A DNA stretch of 64,000 nucleotides from Cryobacterium algoritolerans (lineage in GTDB: Bacteria; Actinomycetota; Actinomycetes; Actinomycetales; Microbacteriaceae): the NCBI RefSeq assembly GCF_004402785.1, contig NZ_SOFP01000013.1, positions 1-64,000 on the forward strand. The letters run 5' to 3'. The notes beneath the pieces are model-generated. The model was not told the DNA's origin and ran no database searches. It saw only the letters and a list, made by a program, of their open reading frames with translations. The translations under genes were made by a program, and so were the position numbers. Shown here one piece after another: positions 1 through 64,000 of the stretch (positions within the stretch are counted from its first letter, which is position 1; the number at the start of each line of letters is the position of its first letter).

Positions 1-1031
1 GCACGACCGACTCGTGGGTGCTCTGGAACCTGACCGGCGGGCTCGAGGGCGGCGTGCACGCGACCGACGTCACCAACGCCAGCCGCACCATGTTCATGGA
101 CCTGGAGACCCTCCAGTGGGACGACGACATCCTCGCCGCGTTCGACGTGCCCCGCTCGATGCTGCCCGAGATCCGCTCCTCCTCCGAGGTCTACGGCATC
201 GTCAATGAGCACAGTCTGCTCCGCGAGGTGCCGATCGCGGGCATCCTCGGTGACCAGCAGGCCGCGACCTTCGGCCAGGCCGCATTCGACCAGGGCGAGG
301 CGAAGAACACCTACGGCACCGGTAACTTCCTCATCTTCAACACCGGCACCGAGATCGTGCACTCCAAGAACGGCCTGCTCACCACGGTCGGCTACAAGCT
401 CGGCGACGCGGAAACCCACTATGCGCTGGAGGGATCGATCGCCGTCACCGGGGCACTCGTGCAGTGGCTGCGCGACAACCTCGGCATCGTCGGCTCGGCC
501 GCCGAGGTCGAGGCGCTTGCGCTCTCGGTCAAGGACAACGGCGGCGCCTACTTCGTGCCCGCGTTCTCCGGCCTGTTCGCGCCGTACTGGCGCTCGGATG
601 CCCGCGGCGCCCTGGTCGGCCTGACCCGCTTCGTGAATAAGGGCCACATCGCCCGTGCCGCGCTCGAGGCGATCGCCTATCAGACCCGAGAGGTGCTGGA
701 CGCGGTCAACGCCGACTCCGGGGTTCCGCTGACCGAGCTCAAGGTCGACGGCGGTGCCTCGGCCAACGGCCTGCTGATGCAGTTCCAGGCCGACATCCTC
801 GGCGTATCCGTCGTGCGGCCGGTCGTGGCGGAGACCACCGCACTCGGCGCCGCCTACGCGGCCGGCCTCGCGGTCGGCTTCTGGAGCAGCCTCGACGAGC
901 TCCGCGCCAACTGGCAGGAGGACTCCCGCTGGGAGCCGCAGATGGATGTTGCCGAGCGCGACCGCCTGCTGCGCAACTGGAAGAAGGCCGTCACCAAGTC
1001 CCTCGACTGGGTCGACGAAGACGTCGTCTAG
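1..1031 (+). CDS. glpK: Glycerol kinase, 5' end outside window
   Basis: This is the C-terminal two thirds of glycerol kinase, a cytosolic enzyme that makes sn-glycerol 3-phosphate from glycerol and ATP. The gene is cut by the left edge; the frame runs from base 3 and about 342 of the usual ~500 codons are present. Visible FGGY-kinase motifs are [24 protein letters not shown] in the middle, and the C-terminal ATPase motif [16 protein letters not shown] followed by [16 protein letters not shown]. The stop codon TAG is at 1029-1031, two bases before a long tandem repeat and about 130 bases before a hairpin terminator. No glycerol facilitator is visible because the upstream side is missing. The family assignment is firm. 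Confidence 0.96.
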
Positions 1032-1033
1032 TC

Positions 1034-1150
1034 CACCACCTGCACCACCTGCACCACCTGCACCACCTGCACCACCTGCACCACCTGCACCACCTGCACC
1101 ACCTGCACCACCTGCACCACCTGCACCACCTGCACCACCTGCACCACCTG
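1034..1150. repeat. 13-copy 9-bp minisatellite in the glpK 3' region
   Basis: Thirteen perfect head-to-tail copies of the 9-bp unit CACCACCTG fill 117 bp. They start two bases after the glpK stop and end eight bases before the terminator stem. The top strand is pyrimidine-rich; the other strand is dense in GG pairs and could form weak two-layer quadruplexes. Because 9 is a multiple of 3, every frame through the array is open and gives artefact peptides such as repeated Pro-Pro-Ala. I do not regard those as genes. Confidence 0.98.
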
Positions 1151-1158
1151 CTTTGCGG

Positions 1159-1190
1159 AAACCCGGCGCCCACCTCAGGCCGCCGGGTTT
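1159..1190 (+). terminator. Hairpin terminator of glpK
   Basis: A 10-bp perfect stem AAACCCGGCG / CGCCGGGTTT encloses a 12-base loop and ends in a short T run (TTTTCG). It lies directly after the minisatellite, so the repeat would be transcribed as 3' UTR of the glpK message. Confidence 0.75.
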
Positions 1191-1236
1191 TCGTCATCCG
1201 CCCCCGCCGCTGCTCCACCATGGCCTCTCGACCTCT

Positions 1237-1333
1237 GTGGCTAACTCAGGAGATCCCGCTCAGCGGCGTCAACCTGGCGCGAACCAGTGCGACGGGGGTG
1301 GGTCCTGAGCCGCCGTTCTCCTGAGTTAGCCAC
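1237..1333. repeat. 97-bp palindrome-ended element, copy 1
   Basis: The element begins GTGGCTAACTCAGGAGA (1237-1253) and ends with its exact reverse complement TCTCCTGAGTTAGCCAC (1317-1333), a 17-bp perfect terminal inverted repeat. A second 97-bp copy with the same right end lies at 2371-2467. The two copies bracket the single gene at 1440-2330. It is too short to encode a transposase, so it is either a MITE-like or REP-like element, or the boundary of a mobile cassette. Confidence 0.8.
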
Positions 1334-1439
1334 CGCGCTGCGCTCGATTGCTGTTGTGCACATTTCCCGCGGATCTGTATTGTCCACAGTTTGCGTTCCC
1401 GCAGGGTGGCGGCTCGCTGGGTCTACGACACTTCCCGCC

Positions 1440-2330
1440 ATGACCTGGACCGACTACTTCCGTGAGAACGACGTGCGTATCGCCGAGACGAAGGCGCTGG
1501 TGGCAGCCGGGGCAAATTGGCGCGCTCTGCGCGCTGCCACGGGGAGCGGTTCGCTGGTCCGAGCGAGGCGGGGGCACTATGCCTTGCCAGACATTGACCG
1601 GCACATCCTCGCAGCCGTGCGCCTGGGAGGACGGCTCGCGTGTGTCTCCGCTGCCGCTCAGTGCGGGGCCTTCGTGCTCGACAACACTTTCACCCACATC
1701 GTTCTTGTCCCGAACGCGTCGAGGCTGCGTGCGCCGCACAACCGATTCCAGTTGCTCAACGACCAGAACCGCGACGGTGCGCAACTGCATTGGGGCAAGT
1801 TGATCGAGCCGGATTCCGGCACTGAGTACAGCATCGGTCTGGCCGATGCGTTGGTGCAGATCGTCCGGTGCCAGGAACCTCGATTCGCGCTCGCGTCCAT
1901 TGACAACGCGTTGCACCAACGGCTCATCAAACCGGAGGCCGTTCCAGCGATCTTCGCGGCGTTGCCCGCAAGCATCCAATACCTGCGTCCGCTCATTGAC
2001 CGGCGCAGTGAGTCAGGACAGGAGACTGTGCTTCGGTTCATCGTGCAGAAGGCCGGATACGACGTCGAGATCCAGGTGACGGTTGACGGTGTCGGCCGCG
2101 TCGATATGGTCGTGGAGGGATGCCTCGTCGTCGAGGCGGACAGCCGACGATTCCACGAGGGGTGGGAGGCGCAGGCGCGCGACCGTACACGAGATTGCGA
2201 CCTGGCGATGAGGGGTTACCTGAGTCTCCGCGTCCTCTACCGCGACATCATGTACCGTCCGGACCGTGTCGTGGCGGCCATTGGCGGCCTACTTGCGGCA
2301 AGTAGCCGGTATCGTACGGTCATCCTCTGA
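1440..2330 (+). CDS. AbiEi/DUF559-like protein with Vsr-type nuclease fold
   Basis: The protein has 296 residues from ATG 1440; upstream in-frame codons run into the palindromic element and look non-coding. The N-terminal part (about residues 15-55) resembles the winged-helix AbiEi antitoxin-type domain found in many actinobacterial proteins, containing VRARRGHYALPD. The C-terminal part resembles DUF559/Vsr-like PD-(D/E)xK nucleases. It has a conserved Glu in ESGQETVLRFIV, then Asp in RVDMVVEGCLVVEAD with the E-x-D pair, then SRRFHEGWEAQARDRTRD. No toxin partner gene is adjacent. Such proteins are usually annotated as AbiEi-family or DUF559; their real function is unknown. The gene sits alone between two 97-bp palindrome-ended repeats and runs opposite to the following operon, so transfer as a cassette is possible. 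Confidence 0.75.
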   Translation: MTWTDYFRENDVRIAETKALVAAGANWRALRAATGSGSLVRARRGHYALPDIDRHILAAVRLGGRLACVSAAAQCGAFVLDNTFTHIVLVPNASRLRAPHNRFQLLNDQNRDGAQLHWGKLIEPDSGTEYSIGLADALVQIVRCQEPRFALASIDNALHQRLIKPEAVPAIFAALPASIQYLRPLIDRRSESGQETVLRFIVQKAGYDVEIQVTVDGVGRVDMVVEGCLVVEADSRRFHEGWEAQARDRTRDCDLAMRGYLSLRVLYRDIMYRPDRVVAAIGGLLAASSRYRTVIL

Positions 2331-2370
2331 CCGGTCACCGGCCAGAGGGGCCGAGGTCGGGCTCCGGGAG

Positions 2371-2467
2371 CGGGGTAACTCAGGAGATCCAGCCCAAGGC
2401 GACTTTCGGCGTCCAGCAGTTCTGCGGTTCGCCCGAGTGGGGGGCTCGCGTCTCCTGAGTTAGCCAC
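2371..2467. repeat. 97-bp palindrome-ended element, copy 2
   Basis: The right end TCTCCTGAGTTAGCCAC (2451-2467) matches copy 1 exactly. The left end keeps TAACTCAGGAGATCC (2376-2390) but has lost the outer GTGGC. The length is the same as copy 1 (97 bp) while the interior has diverged. The right tip supplies the stop codon TAA (2460-2462, minus strand) of the HAD hydrolase gene, so the element abuts or has trimmed that gene. Confidence 0.78.
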
Positions 2468-3254
2468 CACGCGCGAGGAGGGTGCGGGAGGTGAGGGCGG
2501 CGGGCAGCCCGGCCAGGCCGGTGATCCGGAGCACGCCGAGACGGGCGGCGTCGGCGGCATCCGCCGGGTCCACCGCGGCGTCCCGCCGGTCGAGCCAGAT
2601 CGCGGTGAGGCCGGCGGCCGCCGCTCCAATCGCGTCGGTCCGGAGTCGGTCGCCGACATAGGCCGCCTCGCCGGGCCTGACCCCGAAGACCGTGCAGGCG
2701 TGCTCGAAGATGCGGCGGTCGGGTTTGGCCACGCCGAACGCAGCTGAGGTGATGACCCGTTCCAGCCGGCCGTCGAGGCCCGTGCGCTCGAGCTTGGGCT
2801 GCTGGTGCGAGCCCTCACCATTGGTGATCAGCCCGAAACGGATGCCCGGGAACTCACCCTCGAGGGTTGCCAGACAGGGCAGGACGTCATCGTGCAGCCG
2901 CCAACTCGCCCGGTAGTGCTCGAAGTAGGTGCCGAACCAGTCCGCCGCCTCCTGGTCGGTCAGGGGAACCCCGTGCGCCGCAGCGAAGTCACGGGCCCGC
3001 TCCCGCCGCTGGCCGGGGAAGTCCAGTCGCCCGGCGAGGTAGGAGTGGTAGTGCCTCTCCTCCAGCTCCTGCCAGAGCGCGACCGCGCGGGCCGTGTCGA
3101 CGCCGTCGAACGGGCCACCCAGGGCCGCAAGATACCGCAGGATTCCGTCGGCGACCGCGCCGCGATGCGCGAACAGCGTGTCGTCCAGGTCGAAGAGGAC
3201 GACGGAGGGCGCGACGGATGGGGTGACCGAGGGGATGCTCCTGGGCGCGGCCAT
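2460..3254 (-). CDS. HAD-superfamily hydrolase
   Basis: A 264-residue cytosolic phosphatase of the haloacid-dehalogenase superfamily. All four motifs are visible: nucleophile DLDDT (about residues 22-26), LITNGEG (motif II region), the lysine in GVAKPDRRIFEHA, and the acidic motif YVGDRLRTDAIGAAAAG. An inserted helical cap lies between motifs I and II, which fits the class I, YjjG/PHOSPHO-like group. The substrate cannot be told. It is the last gene of the leftward operon trpS-GNAT-HAD; its start is three bases after the GNAT stop. The last codons and the stop lie in the end of the repeat at 2371-2467, so the natural C-terminus may have been altered. Confidence 0.88.
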   Translation of the reverse strand: MAAPRSIPSVTPSVAPSVVLFDLDDTLFAHRGAVADGILRYLAALGGPFDGVDTARAVALWQELEERHYHSYLAGRLDFPGQRRERARDFAAAHGVPLTDQEAADWFGTYFEHYRASWRLHDDVLPCLATLEGEFPGIRFGLITNGEGSHQQPKLERTGLDGRLERVITSAAFGVAKPDRRIFEHACTVFGVRPGEAAYVGDRLRTDAIGAAAAGLTAIWLDRRDAAVDPADAADAARLGVLRITGLAGLPAALTSRTLLARGG

Positions 3255-3257
3255 GAC

Positions 3258-3827
3258 TCAGCCGGCAACCACGTCGGCGGGCCAGCCGGCCTTCGGCTGA
3301 CGGTCGTCGGCGGAGCGGAGGCGCCCGGTCCAGGCCGAGGGAAACGACCCGTCGCGGTGCGGGTGGTCGGCGGGCGCCTCACCGAGGAAACTGAAGCCCG
3401 TCTTCCGGGCGGTGCGCGCCGAGGCGATGTTCCCCGGAACGCACTGCCAGTTGATGGCGTCGACGACGCCGGTGGAGAACGCCCAGTCAGCGACGAGTCG
3501 CTGCGCCTCCGGGAGGTAACCGTGGCCGCGGTGTGGTGTGCCCAGCCAGTAGCCGATGGAGGCGGTGGGGATGCGAAGCCCGATCACCCCGATCAACGCG
3601 GGGGATTCCGGTACGCGAACCGCCCAGGCATATTCCTGATCCGATGCCCACGCCGCCGGCACATACTCCGAAATGAATGAATCCGCGTACTCGCGACGGT
3701 ACGGCCACGGCACGGTGAGATACCGCTCGAACACAGGGTCCTGACAGTACTCGAACACAGCCTCGGCGTCATCGGCGGTCGGCTGGTCCAACCGCACCAG
3801 CGGTGACGACAGTCCGATCGGGTTCAT
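3258..3827 (-). CDS. GNAT-family N-acetyltransferase (RimJ/RimL-like)
   Basis: A 189-residue protein of the GNAT fold. The start MNPIGLSSPLVRLDQPTADD resembles RimJ/RimL-type acetyltransferases. The acetyl-CoA binding region is IGYWLGTPHRGHGYLPEAQR (R/Q-x-x-G-x-G/A loop as RGHGYL), followed by the typical VPGNIASARTARKTGFSFLGE. The known role of such enzymes is acetyl transfer to an amine, often a protein N-terminus or a small molecule; the substrate is not predictable here. ATG 3827 lies two bases after the trpS stop codon, and the gene ends three bases before the HAD start, so the three are co-transcribed. Confidence 0.9.
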   Translation of the reverse strand: MNPIGLSSPLVRLDQPTADDAEAVFEYCQDPVFERYLTVPWPYRREYADSFISEYVPAAWASDQEYAWAVRVPESPALIGVIGLRIPTASIGYWLGTPHRGHGYLPEAQRLVADWAFSTGVVDAINWQCVPGNIASARTARKTGFSFLGEAPADHPHRDGSFPSAWTGRLRSADDRQPKAGWPADVVAG

Positions 3828-3829
3828 GA

Positions 3830-4834
3830 TCAGGCGCGGGGGATGAGTCCGACGCGGTCGAACGCGCGGGCGAGGGTGACGTTGGCGACACCGGCGGCGC
3901 GGTCGGCGTTGTGGGCGAGCAGGCGGTCGAGTTCGGCCGGGTCGCCCAGCAGCTCGAGCACGCGCGCCCGGATCGGGCCGAAGGTGCCCGTGACGACCTC
4001 GGCGAGCCCCTTCTTGAGGTCCCCGTAACCGCGGCCGGCATACTCGTCTTCGAGGGACTGGATCGAGCGCTCGGCCATGGTCGAGTAAATCGTGAGGAGG
4101 TTGGTGACCCCCGGCTTGTTCTCCCGGTCGAAGACGACGCCGCCGTCGGCGTCCGTCACCGCCCGCATGATCTTCTTCGCCGTGACCGACGGTTCGTCCA
4201 GCAACCAGATCACCCCGGCGTGCGACTCGGCCGACTTCGACATCTTTGCGGTGGGGTTCTGCAGGTCGAAGATCTTCGCCGTCTCCTTCTGGATGTCTGC
4301 CTCCGGAATCACGAAGGTATCGCCGAAGCGCGAGTTGAACCGCGCCGCGATGTCGCGGGTGAGCTCGACGTGTTGGCGCTGGTCCTCGCCGACGGGCACG
4401 ACGACCGTGTCGTAGAGCAGGATGTCCGCGGCCATCAGGATCGGGTAGGCGAACAGCCCGACCGTGGTGCCGTCGGAGCCCTGCTTGGCGGACTTGTCCT
4501 TGAACTGGGTCATCCGGCTGGCCTCGCCGAACCCGGTGATGGTGTTGAGCACCCAGGCCAGCTGGGCGTGCGCGGCAACATGCGACTGCACGTACAGGGT
4601 CGCCGCTGACGGGTCGATCCCGCTCGCAATGTACTGCGCCGCGGTGCGCCGGGTGTTCTCGCGCAGCTTCACCGGGTCCTGAGCCACGGTGAGGGCGTGC
4701 AGGTCGACGATCGAGAAGTATGCGTCGTGGGTCTGCTGCAGCGCCTTCCAGCTCAGCAGGGCGCCGATGTAGTTTCCGATCTGGAGGGAGTCCGCGGAGG
4801 GCTGCATTCCGGAATAGAGGCGGGGCTTGTTCAT
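3830..4834 (-). CDS. trpS: Tryptophanyl-tRNA synthetase
   Basis: A class I aminoacyl-tRNA synthetase of 334 residues, the usual length for bacterial TrpRS, that charges tRNA-Trp in the cytosol. The start [20 protein letters not shown] matches the family. The HIGH-type signature is written L-Q-I-G-N (residues 17-21), with Gln where many homologues have His. KMSKS is intact at about residues 197-201 ([10 protein letters not shown]). [15 protein letters not shown] is the conserved tryptophan-pocket helix. It is the first gene of the operon that continues with the GNAT and HAD genes. A gap of about 60 bases separates it from xth upstream, so xth may be co-transcribed. Confidence 0.96.
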
Positions 4835-4893
4835 GGGATCTTTCGTGGCGTGGGGCCGCCGGGGGTGCCGGCGGCGCAGGAGAAGAAGGTGGG

Positions 4894-5754
4894 TTAGACG
4901 AGGTAGTCGACGACAACCGGCGTGTGGTCCGACCAGCGCTGGTCATAGGCGTCGGCCCGGTCGACGGCGTAGCTGGTGACGGATGCGGCGAGGGTCGGCG
5001 TCGCGAGCTGGTAGTCGATGCGCCACCCGGTGTCATTGTCGAAGGCCTGCCCCCGCCACGACCACCAGGTGAACGGCCCGTCGACCTCGCCGGCAAACTT
5101 GCGGCCCACGTCGACCCAGCCGAGGCCGGCGCCGTCGTTGTAGCCCGGTGCGTCCTCTGCGCCGAGGATCCGGTCGAAATAGGCGCGTTCCTCGGGGAGG
5201 AAGCCGGCGCGCTTCACGTTGCCGCGCCAGTTCTTGATGTCGAGCCTGCGGTGGCCCACATTCAGGTCGCCGAGCACGACGGCCCGCTCGCTGTGGGCGG
5301 CCAGCTCGGGTAGCCGGTCGAGCATCGCGTCCAGGAAGCGGTACTTCTCGACCTGCTTCGGGGTGTCGACCTCGCCGGAGTGCACGTAGGTGCTCACGAC
5401 CGTGACGATCTTGCCATTGACCTCATAGTCGGCCTCGAGCCAGCGGCCGGCGCTGTCGAAGTCGGGCGCGCCGAGCTCGACCCGATGGATGGACGCCGTG
5501 GAGCGGCTGGCCAGCGCCACGCCGGCCCGCCCCTTCATGCTCGCCGCGTCGTGCAGGATGCTCCACTCCGGCCCGAGCAGGTTCTCGAGGTCTTCGGTCG
5601 ACGCGCGCACCTCCTGGATGGCGAGGATGTCGACGTCCCGCTGGGCGAGCCACTCACCCATCCCCTTGCGGAAGGCGGCACGCACCCCGTTCGTGTTGAT
5701 GCTGGCGATGCGAAGCGGCTGGGCCGGGGAGGGGGAATCAGGCGTGGACGGCAT
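4894..5754 (-). CDS. xth: Exodeoxyribonuclease III
   Basis: A Mg-dependent AP endonuclease and 3'-5' exonuclease for base-excision repair, 286 residues. The exonuclease-endonuclease-phosphatase motifs are all present: [23 protein letters not shown] (catalytic Glu), [25 protein letters not shown] (Asp/Asn pair), [11 protein letters not shown] and the C-terminal [12 protein letters not shown] (catalytic Asp-His). It is transcribed leftward ahead of trpS. A short Pro/Ser-rich N-terminus precedes the first strand and could be shortened by another start. Confidence 0.95.
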
Positions 5755-5763
5755 GGTCCAAGT

Positions 5764-6873
5764 CTAGGTTGGGCGGGCGGCTTCTCCCGCTGGCCTGGCG
5801 GTTTCGTACCGTGAGGCCGCCCGCTCAGCGTTGCGCAGCCGGCGCGCGACCGTCCACCGGTGCCGCCAGTGGGCGTGGTCAAGGGCATTGCGGGCATCAC
5901 GCAGCTCCGCCAGCGCGGCAATCCGGCGGGCCTCTTCCTCCCGCTCCGCCTGTTCGACTGCGGCCCGCTTCGTGTCGATCGGCACCGGCGGGATACCGGC
6001 GTCTTCCATGCCGACCGAGATCCAGGAGGCCGTGAGCAGGATCACAGTGTTCATCAGGTTGAACCAGATCAGGAGCCCGATGATCACGGCGAAGGTGGCC
6101 AGCAGCGGGTTCGATCCGGTCCGGCCGAGCAGCGTTCCGCCGAGCACCTTGAGGGCACCCAGAGCGATCCCGCCGAGGGTGGCCCCGAGGATCAGCTCCC
6201 GGCGCGGGATGTACACCCGCGAGAGCACCCTGAACAGGGTCGCGAGGGTGGCCGTGTCGATCACCAGAACGACGAACAGCCCGATCGTGCGCGCGCCGGC
6301 GTTGAACCAGAAGGACTCCCGGGAGACGCCGAGCAGGCCCAGGATCGCGCCGAGCGCCTCCGTGCTGGCCAGGGAGATCAGCGCCGACACGATCAAGGCG
6401 ACGCCGAAGAGGATGCCGAGGCCCAGTTCCCGAAGCTTGACGAGCACGAAAAAGGTGGCGTCCCTGGGCATCCGGAAGATGGTGCGCACGGCCTGGGTGG
6501 TTGTGGAGAGCCAGCCCAGGGTGGTCCAGAGCAGGCCGACGAGGGCCACGGCGCCGGTCCAGGTCAGCACGCCGGCACCGGCGAGCTGCTGAGGGTCGAT
6601 CACGCCGGCAGTGCCGATGAGACCAGGGACGGACTGGTTGATGATGTCGATCAGGGCGCTCCTGACCTGCTCGTTCGAGCCCAGCACGAGCCCGGCGATG
6701 GAGAACACCACCCAGATTGCCGCGAAGATCGCGAAGATCGCCTGGTAGGTCATGCCGGCGGCGAGGATGCCCCCGCCGGTCTCGGCGAAGTGGGTGACGG
6801 CGCGCACCGGCCGCCAGGCCATGGCGCGCCGGGCCAGGAGGGTTACCTGCTTCACGGGGGCGTGGCTCTTCAC
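5764..6873 (-). CDS. YihY/BrkB-family membrane protein
   Basis: A 369-residue inner-membrane protein of the YihY (UPF0761/BrkB) family. About six hydrophobic segments are visible, including GMTYQAIFAIFAAIWVVFSI, LTWTGAVALVGLLWTTLGWL, LGILFGVALIVSALISLAST, IGLFVVLVIDTATLATLFRV and LLATFAVIIGLLIWFNLMNT. The family hallmark near the N-terminus, a residue stretch before the first helix (ETGGGILAAGMTYQAIFA), is present. The C-terminal ~80 residues are charged and Ala/Arg/Glu-rich, probably a cytosolic helix. The family was once wrongly called RNase BN; its transport role is undefined. The gene ends ten bases before the xth start, so it may head that transcript. Confidence 0.9.
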   Translation of the reverse strand: MKSHAPVKQVTLLARRAMAWRPVRAVTHFAETGGGILAAGMTYQAIFAIFAAIWVVFSIAGLVLGSNEQVRSALIDIINQSVPGLIGTAGVIDPQQLAGAGVLTWTGAVALVGLLWTTLGWLSTTTQAVRTIFRMPRDATFFVLVKLRELGLGILFGVALIVSALISLASTEALGAILGLLGVSRESFWFNAGARTIGLFVVLVIDTATLATLFRVLSRVYIPRRELILGATLGGIALGALKVLGGTLLGRTGSNPLLATFAVIIGLLIWFNLMNTVILLTASWISVGMEDAGIPPVPIDTKRAAVEQAEREEEARRIAALAELRDARNALDHAHWRHRWTVARRLRNAERAASRYETARPAGEAARPT

Positions 6874-7197
6874 GGCTCCAGCCTAACCACTGCCCCACGG
6901 CCGGTCGCGCACCCCCTGTTCGGGGTGCAATCTCAAAATGAGGCGCTCTCAGGTCTTGCGACCTGGGCCCACGGTCTGGCACTATTTCAGTGTTGACCCA
7001 AACAGAGTCGGCCATCCACCACCCGAGGCTGGATGGCGAGCGCGCCACCCGCGGTGCAGGTGGACCCAGGCGCAGACGGGCGGGCAGCGTGCGATGGCAG
7101 GACGGTTCCGTCCTCGGTCGAAACGGCCGGGCGAGACCTCACCCAGCCGGTGGCGTCGAAACCCGAGTCGATGCCACCGGCTACCTCGATCTGCGTG
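6874..7197. other. Intergenic region with two short hairpins
   Basis: This 324-bp gap between the end of sdhB and the start of the yihY-type gene holds no convincing coding region. Two perfect hairpins are visible: GCACCCC/GGGGTGC (6909-6928) and CAGGTC-TTGC-GACCTG (6950-6965). Neither is followed by a clear T tract on the minus strand. They may end the sdh transcript or lie in the leader of the next gene. No convincing promoter boxes were found. Confidence 0.4.
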
Positions 7198-7956
7198 TTA
7201 CTTGAGGCCGCGCACCATGGCCTGTTTGACCTCGGAAATGGCCTGGGTGACCTGGATTCCACGCGGGCACGCCTCGGTGCAGTTGAAGGTGGTGCGGCAG
7301 CGCCACACCCCCTCCTTGTCGTTGAGGATGTCGAGGCGGACCGCTGCGTTGTCGTCGCGCGAGTCGAAGATGAAACGGTGCGCGTTGACGATCGCGGCCG
7401 GTCCGAAGTACTGCCCGTCGGTCCAGAACACGGGGCAGCTCGACGTGCAGGCCGCGCAGAGGATGCACTTGGTGGTGTCGTCGAAGCGTGCGCGTTCGGC
7501 GACGGTCTGGATGCGCTCCTTGCCGTCCTTCGGCTTCTGCTGGGAGACCAGGAAGGGTTGCACGGCCCGGAACGACTCGAAGAACGGCTCCATGTCCACG
7601 ATCAGGTCCTTCTCGAGCGGCAGACCCTTGATCGCCTCCACGTATACCGGCTTGGTGATGTCGAGGTCCTTGATCAGCGTCTTGCAGGCGAGACGGTTGC
7701 GGCCGTTGATGCGCATGGCATCCGAGCCGCAGACGCCGTGCGCGCAGGAACGGCGGAAGCTGAGGCTGCCGTCCTGCTCCCACTTGATCTTGTGCAGCGC
7801 GTCGAGCACCCGGTCGGTCGGGTACATCTGCACGTCGAAGTCATCCCAGTGCGGCTCGTCGTCGACCTCCGGGTTGAACCGGCGGATGATCAGCGTGACG
7901 GTGAAGGACTGGATCTCCTCGGGCACAGCGGGTGGGGTTGCCGTTGCGGTACTCAC
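7198..7956 (-). CDS. sdhB: Succinate dehydrogenase iron-sulfur subunit
   Basis: A 252-residue Fe-S subunit of complex II, passing electrons from SdhA flavin to the membrane quinone site. The [2Fe-2S] ligands are in RRSCAHGVCGSDAM and a later Cys (RLACKTL). The [4Fe-4S]/[3Fe-4S] ligands are in CILCAACTSSCP and NCTEACPRGI. The start is GTG 7956, directly after the sdhA stop TGA (7957-7959) with no spacing, so translation is probably coupled. It is the last gene of sdhCDAB. Confidence 0.96.
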   Translation of the reverse strand: MSTATATPPAVPEEIQSFTVTLIIRRFNPEVDDEPHWDDFDVQMYPTDRVLDALHKIKWEQDGSLSFRRSCAHGVCGSDAMRINGRNRLACKTLIKDLDITKPVYVEAIKGLPLEKDLIVDMEPFFESFRAVQPFLVSQQKPKDGKERIQTVAERARFDDTTKCILCAACTSSCPVFWTDGQYFGPAAIVNAHRFIFDSRDDNAAVRLDILNDKEGVWRCRTTFNCTEACPRGIQVTQAISEVKQAMVRGLK

Positions 7957-9771
7957 TCAGTACTTCCTTTCCATCGGCTGGTAGCGCGTAATGGTGACGG
8001 GCTTCCAGTCGAGCGCAATGTGGTCGGCCGCGTCGGCCGAGAGAGGGTCACCGGTGAGGTACGCCATGGTGTGCACGAGGTAGTTCTCGTCGTCGCGCAG
8101 TGGGAAGTCGTCGCGCATGTGGCCGCCGCGGCTCTCTTTCCGGTTGCGGGCCGAGTAGACGACCACCTCGGCCAGGTCGAGCAGGAAGCCGAGTTCGACG
8201 GCCTCGAGCAGGTCGGTGTTGAACCGGCGGCCTTTGTCCTGCACGCCGATGTTCTTGTAGCGCTCGCGCAGGCCGTGGATGACGTTGGTGACGTCGGAGA
8301 GCGACTCGTCGGTGCGGAAGACCTGCGCCTTCGCGTCCATGGTCTCCTGCAGTTCCCTGCGGAGCACCGCGATGCGCTCGGTCCCGGTCGACGAACGGAT
8401 GCCCTCGAGCAGCCCGCGCACGGCCTTCGCCGGGTCGGCGGGCAGCGGCACGAACTCGGCCGTCTTGACGTACTCGACCGCGTTGTTCCCGGCGCGCTTG
8501 CCGAACACGTTGATGTCCAGCAGCGAGTTGGTGCCGAGCCGGTTGGAGCCGTGCACGGACACGCAGGCACATTCGCCGGCCGCGTAGAGGCCGGGCACGA
8601 CGGTGGTGTTGTTGCGCAACACCTCCGCGTTGACGTTGGTCGGGATGCCGCCCATCGCGTAGTGTGCGGTCGGCATCACCGGAACCGGCTCGGTGACCGG
8701 GTCGACGCCGAGGTAGGTGCGGGCGAACTCGGTGATGTCGGGGAGCTTGGTCTCCAGGACCTCGGCGCCCAGGTGGGTGCAGTCGAGGTACAGGTAGTCC
8801 TTGTTCGGTCCGGCGCCGCGGCCCTCCGCGACCTCCTTGACCATGCAGCGCGCGATGATGTCGCGCGGGGCGAGGTCCTTGATCGTCGGGGCGTAGCGTT
8901 CCATGAACCGTTCGCCGGCGGCGTTGCGGAGGATGGCACCCTCGCCGCGGGCGCCCTCGGTCAGCAGGATGCCGAGCCCGGCGAGGCCGGTCGGGTGGAA
9001 CTGGAAGAACTCCATGTCCTCGAGCGGCAGGCCCTTGCGCCAGATGATGCCGACGCCGTCACCGGTGAGGGTGTGGGCGTTCGAGGTGGTCTTGTAGATC
9101 TTGCCGAACCCGCCGGTGGCGAAGATGAACGCCTTCGCCTGGAAGACGTGCAGCTCGCCGCTGGAGAGATCGTAGGCGACGACGCCGGAGGGCTGGTCGA
9201 CGCCGTCCACCTCGGTCATCACAAGGTCGAGCACGTAGAACTCGTTGAAGAAGTTGATGCCCAGCTTGACACAGTTCTGGTAAAGGGTCTGCAGGATCAT
9301 GTGGCCGGTGCGGTCGGCGGCGTAGCAGGCCCGGCGAACGGGCGCCTTGCCGTGGTCGCTGGTGTGGCCGCCGAAACGGCGCTGGTCGATCTTGCCCTCC
9401 GGCGTGCGGTTGAAGGGCAGGCCCATGTTCTCCAGGTCGATGACCGCGTCGATGGCTTCCTTGGCGAGGATCTCTGCCGCGTCCTGGTCGACGAGGTAGT
9501 CACCGCCCTTGACGGTGTCGAACGTGTGCCATTCCCAGTTGTCTTCTTCGACGTTGGCGAGGGCCGCGGCCATCCCGCCCTGTGCCGCGCCCGTGTGGGA
9601 GCGGGTCGGGTAGAGCTTGGAGATCACGGCGGTGCTGGCGCCGGGGCCGGCTTCGATGGCGGCGCGCATGCCTGCCCCACCCGCTCCCACGATCACGATG
9701 TCGAACTGGTGGTAGTGAACGCCATCAACGATGGTGGACTCCGTGGGTGCTGTTGTGGGTGCATCCGTCAT
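7957..9771 (-). CDS. sdhA: Succinate dehydrogenase flavoprotein subunit
   Basis: The 604-residue catalytic subunit oxidises succinate to fumarate in the TCA cycle. The FAD dinucleotide fold is [19 protein letters not shown] near the N-terminus. The covalent FAD histidine lies in [15 protein letters not shown]. Substrate and active-site motifs include FHPTGL, the Arg in [12 protein letters not shown], and [18 protein letters not shown] near residue 400. The C-terminal domain ends [11 protein letters not shown], typical of actinobacterial SdhA. It lies between sdhD (18-base gap) and sdhB (no gap). Confidence 0.97.
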
Positions 9772-9789
9772 GGTGTGTGTGTGCAGCTC

Positions 9790-10242
9790 CTAGTTGGCCG
9801 AGCAGAACGAGGGAAGAAGGTTGGCCGGTGATCCGGCCGGGCAGGCGTCGAAGGTATAGATGACGAGCGTGCCGAGCACGATCAGGATGACCACGGCGGC
9901 GAGGATCGACGACTTGAGGATGCCGCGGGTCAGCTGCGTCGTCGCATAATCGTTGACCAGGGTGCGCATGCCGTTGCCGCCGTGGATCAGGGCGAGCCAG
10001 AGCATCAGCACGTCCCAGGTCTGCCAGAACGGGTTCGCGAGCTTGCCGGCGACGAAGGCGAAGTTGAGGGCGTCGACGCCCTTGCCGATCATCAGGTTGA
10101 CGAAGAGATGGCCGAAGATGAGCACGACCAGCACGACGCCGGAGACGCGCATGTAGATCCAGCCCCACTTCTCCCAGTTGACGCCGCGTTTCTGCGGCGA
10201 ACGGGAGTACGGGCTGCGGGGAGCGTCGATGGTGGATGTCAT
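9790..10242 (-). CDS. sdhD: Succinate dehydrogenase membrane anchor subunit
   Basis: A 150-residue hydrophobic anchor of complex II. Three membrane spans are visible: MRVSGVVLVVLIFGHLFVN, WQTWDVLMLWLALIHGGNG and the C-terminal SSILAAVVILIVLGTLVIY. The histidines in FGHLFVN and LIHGGNG are candidate haem ligands or quinone-pocket residues. The N-terminal ~25 residues are polar. It lies between sdhC (13-base gap) and sdhA in the same leftward operon. Confidence 0.92.
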   Translation of the reverse strand: MTSTIDAPRSPYSRSPQKRGVNWEKWGWIYMRVSGVVLVVLIFGHLFVNLMIGKGVDALNFAFVAGKLANPFWQTWDVLMLWLALIHGGNGMRTLVNDYATTQLTRGILKSSILAAVVILIVLGTLVIYTFDACPAGSPANLLPSFCSAN

Positions 10243-10255
10243 GAGAGTCTCCCGC

Positions 10256-10672
10256 CTATTTGTTGAACACGTTGTAGAGGTGGCGAGGTACGAAGCCCAG
10301 CATCGTGACGACCCAGAGGCCGATCACGACGTAGAACATGACCTTCTGGTACTTCGCGTTCCAAAAGTCGATCAGGATGATCCGGATCCCGTTGAACGCG
10401 TGGAACACGATCGCCGCGACGAGCGCGGTCTCACCGAGGCCCATGATCGGGGTCTGGTAGCTGGAGATCACCCCGTTGTAGGCCTCCGGGCTGACGCGCA
10501 CGAGCGCGGTGTCCAGAATGTGGACCAGCAGAAAGAAGAAGATCGCCACACCGGTGATGCGGTGCAGGACCCATGACCACATGCCCTCGCGGCCCCGGTA
10601 CAGGGTGCCGGCGGGGCGAAGTGATGTCGTCTTCTGCTGGGATGCAAGTGTCGCTGCCGATTGCTGTGGCAT
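10256..10672 (-). CDS. sdhC: Succinate dehydrogenase cytochrome b556 subunit
   Basis: The 138-residue first gene of the sdhCDAB operon encodes the cytochrome b anchor. The family signature is GMWSWVLHRITGVAIFFFLL with HRITG, followed by LVHILDTALV and further spans FHAFNGIRIILIDFW and VMFYVVIGLWVVTMLGF. I chose ATG 10672 because it is preceded by GGAGGG with about six bases of spacing. The frame is open upstream to 10879, but that extension reads Arg-rich and unrelated to the family. Confidence 0.92.
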   Translation of the reverse strand: MPQQSAATLASQQKTTSLRPAGTLYRGREGMWSWVLHRITGVAIFFFLLVHILDTALVRVSPEAYNGVISSYQTPIMGLGETALVAAIVFHAFNGIRIILIDFWNAKYQKVMFYVVIGLWVVTMLGFVPRHLYNVFNK

Positions 10673-10785
10673 GACCAACCCTCCCTGGCTGATAGCGGCC
10701 ACGACGATGTCAGGCCGACGGTGCGCAGAACGCATGTGAGACCATCCTAAGTCTCTCTGCGCCGAGATATTATCCCCGCGGACGG

Positions 10786-11940
10786 CTAACGCTGCATTGA
10801 CAGCGGAACCGACACCGTGGCCCGCACCGCGGAGCGTTCGTCGACGACCTGATCGTAGTAATCGAGCAGGGTTCCGCACACGTTCTCCCAGGATCGGCCG
10901 AGCACGCCGCGGCGTCCGGCCTCGCCCATCCGGTGGCGCAGCTGCGCGTCTGCGGCGAGCCGGGAGACGCAGCGGCGCAGGTCCCGTTCGTCGTCCGGGG
11001 TGAACAGGAGGCCGTTCTCGCCGTGCTCCACCAGGTCGATCGGACCGCCGGCGTGCGGGGCTACGACGGGCAGGCCGGCGGCGTGCGCCTCCTGGATGGT
11101 CTGGCCGAAGGTTTCCTCGGTGCCGGCGTGGACAAAAATGTCAAAGCTCGCGTAGGCCGCGGCCAGCTCCGGCCCGGCGAGCCTGCCCAGCCAGGTCACC
11201 GGCATCCCGGCGAGTTCCCGTCGGATCGACGGCACGGACGGCCCGTCGCCGACCAGGGCCAGGCGGATGCCGGGCACGCCGCGCAGCGCCCGGAACCGTT
11301 CGACCTGCTTCTCCGGCGCCATCCGGCCGACGTAGCCGACGACGACCTCGCCGTTCGGGGCCAGCCGCCGGCGCAGGGCGGCGACCGCCGGGTCGCCGCG
11401 GCGATTCGGGTGGTAACCGACCAGGTCCACTCCGCGGGTCCAGCGGGCCAGCCGCCGCACGCCCACCCGGCGGAGGTCGTGCATCGACGCCGTCGACGGC
11501 ACCAGGGTGAGGTCGGCACCCTCGTGCACCCACTTCACGAAACGCCAGGCCGCGTTGGCCGCCTGGCCGAGCTTGTTCCGGCGGGCGTAGCCGGCCACAT
11601 CCGTCTGGAACACGGCGACGCTGGGGATGCCCTGGCGGTTCGCCGCGGCGATACCCTGAGCGCCGAGCAGGAACGGTGACGCGGCGTGCAACACGTCAGG
11701 GCCGAACTCCGCGAGCAGCCGGTGCACGTGCGGGCTGGGCATCCCCACCGGAAACTGACGGTAGGACAGGGCCGGCACGCTGTGCACGGGGAAGCCCGCA
11801 TACTCCGCGGGGGCGCCGGAGGGGGCGATCAGCATGGCCTCGTGGCCGGTGCGCGCCAGGTGCTCGAGCACCTTGCAGACGCTGGTGGTGACTCCGCTGA
11901 CGGTGGGCAGGAAACTTTCGGTGATGAGCGCAACCCTCAT
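10786..11940 (-). CDS. GDP-mannose-type GT4 glycosyltransferase, MgtA/PimB-like
   Basis: A 384-residue GT-B glycosyltransferase (family 4), starting MRVALITESFLPTVSGVTTS, the actinobacterial MgtA-like N-terminus. The N-domain loop is TGHEAMLIAP. The C-domain shows VVVGYVGRMAPEKQ (donor phosphate binding), LALVGDGP and the E-x7-E motif FVHAGTEETFGQTIQEAHAAG. MgtA-type enzymes add alpha-mannose from GDP-mannose to membrane glycolipids; the acceptor here is inferred. It is divergent from manC with 78 bases between, so GDP-mannose supply and use are paired. The frame extends upstream over manC but has no family similarity there; ATG 11940 is the start. Confidence 0.88.
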   Translation of the reverse strand: MRVALITESFLPTVSGVTTSVCKVLEHLARTGHEAMLIAPSGAPAEYAGFPVHSVPALSYRQFPVGMPSPHVHRLLAEFGPDVLHAASPFLLGAQGIAAANRQGIPSVAVFQTDVAGYARRNKLGQAANAAWRFVKWVHEGADLTLVPSTASMHDLRRVGVRRLARWTRGVDLVGYHPNRRGDPAVAALRRRLAPNGEVVVGYVGRMAPEKQVERFRALRGVPGIRLALVGDGPSVPSIRRELAGMPVTWLGRLAGPELAAAYASFDIFVHAGTEETFGQTIQEAHAAGLPVVAPHAGGPIDLVEHGENGLLFTPDDERDLRRCVSRLAADAQLRHRMGEAGRRGVLGRSWENVCGTLLDYYDQVVDERSAVRATVSVPLSMQR

Positions 11941-12018
11941 GCCGCGAGCGTAGGCAGCCGCGGCGTCCGGCCGGTGAATGCACGGTGAACGGCAACGTGC
12001 GGGCGGTAGTCTGGCCGG

Positions 12019-13140
12019 ATGCCAGCTACTTCGGACGCCCTCGCTCGTTTCTACAGCGTGATCCCGGCGGGCGGGATCGGCTCGCGCTTGTGGCCGCTGT
12101 CGCGCGCCGACGCCCCCAAGTTCCTGCACGATCTGACCGGGTCAGGGCAGACCCTGCTGCGCGACACCTGGGACCGGCTGGCGCCGCTCTCCGGCGACCA
12201 GCGAATCATGGTGGTGACCGGACGCGCCCATCGCGCCGCCGTCGAGGCCCAGCTCCCCGAGCTGGCCGACCACAATGTGGTGCTGGAAAGCGAGCCGCGG
12301 GAGTCCACCGCTGCGATCGGCCTGGCCGCCGCGATCCTCGAGAAGCGCGAGCCCGGCGTGATCATCGGCTCCTTCGCCGCCGACCACGTGATCAAGGGCC
12401 CAATCCTGTTCCGCCAGGCCGTTGCCGAGGCCGTCGCCGCCGCGGATGCCGGCTACATCGTCACCATCGGCATCCGTCCCACCGAACCCGCCATCGGCTT
12501 CGGCTATATCAAGACCTCCGGTGCGCTCGAGATCGTGGGCGCCGACAGTGCGCTGTCGGTTGATTCCTTCGTGGAGAAGCCCGATCTGGCCACCGCTCGC
12601 GGATACCTGAAGAACGGGCATTACCTCTGGAATGCCGGAATGTTCATCGCGCGGGCCGATCGCCTGCTCGAGGAAATCGGCGCCGCCGAGCCTGAGCTGC
12701 TCGCCGGCCTGCTCGAACTCGCCGAGGTCTGGGACACCCCGCGCCGCGGCGCGATCGTCGACCGGGTCTGGCCACGGCTGAAGAAGATCGCGATCGACTA
12801 CTCGGTCGCCGAGCCCGTCGCGGCCAGAGGCAAGCTCGCAGTGATCCCCGGCCAGTTCGACTGGGACGACGTGGGTGACTTCGCCTCGATCGCGAAGATC
12901 CACGCGAACGGCCGCAAGCGCGACCTCGCCATCCTCGGCGAGGGAGCCCGCGTGCTCGCCGACTCGTCGAGCGGAATCGTCGTCAGCCACACCGGGCGCA
13001 TGATCGCCCTGATCGGAGTGGAGGACATCGTCGTGGTCGACACGCCGGACGCCCTGCTTGTGACGACCAGCGCGAACGCGCAGAAGGTCAAGGCCGTCGT
13101 CGACGCATTGAAGCTCTCCGGAAGCACCGACGTCCTCTGA
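12019..13140 (+). CDS. manC: Mannose-1-phosphate guanylyltransferase
   Basis: A 373-residue nucleotidyltransferase that makes GDP-mannose from mannose 1-phosphate and GTP. Visible motifs are VIPAGGIGSRLWPLSRADAP with K-F-L (nucleotide-binding loop), the lysine in VEKPDLATARGYL, LWNAGMFIARAD and FDWDDVGDFASI. It lacks the C-terminal cupin isomerase domain of bifunctional enzymes, so mannose-6-phosphate isomerase must be elsewhere. The frame starts MPATSDALARFYSVIPAGG. It is divergently arranged with the GT4 mannosyltransferase. Confidence 0.94.
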   Translation: MPATSDALARFYSVIPAGGIGSRLWPLSRADAPKFLHDLTGSGQTLLRDTWDRLAPLSGDQRIMVVTGRAHRAAVEAQLPELADHNVVLESEPRESTAAIGLAAAILEKREPGVIIGSFAADHVIKGPILFRQAVAEAVAAADAGYIVTIGIRPTEPAIGFGYIKTSGALEIVGADSALSVDSFVEKPDLATARGYLKNGHYLWNAGMFIARADRLLEEIGAAEPELLAGLLELAEVWDTPRRGAIVDRVWPRLKKIAIDYSVAEPVAARGKLAVIPGQFDWDDVGDFASIAKIHANGRKRDLAILGEGARVLADSSSGIVVSHTGRMIALIGVEDIVVVDTPDALLVTTSANAQKVKAVVDALKLSGSTDVL

Positions 13141-13259
13141 CCGGGACCCGGTGGTGAGGTCGGCGAACGCTGGATAATACTCCCGATGCGACACTCATTC
13201 GCGCCGCGGCGGCTGCACGAATGTCGCGGCTTGGTAACCATTCGGTTGCAGCCTGATTT

Positions 13260-13273
13260 TGCTCATCTGAGCA
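13260..13273. promoter_or_regulatory. Candidate operator palindrome upstream of the BMP gene
   Basis: TGCTCA-TC-TGAGCA is a perfect 6+6 palindrome about 73 bases before the TTG start of the BMP lipoprotein gene, in an otherwise empty 206-bp region. Its position suits an operator for a regulator of nucleoside uptake. No regulator gene is adjacent and no clear -10/-35 pair was found. Confidence 0.3.
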
Positions 13274-13346
13274 GTGAAACATTCGGTAACGTGTAGTCCA
13301 ACACAGCCCCTGCGGACCCGCGCCGGGCGACCATAGGAGGTCAATC

Positions 13347-14450
13347 TTGACAATCACGAAACGTAGGGCCGCTCTTAGCGGTCTTGCCACGCTCGGCGTT
13401 GTGGCCCTGCTCGCGGCCTGCGCCCCGGCACCGACCGGCGGCGGATCTTCCGGCTCGGCCGCGGCGTCCAACTATCGGCCGTGCATCGTCTCCGACTTCG
13501 GCGGGTTCGACGACAAGTCATTCAACCAGTCCAGCTTCGACGGGATGACCCAGGCCGCCGACGAGCTCGGGATTAAGTTCAAGCAGGCCGAGTCCAAGTC
13601 GGAAGACCAGTACGCCAGCAACACCAGCAGCATGGTCGACCAGGGCTGCAACTTTGTGCTCACCGTCGGCTTCGCCCTCGCCAACGCCACCCGCGACGCG
13701 GCCAAGACGAGCCCCAAGACCCACTTCGCCCTGATTGACTCCGCCCTCTCGAACGATGACTTCAGTCCGCTCAAGCTTGACAACGTGAAGCCGGTCCTCT
13801 ACGACACCGCGCAGGCCGCGTTCCTGGCCGGCTACCTCGCCGCCGGCACCAGCAAGAGCGGAATCGTCGGAACCTACGGCGGACTCCAGTTCCCGTCCGT
13901 CACCATCTTCATGGACGGCTTCGCCGACGGCGTCAAATACTACAACGACCAGAAGGGCAAGGCCGTCAAGGTTCTCGGCTGGGACAAGGCCGCGCAGACC
14001 GGTCTCTTCGCCGGCAGCTTCGACGACATCAACCAGGGCAAGGCGCTCAGCACCGGTCTGATCGACCAGGGCGCCGACATCATCCTGCCGGTTGCGGGAC
14101 CGCTGTTCCAGGGTACCGCGCAGGCCATCCAGGACTCAGGCAAGGACGTCGCCATCATCGGCGTCGACAGCGACCTGTTCGAGACCACGCCCGAATTCAA
14201 GGCCCTGTACCTCACCTCGGTGCTCAAGCAGATGGCCGCCGCCACCAAGCAGATCGTCGTCGACGACTCGAAGGGTGACTTCACGGCCGCCCCGTACGTG
14301 GGCACGCTCGAGAACAAGGGCGTCGACATCGCCCCGTTGCACGACTGGGAATCCAAGGTTGACCCCGCGCTCGTGAAAGAGGTCGACGCTCTCAAGGCCG
14401 ACATCATCAGCGGCAAGCTCAAGGTCGAGTCGCCCTCCACCCCGAAATAA
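13347..14450 (+). CDS. BMP-family substrate-binding lipoprotein (nucleoside uptake)
   Basis: A 367-residue lipoprotein of the basic membrane protein (BMP/PnrA) family, which bind nucleosides outside the membrane for ABC import. The start is TTG 13347, supported by a perfect AGGAGG six bases upstream. The lipobox is ALLAAC with Cys25, followed by a Gly/Ser linker. PnrA-like motifs are SDFGGFDDKSFNQSSFDGM near the mature N-terminus, TVGFALANA, GTYGGLQFPSVTIFMDGFADG and IIGVDSDLFE. It is followed by a strong terminator and then by the ATPase and two permeases, so the binder can be made in excess of the transporter. Confidence 0.93.
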   Translation: MTITKRRAALSGLATLGVVALLAACAPAPTGGGSSGSAAASNYRPCIVSDFGGFDDKSFNQSSFDGMTQAADELGIKFKQAESKSEDQYASNTSSMVDQGCNFVLTVGFALANATRDAAKTSPKTHFALIDSALSNDDFSPLKLDNVKPVLYDTAQAAFLAGYLAAGTSKSGIVGTYGGLQFPSVTIFMDGFADGVKYYNDQKGKAVKVLGWDKAAQTGLFAGSFDDINQGKALSTGLIDQGADIILPVAGPLFQGTAQAIQDSGKDVAIIGVDSDLFETTPEFKALYLTSVLKQMAAATKQIVVDDSKGDFTAAPYVGTLENKGVDIAPLHDWESKVDPALVKEVDALKADIISGKLKVESPSTPK

Positions 14451-14470
14451 CACCACCAGCACCACGATGC

Positions 14471-14499
14471 GGGGAGGCCAGCGACACGCTGGCCTCCCC
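14471..14499 (+). terminator. Strong hairpin after the BMP gene
   Basis: A 12-bp perfect stem GGGGAGGCCAGC / GCTGGCCTCCCC with a 5-base loop, followed by GTTTCGCTT. It separates the binding-protein gene from the ABC ATPase gene and probably causes partial termination. Confidence 0.85.
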
Positions 14500-14632
14500 G
14501 TTTCGCTTGAAAAGCGCCGATCAATTACTCAGACGAGCAGACCGGGCCAACATATGAGCAAATCGGTTTGGAAACACCATCATTCGCGCAGGTGCCATCT
14601 CAGATGCACGCCCACTCAATAGAATCGGGATC

Positions 14633-16153
14633 ATGAAGCTCGAACTTCGCGGCATTACGAAGAAATTCGGTGCCCTGGTCGCGAACGACCACATCAACCT
14701 CACCGTCGAGGCCGGCGAAATCCATGCGCTGTTGGGCGAGAACGGCGCTGGCAAGTCAACCCTCATGAACGTGCTCTACGGGCTGTACCGAGCCGAAGAG
14801 GGCGAGATTCTGCTTGACGACGTCGTTCAGCACTTTGCTGGGCCAGGCGACGCGATGGCCGCGGGGATCGGCATGGTGCACCAGCACTTCATGCTCATCC
14901 CGGTGTTCACCGTCGCCGAAAACGTCATGCTCGGACACGAAGACACCAAGACCGGCGGGCGCCTCGATCTGGTGGCGGCCCGCAAGCGCGTCCGCGAGAT
15001 CTCCGACCGGTTCGGCTTCGACGTCGACCCCGACGCCCTCGTCGAAGACCTCCCCGTGGGAGTGCAGCAGCGGGTCGAGATCATCAAAGCCGTCTCTCGC
15101 GACGCGAAGGTGCTCGTCTTCGACGAGCCGACCGCTGTGCTCACCCCGCAAGAGACCGACGAGCTCATGGTCATCATGAGGCAGCTCAAGGACGCCGGCA
15201 CCTCCATCGTCTTCATCACGCACAAACTGCGGGAGGTGCGCGCCGTCGCCGACCGGATCACCGTCATCCGCCTCGGCGCCGTGGTCGGCGAAGCGTCCCC
15301 GACGGCGACAAACGTGGAACTGGCCACCATGATGGTGGGCCGCGCGGTCGACCTCACCGTGGACAAAGCCCCGGCAATTCCCGGTGACGCCGCCCTCGTC
15401 GTGGCGAACCTCAACGTGCTCGACGCGCACGGCCAGGTCCTGGTCAACAACGTCAGCTTCGAAGTACACAAGGGCGAGATCCTCGCCATCGCGGGGGTCC
15501 AAGGCAACGGCCAGACCGAACTCACCGAGGCGCTGATGGGCCTGCAGCCGCGGGTCTCCGGAGAGATCACCCTCGACGGCAAGTCGCTGCGCGGCCACTC
15601 CGTGCGCCAGGTGCTCGAGGCCGGAGTCGGCTTCGTCCCCGAGGACCGCACCGAGGACGGGCTGGTCGGCGAGTTCACCATCGCCGAGAACCTCATGCTC
15701 GACCGTTCCAACGACGAACCATTCGTAAGGCGGTGGAACGTGCAGCGCGCACTTCTCGCGAAGTTCGCGGTGGAGAAGGTCAAGGAATTCGACGTGCGTT
15801 CACAGGGCATCGAGACTCCCGTGGGGCGCCTGTCCGGCGGCAACCAGCAGAAGGTCGTCCTCGCCCGGGAGCTCAGCCGCGACCTGCGCCTCTTCGTCGC
15901 GGCACAGCCCACCCGCGGCCTCGACGTCGGGTCGATCGAATTCGTGCACGAACGCATCGTGGCAACCCGGGATTCCGGCACGCCGGTGGTCGTGATCTCG
16001 ACCGAACTCGATGAGGTCGCGGCCCTCGCCGACCGGATCATGGTCATGTACCGCGGGCGCATCGTCGGCATCGTGCCCGGCGACACCCCTCGCGCCGTCC
16101 TGGGATTGATGATGGCGGGCGAAGCACCCGCCGGAGAAGGAGCCGCAGCGTGA
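14633..16153 (+). CDS. Nucleoside ABC importer, duplicated ATP-binding protein
   Basis: A 506-residue ATPase with two fused nucleotide-binding domains, as in sugar and nucleoside (YufO/NupO-type) importers. Domain 1 has Walker A GENGAGKST (residues 35-43), LVFDEPTAVLTPQE as Walker B, and FITHKL as H-loop. Its signature region, VGVQQRVEIIKA, is less canonical. Domain 2 begins near residue 250 with the degenerate P-loop GVQGNGQTELTEALMG, signature LSGGNQQKVVLARE, and AAQPTRGLDVGS in place of Walker B. It is the first gene of a tight operon; its stop overlaps the next start by four bases. Confidence 0.93.
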   Translation: MKLELRGITKKFGALVANDHINLTVEAGEIHALLGENGAGKSTLMNVLYGLYRAEEGEILLDDVVQHFAGPGDAMAAGIGMVHQHFMLIPVFTVAENVMLGHEDTKTGGRLDLVAARKRVREISDRFGFDVDPDALVEDLPVGVQQRVEIIKAVSRDAKVLVFDEPTAVLTPQETDELMVIMRQLKDAGTSIVFITHKLREVRAVADRITVIRLGAVVGEASPTATNVELATMMVGRAVDLTVDKAPAIPGDAALVVANLNVLDAHGQVLVNNVSFEVHKGEILAIAGVQGNGQTELTEALMGLQPRVSGEITLDGKSLRGHSVRQVLEAGVGFVPEDRTEDGLVGEFTIAENLMLDRSNDEPFVRRWNVQRALLAKFAVEKVKEFDVRSQGIETPVGRLSGGNQQKVVLARELSRDLRLFVAAQPTRGLDVGSIEFVHERIVATRDSGTPVVVISTELDEVAALADRIMVMYRGRIVGIVPGDTPRAVLGLMMAGEAPAGEGAAA

Positions 16154-17415
16154 GCACCACACAGGGTCAGGGGACCGCTACCGACACGGCAACCTCGCCG
16201 GCCGGCCAGCCCTCCCGCTGGGACCGGATGTTCCGTGAGATCACCACCGGCAGCGCCATCATCTCCGTGTTGGCCGTCGTGCTGGCGCTGGTCGTCGGCG
16301 CGGTCATGATCGCCTTCACCAACAAGGATGTCCAGGCGAGCGCCGGTTACTTCTTCTCCAGGCCCGGCGACACGCTGGCCGCGATCTGGAACGCGGTGTC
16401 CGGGGCGTACTCGGCACTCTTCCAGGGTTCGGTCTACAACTTCCGTCGACCGAGTTTCGCCGCAGGGATCAAGCCCCTCACCGAGACGCTCACCTTCGCG
16501 ACCCCGCTGATCATGGCCGGCCTCGGCGTGGCGCTCGGCTTCCGGGTGGGCATGTTCAATATCGGCGGGCGCGGCCAGATGCTGATCGCGGCCGCGCTCG
16601 GCGGCTGGGTCGGCTTCGCTGTCGACCTGCCCTACGGGCTGCACTTGATCGTCGCACTCGTCGTCGGCATCCTCGGGGGTGCCCTCTGGGGTGGCGTCGT
16701 GGGCCTGCTCAAGGCCCGCACCGGTGCCCATGAGGTGATCACAACCATCATGCTCAACTACGTGGCGTTCTACCTCGTCAGCTACCTGCTCCGCGACGGC
16801 TTCCTGCAGACCCCAGGGTCGAACAACCCGAAGAGCCCGGCCACCAAGGTGACGGCGGTCTTCCCCGACCTGCTCGGCCCGAACTACATCCTGCACTTCG
16901 GCTTCATCCTGGCCATCCTCGCCACGATCTTCACCTGGTGGCTGCTCGCGCGCTCCAACCTCGGCTTCCAGTTCCGGGCCGTGGGGCTCAATCCGCACGC
17001 GGCCAAGGTGGCGGGCATCAGCGTCAAGCGCATGTATGTCTACGCGATGATGCTCTCGGGTGGGCTGGTCGGCCTGGCCGGGATCAACCAGGTCCTGGGC
17101 ACGACCACCAGCGGCTTCGGCGCCGGGCTCGACTCCGGCATCGGCTTCGACGCCATCACGGTGGCGCTGCTCGGCCGGTCCAAGCCCTGGGGGGTCTTCT
17201 GGGCCGGCATCCTGTTCGGCGCCTTCAAGGCCGGCGGGTTCTCGATGCAGGCCGCAGAGGGCGTGCCGATCGACATCGTGCTCGTCGTGCAGTCCCTGAT
17301 CGTGCTCTTCATCGCCGCCCCGCCGCTCGTCCGGGCGATCTTCCGCCTGCCGGTGCCGGGCACCACCCGTCGCAAGACCCAGGTCAACGTTTCCCAGGAG
17401 GTGGCAGCGAAATGA
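16150..17415 (+). CDS. Nucleoside ABC importer permease 1
   Basis: A 421-residue inner-membrane permease (BPD_transp_2 type, YufP/NupP-like). GTG 16150 overlaps the ATPase stop. About ten hydrophobic segments are visible. Family landmarks are FNIGGRGQMLIAAALGGWVG in the middle, KARTGAHEVITTIMLNYVAF, and the C-terminal FGAGLDSGIGFDAITVALLG with GRSKPWGVFWAGILFGAFKA. The N-terminal 30 residues are polar. It pairs with the next permease to form the channel for nucleosides delivered by the BMP lipoprotein. Confidence 0.92.
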   Translation: MSTTQGQGTATDTATSPAGQPSRWDRMFREITTGSAIISVLAVVLALVVGAVMIAFTNKDVQASAGYFFSRPGDTLAAIWNAVSGAYSALFQGSVYNFRRPSFAAGIKPLTETLTFATPLIMAGLGVALGFRVGMFNIGGRGQMLIAAALGGWVGFAVDLPYGLHLIVALVVGILGGALWGGVVGLLKARTGAHEVITTIMLNYVAFYLVSYLLRDGFLQTPGSNNPKSPATKVTAVFPDLLGPNYILHFGFILAILATIFTWWLLARSNLGFQFRAVGLNPHAAKVAGISVKRMYVYAMMLSGGLVGLAGINQVLGTTTSGFGAGLDSGIGFDAITVALLGRSKPWGVFWAGILFGAFKAGGFSMQAAEGVPIDIVLVVQSLIVLFIAAPPLVRAIFRLPVPGTTRRKTQVNVSQEVAAK

Positions 17416-18707
17416 GCACCGTCGCTCCGGTCGTCCAGCCCGCACAACCCACCACGCCGGAAGGCCCCGATTTCGAGTTCGTGAAGAGCTGGAAGGTGAC
17501 GATCTCCCTGTCGATCTTCACCGTGCTCGGATTCCTGCTCCTGGTGGTCTTCGGCCGGGACGGCACCAGCATCATGCGGTTGTCCACGTCGAGCGACCTG
17601 ATCCAGCTGCCCGACGTCGAACTGCCCACCCGGCTGACCGGCATTGTGATCTCCGTCCTGCTGCTCCTGATCACCGCTGTGAGCGTCTGGCTGGTGCGGG
17701 CCAAGGCCAGGGCGCCGATCTGGCTCATCTGCGTCTACGCCGTGCTCGTCCTGATCGGCTTCCTGGCCTGGGCCGCGGCCGACAAATCCATCCCGGTGCC
17801 GGGGCTGCTGTTCGGGTCGCTCAGCCTGGCGGTTCCCCTCATCTTCGGCGCCCTCGGCGGCGTGATCTCCGAGCGGGTCGGCGTGGTCAACATCGCCATC
17901 GAGGGCCAGCTGCTGGCCGGTGCGTTCACCTCAGCGATGGTCGCATCGCTCACCCACCAGCCGCTCCTCGGTCTCCTGGCCGCGATGCTGGCCGGCGTGC
18001 TCGTGTCCATGGTGCTGGCCGCGTTCGCGATCAAGTATTTCGTCGACCAGGTCATCGTCGGCGTCGTGCTCAACGTGCTCGTGATCGGCCTGACCGGTTT
18101 CCTTTACTCGCAAGTGATGGCGCCGAACGCGGCCCTCCTGAACCAGCCACCCCGGTTCGAACGGATCAACATTCCGCTCCTGAGCGAGATCCCGATCATC
18201 GGTCCGGTGTTCTTCCGGCAGACGCTGATCGTCTACATCATGTATGTGGCCGTCGCCGTGGTCTATTACGGGATCTTCCACACGAAGTGGGGACTGCGCC
18301 TGCGAAGCGTCGGTGAGCACCCGCAGGCGGCCGACACCGTTGGCATCAACGTCGCCTCGACGAGGTTCTGGAACGTGTCCATCGCCGGCGCGATCGTCGG
18401 CCTCGGCGGCGCATACTTCACCCTCGGCTCGGTCGGCGCGTTCGGCAAGGAAATGACAGCCGGGGCCGGGTTCATTGCGCTGGCCGCCGTGATCTTCGGC
18501 CGGTGGGACCCGATCCGGGCCACCCTCGCCGCCCTGCTGTTCGGTTTCGCCAGCAACCTGCAGAACGTACTCAGCATCATCGGATCCCCGGTGCCGAGCG
18601 AGTTCATGCTCATGCTGCCCTACCTCGTCACGATCTTCGCCGTCGCCGGCCTGGTCGGCCAGTCCAGGGGGCCTGCCGCCAGCGGCAAGCCCTACATCAA
18701 GTCGTGA
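17412..18707 (+). CDS. Nucleoside ABC importer permease 2
   Basis: A 431-residue second permease (YufQ/NupQ-like). ATG 17412 overlaps the previous TGA by four bases; longer in-frame readings upstream fall inside permease 1 and are rejected. Family motifs are GVISERVGVVNIAIEGQLLA, RSVGEHPQAADTVGINVAST, and GAGFIALAAVIFGRWDPIRA. It has an unusually long N-terminal part with about three extra spans before the core domain. It ends with a four-base overlap with the cytidine deaminase gene, linking transport and the first salvage step. Confidence 0.92.
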   Translation: MSTVAPVVQPAQPTTPEGPDFEFVKSWKVTISLSIFTVLGFLLLVVFGRDGTSIMRLSTSSDLIQLPDVELPTRLTGIVISVLLLLITAVSVWLVRAKARAPIWLICVYAVLVLIGFLAWAAADKSIPVPGLLFGSLSLAVPLIFGALGGVISERVGVVNIAIEGQLLAGAFTSAMVASLTHQPLLGLLAAMLAGVLVSMVLAAFAIKYFVDQVIVGVVLNVLVIGLTGFLYSQVMAPNAALLNQPPRFERINIPLLSEIPIIGPVFFRQTLIVYIMYVAVAVVYYGIFHTKWGLRLRSVGEHPQAADTVGINVASTRFWNVSIAGAIVGLGGAYFTLGSVGAFGKEMTAGAGFIALAAVIFGRWDPIRATLAALLFGFASNLQNVLSIIGSPVPSEFMLMLPYLVTIFAVAGLVGQSRGPAASGKPYIKS

Positions 18708-19141
18708 CCGGGTCCGCAGCGGCCCAGCAGCCCTTTACCGGCGACGTCGATTGGGGTGTTCTCCGTGAGGCCGCGGTTGAGGCAATGGGCAGCGCCTACG
18801 CGCCGTACTCGCACTTCCCGGTCGGCGCCGCTGCGCTCGTCAGCGACGGTCGGGTGATCACCGGCTGCAACGTCGAGAACGCGTCCTACGGCCTCACCCT
18901 CTGTGCGGAGTGTGCGCTCGTCTCCATGCTGCACCTCACCGGCGGTGGGCAGCTCGTGGCCTTCACCTGCGTCGACGGTGCCGGCGGCACCCTGATGCCC
19001 TGCGGCCGGTGCCGCCAGCTGCTCTACGAACACTCGGCCCCCGGCATGCTGCTGGACACCGTGTCGGGTGTGCGAACCATTGATGAGGTGCTGCCGGACG
19101 CCTTCGGGCCCAGGCAGCTCGCCGACTACCGGGAAGAGTGA
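18704..19141 (+). CDS. cdd: Cytidine deaminase
   Basis: A 145-residue tetramer-type cytidine deaminase that converts cytidine and deoxycytidine to uridine and deoxyuridine. The zinc site is CAE in YGLTLCAECALVS (Cys ligand and catalytic Glu) and PCGRCRQ (two Cys ligands). The substrate loop NVENASYG is intact. The start GTG 18704 overlaps the permease TGA; the upstream frame belongs to the permease region. It shares a transcript with the importer and with deoA. Confidence 0.94.
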   Translation: MTGSAAAQQPFTGDVDWGVLREAAVEAMGSAYAPYSHFPVGAAALVSDGRVITGCNVENASYGLTLCAECALVSMLHLTGGGQLVAFTCVDGAGGTLMPCGRCRQLLYEHSAPGMLLDTVSGVRTIDEVLPDAFGPRQLADYREE

Positions 19142-20457
19142 TCGTGAGCAACAGCCAGACCAGCATCGAGGCCTTCGACGCCGTGGACCTGATCCACACC
19201 AAGCGCGACCTCGGCGAGCTCAGCACCGCCCAGATCGACTGGCTGGTCGACGCGTACACGCGCGGCTATGTCGGTGACGAGCAGATGGCCGCGATGACCA
19301 TGGCGATCTTCCTCAACGGAATGAACCGCCGGGAGATCAAAGACCTCACGATGGCGATGATCAACAGCGGTGAGCGGATGAGCTTCACCGGCCTCGGCAA
19401 GCCGACCACCGACAAGCACTCCACCGGCGGTGTCGGCGACAAGATCACCCTGCCGCTGATGCCGCTCGTCGCCGTGTTCGGCGCGGCCGTTCCCCAGCTC
19501 TCCGGTCGCGGTCTCGGCCACACCGGCGGAACCCTGGACAAGCTCGAGTCGATCCCGGGTTGGCGCGCCAGCCTGACCAACGAGGAGATGTTCGCGCAAC
19601 TGCGGGACCACGGCGGCGTGATCTGCGCCGCAGGGCGCGGCCTGGCCCCGGCGGACGGCAAGCTCTACGCGCTCCGCGACATCACCGGCACGGTCGAGGC
19701 GATCCCCCTGATCGCATCCTCGATCATGTCGAAGAAGATCGCCGAGGGCACGAGCGCACTCGTGCTCGACGTGAAGTTCGGCTCCGGCGCCTTCCTCAAG
19801 GACATCGACCGGTCCCGCGAACTCGCCCGCACCATGGTGGCCCTCGGTGAAGACGCGGGCGTGGCGATGTCGGCGCTGCTCACCAACATGAACGTGCCGC
19901 TCGGTCACGCCATCGGCAACGCCAACGAGGTCCGCGAATCGGTGGAGGTGCTCGCCGGCGCCGGGCCGGCGGACGTCGTCGAACTCACCGTCGCCCTTGC
20001 CAGAGAGATGCTCGACCTGGTCGGGATCACCGGCGTCGATGTCGAGGCCGCGCTGAAGGACGGCCGCGCCATGGACAAGTGGCGGGAGGTCATCCGCGCC
20101 CAGGGCGGCGACCCGGATGCGACCCTGCCGGTCGCACGGGAGACCCATGTCGTCACCGCCGAACGAGACGGTGTTCTCGTGGAGCAACAGGCGTTGCCGT
20201 TCGGAATCGGCGCCTGGCGTCTCGGCGCCGGTCGCGCCCGCAAGCAGGATCCGGTGCAACACGCCGCCGGGATCGACCTGCACGCCAAGCCGGGCGACAC
20301 CGTGCGGGCCGGCCAGCCCCTGTTCACGCTCAGCGCCGACGAGCCTGAGCGTTTCGCCCGTGCCCTCGAGGCCGTGGAAGGCGCCTACCGGATCGGCGAC
20401 CCCGGCGAGCCCATCCAGGACGGCGGCCCCCTGATCGCCGAGCGCATCGGTCGCTGA
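19138..20457 (+). CDS. deoA: Thymidine phosphorylase
   Basis: A 439-residue pyrimidine-nucleoside phosphorylase that splits thymidine and deoxyuridine with phosphate to base and deoxyribose 1-phosphate. Motifs are KHSTGGVGDK (phosphate binding), SGRGLGHTGGTLDKLESIPG (family signature), ASSIMSKKIAEG and LDVKFGSGAF. The C-terminal domain ends in AGIDLHAKPGD. GTG 19138 overlaps the cdd stop; GTG 19144, five bases after GGAAGAG, is an equally good start giving MSNSQTSIEAF. It is the last gene of the importer operon. Confidence 0.95.
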   Translation: MIVSNSQTSIEAFDAVDLIHTKRDLGELSTAQIDWLVDAYTRGYVGDEQMAAMTMAIFLNGMNRREIKDLTMAMINSGERMSFTGLGKPTTDKHSTGGVGDKITLPLMPLVAVFGAAVPQLSGRGLGHTGGTLDKLESIPGWRASLTNEEMFAQLRDHGGVICAAGRGLAPADGKLYALRDITGTVEAIPLIASSIMSKKIAEGTSALVLDVKFGSGAFLKDIDRSRELARTMVALGEDAGVAMSALLTNMNVPLGHAIGNANEVRESVEVLAGAGPADVVELTVALAREMLDLVGITGVDVEAALKDGRAMDKWREVIRAQGGDPDATLPVARETHVVTAERDGVLVEQQALPFGIGAWRLGAGRARKQDPVQHAAGIDLHAKPGDTVRAGQPLFTLSADEPERFARALEAVEGAYRIGDPGEPIQDGGPLIAERIGR

Positions 20458-20460
20458 CCT

Positions 20461-20490
20461 GCCCCGCTCCGCCCCGCTCCGCCCCGCTCC
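20461..20490. repeat. Three tandem copies of a 10-bp unit
   Basis: GCCCCGCTCC occurs three times in a row right after the deoA stop codon, with a partial fourth copy (GCCC). It directly abuts the palindrome-ended element at 20498. Confidence 0.9.
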
Positions 20491-20497
20491 GCCCTGT

Positions 20498-20602
20498 GCA
20501 TGGCTCCTGCAGTTTCTGTTCCCGCGCGTCGGCTGCCTTGATTTTCCGGGGTCCCGGCAAATTGGCGCGGGAAATTGGCGCGGGAAATTGCAGGAGTCAT
20601 GC
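20498..20602. repeat. Palindrome-ended element, GCATNNCTCCTGCA family, copy 1
   Basis: A 105-bp element whose first 19 bases, GCATGGCTCCTGCAGTTTC, are matched by the reverse complement of the last 19, with two mismatches. It contains two exact 13-bp tandem copies of AAATTGGCGCGGG (20559-20584) plus the start of a third. A related element lies at 36370-36449. It sits in the gap between deoA and add and could fold into a long hairpin. Confidence 0.75.
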
Positions 20603-20689
20603 GCGGGCCGGTTCGATCCACGGACTGTCAATCGGCCGGGGTTGACGAATCGAGGAGACTCCCAGCGTCGTGGCCGGTAGATTGGGAAC

Positions 20690-21811
20690 GTGAACACGAG
20701 CCCAGAGGATTACCTGCTGCCCGGCGGCACCAGCATCAACGCGCTGCCGAAGATCTCCCTGCACGACCACCTCGACGGTGGGCTGCGCCCGGGCACCATC
20801 ATCGAGCTGGCCGAGGCGATCGGGTTCACCCTGCCGACAACGGATGAGTCCGACCTCGGCAAGTGGTTCGCCGACCAGGCCAACTCCGGCTCCCTGGTCG
20901 AATACCTCAAGACTTTCGACATCACCTGCGCCGTCATGCAGACCGAGGAGGGCCTGACCAGGGTGGCCCGGGAATTCGTGGAGGACCTCGTCGCCGACGG
21001 CGTCATCTACGGCGAGGTGCGTTGGGCCCCCGAGCAGCACCTGACCCGGGGCCTCACCCTGGACCAGACGGTGCAGGCCGTGCAGGCCGGCATCGAGGCG
21101 GGCATCGCCGCCGCCGCCGAGGCAGGCCACAGCGTCAAGATCGGCCAGCTGATCACCGCCATGCGCCACGCCGACCGCAGCCTCGAAATTGCCGAATTGG
21201 CCGTACGCCAGCGCACCGCGGGCGTCGTCGGTTTTGACATCGCCGGCGCCGAACTGGGGTTCCCGGCCCACAACCACCGTGACGCGTTCGACTTCCTCGC
21301 CACGGCATTCATGCCGGTCACCGTGCACGCCGGCGAGGCCGACGGCCTGGAGAGCATCCGCGGCGCCCTCTTCGACGGACGCGCACTGCGGCTCGGCCAC
21401 GGCGTTCGCATCGCCGAAGACATCGTCGTCGGCCGTCAGGACGCCGACGACAACACCTACGTGACCCTCGGCCCGGTGGCCCAGTGGGTGCGCGACCGGG
21501 AGATCGCCCTCGAGCTCAGCCCATCGTCAAACCTGCAGACCGGCGCGATCGCCGCCTGGGGCGACGACCTGCTCGACCACCCGTTCGACCTGCTGTACCA
21601 GCTCGGCTTCCGGGTTACCGTGAACACCGACAACCGGCTGATGAGCGCCACAACCCTGAGCAGGGAACTGGCCATGCTCAGCGACGCATTCGGCTACGAC
21701 ATCGACGACCTCGAGGTCTTCCAACTCAACGCCGCGCAGGCCACGTTCCTCCCGCTCGAGGAGCGCGAAGAGCTGGCCGACGCCATCGTCGCCGGCTTCG
21801 AAGGCGTCTGA
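20690..21811 (+). CDS. add: Adenosine deaminase
   Basis: A 373-residue zinc enzyme converting adenosine to inosine and deoxyadenosine to deoxyinosine. Metal and catalytic motifs are LHDHLDGG (His25 and His27), VTVHAGE (His and catalytic Glu region), LGHGVRIAED and VTVNTDNRLMS, the TDN variant seen in actinobacterial enzymes. The start is GTG 20690. It completes the local salvage set with purine nucleoside phosphorylase at 24523-25356. A 230-bp gap with a palindromic repeat separates it from deoA. Confidence 0.95.
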   Translation: MNTSPEDYLLPGGTSINALPKISLHDHLDGGLRPGTIIELAEAIGFTLPTTDESDLGKWFADQANSGSLVEYLKTFDITCAVMQTEEGLTRVAREFVEDLVADGVIYGEVRWAPEQHLTRGLTLDQTVQAVQAGIEAGIAAAAEAGHSVKIGQLITAMRHADRSLEIAELAVRQRTAGVVGFDIAGAELGFPAHNHRDAFDFLATAFMPVTVHAGEADGLESIRGALFDGRALRLGHGVRIAEDIVVGRQDADDNTYVTLGPVAQWVRDREIALELSPSSNLQTGAIAAWGDDLLDHPFDLLYQLGFRVTVNTDNRLMSATTLSRELAMLSDAFGYDIDDLEVFQLNAAQATFLPLEEREELADAIVAGFEGV

Positions 21812-21838
21812 AACACTAATGTCCACCAGATCGATACC

Positions 21839-22312
21839 GTGAAAGCTCCCATGCCACTGCCACCCCTTCCCGCCGACGCAATCGCGATCGGCGTCCACGT
21901 CGAGGACTGGCGAGGTGCGGTGGCCGCGGCCGGTGACGCCCTCGAACTGTCAGGGTCGACCTCGCCCGAGTACACGAAGCGCATGATCGGAGTGATCGAC
22001 GAGTTCGGCGCCTACGTCGTCATCGCGCCGGGCCTCGCGCTGGCGCATGCCCGGCCCGGACCCGACGTTCACACCGAGGGACTGAGCGTCGTCACCCTGG
22101 CCGAGCCGGTGGCGTTCGGCCACCCGCACAACGACCCGGTCAGCGTCGTGCTCGGCCTGGCCGTCACCAGCGGCGACGAGCACGTGCTGCTCGTAGCCGA
22201 ACTGGCCAACGTGTTCAACGACCCCCGAATCATCCCGGCGCTGGCGGCGGCGACGGATGTCGACAGCATCCGCGCCCTGCTCGGCGTCACCGCACCACCC
22301 GAGGAGCAGTAA
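21839..22312 (+). CDS. PTS sugar transporter EIIA component
   Basis: A 157-residue EIIA of the mannitol/fructose/ascorbate class (PTS_EIIA_2). The phosphorylated His is in LALAHARPGPDV, followed by the conserved GLSVVTLAEPVAFGHPHNDP and LLVAELANVFNDP. It takes phosphate from HPr and passes it to EIIB. The start GTG 21839 follows add by 27 bases. Its stop TAA shares a base with the ATG of the EIIB gene. No EIIC membrane channel gene is present nearby, so the sugar cannot be named. Confidence 0.9.
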   Translation: MKAPMPLPPLPADAIAIGVHVEDWRGAVAAAGDALELSGSTSPEYTKRMIGVIDEFGAYVVIAPGLALAHARPGPDVHTEGLSVVTLAEPVAFGHPHNDPVSVVLGLAVTSGDEHVLLVAELANVFNDPRIIPALAAATDVDSIRALLGVTAPPEEQ

Positions 22313-22584
22313 TGAAGATCGTCGCCCTGTGCGGAGTCGGAATCGGCACGTCCGCGATCCTCAAGGTCAACGCCGAGCGGGCCCTGGCGCGGCTGGACAT
22401 CGAGGCGGATGTGACGGCCACGGACATCGCCGGTGTGCAGAGCGTCGGTTTGGACGCCCAAGTGATCCTCACCTCGTCGGAGCTGGTCGACGCCATCGGC
22501 AAGACCAACGCCGACATCGTCGTGATTGACAATTACTTCGACGTGGACGAGCTCACCGCGAAGCTGGAGACGGCGCTGGGCTGA
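22312..22584 (+). CDS. PTS sugar transporter EIIB component
   Basis: A 90-residue PTS_IIB (lactose/ascorbate class) protein. The phosphocysteine loop is ALCGVGIGTSAIL, near residue 7. It overlaps the EIIA stop by one base (TAATG), so the two are translated together. A normal neighbour would be an EIIC permease; the next gene is instead a convergent phosphohexomutase. The pair may serve an EIIC encoded elsewhere or act in regulation. Confidence 0.9.
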   Translation: MKIVALCGVGIGTSAILKVNAERALARLDIEADVTATDIAGVQSVGLDAQVILTSSELVDAIGKTNADIVVIDNYFDVDELTAKLETALG

Positions 22585-22678
22585 CCGGTTCCGGCAATCC
22601 TGAGCCGGGCGACACCGATACCCGAACCCGGAGGGCGGATTCCTGTCCAGGGAGTTCCCCGCCCAGGGTTCTGCCGGG

Positions 22679-24526
22679 CTAGCTGATCAGTTCGCGCATG
22701 CCCTGGTCGAGTTCGGCGAGGGCCGCCTCGGCGGCGGCCTTCCGCTCGGCGACGGTGCCGTCGGTGCTGCTCGTGTCCAGGTACACCTTCAGCTTGGGCT
22801 CGGTGCCGCTCGGGCGAACCATCACGCGGGAGCCGTCGACGAGCCTGATCCGGAGCACATCGCTCGGCGGCAGCCCGTTGGAGCCGGCCGACAGGTCGTC
22901 GACACGGTCGACCCGGATGCTGCCCACCGCTGACGGCGGGCTCTGGCGCAGGCGGGTCATCACGCGTTCGATCTCCGTGAGGTCGGTCACCCGCACCGAG
23001 ATCTGGCCGGACGCGAAGTGGCCGAACCTGGCGCTGAACCGGTCGAGGTGGTCGGCGAGGGTGAGCCCGTCGGCCTTGAGGTCGCTGACCAGCGAGAGCA
23101 TGGCCACGGCGGCGGAGATGCCGTCCTTGTCCCGCACGGTGCCGGGGTTGACGAGGTAGCCGAGGGCCTCCTCGTAGCCGAAGATCAGGTCGGGCGCGCG
23201 AGAGACCCACTTGAAGCCGGTGAGGGTGTCGGCGAACTTCAGCCCGTAGGCCGCGGCGACCGCCTGCAGGGCAGGAGAGGACACGATCGAGCAGGCGAGG
23301 GTGCCGTTGGCCCCGCCGTCGCCGGCCGCGTTCGTCGCGAGCTCGGCGGCGCGCCAGCCGAGGATGGCGCCGACCTCGTTCCCGCTCAGCCGGCGGTAGC
23401 CGGTGTCGGAGGACGGGTCGGGGATCGCGATCGCGAGCCGGTCGGCGTCGGGGTCGTTGGCGATGATGAGTTCGGCGCCGGCCTCCCGGGCGGTCTCGTA
23501 GGACAGGTCGAGGGCACCCGGCTCCTCCGGGTTCGGGAACACCACGGTGGGGAAATGGCCGTCAGGGGCGATCTGGGCGTCGACGAGCGTGGGCAGGTCG
23601 AAGCCCGCGGCCTCCAGCACGCGCCGGGTCGTGTCCCAGCCGACTCCGTGCAGGGCCGTGTACACCGTGTTCACCTGTGCGCGCGGGCGGTGGGCGAGGT
23701 CGGCGGTGGCGTCGATGTACGCCTGCACGACGGATTCGGGCGCCGTCTCGTAGGCGGCCCGGGGGAGGTCGGGCACGCGCTGCTCGGTCGCCACCCGCAG
23801 GATCTCGGCCGCGATGCGTGCGTCGTCGGGGGAGACGATCTGCGAGCCGTTGTCCGCACCGCCGAGGTAGACCTTGTAGCCGTTGTCGTTGGCCGGGTTG
23901 TGCGACGCGGTGACCATCACGCCGGCACTCGCGTCAAGGTGCCGCACCGCGAAGGCGAGCACGGGGGTGGGCAGCAGGCGGGGGAGCAGGATGGCCCGAA
24001 CGCCGGCACCGGCCAGGATCGCCGCAGTGTCGGTGGCGAAGACATGGGAGTTCTTGCGTCCGTCGTAGCCGATCACGACCGACGGGGTCGATCCCGGCGA
24101 CGCGGCGCCCCGGAGGTACGCGGCGAGGCCGGCGGCGGCCTGGGACACGAGCACGCGGTTCATCCGGTTCGAGCCGGCCGCGATGACGCCCCGGAGACCG
24201 GCCGTGCCGAAGGCGAGCCGTTCGTCGAAGCGGGTGTGCAACTCCCTGATCGCCGCCCCATCCCCATCGCCGGCGGCGCGCACCAGCAGGCGCAGCTCGG
24301 CCTGGGTTTCGGGGTCGGGGTCCTGGCTGAGCCAGTCGTTCGCCGTGTGAATGAGGATGGTGGCGGCGTCCGGGGCCGGTGGATCCGGATCGATGGTGTC
24401 GAGCACCATCGTGTCTGGGAGCACCGGTTCACGGGCTTCTCCGTCGACGCCGTGCCGGCCGCGGGCCTCGGGCGGCACCGCGGTGCCGCCCGGGCCGGAG
24501 GAGTCCCTGGTGTCGTCGAGGCTCAC
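22679..24526 (-). CDS. Phosphohexomutase (phosphomannomutase/phosphoglucomutase-like)
   Basis: A 615-residue alpha-D-phosphohexomutase. The phosphoserine is Ser208 in MVTASHNPANDNGYKVY. Other motifs are RLAFGTAGLRG, the metal loop IIANDPDADRLAIAIPD, sugar-specificity GYEEALGYLV, and the phosphate-binding VMVRPSGTEPKLKVYL near the C-terminus. About 60 extra Pro/Asp-rich residues precede the domain. Its start overlaps the stop of the purine nucleoside phosphorylase gene by four bases. The pairing suggests handling of (deoxy)ribose 1-phosphate, as in PGM2-type phosphopentomutases, or general PMM/PGM activity; the sequence alone does not decide. Confidence 0.88.
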   Translation of the reverse strand: MSLDDTRDSSGPGGTAVPPEARGRHGVDGEAREPVLPDTMVLDTIDPDPPAPDAATILIHTANDWLSQDPDPETQAELRLLVRAAGDGDGAAIRELHTRFDERLAFGTAGLRGVIAAGSNRMNRVLVSQAAAGLAAYLRGAASPGSTPSVVIGYDGRKNSHVFATDTAAILAGAGVRAILLPRLLPTPVLAFAVRHLDASAGVMVTASHNPANDNGYKVYLGGADNGSQIVSPDDARIAAEILRVATEQRVPDLPRAAYETAPESVVQAYIDATADLAHRPRAQVNTVYTALHGVGWDTTRRVLEAAGFDLPTLVDAQIAPDGHFPTVVFPNPEEPGALDLSYETAREAGAELIIANDPDADRLAIAIPDPSSDTGYRRLSGNEVGAILGWRAAELATNAAGDGGANGTLACSIVSSPALQAVAAAYGLKFADTLTGFKWVSRAPDLIFGYEEALGYLVNPGTVRDKDGISAAVAMLSLVSDLKADGLTLADHLDRFSARFGHFASGQISVRVTDLTEIERVMTRLRQSPPSAVGSIRVDRVDDLSAGSNGLPPSDVLRIRLVDGSRVMVRPSGTEPKLKVYLDTSSTDGTVAERKAAAEAALAELDQGMRELIS

Positions 24527-25356
24527 AGCGCGGCCACGATCCGGGCGAGCAACGCGCTGATCACGGGTTCGGCCAGCCGGCCGGCCTCGAGCACCTCGCC
24601 GTGGCTGAGCGGCTCCTTCTGGATCCCCGCAGCAAGGTTCGTGATCAGGGACAGCCCGAGAATCTCCATCCCGGACTGGCGCGCCGCGATCGCCTCGAGC
24701 GCGGTGGACATGCCGACGATGTGGCCGCCGATCGCCTTCGCCATCTGTACCTCGGCGGGGGTCTCGTAGTGCGGGCCGCGGAACTGGCAGTACACGCCCT
24801 CGTCGAGGGTGGGGTCGATCGTGCGGGCCAGGGCTCGCAGCCGGGCGGAATACAGGTCGGTGAGGTCGACGAACGTCGCGCCCTCGAGCGGCGAATCGGC
24901 GGTGAGGTTGATGTGGTCGCTGATCAGCACCGGGCTGCCCGGCGTCCAGGTCTCGCGGATGCCGCCGGCCCCGTTGGTGAGGATCATGGTCGACGCGCCC
25001 GTGGCGGCCGCGGTGCGCACGCTGTGCACGACCCGGCGCACGCCGTGGCCCTCGTAGTAGTGTGTGCGGGCGCCGATGATGAGGGCGCGCCTGCCGCTGG
25101 GCAGCAGCACCGAGCGCAGCATGCCGGCGTGGCCGGCCAGGGCAGGGGCGCTGAAGCCCGTGATCTCCTGCGCGGGGATCGTGTGCGTGGTTTCGCCGAT
25201 CAGGTCGGCGGCCTTGCCCCAGCCGCTGCCCAGGGTGAGTGCGATGTCGTGCCGGGCGACACCGGTGCGGGCGGCGATCTCATCGGCCGCTCTGCGCGCG
25301 ACGTCGAACGGATCGGTTTCTGGCGCGTCAAGCGGGTTGTCATCCATCTTCAGCAT
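24523..25356 (-). CDS. Purine nucleoside phosphorylase (trimeric type)
   Basis: A 277-residue enzyme that splits inosine and guanosine with phosphate into the base and ribose 1-phosphate. The family motifs are ALTLGSGWG (phosphate loop), ARTHYYEGH, LTNGAGGI, CQFRGPHYETPAE and VGMSTALEAIAAR. ATG 25356 is the first start; ATG three codons later is possible. It heads a two-gene operon with the phosphohexomutase and sits beside the nucleoside importer and deaminases, although on the other strand. Confidence 0.94.
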   Translation of the reverse strand: MLKMDDNPLDAPETDPFDVARRAADEIAARTGVARHDIALTLGSGWGKAADLIGETTHTIPAQEITGFSAPALAGHAGMLRSVLLPSGRRALIIGARTHYYEGHGVRRVVHSVRTAAATGASTMILTNGAGGIRETWTPGSPVLISDHINLTADSPLEGATFVDLTDLYSARLRALARTIDPTLDEGVYCQFRGPHYETPAEVQMAKAIGGHIVGMSTALEAIAARQSGMEILGLSLITNLAAGIQKEPLSHGEVLEAGRLAEPVISALLARIVAAL

Positions 25357-25560
25357 GCCACCACTCTAATTGCCCGGGCATTTCTGCGGCGATTGCCCAT
25401 TCGATTTGGGGCCGATTTCGCTCTTCAGCGCACGCATCGGGCCGGCGTCCGAGTTTCGGGCCGGAATGTCGGCGAATTCGTGTTGCGGGGCGGACGACCG
25501 GGTTGGCGCGGGCCCAGGACGCGGTTTGGCAGCGGCGCCCGGGCGCGGGAGAATGAGAGA

Positions 25561-26997
25561 ATGGCATACGATTTTGAACGAAAGCATCGCATCGCTATCC
25601 TCGGCGGAGGTCCCGGCGGTTATGAAGCGGCGCTGGCCGGCGCCCAGCAGGGTGCCGAGGTCACCCTCGTCGAGCGTGTCGGCGTCGGCGGCTCCGCCGT
25701 GATCACGGATGTCGTCCCCTCCAAGTCCCTCATCGCCACGGCCGAGGCCACCAATTCGATCGGCGACGCCACCGACCTGGGCGTGCAGTTGTTTGTGCGC
25801 GGCGACACGGGCAGGCCTGCCCGCCCCGAGGTGGCCATCAACCTGGCCGCCGTGAACAAGCGGCTGCTCGCCCTCGCCCGGCAGCAGTCCGAGGACATGA
25901 AGGCAACCCTGATGCGCGCCGGCGTGCATCTCGTCAGCGGACACGGCCGCCTCGACGGCACGAGCGGGGTCATCGTCTCCACCGCCGAGGACGGCTCCGG
26001 CACCGACTTCGACCGGATCGACGCCGACACGATCGTCGTCTCCGTCGGGGCGACCCCGCGCATCCTGCCCACCGCGGTCCCCGACGGCGAGCGCATCCTC
26101 AGCTGGACGGAGCTCTACAACCTGCGGGCCGTGCCGGAACACCTCATCGTGGTCGGCTCCGGTGTGACCGGCGCCGAGTTCGCCTCCGCCTACCGCGCCC
26201 TGGGCGCGAAGGTCACCCTGATCTCCAGCCGCGACCAGGTGCTTCCCGGCGAGGACGCCGACGCGGCGGCCGTGATCGAGAACGTGTTCAAGCGCAACGG
26301 GATGGTCGTGCTGAACAAGTCGCGCGCCTCGTCCGTCGTGCGCACGGACACCGGCGTGCTGGCCACCCTGGCCGACGGCCGAACCGTCGAGGGCAGCCAC
26401 TGCCTGATCGCGGTCGGCTCGGTGCCGAACACCGCGGGGATCGGCCTCGAGGAGGCCGGCGTGCAACTCTCCGAATCCGGCCACATCCGGGTGAACCGGG
26501 TGGCGCGCACCTCCGTCCCGAACATCTACGCGGCCGGCGACTGCACGACCGAGCTGCCGCTGGCATCCGTCGCCTCGATGATGGGCCGCACCGCGGTCTT
26601 CCACGCGATGGGCGACGCGGTCAACCCGATCGAGATCCGCAACGTCGCGGCGAACATCTTCACCCAGCCGGAGATCGCCACGGTCGGCTGGACCCAGAAG
26701 CAGATCGAGGACGGCCTCACCCGCGGGAGCATCTACAAGCTGCCGCTCTCGTCGAACCCGCGGGCAAAGATGATGGGCATCAAGGACGGCTTCGTGAAGC
26801 TGTTCGCGACCACCACCACCGGCACCGTCATCGGCGGAGTGATCGTGGCGCCCAAGGCAAGCGAGCTCATCTTCCCACTTGCCCTCGCCGTCGAGCACCG
26901 GCTCACGGTCGACGAGGTGGCCCGCGCATTCCCGGTCTACCCGTCGCTGACGGGTTCGATCACGGATGCCGCCCGCGCCATGCACATCGTGCTCTAG
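25561..26997 (+). CDS. NAD(P)H-quinone dehydrogenase-like flavoprotein without redox disulfide
   Basis: A 478-residue flavin disulfide-reductase fold with FAD loop IAILGGGPGGYEAALAG, NAD(P) loop LIVVGSGVTGAEFASAYRAL, and IYAAGDCT. In lipoamide dehydrogenase the motif after the first fold holds two redox cysteines before PSK. Here the stretch is GGSAVITDVVPSKSL, with Ala46 and Val51 in the two Cys positions, and the C-terminal His-Glu pair is also replaced. It therefore cannot be a dihydrolipoamide dehydrogenase. It is closer to the mycobacterial LpdA-type quinone reductases. The start is ATG 25561; the open frame far upstream overlaps the phosphohexomutase gene and is rejected. Confidence 0.88.
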   Translation: MAYDFERKHRIAILGGGPGGYEAALAGAQQGAEVTLVERVGVGGSAVITDVVPSKSLIATAEATNSIGDATDLGVQLFVRGDTGRPARPEVAINLAAVNKRLLALARQQSEDMKATLMRAGVHLVSGHGRLDGTSGVIVSTAEDGSGTDFDRIDADTIVVSVGATPRILPTAVPDGERILSWTELYNLRAVPEHLIVVGSGVTGAEFASAYRALGAKVTLISSRDQVLPGEDADAAAVIENVFKRNGMVVLNKSRASSVVRTDTGVLATLADGRTVEGSHCLIAVGSVPNTAGIGLEEAGVQLSESGHIRVNRVARTSVPNIYAAGDCTTELPLASVASMMGRTAVFHAMGDAVNPIEIRNVAANIFTQPEIATVGWTQKQIEDGLTRGSIYKLPLSSNPRAKMMGIKDGFVKLFATTTTGTVIGGVIVAPKASELIFPLALAVEHRLTVDEVARAFPVYPSLTGSITDAARAMHIVL

Positions 26998-27019
26998 CAG
27001 TCGCCGCGTACCTCCGGCG

Positions 27020-27075
27020 CAACCGCGTTCAGTTGCGGGAGAAGCACCCTCGTTTTCGCGGTTGAGGTGTTTTTT
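27020..27075. terminator. Terminator between convergent genes
   Basis: CAACCGCG (27020-27027) pairs with CGCGGTTG (27057-27064), with a smaller inner hairpin, and continues into AGGT and a run of six T on the plus strand. It lies between the end of the flavoprotein gene and the end of the carboxylase alpha gene, so it mainly ends the rightward transcript. Confidence 0.55.
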
Positions 27076-27082
27076 CCGTTAT

Positions 27083-28858
27083 TCAGGCGGGGTGGTCGGT
27101 GACGGCCATCAGCAGGGAGCCGGAGGCGACCGTGGTGCCGACGAGCGCGTCGATGCTGCCGACCACTCCGTCCTTGTGGGCGGTGAGTGGTTGTTCCATC
27201 TTCATCGCCTCGAGCACGAGCAGCAGGTCACCCTTGACGACGACATCACCCTCGGCGACGGCCAGCTTGACCACGGTCGCCTGCATCGGCGCGTGCACGG
27301 CGTCACCGGTCGCGGTGCTCACGGCGTGGGCCCCGCTCCGCCGGCGCGGGGCCGGCCCCGCCGTGTTCTCGGACGCCGAGCCGGGGAGCAGACGCACGGG
27401 CAGGCTGACCTCGATCCGGCGGCCCTCGACCTCGACCACGACGTTGTGCCGTTTCGCCGGGCCGGTGGTCTCCTCGAGCGAACCGTTCCAGGGGTCGATG
27501 TCGTTGTCGAACTCGGTCTCGATCCAGCGGGTATAGATGGAGAAGGGCTCGCCGTTCAGCGGGGCGAACGCAGGGTCGCGCACGATCCGGCGATGGAAGG
27601 GGAGCACGGTGGGCAGCCCGGCAACTTCGAACTCGTCGAGGGCGCGGCGGGAGCGTTCGAGGGCCTCCTCGCGGGTGGCGCCGGTGATGATGAGTTTCGC
27701 GAGCAGGGAGTCGAACGAGCCGGAGATCACGTCGCCGGCCTGCACGCCGCTGTCGACGCGCACGCCGGGGCCGCCCGCGGGCTTGAACACGTGCACCGGG
27801 CCGGGTGCGGGCATGAAGCCACGGCCGGCATCCTCGCCGTTGATCCGGAACTCGAAGGAGTGGCCGGTGGGTACGGGGTCTGGGTAGTCCAGGGTTCCGC
27901 CCTCGGCGAGGCGGAACTGCTCGCGGACGAGGTCGATTCCGGTCACTTCCTCCGATACGGGGTGCTCGACCTGAAGCCGCGTGTTCACCTCGAGAAAGGA
28001 GACGGTGCCGTCCTGGCCGATCAGGAACTCGCAGGTTCCGGCGCCGACATAGCCGACCTCGGCGAGGATGGCCTTGGAGGCGCGATACATCTCGGTCTGC
28101 TGGGCGTCGGTCAGGAACGGTGCCGGCGCTTCCTCGACCAGCTTCTGGTGCCGGCGCTGGAGCGAGCAGTCGCGGGTGGAGATGACGACGACGTTGCCGT
28201 GGGCATCGGCGAGGCACTGGGTTTCCACATGGCGGGGCTTGTCCAGGTACTTCTCGACGAAGCACTCGCCGCGGCCGAACGCAGCGACGGCCTCTCGGGT
28301 GGCCGACTCGAAGAGTTCGGGCACCTCTTCACGGGTGCGGGCGACCTTGAGGCCGCGCCCGCCACCGCCGAAGGCGGCCTTGATCGCGACGGGCAGGCCG
28401 TGCAGGTCGACGAACTCGAGCACCTCGGCGGCGTCGACAACCGGGTTCAGGGTGCCGGGCGCCATCGGGGCGTTGACCTTCTCCGCGACATGGCGGGCGG
28501 AGACCTTGTCGCCGAGCTTGTCGATCGCCTCCGGTGACGGGCCGATCCAGATCAGCCCCGCGTTGATCACCGCCCGGGCGAAGTCGGCGTTCTCCGCGAG
28601 GAAACCGTAGCCGGGGTGCACGGCGTCGGCGCCGGACCGCCTGGCCACGGAGAGGATCTTCTCGATGACGAGATAGGTGTCCGCGCTGGTGGTGCCGTCG
28701 AGGCCGTAGGCCTCGTCGGCAAGGTGCGCGTGCACCGAATCACGATCCTGATCGGCGTAGACGGCAACCGAGAGAATGCCGCTGTCTTTCGCGGCTCGGA
28801 TAACCCGGACGGCGATCTCGCCCCGGTTGGCGATGAGGACCTTCGTTATTCGCGACAC
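27083..28858 (-). CDS. Acyl-CoA carboxylase alpha subunit (biotin carboxylase + BCCP)
   Basis: A 591-residue subunit that carboxylates its own biotin with ATP and bicarbonate for malonyl-CoA and methylmalonyl-CoA synthesis. The biotin carboxylase domain covers about residues 1-450: [22 protein letters not shown]-grasp [48 protein letters not shown] variable linker follows. The C-terminal BCCP domain has the biotin lysine in [11 protein letters not shown], at about residue 553. The start is GTG 28858. Maf lies immediately upstream on the same strand. BirA and the beta and epsilon subunits lie 6-9 kb away in the window. Confidence 0.95.
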
Positions 28859-28968
28859 AGTGCCCTAGCTTATGGTGCCCGCGCCACGGTCTTTTGGTTC
28901 TGTTCCACAAAAAGAACAGGGAGAAAGGTGCGGATGCCTACAATCCGGTCCGTGACAGGGGCACCGAG

Positions 28969-29625
28969 TCAGCTCGCCGGGCCGCGATTCCACAGGCTCG
29001 GCCAGGAATGGCCCAGCCGGGAGACGAGCCGGCGCAGGGTCGGCAGGGAGAGACCGACCACCGTGGACGGGTCACCGTCGATGTGCGTGATGAACGGCGC
29101 GCCGAGGCTGTCGATGGTGAACGCACCGGCGACGAACAGCGGTTCGCCGGTGGCGATGTACGCGTCGAGCTCCTCGTCGCCGATGTCATCGGCGAAGGTG
29201 ACGTCAGCGACGGCGACGGCACCGACCGCCCGGCCGGGCAGCCCGTTCGAGTGCTCGATCAGCCAGTGGCCCGAATAGAGCTGCCCGGTGCGTCCGCGCT
29301 GCAGCTGCCAGCGCTGCCTGGCCTTCTCAGGGGTGTGCGGCTTGCCGTAGATGACCTCGTCGATCACGAACACCGAATCGCCGCCGAGAATGAGCCCGTC
29401 GCCGCCCGGCCCGGTCCGGCACAGGGCGGCCGAGACCGCCTCCGCCTTGGCGCGGGCGAGCAACTCGACCACCCGGTGCGGGGTGAGGGGCGCACCCTCC
29501 CGGTGAGCTGCCTCAGCGGCGACGGCATCCTCGTCGACGTCGGGGGCGATCGTGATCGGTTCGATCCCCGAGGAGCGCAGCAGCGCCAGGCGGGCCGGCG
29601 AGGTGGAGGCCAGATAGAGGCGCAT
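28969..29625 (-). CDS. maf: Maf-family nucleotide pyrophosphatase
   Basis: A 218-residue Maf/YhdE-type protein, which hydrolyses the alpha-beta bond of non-standard or pyrimidine nucleoside triphosphates. The N-terminal signature is LYLASTSPARLALLR; LGGDSVFVIDEVIYGKP carries the conserved acidic residue and lysine; the C-terminal half has GAFTIDSLGAPFITHIDGDP. It starts at ATG 29625, divergent from the RNA methyltransferase gene, and precedes the carboxylase alpha gene with a 110-base gap. Linkage to acyl-CoA carboxylase genes is common in actinobacteria. Confidence 0.92.
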   Translation of the reverse strand: MRLYLASTSPARLALLRSSGIEPITIAPDVDEDAVAAEAAHREGAPLTPHRVVELLARAKAEAVSAALCRTGPGGDGLILGGDSVFVIDEVIYGKPHTPEKARQRWQLQRGRTGQLYSGHWLIEHSNGLPGRAVGAVAVADVTFADDIGDEELDAYIATGEPLFVAGAFTIDSLGAPFITHIDGDPSTVVGLSLPTLRRLVSRLGHSWPSLWNRGPAS

Positions 29626-29651
29626 GGTTCCTTCGTGCGACGGTAGAAGCG

Positions 29652-30983
29652 ATGTGGGATGCTCGTGGGATGGGCACCAGCAATGAAAACCAGTCGATTC
29701 CGGGCGAGCAGTCCGTCGCAGTCGGCAGCGAACTCGAACTCGACGTCACCAACGTAGCCCATGGCGGTATCTTCGTCGCGCGGCACGAGGGCCGCGTGGT
29801 CTTCGTCAGCGACACCCTCCCGGGTGAGCGGGTGCGCGCCCGGCTGACCTCGGCCAGCCACAAGAGCTTCTGGCGTGCCGAGACCGTCGAAGTCCTGGAC
29901 GCCGCCCCGGAGCGCCAGCCGCACATCTGGGCGTCCGCCGCCCTCGAGCGCGACCCGGACGATCGCGCCGGTGGCGCCGAGTTCGGGCACATCGAACTGG
30001 GACACCAGCGCGAACTGAAGCGACAGGTCCTCGCCGACGCCCTCAAACGCATGGCGGGGGTCGAGACGGATGTCACGGTCGAGCCGGTCCCGGTCGGCCC
30101 CAACGCTTCCCCGGGCGACGCCGCCGACGGCACCGGGTGGCGCACCCGGGTGCGCCTGCACATCGCCGAGGACGGCTCGGTCGGCCCGTACGCGGCCAGG
30201 AGCCACCGCGTCATCCCGGTCGGGGATCTGCCTCTCGCCGACCGACTGCTGGAGGCGGCCGCGCCGCTGGACCAGCTCTTCCGCGGGGCCGCATCCGTCG
30301 ACGTCGTCGCGCCGAGCCTCGGCACCGTGCAAGTTCTCGTCGCCGAGCAGGACGCACAGGGCCGACGCCGACCCACGCCCCGCAACCTGATCCGCGAGGT
30401 CGTCGGCGAACGCGAGTTCAGACTCGATGCCGCCGGTTTCTGGCAGGTGCACGCGCGCGCGGCGGAGACCCTGTATAGCACGGTCCAGGACACCATCGAC
30501 GCGGACTCGTTCGACCCGAAGGCCGCGAACCTCGACCTCTATGGCGGCGTCGGATTGCTCGCCGCGGCCGTCGGCGACCGATTCGGCAGCTCGGTGCGGA
30601 TCACGTCGGTCGAGAGCGACGCCCAGGCCACCGATTTCGCCGCCGAGAACCTTGCTGAGTGGGTCGGCGCGAGCGTGCAGACGTCCAGGGTCGACCGGTT
30701 CCTGGCCGGCCTCGTGCGCGACTCGAGCGCCGCCGACCGGTCCAGGCAGCAGGCGGCCACGGTGGTGCTCGATCCGCCGCGCGCCGGGGCGGGCAAGGAA
30801 GTCATCGACCAGCTCGGCGCCCTCGGACCGCGCCAGATCGTCTACGTGGCGTGCGACCCGGTTGCGCTCGCGCGGGACATCGCCCTGCTTGCCGGGCACG
30901 GCTACGAACTCCGCGGGCTGCGGGCGTTCGACCTGTTCCCGAATACCCACCATGTCGAAGCCGTCGCGCTGCTCACCAGGTAG
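29652..30983 (+). CDS. TrmA/RumA-like class I SAM RNA methyltransferase
   Basis: A 443-residue (or 437 from ATG 29670) RNA 5-methyluridine-type methyltransferase. The N-terminal TRAM domain is ELDVTNVAHGGIFVARHE through LPGERVRARL. The SAM motif is LDLYGGVGLLAAA; LDPPRAGAGKEVIDQL and YVACDPVALARD give the catalytic Cys. The iron-sulfur cysteines of RumA (before CGGC) are replaced; the stretch reads RAGGAEFGHIELGHQ, so no cluster is expected. This variant appears normal for the actinobacterial branch. It is divergent from maf with only 26 bases between. The target, tRNA or rRNA, is not decided. Confidence 0.88.
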   Translation: MWDARGMGTSNENQSIPGEQSVAVGSELELDVTNVAHGGIFVARHEGRVVFVSDTLPGERVRARLTSASHKSFWRAETVEVLDAAPERQPHIWASAALERDPDDRAGGAEFGHIELGHQRELKRQVLADALKRMAGVETDVTVEPVPVGPNASPGDAADGTGWRTRVRLHIAEDGSVGPYAARSHRVIPVGDLPLADRLLEAAAPLDQLFRGAASVDVVAPSLGTVQVLVAEQDAQGRRRPTPRNLIREVVGEREFRLDAAGFWQVHARAAETLYSTVQDTIDADSFDPKAANLDLYGGVGLLAAAVGDRFGSSVRITSVESDAQATDFAAENLAEWVGASVQTSRVDRFLAGLVRDSSAADRSRQQAATVVLDPPRAGAGKEVIDQLGALGPRQIVYVACDPVALARDIALLAGHGYELRGLRAFDLFPNTHHVEAVALLTR

Positions 30984-31024
30984 CTATCGTTGACCTGTAC
31001 GACAAAGTGAGGACGTAGAAGCCC

Positions 31025-31756
31025 GTGACAGACCCGATTGCACCGCTGGAATCACCTGCCGGCCAGGACGCCGGCGTGCGCACGACCCTCGACCATCCGG
31101 TGCGGGTGGGCATCGCCGATGACCATGAGTCGGTCCGACTCGGCATCCAGGCCGCGTGTGAGAACGCCGGTTACGACGTGGTCTTCGCGGCTGCCACGGT
31201 GCAGGCGCTCGTGGACGGCATCGCAGGCCGGGCCGTCGACGTCATCGTGCTCGACCTGTCGCTCGGCGACGGCTCACTCGTCACGGACAACGTTCACAAC
31301 GCCCAGAGCACCGGTGCCTCGGTGCTCGTGCACAGCATTGCCGACCGGGTCGCCCTGGTCAGGGAAGCACTCGCCGCCGGAGCCGCCGGAGTGATCCCGA
31401 AGTCCTCGCCGACGACGACCGTGATGGCGGCCGTCGCATCCGTCGCCCGTGGCGACGTGCTCAACAACCTCGAATGGGCGACTGCGATCGACGCCGACCG
31501 CGACTTCGCCAAGGCCCAGCTGGGCCGCCGGGAGCGGGACGTACTCCATCTCTACGCGTCTGGGCTGCCGCTCAAGATGGTCGCGATGCAGCTCGGCATC
31601 GCGCATTCCACCGCGCGGGAGTACCTCGACCGGATCCGGGTGAAGTACGTCGAGGTGGGCCGACCGGCGCCCACGAAGGTAGATCTGTTGCGCCGTGCGG
31701 TCGAAGACGGCATCCTTCCTGGGTTGGACCAGGACGGCGGGGATGGCCGCGGCTAA
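31025..31756 (+). CDS. NarL/LuxR-type response regulator
   Basis: A 243-residue response regulator. The receiver domain starts VRVGIADDHESVRLGIQAA with the acidic pair, the phosphoacceptor is Asp77 in VIVLDLSLGDGS, the Ser/Thr position is in LVHSIAD, and the lysine is in GVIPKSSP. The C-terminal part (about residues 165-225) is a LuxR-like helix-turn-helix: LGRRERDVLHLYASGLPLKM then IAHSTAREYLDRIRVKY. The start is GTG 31025. It overlaps the kinase start by 14 bases, so they are translated together. The signal and targets are unknown. Confidence 0.9.
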   Translation: MTDPIAPLESPAGQDAGVRTTLDHPVRVGIADDHESVRLGIQAACENAGYDVVFAAATVQALVDGIAGRAVDVIVLDLSLGDGSLVTDNVHNAQSTGASVLVHSIADRVALVREALAAGAAGVIPKSSPTTTVMAAVASVARGDVLNNLEWATAIDADRDFAKAQLGRRERDVLHLYASGLPLKMVAMQLGIAHSTAREYLDRIRVKYVEVGRPAPTKVDLLRRAVEDGILPGLDQDGGDGRG

Positions 31757-33089
31757 GTCCGCGGCCGCGCCTCCGCTCCGGTTTCCCCGGGCGGAACGCG
31801 GCAACCCGGACAAGAACGGGAGCGGCGGCACCGAGCCCCTGGGCCTCGATTCCGACCTCATCGCCGGACCCAAACAACCCCGCAATCCGATCAGCCGCAC
31901 CCGGATCGAAACCGTCGTCTCCCGGTCCGTCGCCGGGGTCGGCGTGATCTTCTCGCTGCAGGCGCTTCCGATCATGCTCGCCCAGGTGCACCTGCGACTG
32001 CCGATCATGGCCATCGCCATGCCGCTTGCCCTGGCCGTGGGCATCGGTGCCGTCGTGATCGCGGCAGTCGCCAAGGTGGGCGTGCGCGCGACCACCGGCA
32101 CGGTGGCCCTGGTCTACCTGGCCGCCCTCGTCAGCTGGCCGTTCCTGATGGTCGACCCCTCGGCCGTGCTCGACGGCAAACCGTGGCTGTGGTACATGTG
32201 CACCGTCGCAACCTCCTGTGCGGCCGTGGCGTTCCCGCTGGTCTGGGCCGTCATCTACACCTTCCTCGCCCCGATCGCCTACGGCATCGTGCGCACGCAG
32301 CCGTCCGGCGGCGGCGCAGACGTGCTCCTCGGCTCGCTCGACACCGCCTACGCGACCATCCTCGGCCAGGTCATCCTGATCATCATCTTCACGCTGCGCC
32401 AGACGGCGGCGGCGGTAGACGCCGCCCAGACCAATGCGCTGCACCAGTACGCGACGGCCGTCAGGCAGCACGCCACGGAGGTCGAGCGAGTGCAGGTCGA
32501 CTCGATCGTGCACGACAGCGTCCTCGCCACCTTCCTCGCGGCCGCGGCGGCCGGCAGCCCCAAGGCGGCCCAGCTGGCCTCCGGGATGGCTTCCGACGCG
32601 CTCACCCGTCTCAACGATGCGGCCATGGTCCCTGCCGGGGACGACAGCCTGGTGCCGTTAAACGCCCTCACCGTGCGCATCCGCGAGGCCGCCGACAAGT
32701 TCACCGCGCCATTCACCTTCGTCGAATGTGAGATGGACACGCTCAGCCTGCCGGTGCACGCGAGCGACGCACTGTTTGCGGCGAGCGTGCAGGCCATGGT
32801 CAACAGCGTCCAGCACGCCGGCGATGGCATCGTCGAACCAAGCCGCACTCTCAGCATGCGGGCGAACGCCCAGGGCGGTTGCACCATCGAGATCGCGGAT
32901 ACCGGAGTCGGCTTCGACCCGGAGCAGGTGCCGAGCGAACGGCTGGGCCTGCGGATCTCGATCCAGGAACGGGTCGCCAGTGCGGGCGGTTCGGCGCGGA
33001 TCTACTCCGAGATCGGCCGGGGGACCACGATCACCATCGAGTGGCCGGCCGACGAGTGGCCGGCCGACAACGCGGAGGTGCCCGTGTGA
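31743..33089 (+). CDS. DesK/NarX-type sensor histidine kinase
   Basis: A 448-residue membrane kinase. The N-terminal 50 residues are polar. Then come about six hydrophobic segments (for example FLMVDPS-flanked spans and LGQVILIIIFTLRQTAAAV). The phosphorylated His is His257 in VDSIVHDSVLATF, a HisKA_3 box. The ATPase domain has N-box VQAMVNSVQHAG, G1 ADTGVGFDPEQ and G2 ERLGLRISIQERVASAGGSA. I chose ATG 31743; an upstream ATG at 31695 is also in frame. It lies between its response regulator and a membrane protein that overlaps its stop. Confidence 0.88.
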   Translation: MAAAKSAAAPPLRFPRAERGNPDKNGSGGTEPLGLDSDLIAGPKQPRNPISRTRIETVVSRSVAGVGVIFSLQALPIMLAQVHLRLPIMAIAMPLALAVGIGAVVIAAVAKVGVRATTGTVALVYLAALVSWPFLMVDPSAVLDGKPWLWYMCTVATSCAAVAFPLVWAVIYTFLAPIAYGIVRTQPSGGGADVLLGSLDTAYATILGQVILIIIFTLRQTAAAVDAAQTNALHQYATAVRQHATEVERVQVDSIVHDSVLATFLAAAAAGSPKAAQLASGMASDALTRLNDAAMVPAGDDSLVPLNALTVRIREAADKFTAPFTFVECEMDTLSLPVHASDALFAASVQAMVNSVQHAGDGIVEPSRTLSMRANAQGGCTIEIADTGVGFDPEQVPSERLGLRISIQERVASAGGSARIYSEIGRGTTITIEWPADEWPADNAEVPV

Positions 33090-34129
33090 TCACCGTGCCC
33101 CGCGGCCTCGTGCTCGCCCTCGCCGCCCTGTTCTCCACCTACCACGTGGTGCTCGGCTTCTACTCGCTCAACCAGCCGCGCACGCCCGGCCCGGCCATCC
33201 TCGCGATCGCCGCGTACATCGTGGCGACGGTGTTCAGCCTGTGGCCCACCAGCCCGATGCGGATGCCGCTCTGGCTTGCCTTCTTCAACGTCGCCGTCTG
33301 CGTGGCCCTGCCCCTGCTTGTCGGCAGCCAGCTCGACGGTTCGGTCTTCAACGATTACGCCACCTGGGATGTCGCCGCCGTCGGCACGCTGATGACGATC
33401 ACGGCCACGCGGCGCCGACCGGCGCTCGCCTGGATCGGAACCGCGGCCCTGATCGTGCACACCATCGTCTGGGCCGGCCCGGCCGCCCTCGGCTCGATGG
33501 GCGTGATCGGCAGCGCCGTCTGGGTGGCCATCGCGGTCATCCTCGCCCGCGCCCTCGCCAAGGCCGGGCGGGACGCCAGACAGTACGCTCTGGCCGAACG
33601 CGAGGCCACCGACTGGCAGGCGGCCCAGGAGGCACACCTCTACGAGCGTCAGGTCCGGCTGGCGCAGACGATCCGCCTGGCGGCGCCCATGCTGCGCCGG
33701 ATCATCGTCCGGGGCGGTGTGCTCAACGTCGAGGAGCGGCAGGAATGCCGTTACCTCGAGGCGGCGGTGCGGGACGAGATCCGCGGGCGCAAGCTGCTCA
33801 ACGAGGCGGTTCGTGAGCAGGTCATGGCGGCCAGACGGCGTGGGGCGATCGTGACCCTGCTCGACGAAGGCGGCATCGACGACCTCCGCGGCCCGGAACT
33901 GGAAACCGTGCTCAACACGCTCGCGGCCGCGATCGGCACCACCACCGCTGACTCGATCATCGCGCGAACGGCCGGGGATGGTTCGGCGACGGCGGTGACC
34001 GTGGTCGGCCTCAGCAGCGCCGACGCCCGGCTCAGCGCGCTCGGTCAGGAATCCCCGGAGCCCGAGGTCGACCTGTGGCTCGAGATCCCGCGCAGTCCGG
34101 TGCCGGCCGACGCTCCGGCGGCCCGCTGA
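33086..34129 (+). CDS. Membrane protein of the two-component unit, kinase-like but degenerate
   Basis: A 347-residue protein with about five N-terminal membrane spans (for example PRGLVLALAALFSTYHVVLG and LWLAFFNVAVCVALPLLVGS). A cytosolic helical part of about 170 residues follows, including EREATDWQAAQEAHLYERQV, and ECRYLEAAVRDEIRGRKLLN. The layout copies a DesK-type kinase, with spans, dimerising helices and then a globular domain, but no H-box and no N/G1/G2 ATP-binding motifs are recognisable. GTG 33086 overlaps the kinase stop by four bases. I infer that it modulates or dimerises with the kinase; no family name is certain. Confidence 0.72.
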   Translation: MITVPRGLVLALAALFSTYHVVLGFYSLNQPRTPGPAILAIAAYIVATVFSLWPTSPMRMPLWLAFFNVAVCVALPLLVGSQLDGSVFNDYATWDVAAVGTLMTITATRRRPALAWIGTAALIVHTIVWAGPAALGSMGVIGSAVWVAIAVILARALAKAGRDARQYALAEREATDWQAAQEAHLYERQVRLAQTIRLAAPMLRRIIVRGGVLNVEERQECRYLEAAVRDEIRGRKLLNEAVREQVMAARRRGAIVTLLDEGGIDDLRGPELETVLNTLAAAIGTTTADSIIARTAGDGSATAVTVVGLSSADARLSALGQESPEPEVDLWLEIPRSPVPADAPAAR

Positions 34130-34141
34130 CGGGTTCGCCTC

Positions 34142-34176
34142 GGTGATAGAGCTTGTCGCGGTGATTGAGCTTGTCG
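34142..34176. repeat. Two copies of GGTGATNGAGCTTGTCG
   Basis: Two 17-base copies differing in one base lie 2 bp apart (34142-34158 and 34160-34176 region) between the membrane protein stop and its terminator. The motif resembles a short dispersed repeat (TTGAGCTTGTCGAAA) that I recall as common between genes in Micrococcales; that is memory, not a search result. Confidence 0.5.
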
Positions 34177-34198
34177 AAATCAGGCCACCCGGACATGC

Positions 34199-34232
34199 GG
34201 AAGGGGACCAACCGTGAGGCTGGTCCCCTTCC
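34199..34232 (+). terminator. Terminator of the two-component operon
   Basis: A 12-bp perfect stem GGAAGGGGACCA / TGGTCCCCTTCC with a 10-base loop, followed by GACTTTCG. The rest of the 293-bp gap to the epsilon subunit gene, mostly A/T-richer sequence, shows nothing else I can support. Confidence 0.8.
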
Positions 34233-34422
34233 GACTTTCGTGCCAGGGCGACAACCCGAATGTCACCCTGACTCGCCGCCAAAATTCGCCTGCTTACCCT
34301 AGTCGACGAATTTTGGTGGTGCAACTCTGTGAGCGACACCTAGCAATTTCTATACTCATCGACCCGGTTCGATTAGAAAAGTCGGCATTTAGGGGGACCG
34401 GCCTTACGGGGGGTCTTCCCGG

Positions 34423-34662
34423 TCAGGCCGAGAAACCCCGCCACTCGCCCTGTCCGGCGTGCACGGCCGACCGGATGGCCCGCTGGCTGACCTGCCAGGC
34501 GCTCTGGCTGCCCTCAGGAGCCCGGCGCAGGTTGTCCGTCTCCTCGCGCAGCAGACCGCGGAGCACGGCCGATACGGCGGCCGCCTCGGTGGGGGTGACG
34601 CCCCGGGTGAGGAACAGGAGTTCCTCGGCCGGGTCTGGGGTGGGTGTCGTGGTCTTGGTCAT
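34423..34662 (-). CDS. Acyl-CoA carboxylase epsilon subunit
   Basis: A 79-residue protein of the actinobacterial AccE family, a small subunit that holds alpha and beta subunits together. Features are a disordered Thr/Pro/Asp-rich N-terminus, the conserved helix FLTRGVTPTEAAAVSAVLRG and the C-terminal SAWQVSQRAIR then GEWRGFSA. It lies 8 bases after the beta subunit stop on the same strand. Confidence 0.88.
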   Translation of the reverse strand: MTKTTTPTPDPAEELLFLTRGVTPTEAAAVSAVLRGLLREETDNLRRAPEGSQSAWQVSQRAIRSAVHAGQGEWRGFSA

Positions 34663-34670
34663 GGCGCCGC

Positions 34671-36275
34671 CTACAGCGGGATGTTCCCGTGCTTCTTGGG
34701 CGGCAGGCTGGCGCGCTTGGTGCGCAGCGCGCGCAGGGCCTTCGTGATGGCAACCCTGGTCGTCGCCGGCTCGATGATGCCGTCCAGCTCGCCGCGCTCG
34801 GCCGCGAGGAACGGGCTGGCGACGTTGTAGGTGTATTCGTTGGCCAGCCGGGTGCGCACGGCCGCGACATCCTCATCGGCGGCCTCCGCCTTCTTGATCT
34901 CGGCCCGGTAGAGGATGTTCACGGCGCCCTGGCCGCCCATCACGGCGATCTCGGCGGTCGGCCAGGCGAGGTTGATGTCCGCGCCGAGCTGCTTGGAGCC
35001 CATCACGATGTAGGCGCCGCCGTAGGCCTTCCGCAGGATGACCGTGACCAGCGGGACGGTCGCCTCGGCGTAGGCGTAGAGCAGCTTGGCGCCGCGGCGG
35101 ATGATGCCGGTCCACTCCTGGTCGGTGCCCGGCAGGAAGCCGGGCACGTCGACCAGCGTGAGGATCGGGATCGAGAACGCGTCGCAGAAGCGCACGAACC
35201 GGGCGGCCTTCTCGCCGGCCGGGATGTTGAGCGTGCCGGCCATGGCGCTGGGCTGGTTGGCGACGATGCCGATCGAACGCCCCTCGACCCGGGCGAAACC
35301 GACGACGATGTTCGGGGCGAACAGCGGCTGCGTCTCCAGGAAGTCGCCGTGATCGACGATGTACTCGATCACTGTCTTGACGTCGTAGGGCTGGTTGGGA
35401 GAGTCGGGGATGATCGTGTTCAGCTTCAGGTCGGCATCCGTCGTCTCCAGCTCGATATCGCTGTCGAAGACGGGCAGTTCGGCCAGGTTGTTGTCCGGCA
35501 GGAAGCTCAGCAGGGTGCGGGCGTAGTCGAGCGCGTCGGGTTCGTCGCTGGCCAGATAGTGCGCCACCCCGGAGACCGTGTTGTGGGTGAGCGCGCCGCC
35601 GAGTTCCTCCATGCCGACGTCTTCGCCGGTGACGGTTTTGATCACGTCGGGGCCGGTGACGAACATCTGGCTGGTCTTGTCGACCATGATCACGAAGTCG
35701 GTCAGGGCGGGGGAGTACACGGCGCCGCCGGCCGCCGGGCCGCAGATGATCGAGATCTGGGGGATGACGCCGGACGCGGCCGTGTTGCGGCGGAAGATCT
35801 CGCCGTACTTGCCGAGGGCCACGACGCCCTCCTGGATGCGGGCCCCGCCGGAGTCGAGGATGCCGATGATCGGCACGCCGGTCTTCAGGGCGAGGTCCAT
35901 CACCTTGATGATCTTCTCGCCGGCAACCTCGCCGAGCGAACCGCCGAAGATGGTGAAGTCCTGCGAGTAGACGCAGACCTGGCGCCCGTGGATGGTGCCG
36001 GTTCCGGTGACGACGGCGTCGCCGTACGGCCGTTTCTTCTCCATGCCGAAGGCGTGCGTGCGGTGCCGTACGAATTCGTCGAGTTCGACGAACGAGCCCT
36101 GGTCGAGCAGCAGGTCGATTCGTTCCCGGGCCGTCATCTTGCCCTTGGCGTGCTGTTTTTCGATCGCCGCCTCTCCGCTGGCGGTCACGGCTTCGTGATA
36201 ACGCACCTTGAGGTCGGCGAGCTTTCCAGCCGTCGTGTACAGGTCGGGGCCCGCGAGGGGCGAGTTCTCAGTCAC
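34671..36275 (-). CDS. Acyl-CoA carboxylase beta subunit (carboxyltransferase)
   Basis: A 534-residue carboxyltransferase that moves CO2 from biotin to acetyl- or propionyl-CoA. The crotonase-like N-domain has [26 protein letters not shown] and [13 protein letters not shown] with [13 protein letters not shown] (first oxyanion Gly pair). The C-domain has [28 protein letters not shown], and ends NIPL, as in AccD5/PccB. Substrate choice (acetyl or propionyl) depends on one pocket residue that I did not assign. It is divergent from birA across a palindromic repeat, and followed closely by the epsilon gene. Confidence 0.95.
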
Positions 36276-36369
36276 CGGTTCACTCTACCGGCCAACGGTT
36301 GTCCTCGACCGTTGACGAATCTGTACAAAGATGGGCCGGTTAGCTGGTTGGTTCCGCCCTCTTCCACTG

Positions 36370-36449
36370 GCATAACTCCTGCAAATCGGCCCCAAACCCG
36401 CCGAAATAGTCAATTCCGGCCGGATTCGGGAGAATTGCAGGAGTTATGC
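36370..36449. repeat. Palindrome-ended element, GCATNNCTCCTGCA family, copy 2
   Basis: An 80-bp element with perfect 15-bp terminal inverted repeats, GCATAACTCCTGCAA (36370-36384) and TTGCAGGAGTTATGC (36435-36449). It matches the ends of the element at 20498-20602. It lies in the divergent promoter region between the carboxylase beta gene and birA, ending 16 bases before the birA start, where its hairpin could influence initiation. Confidence 0.78.
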
Positions 36450-36465
36450 ACGGGAAGAGGTTCGC

Positions 36466-37308
36466 ATGGAGTTTCCGCTCAGCCGGGTCACCGGGGCACG
36501 GTTCGAGTATCTGGCCCAGGCCGGCTCGACCAACGATGTGCTCGTCGCCCACGCGACAGGGGCGGATGCCGCGGCCTGGCCCGACCTGTCGGTGGTCGTC
36601 ACCGACAACCAGACCCGGGGACGCGGCCGATTGGGGCGCACCTGGCTCGCCCCCACCGGCAAGTCGCTGGCCATCTCCGTGCTGCTCCGCCCGGTGCACG
36701 ACGGGGCCCCGCTCCCGGTCGACCACTTCGGTTGGTTCCCGCTGCTCGCCGGCACCGCGATGACCCGCGCCGTGCGCGAGGTGGTCGATGCGAGCGTGCC
36801 GGTCGCCGCGCCCGATCCCGACGACGGGAGCCCGGTGCACGAGGTCACCCTGAAATGGCCCAACGACGTGCTGATCGACGGCTACAAGGTGTCCGGCATC
36901 CTGTCCGAACTGCTGCCCGACGCCAGGGGGCTCGTCATCGGTACCGGCCTGAACGTGTCCCTCGACGAGCACGACCTGCCCACGCTCACATCCACCTCCC
37001 TGATGCTGGTCACCGGGTCGGCTCCCGACCCCGACGCCGTGCTCGCGCGGTACCTGACCGAGCTATGGGCTCTCACCGAGGCGTTCGTGACCGCGGGAGG
37101 TGACCCGGTGCGGAGCGGACTGCTCGCGGCCGTGCGGGAGGTTTGCGGAACGCTGGGTTCCCGGGTGCGCGTGCAACTGCCCGGCGGGGACGACCTGGTT
37201 GGAACCGCCATCGACCTCGATCGGGACGGCCGCCTCATCGTCGAGAACCAGGCAAACGGAGAGCTGCAGGCTGTCGCCGCCGGCGATGTGACCCACCTGA
37301 GGTATTAA
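36466..37308 (+). CDS. birA: Biotin-[acetyl-CoA-carboxylase] ligase
   Basis: A 280-residue biotin protein ligase that activates biotin with ATP and attaches it to the BCCP lysine of the carboxylase alpha subunit. Motifs are AGSTNDVL, the biotinyl-AMP loop TRGRGRLGRTW (about residues 50-60), LAISVLLRP, LKWPNDVLIDGYKVSGILSE and IGTGLNVS. There is no N-terminal DNA-binding domain, so it is a class I ligase and not the repressor type. It sits beside the carboxylase beta gene. Confidence 0.94.
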   Translation: MEFPLSRVTGARFEYLAQAGSTNDVLVAHATGADAAAWPDLSVVVTDNQTRGRGRLGRTWLAPTGKSLAISVLLRPVHDGAPLPVDHFGWFPLLAGTAMTRAVREVVDASVPVAAPDPDDGSPVHEVTLKWPNDVLIDGYKVSGILSELLPDARGLVIGTGLNVSLDEHDLPTLTSTSLMLVTGSAPDPDAVLARYLTELWALTEAFVTAGGDPVRSGLLAAVREVCGTLGSRVRVQLPGGDDLVGTAIDLDRDGRLIVENQANGELQAVAAGDVTHLRY

Positions 37309-37314
37309 TGGGGT

Positions 37315-37872
37315 ATGACGAAAGCAGCGGTGAACGGCCAGGACGAGGCGCCGAACTCGATCGAGCGCGTCGTCGCCGGGCTCCGGCCGCATGCCAGGGT
37401 CCTGTTCTGGCCGACCGTCGTGCTCGTCACGGTCTTCGGTGCCACCGGCTATTTCTACGGGTCGATGCCCGAGCCGTGGCAGAACACGGCCCTCGCCGCC
37501 GGTGCCGTCGCCGTTGTCGTCCTGCTCTGGCTGTTGCCGCTGGCAACCTGGCTGAACCGGCGCTACACGATCACCACTCGACGGATCATCTTCCGCCGGG
37601 GATTCTTCGTGCGCACCCGTCAGGAACTGCTGCACAGCCGCGGTTACGACGTGACCGTGCGCAAAACCTGGCTGCAGTCGCTCAGCGGGTCAGGCGACGT
37701 GCTCATCAACGCCGGTCTGGAGCATCCGCTCGTGCTCGCGGATGTGCCGAACGCCGACCTGGTCCAGCAGGTGTTGCATGACCTGATGGAGCAGTCTCAG
37801 ACCCTGATCGGGTCGAGGCGGCAAGTGCAGTCAGCGCTCGCTGACCAGGCGCCCGTGTGGCACGGTCGCTAG
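37315..37872 (+). CDS. PH-domain membrane protein
   Basis: A 185-residue protein. Two membrane spans (ARVLFWPTVVLVTVFGATGY and AAGAVAVVVLLWLLPLATWL) are followed by a bacterial PH-like domain (bPH2): RRYTITTRRIIFRRGFFV, then VTVRKTWLQSLSGSGDVLIN. The role is unknown. It follows birA by six bases, and its last 42 bases overlap the end of the convergent GtrA gene. Confidence 0.85.
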   Translation: MTKAAVNGQDEAPNSIERVVAGLRPHARVLFWPTVVLVTVFGATGYFYGSMPEPWQNTALAAGAVAVVVLLWLLPLATWLNRRYTITTRRIIFRRGFFVRTRQELLHSRGYDVTVRKTWLQSLSGSGDVLINAGLEHPLVLADVPNADLVQQVLHDLMEQSQTLIGSRRQVQSALADQAPVWHGR

Positions 37873-38358
37873 GCTGCCGGTGACGGGTGCGGGCACCGGG
37901 CTGCGGCGATGCGGGGCGAAGACCCAGTACCGGTAGAGCACGAACCGGAAGATCGCGCCGAGCAGCAGACCGATCACGTTCGAGGAGATGTTGTCGGCGA
38001 CGACGCTGGTGTGGCCGAGAATGTAATGGCTGAGCCAGAGGCAGGCCAGCCCGATGCCCATGCCGACCAGGCTGACGGCGAAGAACTCGATCCCCTCGCG
38101 CAGGGTCTGCTCCTGCCGGTTCTTGCCGAAGGTCCAATACCGGTTGCCGACCCAGTTGGCGAAGATGGCCAGGATGGTGGAGACAACCTTGGCGTAGATC
38201 GGCCCGGCATGCACGAGCTGCGGGTCGAACACCGTGGTGCGGAGCAGATTGAAAACGGTCACATCGACGGCGAAGCCGACGAGTCCGACCGCGCCGAACT
38301 TGCCGACCTGGACCATGAAGGCCATCAGTCGTGCTGGATTCGTCGTTGTTGTCGGCAT
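37831..38358 (-). CDS. GtrA-family membrane protein
   Basis: A 175-residue protein with four membrane spans, the GtrA family fold linked to transfer of lipid-linked sugars across the membrane. Visible landmarks are VGKFGAVGLVGFAVDVTVFN, the family motif AIFANWVGNRYWTF, IEFFAVSLVGMGIGLACLWL, and FRFVLYRYWVFAP. The last 42 bases overlap the convergent PH-domain gene. It is divergent from purK. Confidence 0.88.
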   Translation of the reverse strand: MPTTTTNPARLMAFMVQVGKFGAVGLVGFAVDVTVFNLLRTTVFDPQLVHAGPIYAKVVSTILAIFANWVGNRYWTFGKNRQEQTLREGIEFFAVSLVGMGIGLACLWLSHYILGHTSVVADNISSNVIGLLLGAIFRFVLYRYWVFAPHRRSPVPAPVTGSLATVPHGRLVSER

Positions 38359-38451
38359 ACGTCCGTCCGCTCGATGGGTGAGGATAGAAGGGCAGGATTA
38401 GAAGTCTACGGCGCAGCCCAGCCCCCAGCCTGAGAGAAGCCGTATCGAAGA

Positions 38452-39618
38452 ATGAACGCTCGCACAGGAATTGGTGAACAGATGAATACGACTGTCGGCG
38501 TTATCGGCGGCGGCCAGCTGGCCAGGATGATGATTCCGGCAGCGGTCAATCTCGGCATCGACATCCGGGTGCTGGCCGAGAACGAGGGGATGTCTGCCGG
38601 GCTGGCCGCGTTCGCGGTCGGCGACTACCGCGACCGAGAGGTCGTCCTCGCCTTCGCCGAGACCGTCGACGTGGTCACCTTCGACCACGAACACGTTCCG
38701 CAGGAGATCCTCCGCGAACTCGTTGCCCGGGGCGTCGCCGTGCACCCTGGACCCGACGCGCTCGCCTACGCGCAGGACAAGCTGCTGATGCGGGAACGCC
38801 TGACCGAGCTGGGACTGCCGGTGCCGGACTGGGCACGGGTGGAGAACTCCGCCGAACTGGGCGTCTTCCTCGCCGGGCACGGTGGCCGCGCGGTCGTCAA
38901 GACCGCCCGCGGCGGCTACGACGGCAAGGGCGTGCGGCTCGTCTCGCACGAGCACGGCGCCGACGACTGGTTCCCCGCCCTCGCCGAAGACGGCAATGAC
39001 GGCGCGCTGCTGGTGGAAGAACTCGTCGATTTCCGGCGGGAGCTGGCCCAGCAGATTGCCAGGCGCCCCTCCGGTGAGATCGCGGTGTGGCCCGTCGTTG
39101 AGACCGTGCAGAAAGATGGGGTGTGTGCGGAGGTGATCGCGCCCGCGCCCCTGTCCGCCGGTCGGCTCGCCGAGCGGGCCGCCGACATCGCCGTCAAGGT
39201 GGCCGACGGTATCGGCGTGACCGGGATGCTCGCCGTCGAGCTCTTCGAGACGACGGACGGGCGGCTCCTGATCAACGAACTGGCGATGCGCCCGCACAAC
39301 AGCGGCCACTGGTCGATCGAGGGGTCGACGACGAGCCAGTTCGAGCAGCACCTTCGCGCGGTGCTCGACCTGCCGCTCGGTGCGACCACGACCAGGGACC
39401 CGTGGTCGGTGATGGTGAACATCATCGGCGGACCGGTGGGAGGGACACTGTTCGAGCGGTATCCCGCGGCCCTCGCGGAGCATCCGTCGGCGAAGGTGCA
39501 CAACTACGGCAAGGATCCGCGGCCCGGCCGGAAGGTCGGCCACGTGACCGTCGGAGGGTCCGATCTGGACGAAGTCGTGTACGAGGCGCGAGCCACTGCG
39601 GCGGTTTTTCAGGACTGA
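38452..39618 (+). CDS. purK: 5-(carboxyamino)imidazole ribonucleotide synthase
   Basis: A 388-residue ATP-grasp enzyme that makes N5-CAIR from AIR, bicarbonate and ATP in purine synthesis. Motifs are [42 protein letters not shown] and [20 protein letters not shown]. The first ATG is 38452; ATG 38482, ten codons in and close to the conserved first strand, may be the real start. purE follows after 17 bases, so they form an operon. Confidence 0.95.
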
Positions 39619-39635
39619 GCCATAAGATCGACTCC

Positions 39636-40172
39636 GTGCCAGAGAACTCCCTACCCCAGCCCGCCCCGTCGGAGATCTCCGTGACCCCGCTTGTCGGCGT
39701 GGTCATGGGCTCCGATTCCGACTGGCCGGTGATGAGCGACGCCGCGCAGCTGCTGCGCGACTTCGGGGTGCCCTGCGAGGTGCAAGTGGTCTCCGCTCAC
39801 CGCACGCCGGAGAAGATGATCGCCTACGGCAAGAGCGCGCACGAGCGGGGGCTGCGGGTGATCATCGCCGGAGCCGGCGGTGCGGCGCATCTGCCTGGCA
39901 TGCTGGCCGCCGTGACCACCCTTCCCGTCGTCGGTGTGCCGGTTCCCCTCGGCAGGCTCGACGGCCTTGACTCCCTCCTGTCGATCGTGCAGATGCCGGC
40001 CGGAGTCCCCGTCGCTACCGTGTCGATCGGCGGCGCGCGCAACGCGGGCCTGATCGCCGTGAAGATCCTGGCAACCCACGATGACTCCCTCCGGGTGAAA
40101 CTCGAGGACTACGCCGAGATGCTCGCCGCGCAGGTCGAGAAGAAGAATTCGGACCTCCAAGCCAAACTATGA
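39636..40172 (+). CDS. purE: N5-carboxyaminoimidazole ribonucleotide mutase
   Basis: A 178-residue class I PurE that converts N5-CAIR to CAIR. Motifs are [28 protein letters not shown] and [19 protein letters not shown] 39636 gives a short Pro/Ser-rich leader; GTG 39681, with GGAG six bases before it, would start directly at the first strand ([12 protein letters not shown]). It lies between purK and an LCP gene whose ATG overlaps its stop. Confidence 0.94.
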
Positions 40173-41530
40173 CGAGTGCAAGCAGCCCGATCCGGCACCC
40201 GAATGTCGGCTCAGAACGGATCATGACCACGCGGGCCTGGTGGCTCGTCCTGCTCAATTTCGTGCTGCCCGGCTCGGTGCAGGTGCTGGCCGGCAGCCGC
40301 CGCCTCGGACGGTTCGGCCTCCGGGCCACGTTCACCCTCCTCTTCCTCGCCGTCGCCGCCGGCGTGGTCTACCTGCTCTGGCCCGAGGTGATCCTCACCG
40401 CGCTGACGAACACAATCGGGCTGTGGGCCGCCGCCGCGCTCCTCGTTTTCTACGCCGTGGTCTGGTCCATCCTCACCATGGACACGCTGCGCCTCGTTCG
40501 CCTGGTCAAGGCGGGCCCGAAGGCCCGGCCGCTGATCGCCGCGTTCGCGACCGTGCTCATGGTCGGCGTCGTCGGCACCGCCGGCTACGGCGCCTACGTC
40601 GCCACCACCGCCAGCGACTTCCTCTCCTCCGTCTTCATCGCCGGGCCGACCGAACCCCCGGTCAACGGCCGGTACAACATCATGCTGCTCGGCGGCGACG
40701 CCGGCCCCGACCGCGCTGGGCTGCGGCCTGACAGCATCTCGGTGGTCAGCATCGATGCCGCGAGCGGCCAGGCCAGCATGATCGGGCTGCCCCGCAACCT
40801 CGTGGACGTCCCGTTCTCCCCCGGGCCACTTGCCGATCTGTACCCGAAGGGGTACGGCGCCATCGACGGCTGCGAGGTCGACGCCTGCATGCTCAACTCC
40901 ATCTACACCGAGGTCGAGCTGAAGAGTCCGAAGATGTACCCGAAGGCGATCACCGCGGGTAGCGAGCCGGGTATCGAGGGAATGCGGGATGCCGCGCAGG
41001 GCGTGACCGGGCTGACCATCCAGTATTACGTCCTGATCGACATGCAGGGCTTCGCCCAGCTGGTGGACGCCCTCGGCGGGGTCGACATCACCGTGGACCA
41101 CCGGGTGCCCGTGCACACCGACGACACCTTCACCGAGGTGTTGTTCTGGTTCGAGCCCGGCCGGCAGCACATGGACGGCTACCACGCGCTCTGGTACGCC
41201 CGCTCCCGCCACGGCACCAGCGACTACGACCGGATGGTGCGCCAGCGGCAAATGCAGGAGGCCATCCTGGCCCAGGCGAGCCCGGCGAACGTGCTCACCA
41301 AGTTCCAGGCCGTGGCGAAGGCCGGGTCCCAGGTGGTCAAGACGGACATCCCCCAGGGCATGCTCGGCTACTTCGTGAACCTCGCCTCGAAGTCGAAGGC
41401 CCTGCCGATCAAGTCGGTCGAGCTGATCCCGGACAACAACGTCGACCCGGAGAACCCCGACTACGGCGTGATTCGCGACCTGATCGCGACCTCCCTCGCC
41501 CCGCCGCCGTCGGCGACCCCGGTGCCGTAG
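40169..41530 (+). CDS. LytR-CpsA-Psr (LCP) family glycopolymer ligase
   Basis: A 453-residue membrane enzyme. Three N-terminal hydrophobic segments precede an extracellular LCP domain. Landmarks are [20 protein letters not shown], the strand [13 protein letters not shown] with the conserved Arg, [20 protein letters not shown], and [20 protein letters not shown] with the conserved Arg/Asp residues. LCP enzymes transfer undecaprenyl-linked glycopolymers to peptidoglycan, which fits the rhamnan-type locus that begins downstream. ATG 40169 overlaps the purE stop. It converges on the GT4 gene with a 33-base gap. Confidence 0.9.
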
Positions 41531-41563
41531 CAGCCCGGTCTCGTCAGGACCGAGCCGCGGCGG

Positions 41564-42709
41564 CTACAGGTCGGCGTGCAACTGCCAGACCCGCTCCGCG
41601 GCGTCGCGCCAGCTGAAGGCCCTGGCCCGGTCGCTGCCGACGATGCTCAGCCGGCTCGCCAGGGCCTGATCGCCCAGGATTCGGTTCAGTGCGGCGCCGA
41701 GACGTTCGGGATAGCCGCGAGCATCCTCCCGCTCCACGACCAGTCCGGCCTCTCCGCCGGCCTCGACCAGCGCAGGCGCGTCGGAATGGATCACCGGAGT
41801 GCCCAGATGGAAGGCCTGGATGATCGGGAGGGCGAAGCCCTCCTCGAGGCTCGGGAAGACGAGCACTGACGCCCGGGCGATGACCACGGCGAGCTGCTCG
41901 TCGGTGAGGCCGATCATCGACCGCACCCGGCCGGGCGCGAGGCCGGCCTCGTCGGCGACCGACGACAGGTCCAGCTCGCCCCACGAATCGGGCCCGACGA
42001 CGATGAGCGGCAGGTCGGGGGCGGCGGGCAGGCCGAGAGCGGTGATCAGGGCAGTGACGCCCTTGCGGGGCTCCAGGGTGCCCACGGTCACGATGTACTC
42101 CGACGGCAGCGCCAGCGCGGCGGCAAGCGCCTCGGTGGCGGACGAGTTCGAGGGTAGGCGGAAACCGCTGCCGACGCCGCCGCCGATGACCCGGATGCGA
42201 TCGCCGAGGTCTACGATCTCGCCGAGCTGGGTGGCGACCGCGTGGCTGGGCACCACGACAGCGTCGGCGTGCTTGCGGGCGCGCTTGAGCATGGCCTTGG
42301 TCCAGGCGACGGTCGTCGGTGTCAGGGCCTCCGGATGTGTCCACGCCAGAACGTCGTGCACGGTCACCGCGATCTGGGTGCCGTCCTCGACGATGCTGTG
42401 TTTTCGCAGGGGGGCGAGGAGCGCCGGGGCGTGGATCATCCCGGAGCCGGAGGACCCCGCGAGGCCCAGCTGCCAAGCCGCCGCGAGTTCGCGCCGGGGG
42501 AGCGTCGTCTTGTGCAGGCTCGCCAGTCCGGGCAGTGCAGCTTCGAGCTCGGCGTAGTGCTCGGCCGAGCTCGCCGAAACGATACCCTCAACCTCGCAGT
42601 TCGCCGGCGCAGTTGCGATGAGTGCCCGGGTCAGTTCCTCGGTGTAACGCCCGACCCCTCCGGGGACGGGTGCGACCATCTGGTCGACGATTACCCGCAG
42701 TGTGGTCAT
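41564..42709 (-). CDS. GT4-family glycosyltransferase
   Basis: A 381-residue GT-B enzyme. It starts MTTLRVIVDQMVAPVPGGVG with the glycine loop, then VTVHDVLAWTHPEAL; in the C-domain YIVTVGTLEPRKGV is the donor phosphate region, and LVFPSLEEGFALPIIQAFHL is the E-x7-E motif. RmlD-linked GT4 enzymes of this type are often rhamnosyl- or mannosyltransferases; the donor is not certain. ATG 42709 overlaps the rmlD stop by four bases and has GAGGAG just before it. The longer frame upstream runs into rmlD and is rejected. Confidence 0.88.
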   Translation of the reverse strand: MTTLRVIVDQMVAPVPGGVGRYTEELTRALIATAPANCEVEGIVSASSAEHYAELEAALPGLASLHKTTLPRRELAAAWQLGLAGSSGSGMIHAPALLAPLRKHSIVEDGTQIAVTVHDVLAWTHPEALTPTTVAWTKAMLKRARKHADAVVVPSHAVATQLGEIVDLGDRIRVIGGGVGSGFRLPSNSSATEALAAALALPSEYIVTVGTLEPRKGVTALITALGLPAAPDLPLIVVGPDSWGELDLSSVADEAGLAPGRVRSMIGLTDEQLAVVIARASVLVFPSLEEGFALPIIQAFHLGTPVIHSDAPALVEAGGEAGLVVEREDARGYPERLGAALNRILGDQALASRLSIVGSDRARAFSWRDAAERVWQLHADL

Positions 42710-43557
42710 TTCTCCTCGAAGATCCCCTGGGCCGTGGCGTCGGCGAGGGCCTCGCGCCAGTCCCGCATCGGCGCGAGCCCGGCGGACCGCCAGGTGTCGT
42801 GCCCGAGCACGGAATACGCCGGGCGCGGGGCCGGCCGAACGAACAGCGAGCTGTCGGTGGGCGTAACCCGGGCCGGATCGAGGCCCGCGCCGGCGAACAC
42901 CGCCTGGGCGAAACCGAACCAACTGGTCACGCCCGAGTTGGTACCGTGGTAAATACCGGCGGGCGCCTTCGAGTCGAGCAGCGCCACGATCTGCTTGGCC
43001 AGGTCAGCGGTCCAGGTGGGCTGGCCCACCTGGTCGTCGACGACGCTGAGAGTGTCCCGCGCCGCGGCGAGCTTCAGCATGGTCTTCGGGAAATTCGGTC
43101 CGTGCTCGCCGTAGAGCCACGCGGTGCGCACGATATAGCTGCCGGTCGGGTGCGTGGAGAGCACGAAGGCCTCCCCGGCCGCCTTGGTGCGGCCGTAGGC
43201 CGAGAGAGGGTCGATCGGGGTGTCCTCGCCGTAGGGCTCGGTCGCATTCCCGTCGAACACATAGTCAGTGGAGATCTGCACCAGTCTGGCGCCGGTTGCG
43301 GCGGCGGCCAGCGCCAGATTGTGCGGGCCGGTCGCGTTGATCGCGTAGGCGGCGTCCTCGTTGGTCTCGGCGTCGTCGACCTTCGTGTACGCGGCCGCGT
43401 TGATGATCGCGTCGTAGCCATCGACGGCTTCGAGCACGGCGCTCAGGTCGGTGATGTCCAGATCGGCGTGACCGAGCGCGGTCACGTCGCGGCCGGCCAG
43501 GGCGACCTGCAGGTCGCGGCCCAGCATCCCGGCCGCTCCGGTGATCAGATACTTCAT
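42706..43557 (-). CDS. rmlD: dTDP-4-dehydrorhamnose reductase
   Basis: A 283-residue NAD(P)H reductase that makes dTDP-L-rhamnose in the last of four steps. The nucleotide loop is YLITGAAGMLGRDLQVAL. The catalytic Tyr-Lys is in LSAYGRTKAAGEAFV; VQISTDYVFDGNATEPYGED is the family segment. Other genes of the pathway are rmlB at 44322-45308, rmlC at 46513-47121 and rmlA at 47124-47987. It forms an operon with the GT4 gene. Confidence 0.95.
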   Translation of the reverse strand: MKYLITGAAGMLGRDLQVALAGRDVTALGHADLDITDLSAVLEAVDGYDAIINAAAYTKVDDAETNEDAAYAINATGPHNLALAAAATGARLVQISTDYVFDGNATEPYGEDTPIDPLSAYGRTKAAGEAFVLSTHPTGSYIVRTAWLYGEHGPNFPKTMLKLAAARDTLSVVDDQVGQPTWTADLAKQIVALLDSKAPAGIYHGTNSGVTSWFGFAQAVFAGAGLDPARVTPTDSSLFVRPAPRPAYSVLGHDTWRSAGLAPMRDWREALADATAQGIFEEK

Positions 43558-43593
43558 GTGTTCCCCTAAATCGGTACTGCTAAACGGATGCTG

Positions 43594-43995
43594 CTAAACG
43601 GTGACAATTTCCGGCCCACCCAAGTCTGCCAGGACGGCAAAATCCGCGTCCTGGGTGAACACGGGCAAGTGGTGTGCGAGGGCGGTCGCGGCGATCCACA
43701 ATTCGTTCACGTTTATCCGTCTCCCATTCTCGCGAAGTTTCTGTCGCAGCCGCGCCCAGTGTGCCGCGACTTCGCCATCCACGTTCAGCACCTGGGCAAC
43801 AGAGACGGTTTCAAGTGTCAAGAGCCGCGACGCGCGCGAGTCGGCGTCGGTAGCCGCGTGAACGCCCGCGAGGAGTTCACCGAGGGTGACGGCGCTGACG
43901 AACTGTTCGATCGGAAGTATTTCAATGCTGCGGAGGCGGTTCGTCTCCAGCCCGACGAACACGCTGGTGTCGATCAGGCCGCGGGTAGCGGTCAC
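43594..43995 (-). CDS. PIN-domain toxin, VapC-like
   Basis: A 133-residue PIN-domain ribonuclease. The metal-binding acidic residues are Asp9 (GLIDTSVFVG), Glu40 (VTLGELLAGV), Glu98 region (NVNELWIAATA) and Asp116/Asp118 (FTQDADFAVL). The start is GTG 43995, which overlaps the stop of the antitoxin gene by four bases, the usual order antitoxin then toxin. It lies between rmlD and rmlB with the same orientation. Confidence 0.9.
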   Translation of the reverse strand: MTATRGLIDTSVFVGLETNRLRSIEILPIEQFVSAVTLGELLAGVHAATDADSRASRLLTLETVSVAQVLNVDGEVAAHWARLRQKLRENGRRINVNELWIAATALAHHLPVFTQDADFAVLADLGGPEIVTV

Positions 43996-44249
43996 GTGAT
44001 GGGACCCAGGTCGTCGGTCGTCTCGTCGGGCTCTTCGTGTTCGCAGTACTCCGCGATGGGATCTCCGGGCCGCCGCACGAGCCTGAGCATGTCTTCTCGT
44101 GTCAGGAATGGCTTCTTCGGTGTCACGATAGGGGTGAGCGTCGCCACCGGCACGCCGTTGGAGGTGATCGTCACCTCTTCACCATTTCGGGCACGCTCGA
44201 TGATCTCCGCGGTGTGATTGCGGAGGTCGCGAATCGGAACAAAACTCAT
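43992..44249 (-). CDS. Antitoxin of the Phd/YefM family, VapB-like
   Basis: An 85-residue antitoxin. The N-terminal DNA-binding part is SFVPIRDLRNHTAEIIERAR, followed by NGEEVTITSNGVPVATLTPI, the Phd/YefM signature. The acidic C-terminus (CEHEEPDETTDD) would bind and block the PIN toxin encoded next. ATG 44249 is chosen because family similarity starts exactly there; the frame is open further upstream. It probably represses its own promoter. Confidence 0.9.
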   Translation of the reverse strand: MSFVPIRDLRNHTAEIIERARNGEEVTITSNGVPVATLTPIVTPKKPFLTREDMLRLVRRPGDPIAEYCEHEEPDETTDDLGPIT

Positions 44250-44321
44250 GGCACCAGTGTAGCCGCGTGTAGCACGCTGTAGGCGAGAGGGACCAACCTG
44301 CCCGGCCCGCCCAATCACGGT

Positions 44322-45308
44322 CTAGCCGAGCTCTGCACGGGCCTTGAGCGGCTCCCACCAGGCGCGGTTCTCGCGGTACCACTGCACCACATCCGCGAGG
44401 CCCTGCTCGAAGGGCACCAGGGGGGCGTAGCCGAGCTCGGCCTGGATCTTGGAAATGTCAACCGAGTAGCGCAGGTCGTGGCCGAGCCGGTCGGCGACCC
44501 GGTCGACGTAAGACCAGTCCTTGCCGGTCGAGTCGAGCAGCAGCTGGGTCAGCTCCAGGTTGGTCAGTTCGGTGCCGCCGCCGATGTTGTAGATCTCGCC
44601 GGCGCGGCCGCCGACCAGCACCATCGCGATGGCGCGGGTGTGGTCGTCCACATGCAGCCAGTCACGGATGTTGTTGCCCTCGCCGTAGAGGGGAACGTGC
44701 TTGTCGTCGATCAGGTTCGTGACGAACAGCGGGATCACCTTCTCCGGGAAGTGGTACGGTCCATAGTTGTTCGAGCAGCGGGTGATCGAGATGTTCAGGC
44801 CGTGCGTTCGGTGGTAGCTGCGGGCGAGCAGGTCGCTGCCGGCTTTCGACGCCGAGTACGGCGAGTTGGGCTCAAGCGCGCGCTCTTCATCCCACGAGCC
44901 CTCGGCGATGGAGCCGTAGACCTCGTCGGTGGACACGTGCACGAAACGCGCGAGATTGTGGCGCAGCGCCGCGTCCAGCAGCTGCTGGGTGCCGAGCACG
45001 TTCGTCTCGACGAAGATCGAGGCGTCGCGCACCGAGCGGTCCACGTGGGACTCCGCGGCGAAGTGCACGACGGCGTCGAGCGAGGGGAAGAGCGTGTCGA
45101 GCAGTGCGGCGTCGCGGATGTCCCCGTGCACGAACGAGTAGCGGGGGCTCTCTGCAATGGGTGCCAGGTTTTCGAGGTTTCCCGAGTAGGTGAGCGCGTC
45201 GAGAACGACGACCTCGGCGCCCTCGAGACCGGGGTAGGCGTCTTCGAGGGTGCGTCGAACAAAGTTGGAGCCGATGAACCCGGCGCCGCCGGTGACAAGA
45301 ATCTTCAT
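44322..45308 (-). CDS. rmlB: dTDP-glucose 4,6-dehydratase
   Basis: A 328-residue short-chain dehydrogenase-type enzyme for the second step of dTDP-L-rhamnose synthesis. Motifs are MKILVTGGAGFIGSNFVRRT, HFAAESHVDRS, VSTDEVYGSIAEGSW and the catalytic Tyr-Lys in NSPYSASKAGSDLLARSYH, then RCSNNYGPYHFPEKVIP. I chose ATG 45308 to match the family N-terminus; ATG 45323, five codons earlier, is possible. It is divergent from the methyltransferase gene with about 175 bases between. Confidence 0.95.
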   Translation of the reverse strand: MKILVTGGAGFIGSNFVRRTLEDAYPGLEGAEVVVLDALTYSGNLENLAPIAESPRYSFVHGDIRDAALLDTLFPSLDAVVHFAAESHVDRSVRDASIFVETNVLGTQQLLDAALRHNLARFVHVSTDEVYGSIAEGSWDEERALEPNSPYSASKAGSDLLARSYHRTHGLNISITRCSNNYGPYHFPEKVIPLFVTNLIDDKHVPLYGEGNNIRDWLHVDDHTRAIAMVLVGGRAGEIYNIGGGTELTNLELTQLLLDSTGKDWSYVDRVADRLGHDLRYSVDISKIQAELGYAPLVPFEQGLADVVQWYRENRAWWEPLKARAELG

Positions 45309-45484
45309 ATGGAGGTTACCCATTCCGTTCGCTGAAAGTGCCCCCGCGAGTCTACCGGGAAGCGCTTGGGAAGCGGCCGACCGCGGCAGGCTCAGCCTGC
45401 ACGCGTCGCCTTTCAGAATTCAGAAGGAGTGGACTGATAACCTCGAACTGAGAAATGGCCAGCGGGGCGCAGGAGGACTCAAAC

Positions 45485-46462
45485 ATGAACGAATTCCGGT
45501 CTGGCCTCGATTCTCTGGACGGCACGCTCCGACCGTCCGAATCCTGGATCAGCGACTCCTCGTACTGGATTCCGCGCCACTTCGTTGAGTCAGCCTGGCT
45601 AGAGCATGCGCCGTTCGCCTTTTGGTTGGTCGACGCGATCCGACCGGCCGTCATTGCCGAGCTCGGCACGCACAACGGCTTCTCTTATTTTGTTTTCTGC
45701 GAATCGATCTCCCGCTTGGGCCTCCAGACCCGGGCCTTCGCGCTTGACAGCTGGGAAGGCGATGATCAGGCGGGGTTCTATGGCTCCGAAGTGTACGACA
45801 GTGTGCGCACCATCAATGAAGCCGACTACTCAGCCTTCTCGACGCTGTTGCGTGGCTACTTCGACGACAACCTTGCCTCGATTCCGGACGGATCCATCGA
45901 CCTCCTCCATATCGACGGTCGCCACGGATACGACGATGTTCGCCACGACTTCGAGGCCTGGCGCCCAAAGCTCTCTGACTCTGGTGTGGTGATCTTTCAC
46001 GACATCGCAGAACACCAAGAGGGCTTCGGAGTGTGGCAGTTGTGGCACGAACTCGCCGCGGAGTACCCGTCGTTCGCCTTCGATCACGGTCACGGCCTTG
46101 GAGTACTGGCGGTGGGCAGTAACGTCCCACCACACCTGCGTGCCTTCCTCAGCACAGGTGCCGAAAACGCCTCTCAGATCAAGGAGTTTTATCTGGCGCG
46201 CGGCCGAGCTGTCGCCGAGTTGTCTCGCGCGAGCGTCCAGGCTGCAGAAGTACCCGCATTGCAGGCAGAGGTTTCCGCATTGCGGGATGAACTCCAGAAT
46301 GCTGGGCTGCGAGTCGAGGAAAATGAACGGGAGATCGCACTTCACGACATCGAAAGGTTGGGGCTTGTGGACCAGGTCAACAGCCTTCACAACAGCATCA
46401 GTTGGAGGCTTACCCGTCCGCTACGGTTCGCGAGTGATGTGGTTCACCGTCGCCGTGGCTGA
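45485..46462 (+). CDS. SAM methyltransferase with C-terminal coiled coil and WRLT tail
   Basis: A 325-residue protein starting at ATG 45485, which has a perfect AGGAGG eight bases upstream. The Methyltransf_24-type domain covers about residues 40-225: VIAELGTHNGFSYFVF (SAM loop), RAFALDSWEGDDQAGF, IDLLHIDGRHGYDDVRHDFE (metal/SAM motif), and GVVIFHDIAEH. Sugar O-methylation of the surface glycan is inferred from context. The remaining ~100 residues form a heptad-like coiled coil (AEVPALQAEVSALRDELQNA) and end with SISWRLTRPLRF, a tail also found in two nearby small genes. It begins the region with more A/T-rich codons. Confidence 0.82.
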   Translation: MNEFRSGLDSLDGTLRPSESWISDSSYWIPRHFVESAWLEHAPFAFWLVDAIRPAVIAELGTHNGFSYFVFCESISRLGLQTRAFALDSWEGDDQAGFYGSEVYDSVRTINEADYSAFSTLLRGYFDDNLASIPDGSIDLLHIDGRHGYDDVRHDFEAWRPKLSDSGVVIFHDIAEHQEGFGVWQLWHELAAEYPSFAFDHGHGLGVLAVGSNVPPHLRAFLSTGAENASQIKEFYLARGRAVAELSRASVQAAEVPALQAEVSALRDELQNAGLRVEENEREIALHDIERLGLVDQVNSLHNSISWRLTRPLRFASDVVHRRRG

Positions 46463-46512
46463 TCCACTCTCGCTTGCGATTCGTCTGGAACCCCGTTGGT
46501 AGACTGCCCAAC

Positions 46513-47121
46513 GTGAAGATTCGCGAACTCTCCATCCCTGATTCCTACGAAATCACTCCGACGCAGTTCGGTGACGATCGTGGGGTTTTCCTCGAGTGGT
46601 ACCGCTTCGACCACCTCGAAGAGAAGATCGGGCACCGCCTCGACATCGCACAGGCCAACACGTCGGTGTCCAGGAGCGGCTCCGTGCGCGGCATCCATTT
46701 CGCCGACATCCCGCCCAGCCAGGCCAAGTACGTCATGGTGGCCCACGGTGCGGTCCTCGACTACGTCATCGATATCCGGGTCGGCTCGCCGACCTTCGGC
46801 CAGTGGGACAGCGTGCTGCTCGACGACACTGACCGGCGCGCGGTCTACATCGCCGAGGGCCTCGGTCACTGCTTCGTGGCGCTCACCGATAACGCCACTG
46901 TCAGCTATCTGGTCACCGCGCCCTTCAACCCGGGCCGTGAGCACGGCATCAATCCGCTCGACGCCGACATCGGCCTCGTCTTCCCGCCCGAGGCCGGCGA
47001 GTTGCTGTTGTCGCCCAAGGACACGGATGCGCCGGGCCTTGCCGAAGCCGCCGCGAGCGGGCTGCTGCCCACCTGGGCCGATGCCCGGGCGTTCTACAAC
47101 TCCCTGAACAAAGGAATGTAA
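46513..47121 (+). CDS. rmlC: dTDP-4-dehydrorhamnose 3,5-epimerase
   Basis: A 202-residue cupin epimerase for the third step of dTDP-L-rhamnose synthesis. Motifs are [36 protein letters not shown] with the catalytic His, [20 protein letters not shown] and [20 protein letters not shown]. The start GTG 46513 matches the family N-terminus ([14 protein letters not shown]); the frame extends upstream without similarity. It is followed two bases later by rmlA. Confidence 0.94.
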
Positions 47122-47123
47122 CA

Positions 47124-47987
47124 ATGCGCGGAATCATCCTCGCCGGCGGCTCGGGCACGCGCCTGTGGCCGATCACCAAGGGCATTTCCAAGCAGCTCAT
47201 GCCGATCTACGACAAGCCGATGATCTACTACCCCCTATCTACGCTGATGATGGCGGGCATCAAGGAGGTCCTCGTCATCACGACTCCCGAGTACGACGAT
47301 CAGTTCCGGGCGCTGCTGGGCGACGGATCGGACATCGGCATCCGGATAGAATACGCGGTGCAGCCGTCGCCGGACGGCCTGGCCCAGGCGTTCATCATCG
47401 GCGAGGACTTCATCGGCGACGACAGCGTCGCCCTCGTGCTTGGCGACAACATCTTCCACGGCGCCGGGCTGGGTTCCGCGCTCCGGGGCAACGCGGACCT
47501 CGTGGGAGCGCGCATCTTCGCCTACCACGTCAGCAATCCCAAGGCCTACGGCGTCGTCGAATTCGACGAGAACGGAACCGCCATCTCCATCGAGGAGAAG
47601 CCGGCCAAGCCCAAGAGCAACTACGCCGTTCCCGGTCTCTACTTCTACGACAACTCGGTCATCGAGATCGCCAAGTCGATCGAGCCGAGCGAGCGTGGAG
47701 AACTGGAGATCAGCACCGTAAACGAGCGGTACCTGGCCGACGGTAAACTGCAGGTGCAGGTTCTCGACCGCGGCACGGCCTGGCTGGACACCGGAACGTT
47801 CAAGTCGATGATGCAGGCGTCTGAGTACGTGCGCGTGATCGAGGACCGGCAGGGCTTCAAGGTCGGCTGCATCGAGGAGATCGCCTGGCGCGCGGGCTGG
47901 ATCGACTCCAAGCAACTCGCCGTTCTTGCTGCCCCGTTGCAGAAGAGTGGCTACGGCAAATACCTGGCGGCGCTGGTCGCCTCCTAG
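47124..47987 (+). CDS. rmlA: Glucose-1-phosphate thymidylyltransferase
   Basis: A 287-residue nucleotidyltransferase that makes dTDP-glucose, the first step toward dTDP-L-rhamnose. Motifs are [72 protein letters not shown] and [18 protein letters not shown]. With rmlB, C and D also present, the whole dTDP-L-rhamnose pathway is in the window. A 240-bp gap follows before the broken pyruvyltransferase. Confidence 0.96.
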
Positions 47988-48047
47988 CGACTTCCGTATA
48001 TGTACTAGCACCCGTAAGGTCCCAGTTTCAGGAGGTGCCTGCCTTCG

Positions 48048-48245
48048 TTGAAGCTTTCCGCAATATGGGAAGACATGACCCACGAGCCAGTCGTGGTGGC
48101 GTTTGGATTTTTTGCTGCCAGACACCCGAATTCGGCCGCCGTCCGGCTTCTGATTGCCCGCTCCATGGCCAGGCAGGCCAGGGCGGACCGGCGGCGGGGC
48201 GCGGACCGTGAGTTATTGTCAGTGACGCGGTGGAATCGTCGCTAG
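48048..48245 (+). CDS. Possible small gene of unknown function
   Basis: A 65-codon frame from TTG 48048, starting MKLSAIWEDMTHEPVVVAFG. A perfect AGGAGGTG lies at 48030-48037, about ten bases before the TTG, which is the only support. The protein is Arg/Ala-rich in its second half and I recognise no domain. It overlaps the start region of the pyruvyltransferase pseudogene. It could equally be a remnant of a deleted gene; the rest of 47988-48229 shows nothing else. Confidence 0.2.
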   Translation: MKLSAIWEDMTHEPVVVAFGFFAARHPNSAAVRLLIARSMARQARADRRRGADRELLSVTRWNRR

Positions 48246-49474
48246 TATTGAGTCACCATTCGGGGGGCGTGGGAGCGAAAGGATCACCCAGATTCTTGTC
48301 CCGTGCTACCCCGAAGGCCAGCGTGCTTCTCGTCGGCGCCTATGAGCGTGATAACTTCGGCGATCTGTTGTTCTACCAACTCACCAAGGACTACCTCGGC
48401 ACGCGCAACAGCGCCGCTGGCTCCGTTATCGGAGCGGATATGACTTCTCTCCTTGGCACTCGCGTGTATCCGTACACTGATCTGCTCTCTGCTCTCTGCT
48501 CGGGCCTGGGATGCGGTCTGGGTCGTAGGCGGAGAGGTGGGTGGCGTGGACGTTGAGGGCGCCCTCACTATGTCCCTCGACGATGTTGAGGGACCAATAT
48601 TCGATCAAGCGGGCGCTGCGGGGCGGAACGCCATCGCGCGGTACCTCTCCGGGGCACCGGCAGGTTTCCCCGCATATCTGCCGATTCTTGAAAAGTTCGC
48701 CCTCAACGCGACAACGCCTCTCGTGCTGAACTCGGTCGGCCTGGGGAACCTCAACCCGGAGGCCGTGACATCAAGTGCGGAAGCCGCCAGGGGTCGGCAA
48801 TCCGGAGTGCCGTTGCGGTCATGGCTCGCGACGAATCCTCGCACAAGATGGCGACGACCATCGGGGCCGCGTCGGTCTTGTCTCCGGACATGGTCCACTC
48901 GATCAGTGTTCGGCATCCAGATCTCGCAGCTCCAACGCGAGGGTGCGAGCCCTACTTTCTATTCCAGGCGAACGCGCAATTGATCGCGCGGGTTGGAGAA
49001 GAGCGCATCGCACGATCCCTCGCAGTGATCGCGGCTGCGACCAAGTGGAGACCGGCATTCTTCGGCGCCGGCACGGCACGCCACCATGACCGTGCCGATC
49101 TGTATGACGGCATCACGGCCATACTCCGGGCCTTTGCGCCGACAGTTCGCCCCATGGGCATCACGACCCGCAACCCGATGAGCCTGGCTTCCTATATCGC
49201 CGGCTCGCAACTCTGGGTCGGTTCATCGCTGCATGGACGAATCATTGCCAGCTCCTTCGCGCTCCCGAGGGTCAGCTTGGAGAATCTCAAGGTCGCGAGC
49301 TACGCCGCCACCTGGGATCCCGACTTTCCTGTCAACGTCGCTTTTGACAGGCTGGCCGAGAGCGTCGCAGAGGCCGTCACTGCTGCCGGAAGCGCGAACA
49401 GCGCAGACGTGTCACGGCACATTGCGAGCGTCGCTGATGAGTCGACCGCGGCTCTCGTGAGGGATTTCCTATGA
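48230..49474 (+). pseudogene. Polysaccharide pyruvyltransferase, two frameshifts
   Basis: The three parts of one pyruvyltransferase-family protein lie in two frames. The N-part reads VLLVGAYERDNFGDLLFYQL up to YPYTDLLSA. The middle, in the next frame, reads RAWDAVWVVGGEVGGVDVEG through LNPEAVTSSAEAARG. The C-part, back in the first frame, reads AVAVMARDESSHKMATTIGA and then GSQLWVGSSLHGRIIASSFA, the family's GSRLHG-like motif. The first shift is at three copies of TCTGCTC (48481-48501); two copies would join the frames exactly (YTDLLSARAWDAVWVVGG). The second is explained by loss of one G in the run at 48790-48793; five G would give AARGSAIRSAVAVMARD. The enzyme would add ketal-linked pyruvate to a surface glycan. 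The true start is unclear (GTG 48230 or TTG 48296). Confidence 0.85.
48481..48501 (+). repeat. Three tandem 7-bp units at the first frameshift
   Basis: TCTGCTC is repeated three times without error inside the pyruvyltransferase gene. Since 7 is not a multiple of 3, gain or loss of a unit changes the frame. With two units the flanking frames join; with three, as here, translation stops at 48556. Confidence 0.95.
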
Positions 49475-49779
49475 GTTCAGCAGACCTCGAAGGCATCCTT
49501 CAGTTTCAGCTGGACCGTCAGAGACGCACCATGCTTGAAGAAGTCGACTTGCATGAGAGGCGCTACCGGGGACTCTCTCTAGAGATTCTGCGCCTGACCG
49601 CACAGATCGCAGAGGAACAGGAGAGGACGCGTGATGCCCAGGCTGAGATCGATAACTTGCGAATAATGTAGGACAGACTGCAGGTGGTCAATGAGCGGAT
49701 GCTGGCGAGCAGGTCGTGGCGGATCACAAAGCCGTTGAGAATGATCGTCGACCTGGCGAGACCGAAGGCTTGTTCCTAA
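49471..49779 (+). pseudogene. Small coiled-coil protein with SWRITKPLR tail, interrupted by TAG
   Basis: The frame starts at ATG 49471, overlapping the pyruvyltransferase stop by four bases. It reads a coiled coil (LEILRLTAQIAEEQERTRDA and similar) as far as DNLRIM. There an in-frame TAG at 49669-49671 ends it after 66 residues. The same frame then continues openly for 35 codons, DRLQVVNERMLASRSWRITK and onward, to TAA at 49777-49779. The tail matches those of the methyltransferase at 45485 and the small gene at 55026, so the TAG is a nonsense mutation, most simply CAG to TAG. Its last four bases overlap the end of the convergent glycosyltransferase gene. Confidence 0.8.
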
Positions 49780-50663
49780 CGGGCGCGCCGTTCCTCGAGT
49801 TGCGCCCTGATCTCAAGCCCAATTCCGACAATGACGCGCACCGGCCACAGGATCGGTCCATGGTACTTTCTGAATAAAAACCTCTTGGCGCTGTCGTGAT
49901 GTGCCCGTGCCATTCGGGCCGATTCCCCGCCTTGAGTGGAGTGGGCGCCTGTGTGCACGACGACCGCCGCAGGTTCGTAGACGTTGCGCAGCCCGCGTCT
50001 TCCGATGCGATAGCCCAGATCGACATCTTCGAAGTACATGAAGTACGTCTCGTCGAAGCCGTTCAGCTCGTCCAGCACGGACCTACGAACCATTAGGAAC
50101 GCGCCGGAAAGCCATCCAGCGTCTCGACGCACGAGATTGGAGTTCGTCTCCTTGCGGTACAGCCGGGTCCAGGGATTTGTCGGCCAGATGTTGGCGAAGA
50201 GGGCGTGGCCGACACCGGAGCGAAGCGACGGGATGGTCCGGGCCGACGGATAGACCAGACCGTCGGAAGACAGAATACGGGGGCCGACGGAAGCGATTGC
50301 TAGATCGTGTCCAACCGCCTCAAGGAGGGTGTCAATTGTACCGCTATTGACAGTTACGTCCGGATTGCTCACCACCACCCACTCAATTTCGGGAGGCAGG
50401 CTCTTGACAACTTCATTAATCGCGTGGCCGTAGCCGCGATTGGAAGACATCGGCTGGTATAGCGCGCCCGCAGCGGCCGAGATGACCTCCACGGCGCTCA
50501 CCCCCTTCGTCGCCTTATTGTCGGCGACGACGACGTGGAGCGGTACGGATGAGGCGCCCGGCAACGAGGACAGAAACGGCCCGAGTACAGCCTCCGAGCC
50601 GTAACTCACGGTCACAACTGCGACGTGGGCGGCGCCGGGCGGGGGAGTGAGTGGGATGGACAT
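49776..50663 (-). CDS. GT2 glycosyltransferase, WbbL-like rhamnosyltransferase
   Basis: A 295-residue GT-A enzyme of family 2. It starts near VAVVTVSYGSEAVLGPFLSS. The metal-binding region is WVVVSNPDVTVNSGTIDTLL (NPD in place of D-x-D), acceptor motif WLSGAFLMVRRSVLDELNGF, then FDETYFMYFEDVDLGYRIGR. WbbL-type enzymes add L-rhamnose to a lipid-linked sugar to begin the linker or chain; with rmlABCD nearby this is the likely role. I chose ATG 50663, with GAGGGG four bases before it; ATG 50678 and 50675 are alternatives. It is divergent from the ABC export genes. Confidence 0.88.
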   Translation of the reverse strand: MSIPLTPPPGAAHVAVVTVSYGSEAVLGPFLSSLPGASSVPLHVVVADNKATKGVSAVEVISAAAGALYQPMSSNRGYGHAINEVVKSLPPEIEWVVVSNPDVTVNSGTIDTLLEAVGHDLAIASVGPRILSSDGLVYPSARTIPSLRSGVGHALFANIWPTNPWTRLYRKETNSNLVRRDAGWLSGAFLMVRRSVLDELNGFDETYFMYFEDVDLGYRIGRRGLRNVYEPAAVVVHTGAHSTQGGESARMARAHHDSAKRFLFRKYHGPILWPVRVIVGIGLEIRAQLEERRAR

Positions 50664-50733
50664 ACGTCCCCTCATCATAGTTCTAGGCTAGATTTGTCTG
50701 CGGCCATCCCGACCGGCCAACCAGTGAGGCTAC

Positions 50734-51570
50734 ATGCGATACATGAATGAGGTTCTCGCGTCCCGAGAGCTCCTGGCCAATCTCACCCTGCGTGAGATCC
50801 GCGGCCAGTACAAGCGCACAATCTTTGGCCAACTCTGGTCTCTGGTGAACCCGCTCGCCACGATGTTGGTCTACACGATCGTGTTCGCGTTCATTCTTCG
50901 GGTCACGCCTCCTCCCGGCAACCCCAGCGGGCTGAACATCTTCGCCGTGTGGTTGCTGTGTGGACTCCTGCCGTGGGCATTCTTCGCGAATGTCGTACAG
51001 CAGGGCATGGGTTCGATAATTTCGAACGCCGGACTGGTCCAGAAGGTCTATTTCTCGCGCATAGTCTTACCGCTGTCGAAGGTCGGCTCGGTCGGGTACA
51101 ACTGGCTCTTTGAAATGGGCGTGCTCGTTGTTGTGCTCGCACTCTGTGGCTCGTTCGTCTGGCCGTGGATCCCGATCGTGATCATTGTCATGGTGCTGTT
51201 GGCGATATTCGCCGCAGGTCTGTCGCTGATGCTCTCGGTCGCCAACGTGCACTTCCGGGACACACAGTACTTCGTCTCAATTCTGATGCAGATCTGGATG
51301 TACCTCACGCCGATCATCTACCCGATCAGCCTCGTCGAGGACCAATCCAAGGCACATGGCGGGCTGTTCGGAACCTCAATCACGATCCTTGACATTTACC
51401 GCTTGAATCCGCTCGAGCGGTTCGTCGCTGTCTTCCGCCAGTTGCTCTATGACAACACGTGGCCAAATCCACAAGACCTCCTGCTCTGTGCAATCTGGGC
51501 ATTTGCCGCGTTGACTATCGGCCTTTGGGTATTCCGCAAGAGCGAGAAGGGGCTGGCCGAGGCGCTATGA
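50734..51570 (+). CDS. wzm: Polysaccharide ABC exporter permease
   Basis: A 278-residue ABC-2 type permease of the Wzm/TagG/RfbD group, exporting lipid-linked glycans. Landmarks are LTLREIRGQYKRTIFGQLWS (N-terminal amphipathic helix and first span entry), VWLLCGLLPWAFFANVVQQG, SVANVHFRDTQYFVSILMQI and WMYLTPIIYPISLV, and a C-terminal LNPLERFVAVFRQLLYDN. Six spans are expected. Its stop overlaps the ATPase start by four bases. Confidence 0.92.
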   Translation: MRYMNEVLASRELLANLTLREIRGQYKRTIFGQLWSLVNPLATMLVYTIVFAFILRVTPPPGNPSGLNIFAVWLLCGLLPWAFFANVVQQGMGSIISNAGLVQKVYFSRIVLPLSKVGSVGYNWLFEMGVLVVVLALCGSFVWPWIPIVIIVMVLLAIFAAGLSLMLSVANVHFRDTQYFVSILMQIWMYLTPIIYPISLVEDQSKAHGGLFGTSITILDIYRLNPLERFVAVFRQLLYDNTWPNPQDLLLCAIWAFAALTIGLWVFRKSEKGLAEAL

Positions 51571-52313
51571 GTGACATTGCTGTGCAGGTCGACCACGTTA
51601 GTAAGAAGTTCCGCCTGTACCACGAACGGAATCAGTCCATCAAGTCCGCGATCATGCGCGGTCGCCGATCGGTGCACGAAGACTTCTGGGCGCTCAAGGA
51701 CGTGAGCTTCGAAGTGCCCACGGGGTCGACGTTTGGGCTCATCGGAAGCAACGGTTCAGGCAAGTCAACGCTTCTCAAATGCCTTGCGAAAATTTACTAT
51801 CCGGAAAAGGGAACGATCTCGTATCAGGGAAGAATCGCTGCTCTCCTTGAGGTCGGATCCGGCTTTCACCCGGAGCTTTCAGGGCGCGAGAACGTATTCC
51901 TCAACGGATCCATTCTTGGCATGTCCAAAAAAGAGGTGACCGGCAAGTTCGACGAAATCGTCGATTTCTCGGGCGTCGAACAATTCATTGACCAGCCCGT
52001 TAAGAACTATTCCTCGGGCATGTACGTTCGGCTCGGTTTTGCCATCGCGATCAATGTCGACCCAGACGTCCTGGTCGTCGACGAGGTTCTCTCGGTTGGT
52101 GATGCAGAATTTCAGGAGAAATGCAGTCAGAAGTTTGTCGACTTCAAGGAAGCCGGCAAAACGGTCATCCTCGTCAGTCACTCCATGGAGTCTGTTCGCG
52201 AGATGTGTGACCATGCCGCGTGGCTTAGCCACGGCGAGTTGATCCAAGTCGGTAAAGCAGACACGACAATCGCGTCCTACCTCGAATCGCTTCATGGGGG
52301 TGCTCAACTCTAG
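51567..52313 (+). CDS. wzt: Polysaccharide ABC exporter ATP-binding protein
   Basis: A 248-residue ATPase of the Wzt/TagH/RfbE group. Walker A is GSNGSGKST (residues 60-68), the family segment is LLEVGSGFHPELSGRENVFL, signature YSSGMYVRLGFAIA, Walker B VLVVDEVLSVGD, and H-loop LVSHSMESV. It ends soon after the ATPase domain and lacks the C-terminal sugar-binding domain of some Wzt proteins, so chain-end recognition is not expected. ATG 51567 overlaps the permease stop; the longer upstream reading is rejected. Confidence 0.93.
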   Translation: MSDIAVQVDHVSKKFRLYHERNQSIKSAIMRGRRSVHEDFWALKDVSFEVPTGSTFGLIGSNGSGKSTLLKCLAKIYYPEKGTISYQGRIAALLEVGSGFHPELSGRENVFLNGSILGMSKKEVTGKFDEIVDFSGVEQFIDQPVKNYSSGMYVRLGFAIAINVDPDVLVVDEVLSVGDAEFQEKCSQKFVDFKEAGKTVILVSHSMESVREMCDHAAWLSHGELIQVGKADTTIASYLESLHGGAQL

Positions 52314-52314
52314 A

Positions 52315-52392
52315 GGGAGACTATCCCGGGGGCGGAAACGCTTCCGTCCATGTTCTGCAGTCGGCTGGAGTGGCACGAGGTGCCAGTCTCCC
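52315..52392 (+). promoter_or_regulatory. Candidate structured RNA leader before the fused glycosyltransferase gene
   Basis: The 97-bp gap between wzt and the next gene can fold as a three-way junction. An outer stem GGGAGACT (52315-52322) / AGTCTCCC (52385-52392) encloses two hairpins, CGGAA-ACGC-TTCCG (52333-52346) and TGGCAC-GAG-GTGCCA (52371-52385). No T run follows. It ends 24 bases before the start codon. It may be an attenuator, an mRNA processing site or chance; I know no named family with this pattern. Confidence 0.4.
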
Positions 52393-52416
52393 CGCAAGAA
52401 ATAGCGAGGTGTGCTT

Positions 52417-54927
52417 ATGAAGAAACGACGTGCAGGTGTCGTATCGGTCGTTCTAGTCAACTTTCGAGGCGCTGAGGACACGGTCGAGTGTGTGCGAGGT
52501 CTGCTGGACCTGGACTGGCCGAACGATCTCCTCGAGATCGTCGTCGTTGAGAATGGTTCAGGCGACGACAGCCTCGCAAAGCTCCAGGAGATCCTGGACA
52601 GCGTCGTTCTGATCGAGTCCGATGAGAACCTCGGCTTCACCGGGGGTTGCAACCTCGGTGTCGCTAAATCGACAGGTGAGTTCGTCGCCTTCCTCAACAA
52701 CGATGCCAAGCCGGACAAGGGATGGATCAAGGAAGCCATTGCCACGTTCGCGACTGGCGCCAGGATCGGGGCGGTTGCCAGCAAGGTTCTCGATTGGGAA
52801 GGCGAACGCGTCGACTATGTCGATGCATCCGTGACCTGGTACGGCATGGGGTACAAGCCCCATGCAGGCGAGACCGACCGCGGCGACTGGGATGTCGAGA
52901 AAGACGTCTTGTTTGGAACGGGAGCGGCGATGTTCATCCGTGCTTCCGTGTTCGAGGAGCTCGGCGGTTTCGATGACAGCTTCTTCATGTTCTATGACGA
53001 TGTTGATCTGGGATGGCGACTAAACCTTCTCGGCTACCGCTTCAGATTCCAACCGAAATCCCTGGCTTTCCACAAGCACCACGCCTCGATGAACAAGTTC
53101 GGCAACTTCCGAGAGACTTACCTTCTCGAACGCAACGCGCTGTACACGCTGTACAAGAACCTCGATGACGAATCGCTTGCGCAAGTCTTTCCTGGCGCAT
53201 TGCTTCTCGCGACGCGGCGCGCTGTGGCTCGCGGCGGCCTTGACTCCACTTCACTTGATATTCGCGTTCCTGGAAACGACGAGGAGTCCACGGCGCCGAT
53301 CTCAAAACAGACGATGGCCGGGATCTACGCGATCGATCAGTTTGTCGAGCTGCTCCCCGAAATGGAGGTCGCACGACTTAGAGTGCAGGCCGCACGGACG
53401 GTTTCCGACCGGCAGCTCAAGCGCCTATTCGGAAAAACCGACGAACCGGCCTACCCCATCGAGAGCTACCTGCGCGGCTACGAGAAGATCGTGGACAACC
53501 TCGGACAGCTCAACGTCGAGGGTCGCCGCCATATTCTCGTAATCACCGGAGACCCCGTCGGATACCGGATGGCCGGCCCGGCCATCCGAGCATGGAATAT
53601 TGCCAAGCTCCTGTCCGGCGAACACGACGTGCGGCTCGTCAGCATGTCTAAGGCCGTCGCGCTTGACGACGTGGTGGAGGTCGGCGTGATTTCGCATCAT
53701 CACCCGAGTTCGGTTGATGTCCACGAGGAGTGGGCCGATGTCATCATCGTGCAGGGTCATGCCCTGGCGCTCTTCCCCAGCCTCGAGACGTCAAAGAAGA
53801 TACTGGTGGTCGACGTGTACGACCCGCTTCACCTGGAGCAGCTCGAGCAAGGCCGAGGACAGAGCCTCAAGGTCTGGGACAAACAAGTCGCCGAAGCCAC
53901 GGACGCACTCAACCACCAACTGCTGCTTGGAGACTTCTTCCTCTGTGCGAGTGAACGGCAGCGACACTTCTGGCTAGGGCAGCTTTCCGCACTCGGCCGA
54001 GTGAACCCCTACACGTACTCACGCGACAACGACCTGGATACGCTCATCGCAGTCGCACCCTTTGGTATTCCCGGGGAAGATCCAGTCCAGCGCAAACCCG
54101 CTATGAGGGGGGTCGTGCCTGGAATTGGCGTTGAAGACAAAGTCATTATCTGGGGCGGTGGCATCTACAACTGGTTCGACCCCAACACCCTCATCAAGGC
54201 CGTGGCGCAACTCGCTGTTACTCATCCCGATATTCGGCTGTTCTTCATGGGTGTCAAGCATCCAAATCCGGCTGTACCTGAGATGGAAGCAGTTTCCAAT
54301 GCTCGTGCACTGGCTGATCAGCTGGACCTGACCGGTAAGCACGTCTTCTTCAACGAGGCTTGGGTGCCTTATGACGACCGGCAGGACTACCTCCTCGAGG
54401 CAGATCTCGGAGTCTCAACTCACTTCCAACACGTCGAAACCACGTTCTCTTTCCGAACCCGAATCCTGGACTACCTCTGGGCAGGACTACCTATCGTCAC
54501 AACGGATGGCGACTCATTCGGGAGTCTGGTTGCTCAGGAATCGCTGGGGGCGTCAGTGCCTGAGCGCGATCAGAATGCACTCGCCGCGGCCATCGAAACC
54601 TTCCTCTATGACGATGAAGCCGTGCAGGCTGCCCGTGTAAATGTCAGTCGGGTGCGGCAATCGTTCACCTGGGAAAAAGCGCTTGCCCCGCTGGTTGAAT
54701 TTTGCCGCGCGCCTCAGGCTGCAGCGGACAAACAGGTCGCCGCAAAGAGCAAACGTAAGCGCGGAAAGCAGAATTCAGCGGGGATAAGAAAACTCACACC
54801 CACCCGTCATACTGGCTTGCGACGAGACCTCGGTCGGGTGGCGTACTACCTTCAGCAGGGTGGCCCCGGCGCTGTGGTCGAACGCGTGCGGGCGCGACAA
54901 GAACGGAAGAAATCCGCGGAGGGGTGA
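52417..54927 (+). CDS. Fused glycosyltransferase: GT2 domain + GT4-like domain
   Basis: An 836-residue protein with two glycosyltransferase domains. The GT2 part (about residues 5-290) has VVSVVLVNFRGAEDTVECVR, EFVAFLNNDAKPDKGW, FGTGAAMFIRASVFEELGGF and FFMFYDDVDLGWRLNLLGYR. The GT4-like part (about 370-770) has HILVITGDPVGYRMAGPAIR, VIIWGGGIYNWFDPNTLIKA, FFMGVKHPNP and FSFRTRILDYLWAGLPIVTT. The last ~50 residues are basic (KSKRKRGKQ). Such fusions make a chain with two alternating linkages; the sugars are unknown. I chose ATG 52417, with GAGG seven bases before it, over GTG 52411. Confidence 0.85.
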   Translation: MKKRRAGVVSVVLVNFRGAEDTVECVRGLLDLDWPNDLLEIVVVENGSGDDSLAKLQEILDSVVLIESDENLGFTGGCNLGVAKSTGEFVAFLNNDAKPDKGWIKEAIATFATGARIGAVASKVLDWEGERVDYVDASVTWYGMGYKPHAGETDRGDWDVEKDVLFGTGAAMFIRASVFEELGGFDDSFFMFYDDVDLGWRLNLLGYRFRFQPKSLAFHKHHASMNKFGNFRETYLLERNALYTLYKNLDDESLAQVFPGALLLATRRAVARGGLDSTSLDIRVPGNDEESTAPISKQTMAGIYAIDQFVELLPEMEVARLRVQAARTVSDRQLKRLFGKTDEPAYPIESYLRGYEKIVDNLGQLNVEGRRHILVITGDPVGYRMAGPAIRAWNIAKLLSGEHDVRLVSMSKAVALDDVVEVGVISHHHPSSVDVHEEWADVIIVQGHALALFPSLETSKKILVVDVYDPLHLEQLEQGRGQSLKVWDKQVAEATDALNHQLLLGDFFLCASERQRHFWLGQLSALGRVNPYTYSRDNDLDTLIAVAPFGIPGEDPVQRKPAMRGVVPGIGVEDKVIIWGGGIYNWFDPNTLIKAVAQLAVTHPDIRLFFMGVKHPNPAVPEMEAVSNARALADQLDLTGKHVFFNEAWVPYDDRQDYLLEADLGVSTHFQHVETTFSFRTRILDYLWAGLPIVTTDGDSFGSLVAQESLGASVPERDQNALAAAIETFLYDDEAVQAARVNVSRVRQSFTWEKALAPLVEFCRAPQAAADKQVAAKSKRKRGKQNSAGIRKLTPTRHTGLRRDLGRVAYYLQQGGPGAVVERVRARQERKKSAEG

Positions 54928-55025
54928 CGGTCTGAGGAGACCGCGTGCAGCCCGCAGACGTGCGCAAGCGACCGGACCGGTCGGTAGACTCCGAAGACGT
55001 GACGAAGAGCAATGAGGTTGACAAG

Positions 55026-55328
55026 ATGAATGCCGAAGACACCGCGCGGCAAGTATGCAGCGACGCAGAGTGCGCCGAAATTCGCCACGAGCGAAACCTG
55101 CTTGTGGCAAGCCTTAGAGACTCGACTCATGCGCAGCTCATCAGTCGGGACATGGAGCTTGGCCTCCGCGCGGAACTGATGCAGGCCAAGATTGACATTG
55201 AGGATGCAAGGGCGCGAGGTGCCCACGATCTCGCAATGACACGACGATCGACGACGTGGCGAATTGGGCGTCTGATAATGAAACCGGTCGGCGCCGCAAA
55301 ACGGGCTCTCCGACGTTTCAGGAAGTGA
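55026..55328 (+). CDS. Small coiled-coil protein with TTWRIGR tail
   Basis: A 100-residue protein from ATG 55026, which has GAGG eight bases upstream; starts back to 54945 are also in frame. The middle is a helical, charged coiled coil (ECAEIRHERNLLVASLRD, then LRAELMQAKIDIEDARAR). It ends with STTWRIGRLIMKPVGAAK and a basic C-terminus RALRRFRK. The tail corresponds to SISWRLTRPLRF in the methyltransferase at 45485 and SRSWRITKPLRM in the broken gene at 49471. It lies between the fused glycosyltransferase and the next GT2 gene. I know no function; an adaptor or membrane-surface anchor is a guess. Confidence 0.65.
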   Translation: MNAEDTARQVCSDAECAEIRHERNLLVASLRDSTHAQLISRDMELGLRAELMQAKIDIEDARARGAHDLAMTRRSTTWRIGRLIMKPVGAAKRALRRFRK

Positions 55329-55333
55329 ATGCC

Positions 55334-56884
55334 ATGCATTCTCCATTGTTTTCGATCCTGACGCCGGTTTACGAGACACCGCTCGGCGTGCTCCAAGAAA
55401 CTATTGACTCCGTCGTTGGACAGACTTTCATGGACTGGGAGTTGGTGTTTGTCGACGACTGTTCGCCCAATCCCGAGGTTCGCAATGTCCTTCGGAAAGC
55501 GGCTGCCCTTGACAATCGAATTCGTGTCCTGGAACGGGAATCCAACGGTGGCATTGTCGAGGCGTCCAATGACGCGATTGGTGCGGCTCGTGGTTCGTTC
55601 ATTGCGCTTCTCGATCACGACGACCTGATCGCCCCTCAAGCCCTGCAACGCATGGCGGCGGCCGTTCGCAAGAATCCTGATGCTGACTACCTCTATTCGG
55701 ATGAGGACAAGATCAGGGCCAATGGGAGCAAGTTCGATCAGTTCGACAAGCCGGACTGGTCGCCGGAACGCCTGCGTGGACAAATGTATACCGGGCACCT
55801 CTCGGTGCTCCGAACGGACCTTGTGCGCGCAGTGGGCGGCTTTCACGCCCAATTCGAGGGCTCCCAGGACCATGACCTTGTCCTTCGCGTGGCTGAACAT
55901 GCGCGGCAGATTGTGCACATCCCTGAAGTGCTCTACCACTGGCGGGTAATCGAAGGCTCGACGGCGGAGACCGCTGACAATAAACCGTATGCGTGGGATG
56001 CCGGCGTGCGTGCGGTGAACGCTCACCTGGAGCGTGTCGGCATCGTCGGCACTGCGTTCCGTGGCCCGGTTCCGGGTACATATCGCGTCAAGAGGGAACC
56101 AGAGCTTGACCGTTCGGTGAGCATCATCATCCCGACCCGCGGCACGGCCGGTGAGGTCTGGGGCGGACAACGAGTGTTTCTGATCGACGCAGTGCGTTCG
56201 ATCCTCGCCACGACGCGGCACCGTGACGTTGAGGTTGTAGTCGTGTATGACGCGGATACTCCGGAGGAGGTCTTGGCGGCGCTTACAGAACTTGTCGGTG
56301 ACCGGCTGACGCTCGTTCCTTTCGTCGGCCCGTTCAACTTCAGCCGTAAATGCAACGAAGGCTATCTTTCGGCACGCGGTGAAGTGCTCCTCTTCCTCAA
56401 CGACGATATTGAGGTCATCAGCGACGAAGTGATCGGCCAGATGCTGGCGCCGCTGAACGAACCAGGGGTCGGGATGACGGGGGCCATGCTCTACTTCGAG
56501 GATGGAGTCATTCAACACGCTGGCCACTTGCATCACATGGGCCAGTTCACGCACGCCTACCTCGGTGCGCCAAAGGGAACCTATGGGGATTTCTCGTCTC
56601 TGCTGATCAACCGAGAAGCATCCGGGTTGACGGCGGCATGTATCGCGATGCCAACATCCGTATTCGAGGATGTCGGAGGCTTCTCTGAGATCTTCCCAGG
56701 CAACTTCAACGACGTAGACCTGTCGAAGAAGGTGACTCAGGCCGGATACCGACTTGTCTGGCTTGCGGGAGTTGAATTGTTCCACTTCGAATCACGGTCA
56801 CGCAACCCATTGGTGCATGCGTACGAAGAGAAGCAGATCATCGACCGTTGGGCGGGCCCACAGCGCGACCCGTATCTCGCGTAG
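55334..56884 (+). CDS. Tandem GT2 glycosyltransferase
   Basis: A 516-residue protein with two GT2 (GT-A) domains. Domain 1 (about residues 4-240) has PLFSILTPVYETPLGVLQET, FVDDCSPNPEVRNVL, IALLDHDDLIAPQAL, LYSDEDKI and GSQDHDLVLRVAE. Domain 2 (from about 255) has VSIIIPTRGTAGEVWGG, PFNFSRKCNEGYLSARGEVL, LFLNDDIEVISDEVI and FNDVDLSKKVTQAGYRLVWL. I chose ATG 55334, with AGGAAG eight bases before it; it starts five bases after the coiled-coil gene stop. Two-domain GT2 enzymes of this kind are common in rhamnose-rich glycan loci. Confidence 0.88.
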   Translation: MHSPLFSILTPVYETPLGVLQETIDSVVGQTFMDWELVFVDDCSPNPEVRNVLRKAAALDNRIRVLERESNGGIVEASNDAIGAARGSFIALLDHDDLIAPQALQRMAAAVRKNPDADYLYSDEDKIRANGSKFDQFDKPDWSPERLRGQMYTGHLSVLRTDLVRAVGGFHAQFEGSQDHDLVLRVAEHARQIVHIPEVLYHWRVIEGSTAETADNKPYAWDAGVRAVNAHLERVGIVGTAFRGPVPGTYRVKREPELDRSVSIIIPTRGTAGEVWGGQRVFLIDAVRSILATTRHRDVEVVVVYDADTPEEVLAALTELVGDRLTLVPFVGPFNFSRKCNEGYLSARGEVLLFLNDDIEVISDEVIGQMLAPLNEPGVGMTGAMLYFEDGVIQHAGHLHHMGQFTHAYLGAPKGTYGDFSSLLINREASGLTAACIAMPTSVFEDVGGFSEIFPGNFNDVDLSKKVTQAGYRLVWLAGVELFHFESRSRNPLVHAYEEKQIIDRWAGPQRDPYLA

Positions 56885-56985
56885 ATCTGCGATTATCTTC
56901 GTGTCGAGGGTGCCATTTCTATGAGTTCACCGTAGTCTCATCACGGGCTGTGTCTGGGATACATGGCAGTTATCGGAGACATAGA

Positions 56986-59058
56986 ATGATCGCCAAAGCT
57001 TTTCGCGTGCTGGCCGCGGTCGTGGTTGCCAGCCTCATTAGTGTTCTGCTGGTAACGGCGCCCCAGCGCGCCGATGCCTTGAGCGGTTCGCAGTTCGATC
57101 CCGGTTACATCATTTCCGACTCGAACTTCTACACCAGAGACGCCATGTCGCAGGATCAGATCCAGGCGTTTTTGAATGCCCAGATCGGCACCTGCCGGAA
57201 TTCGCTCTGCCTGAACGTCCTGAGGGTCGACACTCCCACGACAACGCTGAGCTTCGGTACCTGTGCCACCTATCCGGGTGAAGCGAACGAGTCGGCCGCG
57301 AGGATCATCTTCAAGGTGCAGCAAGCATGCGCCATCAGTGCCAAGGTGCTGCTGGTAACCCTTCAGAAGGAACAGGGGCTGGTTACCGACAGCGCGCCAT
57401 TGGCTTCGGAACTCCGCAATGCTCTCGGGCAGGGTTGCCCGGACACCGCGCCCTGCGACTCGACCTATTACGGCTTCTTCAACCAGGTGTATTCGGCCGC
57501 TCGGCAATTTGCCTGGTACGGCAATCCACAGGGATCTCACACTTCCATCCGAGTCGGAAACTATAACAACGTCCTGTTCTCGCCGAATGCCTGTGGGTCA
57601 TCGAGCGTTTTGATTAAGAATGGTGCGACGGCTGCCCTGTATTACTACACGCCCTACCAGCCCAACGCCGCAGCGCTGGCAAATCTCGGTGGCACTGGCG
57701 ACGCTTGCTCGTCGTACGGAAACCGCAACTTCTGGGTCTACTACACCAATTGGTTCGGCTCACCGACAGGCACTGGCAATCCGTTCGGTGTTGTTGAAGG
57801 CCGTGCCGGAGGAATTGGTGGCGTACGAATCGGAGGATGGGCAATTGACCCAGACACGAGCGAGTCGATTGAAGTGCACGTCTACGTCGATGGCGTCGGA
57901 ACTCGGACAGTGGCGAACGCGACGCGAACCGACGTCGGTCGCGCCTATCCAGGCGCCGGGGACGCCCACGGGTTCAACGCGACCATCCCCGTGTCCTCGA
58001 GCGGAAACCACACGGTATGCGTTTATGCGATCAACGCCGGTCGTGGCTCGAATGTCCTGCTTGACTGCATGAATATCGTTGCCCAAGGTGGCTCGCCGGC
58101 GGGTGTGCTTGAGGGGGTGTCCACGTCGGATGGCGCAGTTCAGGTCAGCGGATGGGCGATCGACCCGGACACCGCAAGTTCCATCCCAGTGCACGTCTAC
58201 GTGGATTCGGTCGGGACTGCCGTAGTCGCGTCCGGTTCGCGACCCGATGTAGGCGTGTCAAACCCTGGATACGGCGATCTACACGGTTTCGCGGCAAACC
58301 TGCCGGCTGGGCCCGGGAAGCACTCGATCTGCGCCTACGCCATCAACACCGGGGGAGGAGTGAACGCTCTACTCGGGTGCTCCACCGTCACCGTATTTGG
58401 AGAACAGGGTCGTGCGCCGTTTGGGGTGTTGGAGGGTGTCCGTGGTGTGACGGGTGGTATCGAGATGTCGGGTTGGGCGATTGACCCTGATACGGCGTCG
58501 TCGATTGCCGTTCATCTTTATGTTGATGGTGCGAGTGCGGCCTATCGGGCGGACAAGTCTCGGACGGATGTCGGCGCTGCCTATCCCGGTTACGGTGACA
58601 ACCACGGGTATGCGGAGACGGTCGTCGCAACTCCTGGTTCTCACCAGGTTTGTGCGTACGGGATCAACGCTGGACCCGGCGTGCATACACTTTTGGGCTG
58701 TTCCACGGTGACTGTGCCTGGGGCGTCAGGGATCGTCGAGAAGGGTCGTGCGCCGTTTGGGGTGTTGGAGGGTGCCCGTGGTGTGACCGGTGGTATCGAG
58801 ATGTCGGGTTGGGCGATTGACCCTGACACGGCGGCGCCGGTTGCCGTTCATCTCTATGTCGATAGTGCGGGCGCGGCCTATCTTGCGGATAAGTCTCGGG
58901 TGGATGTCGGCGGCGCGTATCCTGGGTATGGAGACAACCACGGATTCGCCGAACTCGTCCCAGCGAGCCCCGGTGCACACAGAGTATGTGCGTACGGGAT
59001 CAACTCCGGTCCGGGCGTGAATACCCTGTTGGGCTGCTCTACCGTTTCGGTCCCGTAA
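56986..59058 (+). CDS. Secreted protein: lysozyme-like N-domain and four ~100-residue repeats
   Basis: A 690-residue exported protein from ATG 56986. The signal peptide is about residues 1-31 (VLAAVVVASLISVLLVTAP, cleavage near ADA). The N-terminal domain (about 35-260) resembles actinobacterial secreted proteins that begin FDPGYIISDSNFYTRDAMSQ and contain KVLLVTLQKEQGLVTDSAP with a conserved Glu, and YYGFFNQVYSAARQFAWYGN; a peptidoglycan-hydrolase-like fold is possible but unproven. Four repeats follow (from bases ~57777, 58096, 58410, 58743). Each has GWAIDPDT, VHVYVDG, GYGDxHGF and VCAYGINxGPGVNTLLGC. Repeats 3 and 4 are nearly identical as DNA. It sits inside the glycan locus and may bind the glycan or the wall. 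Confidence 0.82.
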   Translation: MIAKAFRVLAAVVVASLISVLLVTAPQRADALSGSQFDPGYIISDSNFYTRDAMSQDQIQAFLNAQIGTCRNSLCLNVLRVDTPTTTLSFGTCATYPGEANESAARIIFKVQQACAISAKVLLVTLQKEQGLVTDSAPLASELRNALGQGCPDTAPCDSTYYGFFNQVYSAARQFAWYGNPQGSHTSIRVGNYNNVLFSPNACGSSSVLIKNGATAALYYYTPYQPNAAALANLGGTGDACSSYGNRNFWVYYTNWFGSPTGTGNPFGVVEGRAGGIGGVRIGGWAIDPDTSESIEVHVYVDGVGTRTVANATRTDVGRAYPGAGDAHGFNATIPVSSSGNHTVCVYAINAGRGSNVLLDCMNIVAQGGSPAGVLEGVSTSDGAVQVSGWAIDPDTASSIPVHVYVDSVGTAVVASGSRPDVGVSNPGYGDLHGFAANLPAGPGKHSICAYAINTGGGVNALLGCSTVTVFGEQGRAPFGVLEGVRGVTGGIEMSGWAIDPDTASSIAVHLYVDGASAAYRADKSRTDVGAAYPGYGDNHGYAETVVATPGSHQVCAYGINAGPGVHTLLGCSTVTVPGASGIVEKGRAPFGVLEGARGVTGGIEMSGWAIDPDTAAPVAVHLYVDSAGAAYLADKSRVDVGGAYPGYGDNHGFAELVPASPGAHRVCAYGINSGPGVNTLLGCSTVSVP

Positions 59059-59182
59059 CCGGAACCGCGAATCGAATTGCCGACCTGATGGGGTCGCGCG
59101 GCCGCGGCAGAAACCAAATGGACTCAATCGAATCGTTAGAGTGATACATGCAGTGACGGAGTGGAATAGCTTGGAGTGATGT

Positions 59183-60262
59183 GTGCCTGACCTGAATGAT
59201 CGAGATGATCGGGTGGCACTGTCGATTGTGATTCCCAGTTACAATTCTGCGGCATGGCTGCCCTCGACCCTCCGCGAACTGGATCGATCGATCCAGCGCT
59301 CGAACTTGGATGTAGAAGTCATCGTCGTCGACGACGGATCGACCGACGACACTCTGAGTGTGCTAGAGGCGGCCAGGTCCGGCTTTCCGTACCCGCTCCG
59401 TGTCCTGAAGCAGGAAAACAAGGGGCGATTCTTGGCCCGATGGGCAGGCGTCGGCGCGGCCCGCTATGAGTGGGTATTCATCTTGGACTCGCGAGTCCTC
59501 GTGCATGAGGGGGCTCTCGAGTATCTCGGGTCTGCGCTCCCATCGGACACGGTAGTCGAGGCCTGGAACGGGCATGTCATCACCGATCCGACGGCACCGC
59601 TCGTGGGAAGATTCTGGGAGGTGCCCACATTCATGTTTTGGGCAAGTTACCTCGGCAATCCCCGCCCGATGCTGATCACACCGGAGAATTTCGATAGGAT
59701 TCCAAAAGGGACGGGTTGCTTCGTCGTTCGAAAGAAGCTCTACGTTGATGCCTGTTTGGCGGCTTGGCCGACCGAGAACGCCCACCTTGTTTCTGACGAC
59801 ACCAAAATACTCCGCTATATCGTCGGGAAAGCGCCGATTCGAATAGACCCTGGTTTCTCCGCAACCTACCGCCCCAGATTGACCTACAAGGCCTTCCTCA
59901 CCCACAGCCGGATGCGAGGCACGCTCTTTGTTGACAGTTACGCTGGCACAAGCGTTACCCGAGACATCGTTCTTATCCTTCTGGTGGCCCTCCCGCCGTT
60001 GTTGGCTAGTGCAATGCTCATGTTGGTCATCCTGAACCTTTGGGCGACCTTGATTTTGGTGGTTGGTGCTGCATCGGTCTGTCTGCTTGTCCCGCCGGCA
60101 ATCGCATCTGTTCGCGGTTGTCCCAGAAGGGCCAGCCTTTCTTATCTGCTCTTCGTAGTCCCTTTCGGTGTCACGTTTTGGGCAGGTCTCCTGAGAGGCC
60201 TCGCTGTGCACCGAAAGTCTTTTCAGTTTCGCAAGCAATCCACAAATGGGGCACAACCTTGA
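59183..60262 (+). CDS. GT2 glycosyltransferase with C-terminal membrane spans
   Basis: A 359-residue protein from GTG 59183. The GT-A domain has LSIVIPSYNSAAWLPSTLRE, EVIVVDDGSTDDTLSVLEA, EQNKG-like QENKGRFLARWAGVGAARYE and FILDSRVLV, where the usual D-x-D is replaced by D-S-R. The last ~100 residues contain three hydrophobic segments (for example DIVLILLVALPPLLASAMLM and LLFVVPFGVTFWAGLL), so it is a membrane-bound enzyme. The donor is unknown. Its TGA overlaps the TTG start of the epimerase gene by three bases. Confidence 0.85.
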   Translation: MPDLNDRDDRVALSIVIPSYNSAAWLPSTLRELDRSIQRSNLDVEVIVVDDGSTDDTLSVLEAARSGFPYPLRVLKQENKGRFLARWAGVGAARYEWVFILDSRVLVHEGALEYLGSALPSDTVVEAWNGHVITDPTAPLVGRFWEVPTFMFWASYLGNPRPMLITPENFDRIPKGTGCFVVRKKLYVDACLAAWPTENAHLVSDDTKILRYIVGKAPIRIDPGFSATYRPRLTYKAFLTHSRMRGTLFVDSYAGTSVTRDIVLILLVALPPLLASAMLMLVILNLWATLILVVGAASVCLLVPPAIASVRGCPRRASLSYLLFVVPFGVTFWAGLLRGLAVHRKSFQFRKQSTNGAQP

Positions 60263-61350
60263 TCATCTTCATATATGGCACAACCGCGGAGGCAATCAAG
60301 ATTGCTCCAATCGCTCGTCGGCTTGCAGAGCGAGGAATCGCCTATCAGCAGTGGCTCACCCTTCAACACACGACAGCGCTCCTGCAAGTCCTGCCGACAC
60401 TCGGATTGGAGGAGCCCGATCTTCTCATCGCGAACGGGAACAACGGTGAGCCTCTGAGAAGTTCTAAGGACGTCATTCGCTGGCTATTCCAGATCTGGAA
60501 GTGGTTGCGCAAAAACGCCAAGTCGCTGCGGAGTACATTGCCGTCAGATACGGTCATTGTGGTCCATGGCGATACACTCACGACGGTCGTCGGGGCCTAC
60601 ATCGCCAAGCGTCTCAAAGTCGATTGCGCACACGTGGAGGCTGGGTTGAGATCGGGCAATTGGCGGCACCCGTTTCCGGAGGAGTTGGACCGCAGGATCG
60701 TCGGCACCATGGCCACGATCCATTACACGCCTTCGCTCGAATCGACGGAGAATCTCAGCTCAAAGCCCAACGTCGTGTTCACCCATGGGAACACAGTGAT
60801 TGACGCGGTACTGGACCAGGGTGACTTCATTTCAGAGGAGTCGGAGAAATTCGGAGTCGTTTTGTTGCATCGATTCGAATTGATATCCAATCAGCAATTG
60901 CTTGAGCAAACGATCTCGACTCTCGCAACTGAGAGTCCGTACCCCATCAAACTCATGGTGGACGCGTACTCTGAGCACGCACTCACCGGAGCAGTTGCCA
61001 AGTTCGGCCTAGGTACGTTGACCGCCCAGCCCAAACTGCGACACCAGGAGTTCATCGGTATGATCCGGAGAGCTCAGTTCATCGTCACCGACTCAGGCGG
61101 GATACAAGCCGAGGCTGCCTTGATCGGAGTCCCGACTCTCATCCATCGAAAGACCACCGAGCAGGCCGAAGGCTTGGGAAGAAACATCGTGCTTTCCGAG
61201 TGGAAGACGGAGAGACTCACCGAATTCCTAAAGAACTCCGAAGGCTTCCGGAAGCATCTTCAACGGCCTGCGCACTCCCCTTCTGACGTCATCGTGGACG
61301 ATCTCATTGCACGTGGCTACGCGGAGAACGGAGCCGAGCGGAAACGGTGA
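60259..61350 (+). CDS. UDP-N-acetylglucosamine 2-epimerase-like enzyme
   Basis: A 363-residue GT-B-fold epimerase of the WecB/MnaA type, expected to make UDP-ManNAc. The start is TTG 60259, overlapping the previous stop; the frame extends upstream only as a shadow. Motifs are IFIYGTTAEAIKIAPIARRL, VIVVHGDTLTTVVGAYIAKR, CAHVEAGLRSGNWRHPFPEE with LDRRIVG, NVVFTHGNTVIDAVLD, and FIVTDSGGIQAEAALIGVPT. The initial G-T-T-A/R-P-E segment reads GTTAEAIK. ManNAc is a common linkage sugar of actinobacterial wall glycans. Confidence 0.9.
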   Translation: MIIFIYGTTAEAIKIAPIARRLAERGIAYQQWLTLQHTTALLQVLPTLGLEEPDLLIANGNNGEPLRSSKDVIRWLFQIWKWLRKNAKSLRSTLPSDTVIVVHGDTLTTVVGAYIAKRLKVDCAHVEAGLRSGNWRHPFPEELDRRIVGTMATIHYTPSLESTENLSSKPNVVFTHGNTVIDAVLDQGDFISEESEKFGVVLLHRFELISNQQLLEQTISTLATESPYPIKLMVDAYSEHALTGAVAKFGLGTLTAQPKLRHQEFIGMIRRAQFIVTDSGGIQAEAALIGVPTLIHRKTTEQAEGLGRNIVLSEWKTERLTEFLKNSEGFRKHLQRPAHSPSDVIVDDLIARGYAENGAERKR

Positions 61351-62621
61351 TCGGTACCCAAAGGTTCAACATGACGGGAAAGAAACTCGGCGGTCTCGCC
61401 TCACAGCATGGCAAGGCGATCCTTGAAATCGGCGTAGTCAGTGTCGCTGGCATCCTCGCGTCCGCGGGCTTTCAAGTGCTGGCAATCCGCGGCTTGGGGC
61501 CGCAAGGGTACGGGTTGCTTGCCTCGTTCTTGGCGCTCATCAACGTGGCAGCCATCGGGAGTTCAGCGCTGAGGAATTCGGTAGCTGTCATAACGGCCCA
61601 AAGTGGCTTGACGCAGGACCGTCCTGGTTCGCGTCGGCGTTGGCTGGACAGCTCTCTTGTAGAGGCGCTTGTACTCGGGACCGTCTGTACGGCGGGGATT
61701 CTGGTCGTTTCGCTCTTGCTCGCGAGCTCGCTGGACACGAACGTACCGGCGCTCATCGTGACAGCGAGTGTGATCATTCCGTACTTCCTGTTCTCCCGCG
61801 CACAGGGACTCCTGCAGGGCGCCGGAGATTCGCGCTCCGTGGTCTGGTGGTCGACCGGTGCGCAGATCATGCAGCTGTTGCTGAGCCTCGTAGCCCTCGC
61901 GCTTGGTTTCGGTGCGATAGGAATCTTGGCTGTCCTTCTGGCTACGGCCCTTCTGGGCACGGCTGGATCGACGTACCAGGCCCGACACCACTCTTTGCGT
62001 TCGCATAAGAAGCCCTTTTCGGTCGACAGTTCCGTTGTGTTGCTGCTCACGATCGCGCTGGCCTGGCTGACAAATGTCGATGTCATTCTCGTGCGGGCTG
62101 GGGCTTCTGGCGAAGTCGCGGGTGCTTATGCTGCTGCCGCTGTACTCGTCAAAACGATTCTGATCGTTCCTGCGACTCTCTCCCTGTACCTTCTGCCCCG
62201 GTTCGTCACGCGCCGAAAAGACTCCTCGATGACAAAGTTCGGAGTAAATGTGACGCTTGCGATCACAGGCGCGAGCGGACTCGCGATGTTTCTCATCGTC
62301 TGGCTGTTCGGTGGCGTGATTGTTCCCGTGCTCTTTGGTGCTGGATATGAAGTCAGCATCCAGGTCCTGCCATGGCTCGCACTCGCTTGGCTCCCATGGG
62401 CCATGGTGGGTGGAATCCTCATTCGTCTGACGGCGTCGAGTTCGAAGTTCGGGCTCTCCATCTTGCTTTGCGCAGCTCTCATCCAATGGGTCGGAGCAGT
62501 GGCACTTCTTCCGGATGTCATGGCAATGATCGCGATGAATGGCTGCCTCGGGCTTTTCGTCTTCATCGGTCTCTTCGCCATCCATCTCGTGTCTGCTCGA
62601 TCGGGTGGCCCTGCCGAGTAG
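61347..62621 (+). CDS. Polysaccharide flippase, Wzx/MATE-like
   Basis: A 424-residue membrane protein with about 12 hydrophobic segments, of the polysaccharide biosynthesis/MurJ-like flippase superfamily. The first helix region is ILEIGVVSVAGILASAGFQV, followed by the family hallmark GLGPQGYGLLASFLALINVA. A later part has AYAAAAVLVKTILIVPATLS and LYLLPRFVTRRKD. It would flip a lipid-linked repeat unit across the membrane. GTG 61347 overlaps the epimerase stop by four bases; ATG 61371 is an alternative. Its presence beside Wzm/Wzt means that two export routes may coexist. Confidence 0.87.
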   Translation: MIGTQRFNMTGKKLGGLASQHGKAILEIGVVSVAGILASAGFQVLAIRGLGPQGYGLLASFLALINVAAIGSSALRNSVAVITAQSGLTQDRPGSRRRWLDSSLVEALVLGTVCTAGILVVSLLLASSLDTNVPALIVTASVIIPYFLFSRAQGLLQGAGDSRSVVWWSTGAQIMQLLLSLVALALGFGAIGILAVLLATALLGTAGSTYQARHHSLRSHKKPFSVDSSVVLLLTIALAWLTNVDVILVRAGASGEVAGAYAAAAVLVKTILIVPATLSLYLLPRFVTRRKDSSMTKFGVNVTLAITGASGLAMFLIVWLFGGVIVPVLFGAGYEVSIQVLPWLALAWLPWAMVGGILIRLTASSSKFGLSILLCAALIQWVGAVALLPDVMAMIAMNGCLGLFVFIGLFAIHLVSARSGGPAE

Positions 62622-62652
62622 GCGGAGTTCCGTCTCGGAGTCCATTGTTAGA

Positions 62653-63390
62653 ATGTCACCTATGAACTCCCGTATTGAACGAACGCTCATTGTCATGCCT
62701 GCGTTCAATGAAGCGGAATCCGTAGGAGACGTCATTCGTGAAGTGCATTCGAAGATCCCGGGCGCACAATGCCTTGTGGTCGACGATGGATCGGGCGATG
62801 ACACGACTTCCGTAGCTCGAGCAGCCGGCGCTGAAGTGGCAGTGTTGCCCTTCAATCTCGGAGTCGGGGGAGCCATGCGCCTGGGGTTCAAATACGCCCT
62901 CGAGCGCGGCTTTGACAACGTGGTGCAGATCGATTCAGACGGTCAGCATGATCCGGGCAACGTTCCGAATCTGATCGCTCAGCTTGAGAAGGCGGACTTG
63001 GTGATTGGTGCGCGATTCGCGGGCGAAGGCGAGTACGCGGTCCACGGCCTCCGGAAAGCGGCAATGCGCCTACTTGCAACGATCTTGAGCCGCACGGCGG
63101 GAACGGCACTGACCGACACGACGTCCGGTTTCAAGGCCTGTGGCCCGCGGGCGGTCAAGCTGTTCGCAGAACACTACCCAGCCGAGTACCTGGGCGACAC
63201 TATCGAGGCACTCGTCATTGCATCCCGCGCGGGATGTGTGATCGTACAAGTGCCCGTTTCCATGCGCCCCCGGGCCGGGGGCAAACCGTCCCACAATCCG
63301 TTTGAGGCGGCAACATATCTGGGTCGAGCCTTTCTTGCACTCGGCTTCGCGCTTGTGCGACCGGCATCGACTCTCGCAACGAAGGCCTGA
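62653..63390 (+). CDS. GT2 glycosyltransferase, polyprenyl-phosphate type
   Basis: A 245-residue GT-A enzyme of the DPM1/ArnC-like group. Motifs are TLIVMPAFNEAESVGDVIRE, CLVVDDGSGDDTTSVARAAG, FNLGVGGAMRLGFKYALERG and VVQIDSDGQHDPGNVPNLI with D-x-D, then DTTSGFKACGPRAVKLF. No membrane spans are present. Such enzymes often charge undecaprenyl phosphate with a sugar; a DUF2304 membrane protein follows, a common pairing. The start may be ATG 62653 or 62662. Confidence 0.9.
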   Translation: MSPMNSRIERTLIVMPAFNEAESVGDVIREVHSKIPGAQCLVVDDGSGDDTTSVARAAGAEVAVLPFNLGVGGAMRLGFKYALERGFDNVVQIDSDGQHDPGNVPNLIAQLEKADLVIGARFAGEGEYAVHGLRKAAMRLLATILSRTAGTALTDTTSGFKACGPRAVKLFAEHYPAEYLGDTIEALVIASRAGCVIVQVPVSMRPRAGGKPSHNPFEAATYLGRAFLALGFALVRPASTLATKA

Positions 63391-63396
63391 CGCAAC

Positions 63397-63774
63397 ATGA
63401 GTTTGACTTCCTACATATTTGGAATCCTTGCGGCGTTGTCCACGCTCGTCGTAGTCATCGAGATGCTCCGTCGACGACGGCTTCGTGAACGCCACGCGAT
63501 TTGGTGGCTGATCGCGGGATCGCTCGCCCTCATCGTCGGGGTGTTTCCGGATGCGCTTGTTTGGAGCGCAAGAATTGTGGGGGTTGAAATCCCAACGAAC
63601 CTCGTGTTCTTCGTGAGCATTGCCGTCCTGGTGCTGGTTTGCCTACAACACAGTGCCGAGCTCACGGACCTGGAAAACGAGACTCGGACGCTTGCAGAGA
63701 TGTCGGCCCTCCAGGATCTTCGAATCCGACAACTGGAGGCGACTCTGCCGACACCGAGCGACACCAGCTCCTAG
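63397..63774 (+). CDS. DUF2304 membrane protein
   Basis: A 125-residue protein with three membrane spans (SLTSYIFGILAALSTLVVVI, HAIWWLIAGSLALIVGVFPD and LVFFVSIAVLVLVCLQHSAE) and the family R-R-x-L-R-E-R-H-A-x-W-W motif between the first two. A short C-terminal coiled coil (LTDLENETRTLAEM) follows. DUF2304 proteins occur next to GT2 genes such as the one upstream, six bases away, and may anchor them to the membrane. Confidence 0.85.
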   Translation: MSLTSYIFGILAALSTLVVVIEMLRRRRLRERHAIWWLIAGSLALIVGVFPDALVWSARIVGVEIPTNLVFFVSIAVLVLVCLQHSAELTDLENETRTLAEMSALQDLRIRQLEATLPTPSDTSS

Positions 63775-63856
63775 ACGATCCGTGGCGCCGAGGCCACATG
63801 TGGAACGAGTCTGCGGCATGCATCTACGCCTTCCGACGACGAACTAGAGTGGGACG

Positions 63857-63876
63857 GGCCGCAAGTTGATGCGGCC
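63857..63876 (+). terminator. Possible weak terminator
   Basis: A perfect 7-bp stem GGCCGCA / TGCGGCC with a 6-base loop, followed by TTCGTGC. It lies in the 141-bp gap between DUF2304 and the last gene. The T run is poor, so it may only slow transcription. Confidence 0.4.
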
Positions 63877-63915
63877 TTCGTGCACATCGCTGCATCCTTG
63901 ATGGGGAGATTTACA

Positions 63916-64000
63916 ATGGCACGTCGAATACCCGCCAAGCTGATCGCAACGGCATTCGTGCCGATCATGCTGTTCGTGGCATTGGTGAGTTGGGCCCTTG
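63916..64000 (+). CDS. Start of a gene cut by the right edge, probable exported or membrane protein
   Basis: ATG 63916 has GGGGAG eight bases upstream and opens a frame that runs off the window after 28 codons. The visible part is MARRIPAKLIATAFVPIMLF and then VALVSWAL. This is a basic N-terminus followed by a hydrophobic stretch, like a signal peptide or first membrane span. Nothing more can be said about function; a role in the glycan locus is likely from position only. Confidence 0.6.
   Translation, partial: MARRIPAKLIATAFVPIMLFVALVSWAL

Follow-up and report, generated by a model that had tools for sequence, protein, structure and literature searches.

Matching palindrome-ended elements around a Vsr-like nuclease gene family suggest an enzyme–repeat partnership in Actinomycetota

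The stretch of Cryobacterium algoritolerans DNA analyzed here (64,000 nucleotides, hereafter the window) carries near its start a single nuclease-like gene between two palindrome-ended elements. This arrangement raises the question of whether the gene and the elements belong together and, if they do, what the protein may do to the DNA on its two sides. An earlier note on the window took the gene for an AbiEi/DUF559-type gene and read the layout as a small, possibly defensive cassette moved by recombination between its end elements. The comparisons described below suggest another answer: genes of this nuclease-like family often lie between matching palindrome-ended elements with further copies dispersed in the genome, which points to an unrecognized nuclease–repeat partnership. 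The features of the locus are as follows.

1237..1333, no strand: element 1, a 97-bp three-part palindromic element
1276..1293 (approximate), no strand: central palindromic motif of element 1, putatively placed in this copy from the family consensus CCGCG-N6-CGCGG
1440..2330, plus strand: family gene (ATG 1440, stop 2330), 296 aa
2371..2467, no strand: element 2, 97 bp
2460..2462, minus strand: HAD gene stop codon (TAA), within the right end of element 2

The window sequence bears out the structural part of the earlier note: the two 97-bp elements are real and related, with a common 17-base right end, one nuclease-like gene lies between them, and the right element carries the stop codon of the HAD gene. 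The stop codon of an FGGY kinase gene is followed by element 1, the family gene, element 2, and the convergent HAD hydrolase gene. The kinase gene, the first of the window, is glycerol kinase-like (FGGY kinase by Pfam), and we presume it to be glpK and use that name. Element 1 spans positions -203 to -107 relative to the ATG of the family gene and has perfect inverted ends (17/17; GTGGCTAACTCAGGAGA at 1237-1253 and TCTCCTGAGTTAGCCAC at 1317-1333). The right end of element 2 is identical to that of element 1 (17/17), and its left end matches at 14 of 17 positions (3 differences). Positions 1034-1151, immediately downstream of the glpK stop codon, hold a perfect tandem array of a 9-bp repeat (CACCACCTG, ~13 copies), and a terminator-like inverted repeat follows at 1156-1193.

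Searching the genome and its relatives for the shared end, as the note had proposed, revealed elements elsewhere too. The exact end-to-end pattern occurs three times in the window's genome, together with at least two more imperfect copies, and is present in 14 of the 57 genomes of the genus; since the reversed control pattern gave 0 matches in the same searches, the elements are beyond chance.

Framing of the gene and its chromosomal place

The genes most similar to that of the window (clade A, 58-81% identity) are all framed: 15 of 15, the window included, are flanked on both sides by one to three elements, as compared with one match in the reversed sequence of 20 loci. The ends in G055, G022, and G046 match those of the window poorly (5 to 9 mismatches of 34), yet each of these genomes has its own consistent variants. 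The upstream element starts at -202 to -205 in nine of the 15 genes, among them that of the window. A second clade (clade B, 52-60% identity) has elements of like build on both sides of its genes in six of the six cases examined, and their ends are GCATAACTCCTGCAA(A)TT and its reverse complement; no clade-A-type elements were found at these six genes. The elements thus change with the protein clade. In locus L143, a SpoU gene also lies between two elements.

Clades A and B share one chromosomal spot. In 18 of the 21 Cryobacterium-group loci compared, the gene sits between glpK and the HAD-trpS side (in L124, one of the 18, the glpK side is off the contig), and in the other three (L125, L126, and L131) it is located on the opposite side of the glp genes. 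A mobile gene cassette would be expected at varied locations, so the mobile reading fails because the gene keeps its spot, an outcome close to the conserved placement that the earlier note had itself set against its proposal. An AbiEi/DUF559 defence cassette moved between two end elements is therefore already largely refuted by synteny, and we consider it very improbable indeed. In its favor, the PADLOC AbiEi model PDLC02225 matches 10 of 14 diverse family members, weakly (window protein, E 0.001), the flanking copies could recombine, and in G002 a single B element occupies the glpK spot that carries the gene in other genomes. Besides the fixed place, no toxin-like gene adjoins the family gene, and a family gene is found in just 5 of 100 loci with dispersed elements.

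The glpK spot was further inspected in 24 genomes without a clade-A or clade-B gene there, 23 of which gave a match. By eye, four of them keep an element or gene remnant: the single B element of G002, a collapsed remnant in G010 and G047, and a gene remnant in G026, the last being a partial family-gene remnant or pseudogene beside an almost intact upstream B element (L409). No A or B element was seen by eye at this spot in the remaining genomes, several of which have other palindromes. A related observation comes from L406 and L407 (G002 and G051), where ATTCGACGG-family elements follow a glpK paralog, as the B element follows the first glpK in G002.

The single element and the remnants at the glpK spot could also reflect a selfish homing gene. 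The lone element would be the target, cutting at its centre would copy the gene and a second element into allelic sites, and the dispersed copies would be by-catch. The B element of G002, the collapsed remnants, and the pseudogene fit this explanation, as do four of the 12 flanking pairs compared, whose interiors are 0.85-0.96 identical in direct orientation. Among the other eight pairs, however, the interiors of L284, L269, L273, and L278 tend to agree better when inverted, and those of L263 and L285 show no preference. No recent gain of the gene was found, and loss of the gene through recombination of its two flanking copies would leave the same traces. Even with the protein matches given below, we judge a homing gene improbable.

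Matching flanks across the family and a three-part element

Framing extends beyond the two clades. Many of the distant paralogs in the genus (27-35% identity) also lie between elements, whose ends are different again, and we scored this pattern in 102 stand-alone family genes of Microbacteriaceae with ~600 bp on each side (104 HMM matches, from which the partial L190 and L191 had been removed). The upstream and downstream inverted repeats were compared over their 11-base arms, the score being the number of letters that agree (at most 22), with a cut-off of at least 19, and the null pairs the upstream side of one gene with the downstream side of an unrelated one. The cut-off was reached by 54 of the 102 genes, versus 0.93% of 2040 null pairs, and by none of 103 control genes from the same kind of loci. 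The positives comprise 20 of 21 clade A/B genes, 9 of 20 genus paralogs, and 25 of 61 genes from other Microbacteriaceae genomes. Across Actinomycetota, 9 of 29 loci (one each from 29 of 54 matching genomes, with L276 kept despite only 123 bases upstream) passed, versus 4 of 812 null pairs (0.5%). With a laxer score (K=9, equal spans) that was added post hoc, after the K=11 results had been seen, the counts were 62/102 versus 0.2% of 1224 null pairs and 14/29 versus 0.74% of 812. At the original cut-off, 48/102 and 20/29 genes stay under the score; known misses are L127 in the K=11 test and L131 in the K=9 test, and some of the other genes may truly be without a pair.

Within one gene, the upstream and downstream copies are mostly of equal span, and the ends differ between genes. 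End similarity tracks protein identity, with rho 0.41 over 1431 non-independent pairs and 0.24 when clades A and B are left out; the mean best 11-mer end match in these non-independent pairs is 7.4 below 30% protein identity, 10.4 at 60-75%, and 11.0 above 75%. The family is widespread: matches to the nuclease profile were found in 112 of 120 sampled Microbacteriaceae genomes (35 over the Pfam cut-off, long fusion proteins included), and the full-length family profile was matched in 54 of 198 sampled Actinomycetota genomes.

The clade-A elements were also analyzed for their build. Scanning 84,980 species genomes for the end pairs returned 86 stretches, and among the 80 listed, 77 are titled Microbacteriaceae, mostly Cryobacterium, and three are unrelated metagenome bins. 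These three matches outside Actinobacteria (L053, L097, and L112) come from bins labelled Spartobacteria, archaeon, and Gammaproteobacteria. When total lengths of 70-114 were tested for end pairs with up to 9 mismatches in 1.26 Mb of loci, which had been gathered with patterns permitting totals of ~87-114 and in which overlapping loci count more than once, solely lengths of 85-87, 95-98, and 106-109 were found, and the reversed motif gave none in the same test. After merging, 141 distinct elements remain. The central palindrome CCGCG-N6-CGCGG, defined from the 96-bp class, stands at the middle in 51 of 64 elements of that class; in the 97-bp class, 30 of 39 elements have it within half a base of the middle, and in 3/3 short and 22/28 long elements it lies 5 to 6.5 bp off the middle. 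In the short and long classes one arm therefore loses or gains about one helical turn, and the ends and the centre stay phased.

The outer 17-bp ends are complementary to each other, and the arms between ends and centre pair no better than shuffled sequence (0.403 vs 0.397 in the 96-bp class, 0.397 vs 0.389 in the 97-bp class), a result that does not support a long-hairpin reading of the element. By eye, the interiors of different copies are largely unrelated, and the arm sequence seems unimportant. The clade-A element is thus built of three parts: ends of ~17 bp, variable unpaired arms, and a central palindrome in fixed helical phase. Judged by sequence, a protein site in double-stranded DNA with three putative contact regions would be expected to have such a build. 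An integron-like reading, based on what we took to be a resemblance of the element ends to the core sites of integron attC, was considered and then dropped.

Dispersed copies and their turnover between species

Ends taken from the flanks of a family gene find further copies in the same genome. Another family gene of the window's genome (C57:88633-89400) has the flanking ends ATTCGACGG/CCGTCGAAT, and this pair occurs in 14 copies there, two of them the flanks and 12 elsewhere; 13 of the 14 span exactly 75, and the control gave 0. In G132, from another Microbacteriaceae genus, the ends from the flanks of one gene retrieved seven copies (two flanks and five more), six of which span 95, with 0 for the reversed pattern. 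G248 was searched with the G132 motif alone, a result that says nothing on its own elements.

On average, copy numbers follow the resident gene. With genomes classed as nucA or nucB by identity (G055, which also has a 52% gene, being placed in nucA), the mean number of exact motif-B copies is 10.4 in nucB genomes (with copies in 20 of 21), 1.9 in nucA genomes, and 2.1 in genomes with neither (rank test p ~3e-7, phylogenetically uncorrected), and exact motif-A copies average 2.0, 0.33 in nucB, and 0 with neither. Motif-B copies occur without the cognate gene in G014 (13), G018 (6), and G005 (7), and no exact motif-B copies were found in G054, a clade-B genome. The earlier note had named elements scattered singly, with no link to cargo, as a sign against its proposal: the first half holds, as the dispersed elements mostly lie apart from a family gene, but the second does not, given their strong link to the family.

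Dispersed A elements are not clearly concentrated at particular gene arrangements. The 101 such elements fall into tandem gaps (49), convergent gaps (23), divergent gaps (8), called ORFs (17), and the edges of loci (4), and the 17 may reflect spurious ORFs since the genes were placed by a home-made HMM and simple ORF calls. Background gaps number 114 tandem, 48 convergent, and 36 divergent, so that no clear placement bias is evident beyond fewer divergent gaps.

This distribution bears on the strongest rival explanation, that the elements are regulatory or architectural sites. The protein would be a DNA-binding regulator with a secondary nuclease, the framing copies would serve as autoregulation operators, the dispersed ones as a regulon or chromosome-organizing sites, and nothing would move by itself. 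An AbiEi-like winged helix in the protein and the constant start of the upstream copy in clade A are in line with it, and AbiEi proteins autoregulate via promoter inverted repeats according to the part of the source available (PMC7319586). So is the conservation of ends, centre, and phasing while the arms drift, including elements kept at fixed length between the species G008 and G009 (by eye). Set against these points are the copies downstream of the gene, the absence of a promoter preference in the gap counts above, the replacement of different element families by each other at one spot (see below), and the nuclease-domain residues that are invariant in 14 members. On balance we think a purely regulatory or structural role unlikely, though it deserves serious weight.

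Turnover is most visible upstream of the SpoU methylase gene, a spot compared by eye in 30 relatives. It holds an A element in the window's genome and a B element in the four relatives whose SpoU proteins are most similar; in other relatives both elements or decayed ones occur, and G031, G041, G003, and G044 have other palindromes. Further ~60-bp palindromes were observed upstream of this gene in L308, L311, L317, and L318; those of L311, L317, and L318 have ends like GCGAGCTGTGAG..CTCACAGCTCGC, which recall the ends beside the family gene in L173. At the same spot (L303, L302, L304, and L305), G007 holds a B element, and its close relatives G002, G015, and G051 are without one. The only fairly clean filled/empty pair reads GGTTTG-GC[ATAACTCC...GGAGTTAT]GC-CCAC versus GGTTTC-GC-CCAC, from which GC is either part of the element or a duplication of two bases; a 2-bp GC duplication inside the conserved ends is possible from these sequences. 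Eight B sites of G002 were compared with G007, G015, and G051, where they appear filled, missing, decayed, or replaced, some sites being unreadable in some genomes. In two of the loci pairs L324/L381, L327/L372, and L322/L368, a central module of 10-12 bp (around TGCGGTGACCCG) is in G007 and not in G002, and at the third the reverse holds. As the arms are otherwise alignable, centres change in place.

Filled and empty sites would also be produced by simple non-autonomous transposition, with the protein acting as the transposase of MITE-like elements. The states of the SpoU spot in G007 and its three relatives and the several element families per genome agree with such a process. The target-site duplications that the earlier note had suggested looking for did not appear, however: outside the 17-bp ends of 140 A elements, no excess was found for k = 2-9 except a single case at k = 4-5. 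The interiors of copies are unrelated, the family gene keeps its place, and the best folds are Vsr-like nucleases, with Tn7 TnsA lower (Z 5.8). For 13 copies of another family in one genome, the interior identity is 0.385, as compared with 0.302 for shuffled sequence and 0.877 for the ends, and this sharing of ends with little shared interior is unlike recent copy-and-paste. Any dispersal model must explain the divergent interiors, whether through great age plus selection acting on the ends or through conversion of both ends and centres. We therefore rate simple transposition as quite improbable. A RAYT enzyme as hidden driver of the elements was likewise rejected, as no Y1/HUH (RAYT) transposase (PF01797) was found in the window's genome; 5 of 14 control genomes match this profile.

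The protein, a proposed mechanism, and known systems

The family gene product combines an N-terminal AbiEi-like winged helix (~1-56) with a C-terminal Vsr/EDxHD-type nuclease domain (~190-290). The window protein matches PF18741 (MTES_1575 REase) with E 8e-9 and 35.9 bits, under the cut-off of 38.2, DUF559 with 0.0011, and AbiEi_4 weakly with 0.067; in 14 diverse members, DUF559 is matched by 14 and AbiEi_4 by four, and no NCBIfam family was found for the two members tried. Residues E182, R186, Q199, D209, E219, H226, and D235 are invariant in the 14 members (numbered by the first row of alignment A1; the window protein is +13), and five of them (E182, D209, E219, H226, and D235) are candidate EDxHD residues. 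Among solved structures, the family profile matches two, 3hrl (E 3.9e-9) and the catalytic domain of the homing endonuclease I-Bth0305I (3r3p, E 1.5e-6). This match in sequence and fold, together with the homing-endonuclease model PDLC03678 that matches 8 of 14 members, favors the homing explanation considered above.

The AlphaFold (AF2) model of the protein has a mean pLDDT of 65, with residues 62-133 unreliable, and a Foldseek search with it gave no match below E 0.001, 3r3p ranking first at E 0.042. Residues 190-290 superpose on 3hrl with Z 10.5 (1.8 A, 90 residues), on 3r3p with Z 9.8 (96 residues), and on Vsr 1cw0 with Z 8.3 (rmsd 7.0). For residues 1-56, the AbiEi antitoxin winged helix gives Z 5.1 (52 residues), a score that other winged helices equal, so that the AbiEi label rests on the profile matches. 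The neighbors of the family gene are FGGY kinase, HAD hydrolase, tRNA-synt_1b, and Exo_endo_phos genes, with none toxin-like among them. The defence role raised by the earlier note finds no backing here, the best catalytic-fold matches being an endonuclease-like protein, a homing endonuclease, and Vsr.

Taken with the framing and the dispersed copies, these features incline us to regard the gene and its elements as one two-part system, one of many in Actinomycetota, in a partnership like that of REP and RAYT with an unrelated, homing-endonuclease-like enzyme. Each protein would be paired with its own family of palindromic sites, with at least one on each side of the gene and, in the four families examined, more elsewhere. 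EDxHD enzymes such as I-Bth0305I dimerise on a target of nearly 60 bp, as described in the available part of a review (PMC3943268), an analogy that suggests, but does not show, a dimer spanning the element from its ends to its centre. Such a dimer may grip the two ends by its winged helices and bring the nuclease domains to the centre, where cutting or nicking would trigger repair that copies or converts elements. Copies would thereby spread, ends would stay uniform, and centres would change. Through the copy in front of its gene, the protein may in addition regulate its own expression. Whether the actinobacterial winged-helix and Vsr-like nuclease family as a whole is a class of enzyme plus repeat, which recognizes its own three-part site, is framed by it, and spreads or maintains the copies by centre cutting and repair, is a proposal on which we are evenly divided.

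The association gives a widespread family of proteins a specific partner in the DNA, and the function of the family becomes directly testable because each framed gene comes with its predicted binding and cutting site. It also explains several of the short palindromic repeat families that these genomes contain and provides nucleases, as a natural collection, whose target sites are long and can be read from sequence. Searches of the open-licence literature retrieved papers on REP/RAYT, AbiEi, Vsr-like proteins, and EDxHD enzymes, and no link between this nuclease family and repeats was found in the titles and abstract starts of the retrieved papers.

Several known systems resemble parts of the one proposed here. 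Target-site duplications outside the ends and shared interiors, features of MITEs and other IS-mobilised elements, were not found for the present elements. The AbiEi antitoxin of type IV toxin-antitoxin systems shares the N-terminal winged helix, by weak profile matches, and has inverted repeats at its own promoter in the source as far as available (PMC7319586). The family protein differs in that its C-terminal half is a nuclease, no AbiEii-like nucleotidyltransferase toxin is its neighbor, and the repeats lie on both sides of the gene and genome-wide. REase_MTES_1575 (PF18741) corresponds to the nuclease domain by profile; the available part of its description places it in a giant HEPN/helicase fusion protein and mentions no repeats (PMC3710099). 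The Vsr mismatch endonuclease and DUF559 Vsr-like proteins such as Caulobacter VsrA have the nuclease fold, whereas the family protein has an extra winged helix and a middle region; VsrA is linked functionally to a methyltransferase, and not to repeats, in the available part of its report (PMC12907096). The EDxHD homing endonuclease I-Bth0305I has the fold and sequence of its catalytic domain in common with the family protein, and its very long target, bound by a dimer in the same partial review (PMC3943268), recalls the clade-A elements. Unlike it, the family gene is chromosomal, encodes an AbiEi-like winged helix, and has its own dispersed palindromic sites.

The closest likeness in lifestyle is to the REPtrons formed by REP/REPIN sequences and RAYT (TnpA_REP). 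As described in the available parts of two reports (PMC3116915, PMC8266576), a single-copy gene lies beside its own palindromic repeats with a tree largely congruent with that of the species, several independent families occur per genome, the repeats are dispersed between genes, and enzyme and repeat co-evolve. Here too, the gene is flanked by its own repeats, which are dispersed and co-evolve with it. The enzyme differs, being of the Vsr/EDxHD nuclease type and not a Y1/HUH transposase, and so does the site: REP is described, in the available part of one of these reports, as folded single-strand DNA (PMC8266576), in contrast to the phased, three-part clade-A site with its variable unpaired arms. 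If the proposed partnership is true, it would represent a second solution, unrelated to REP/RAYT, for the same genome-resident lifestyle.
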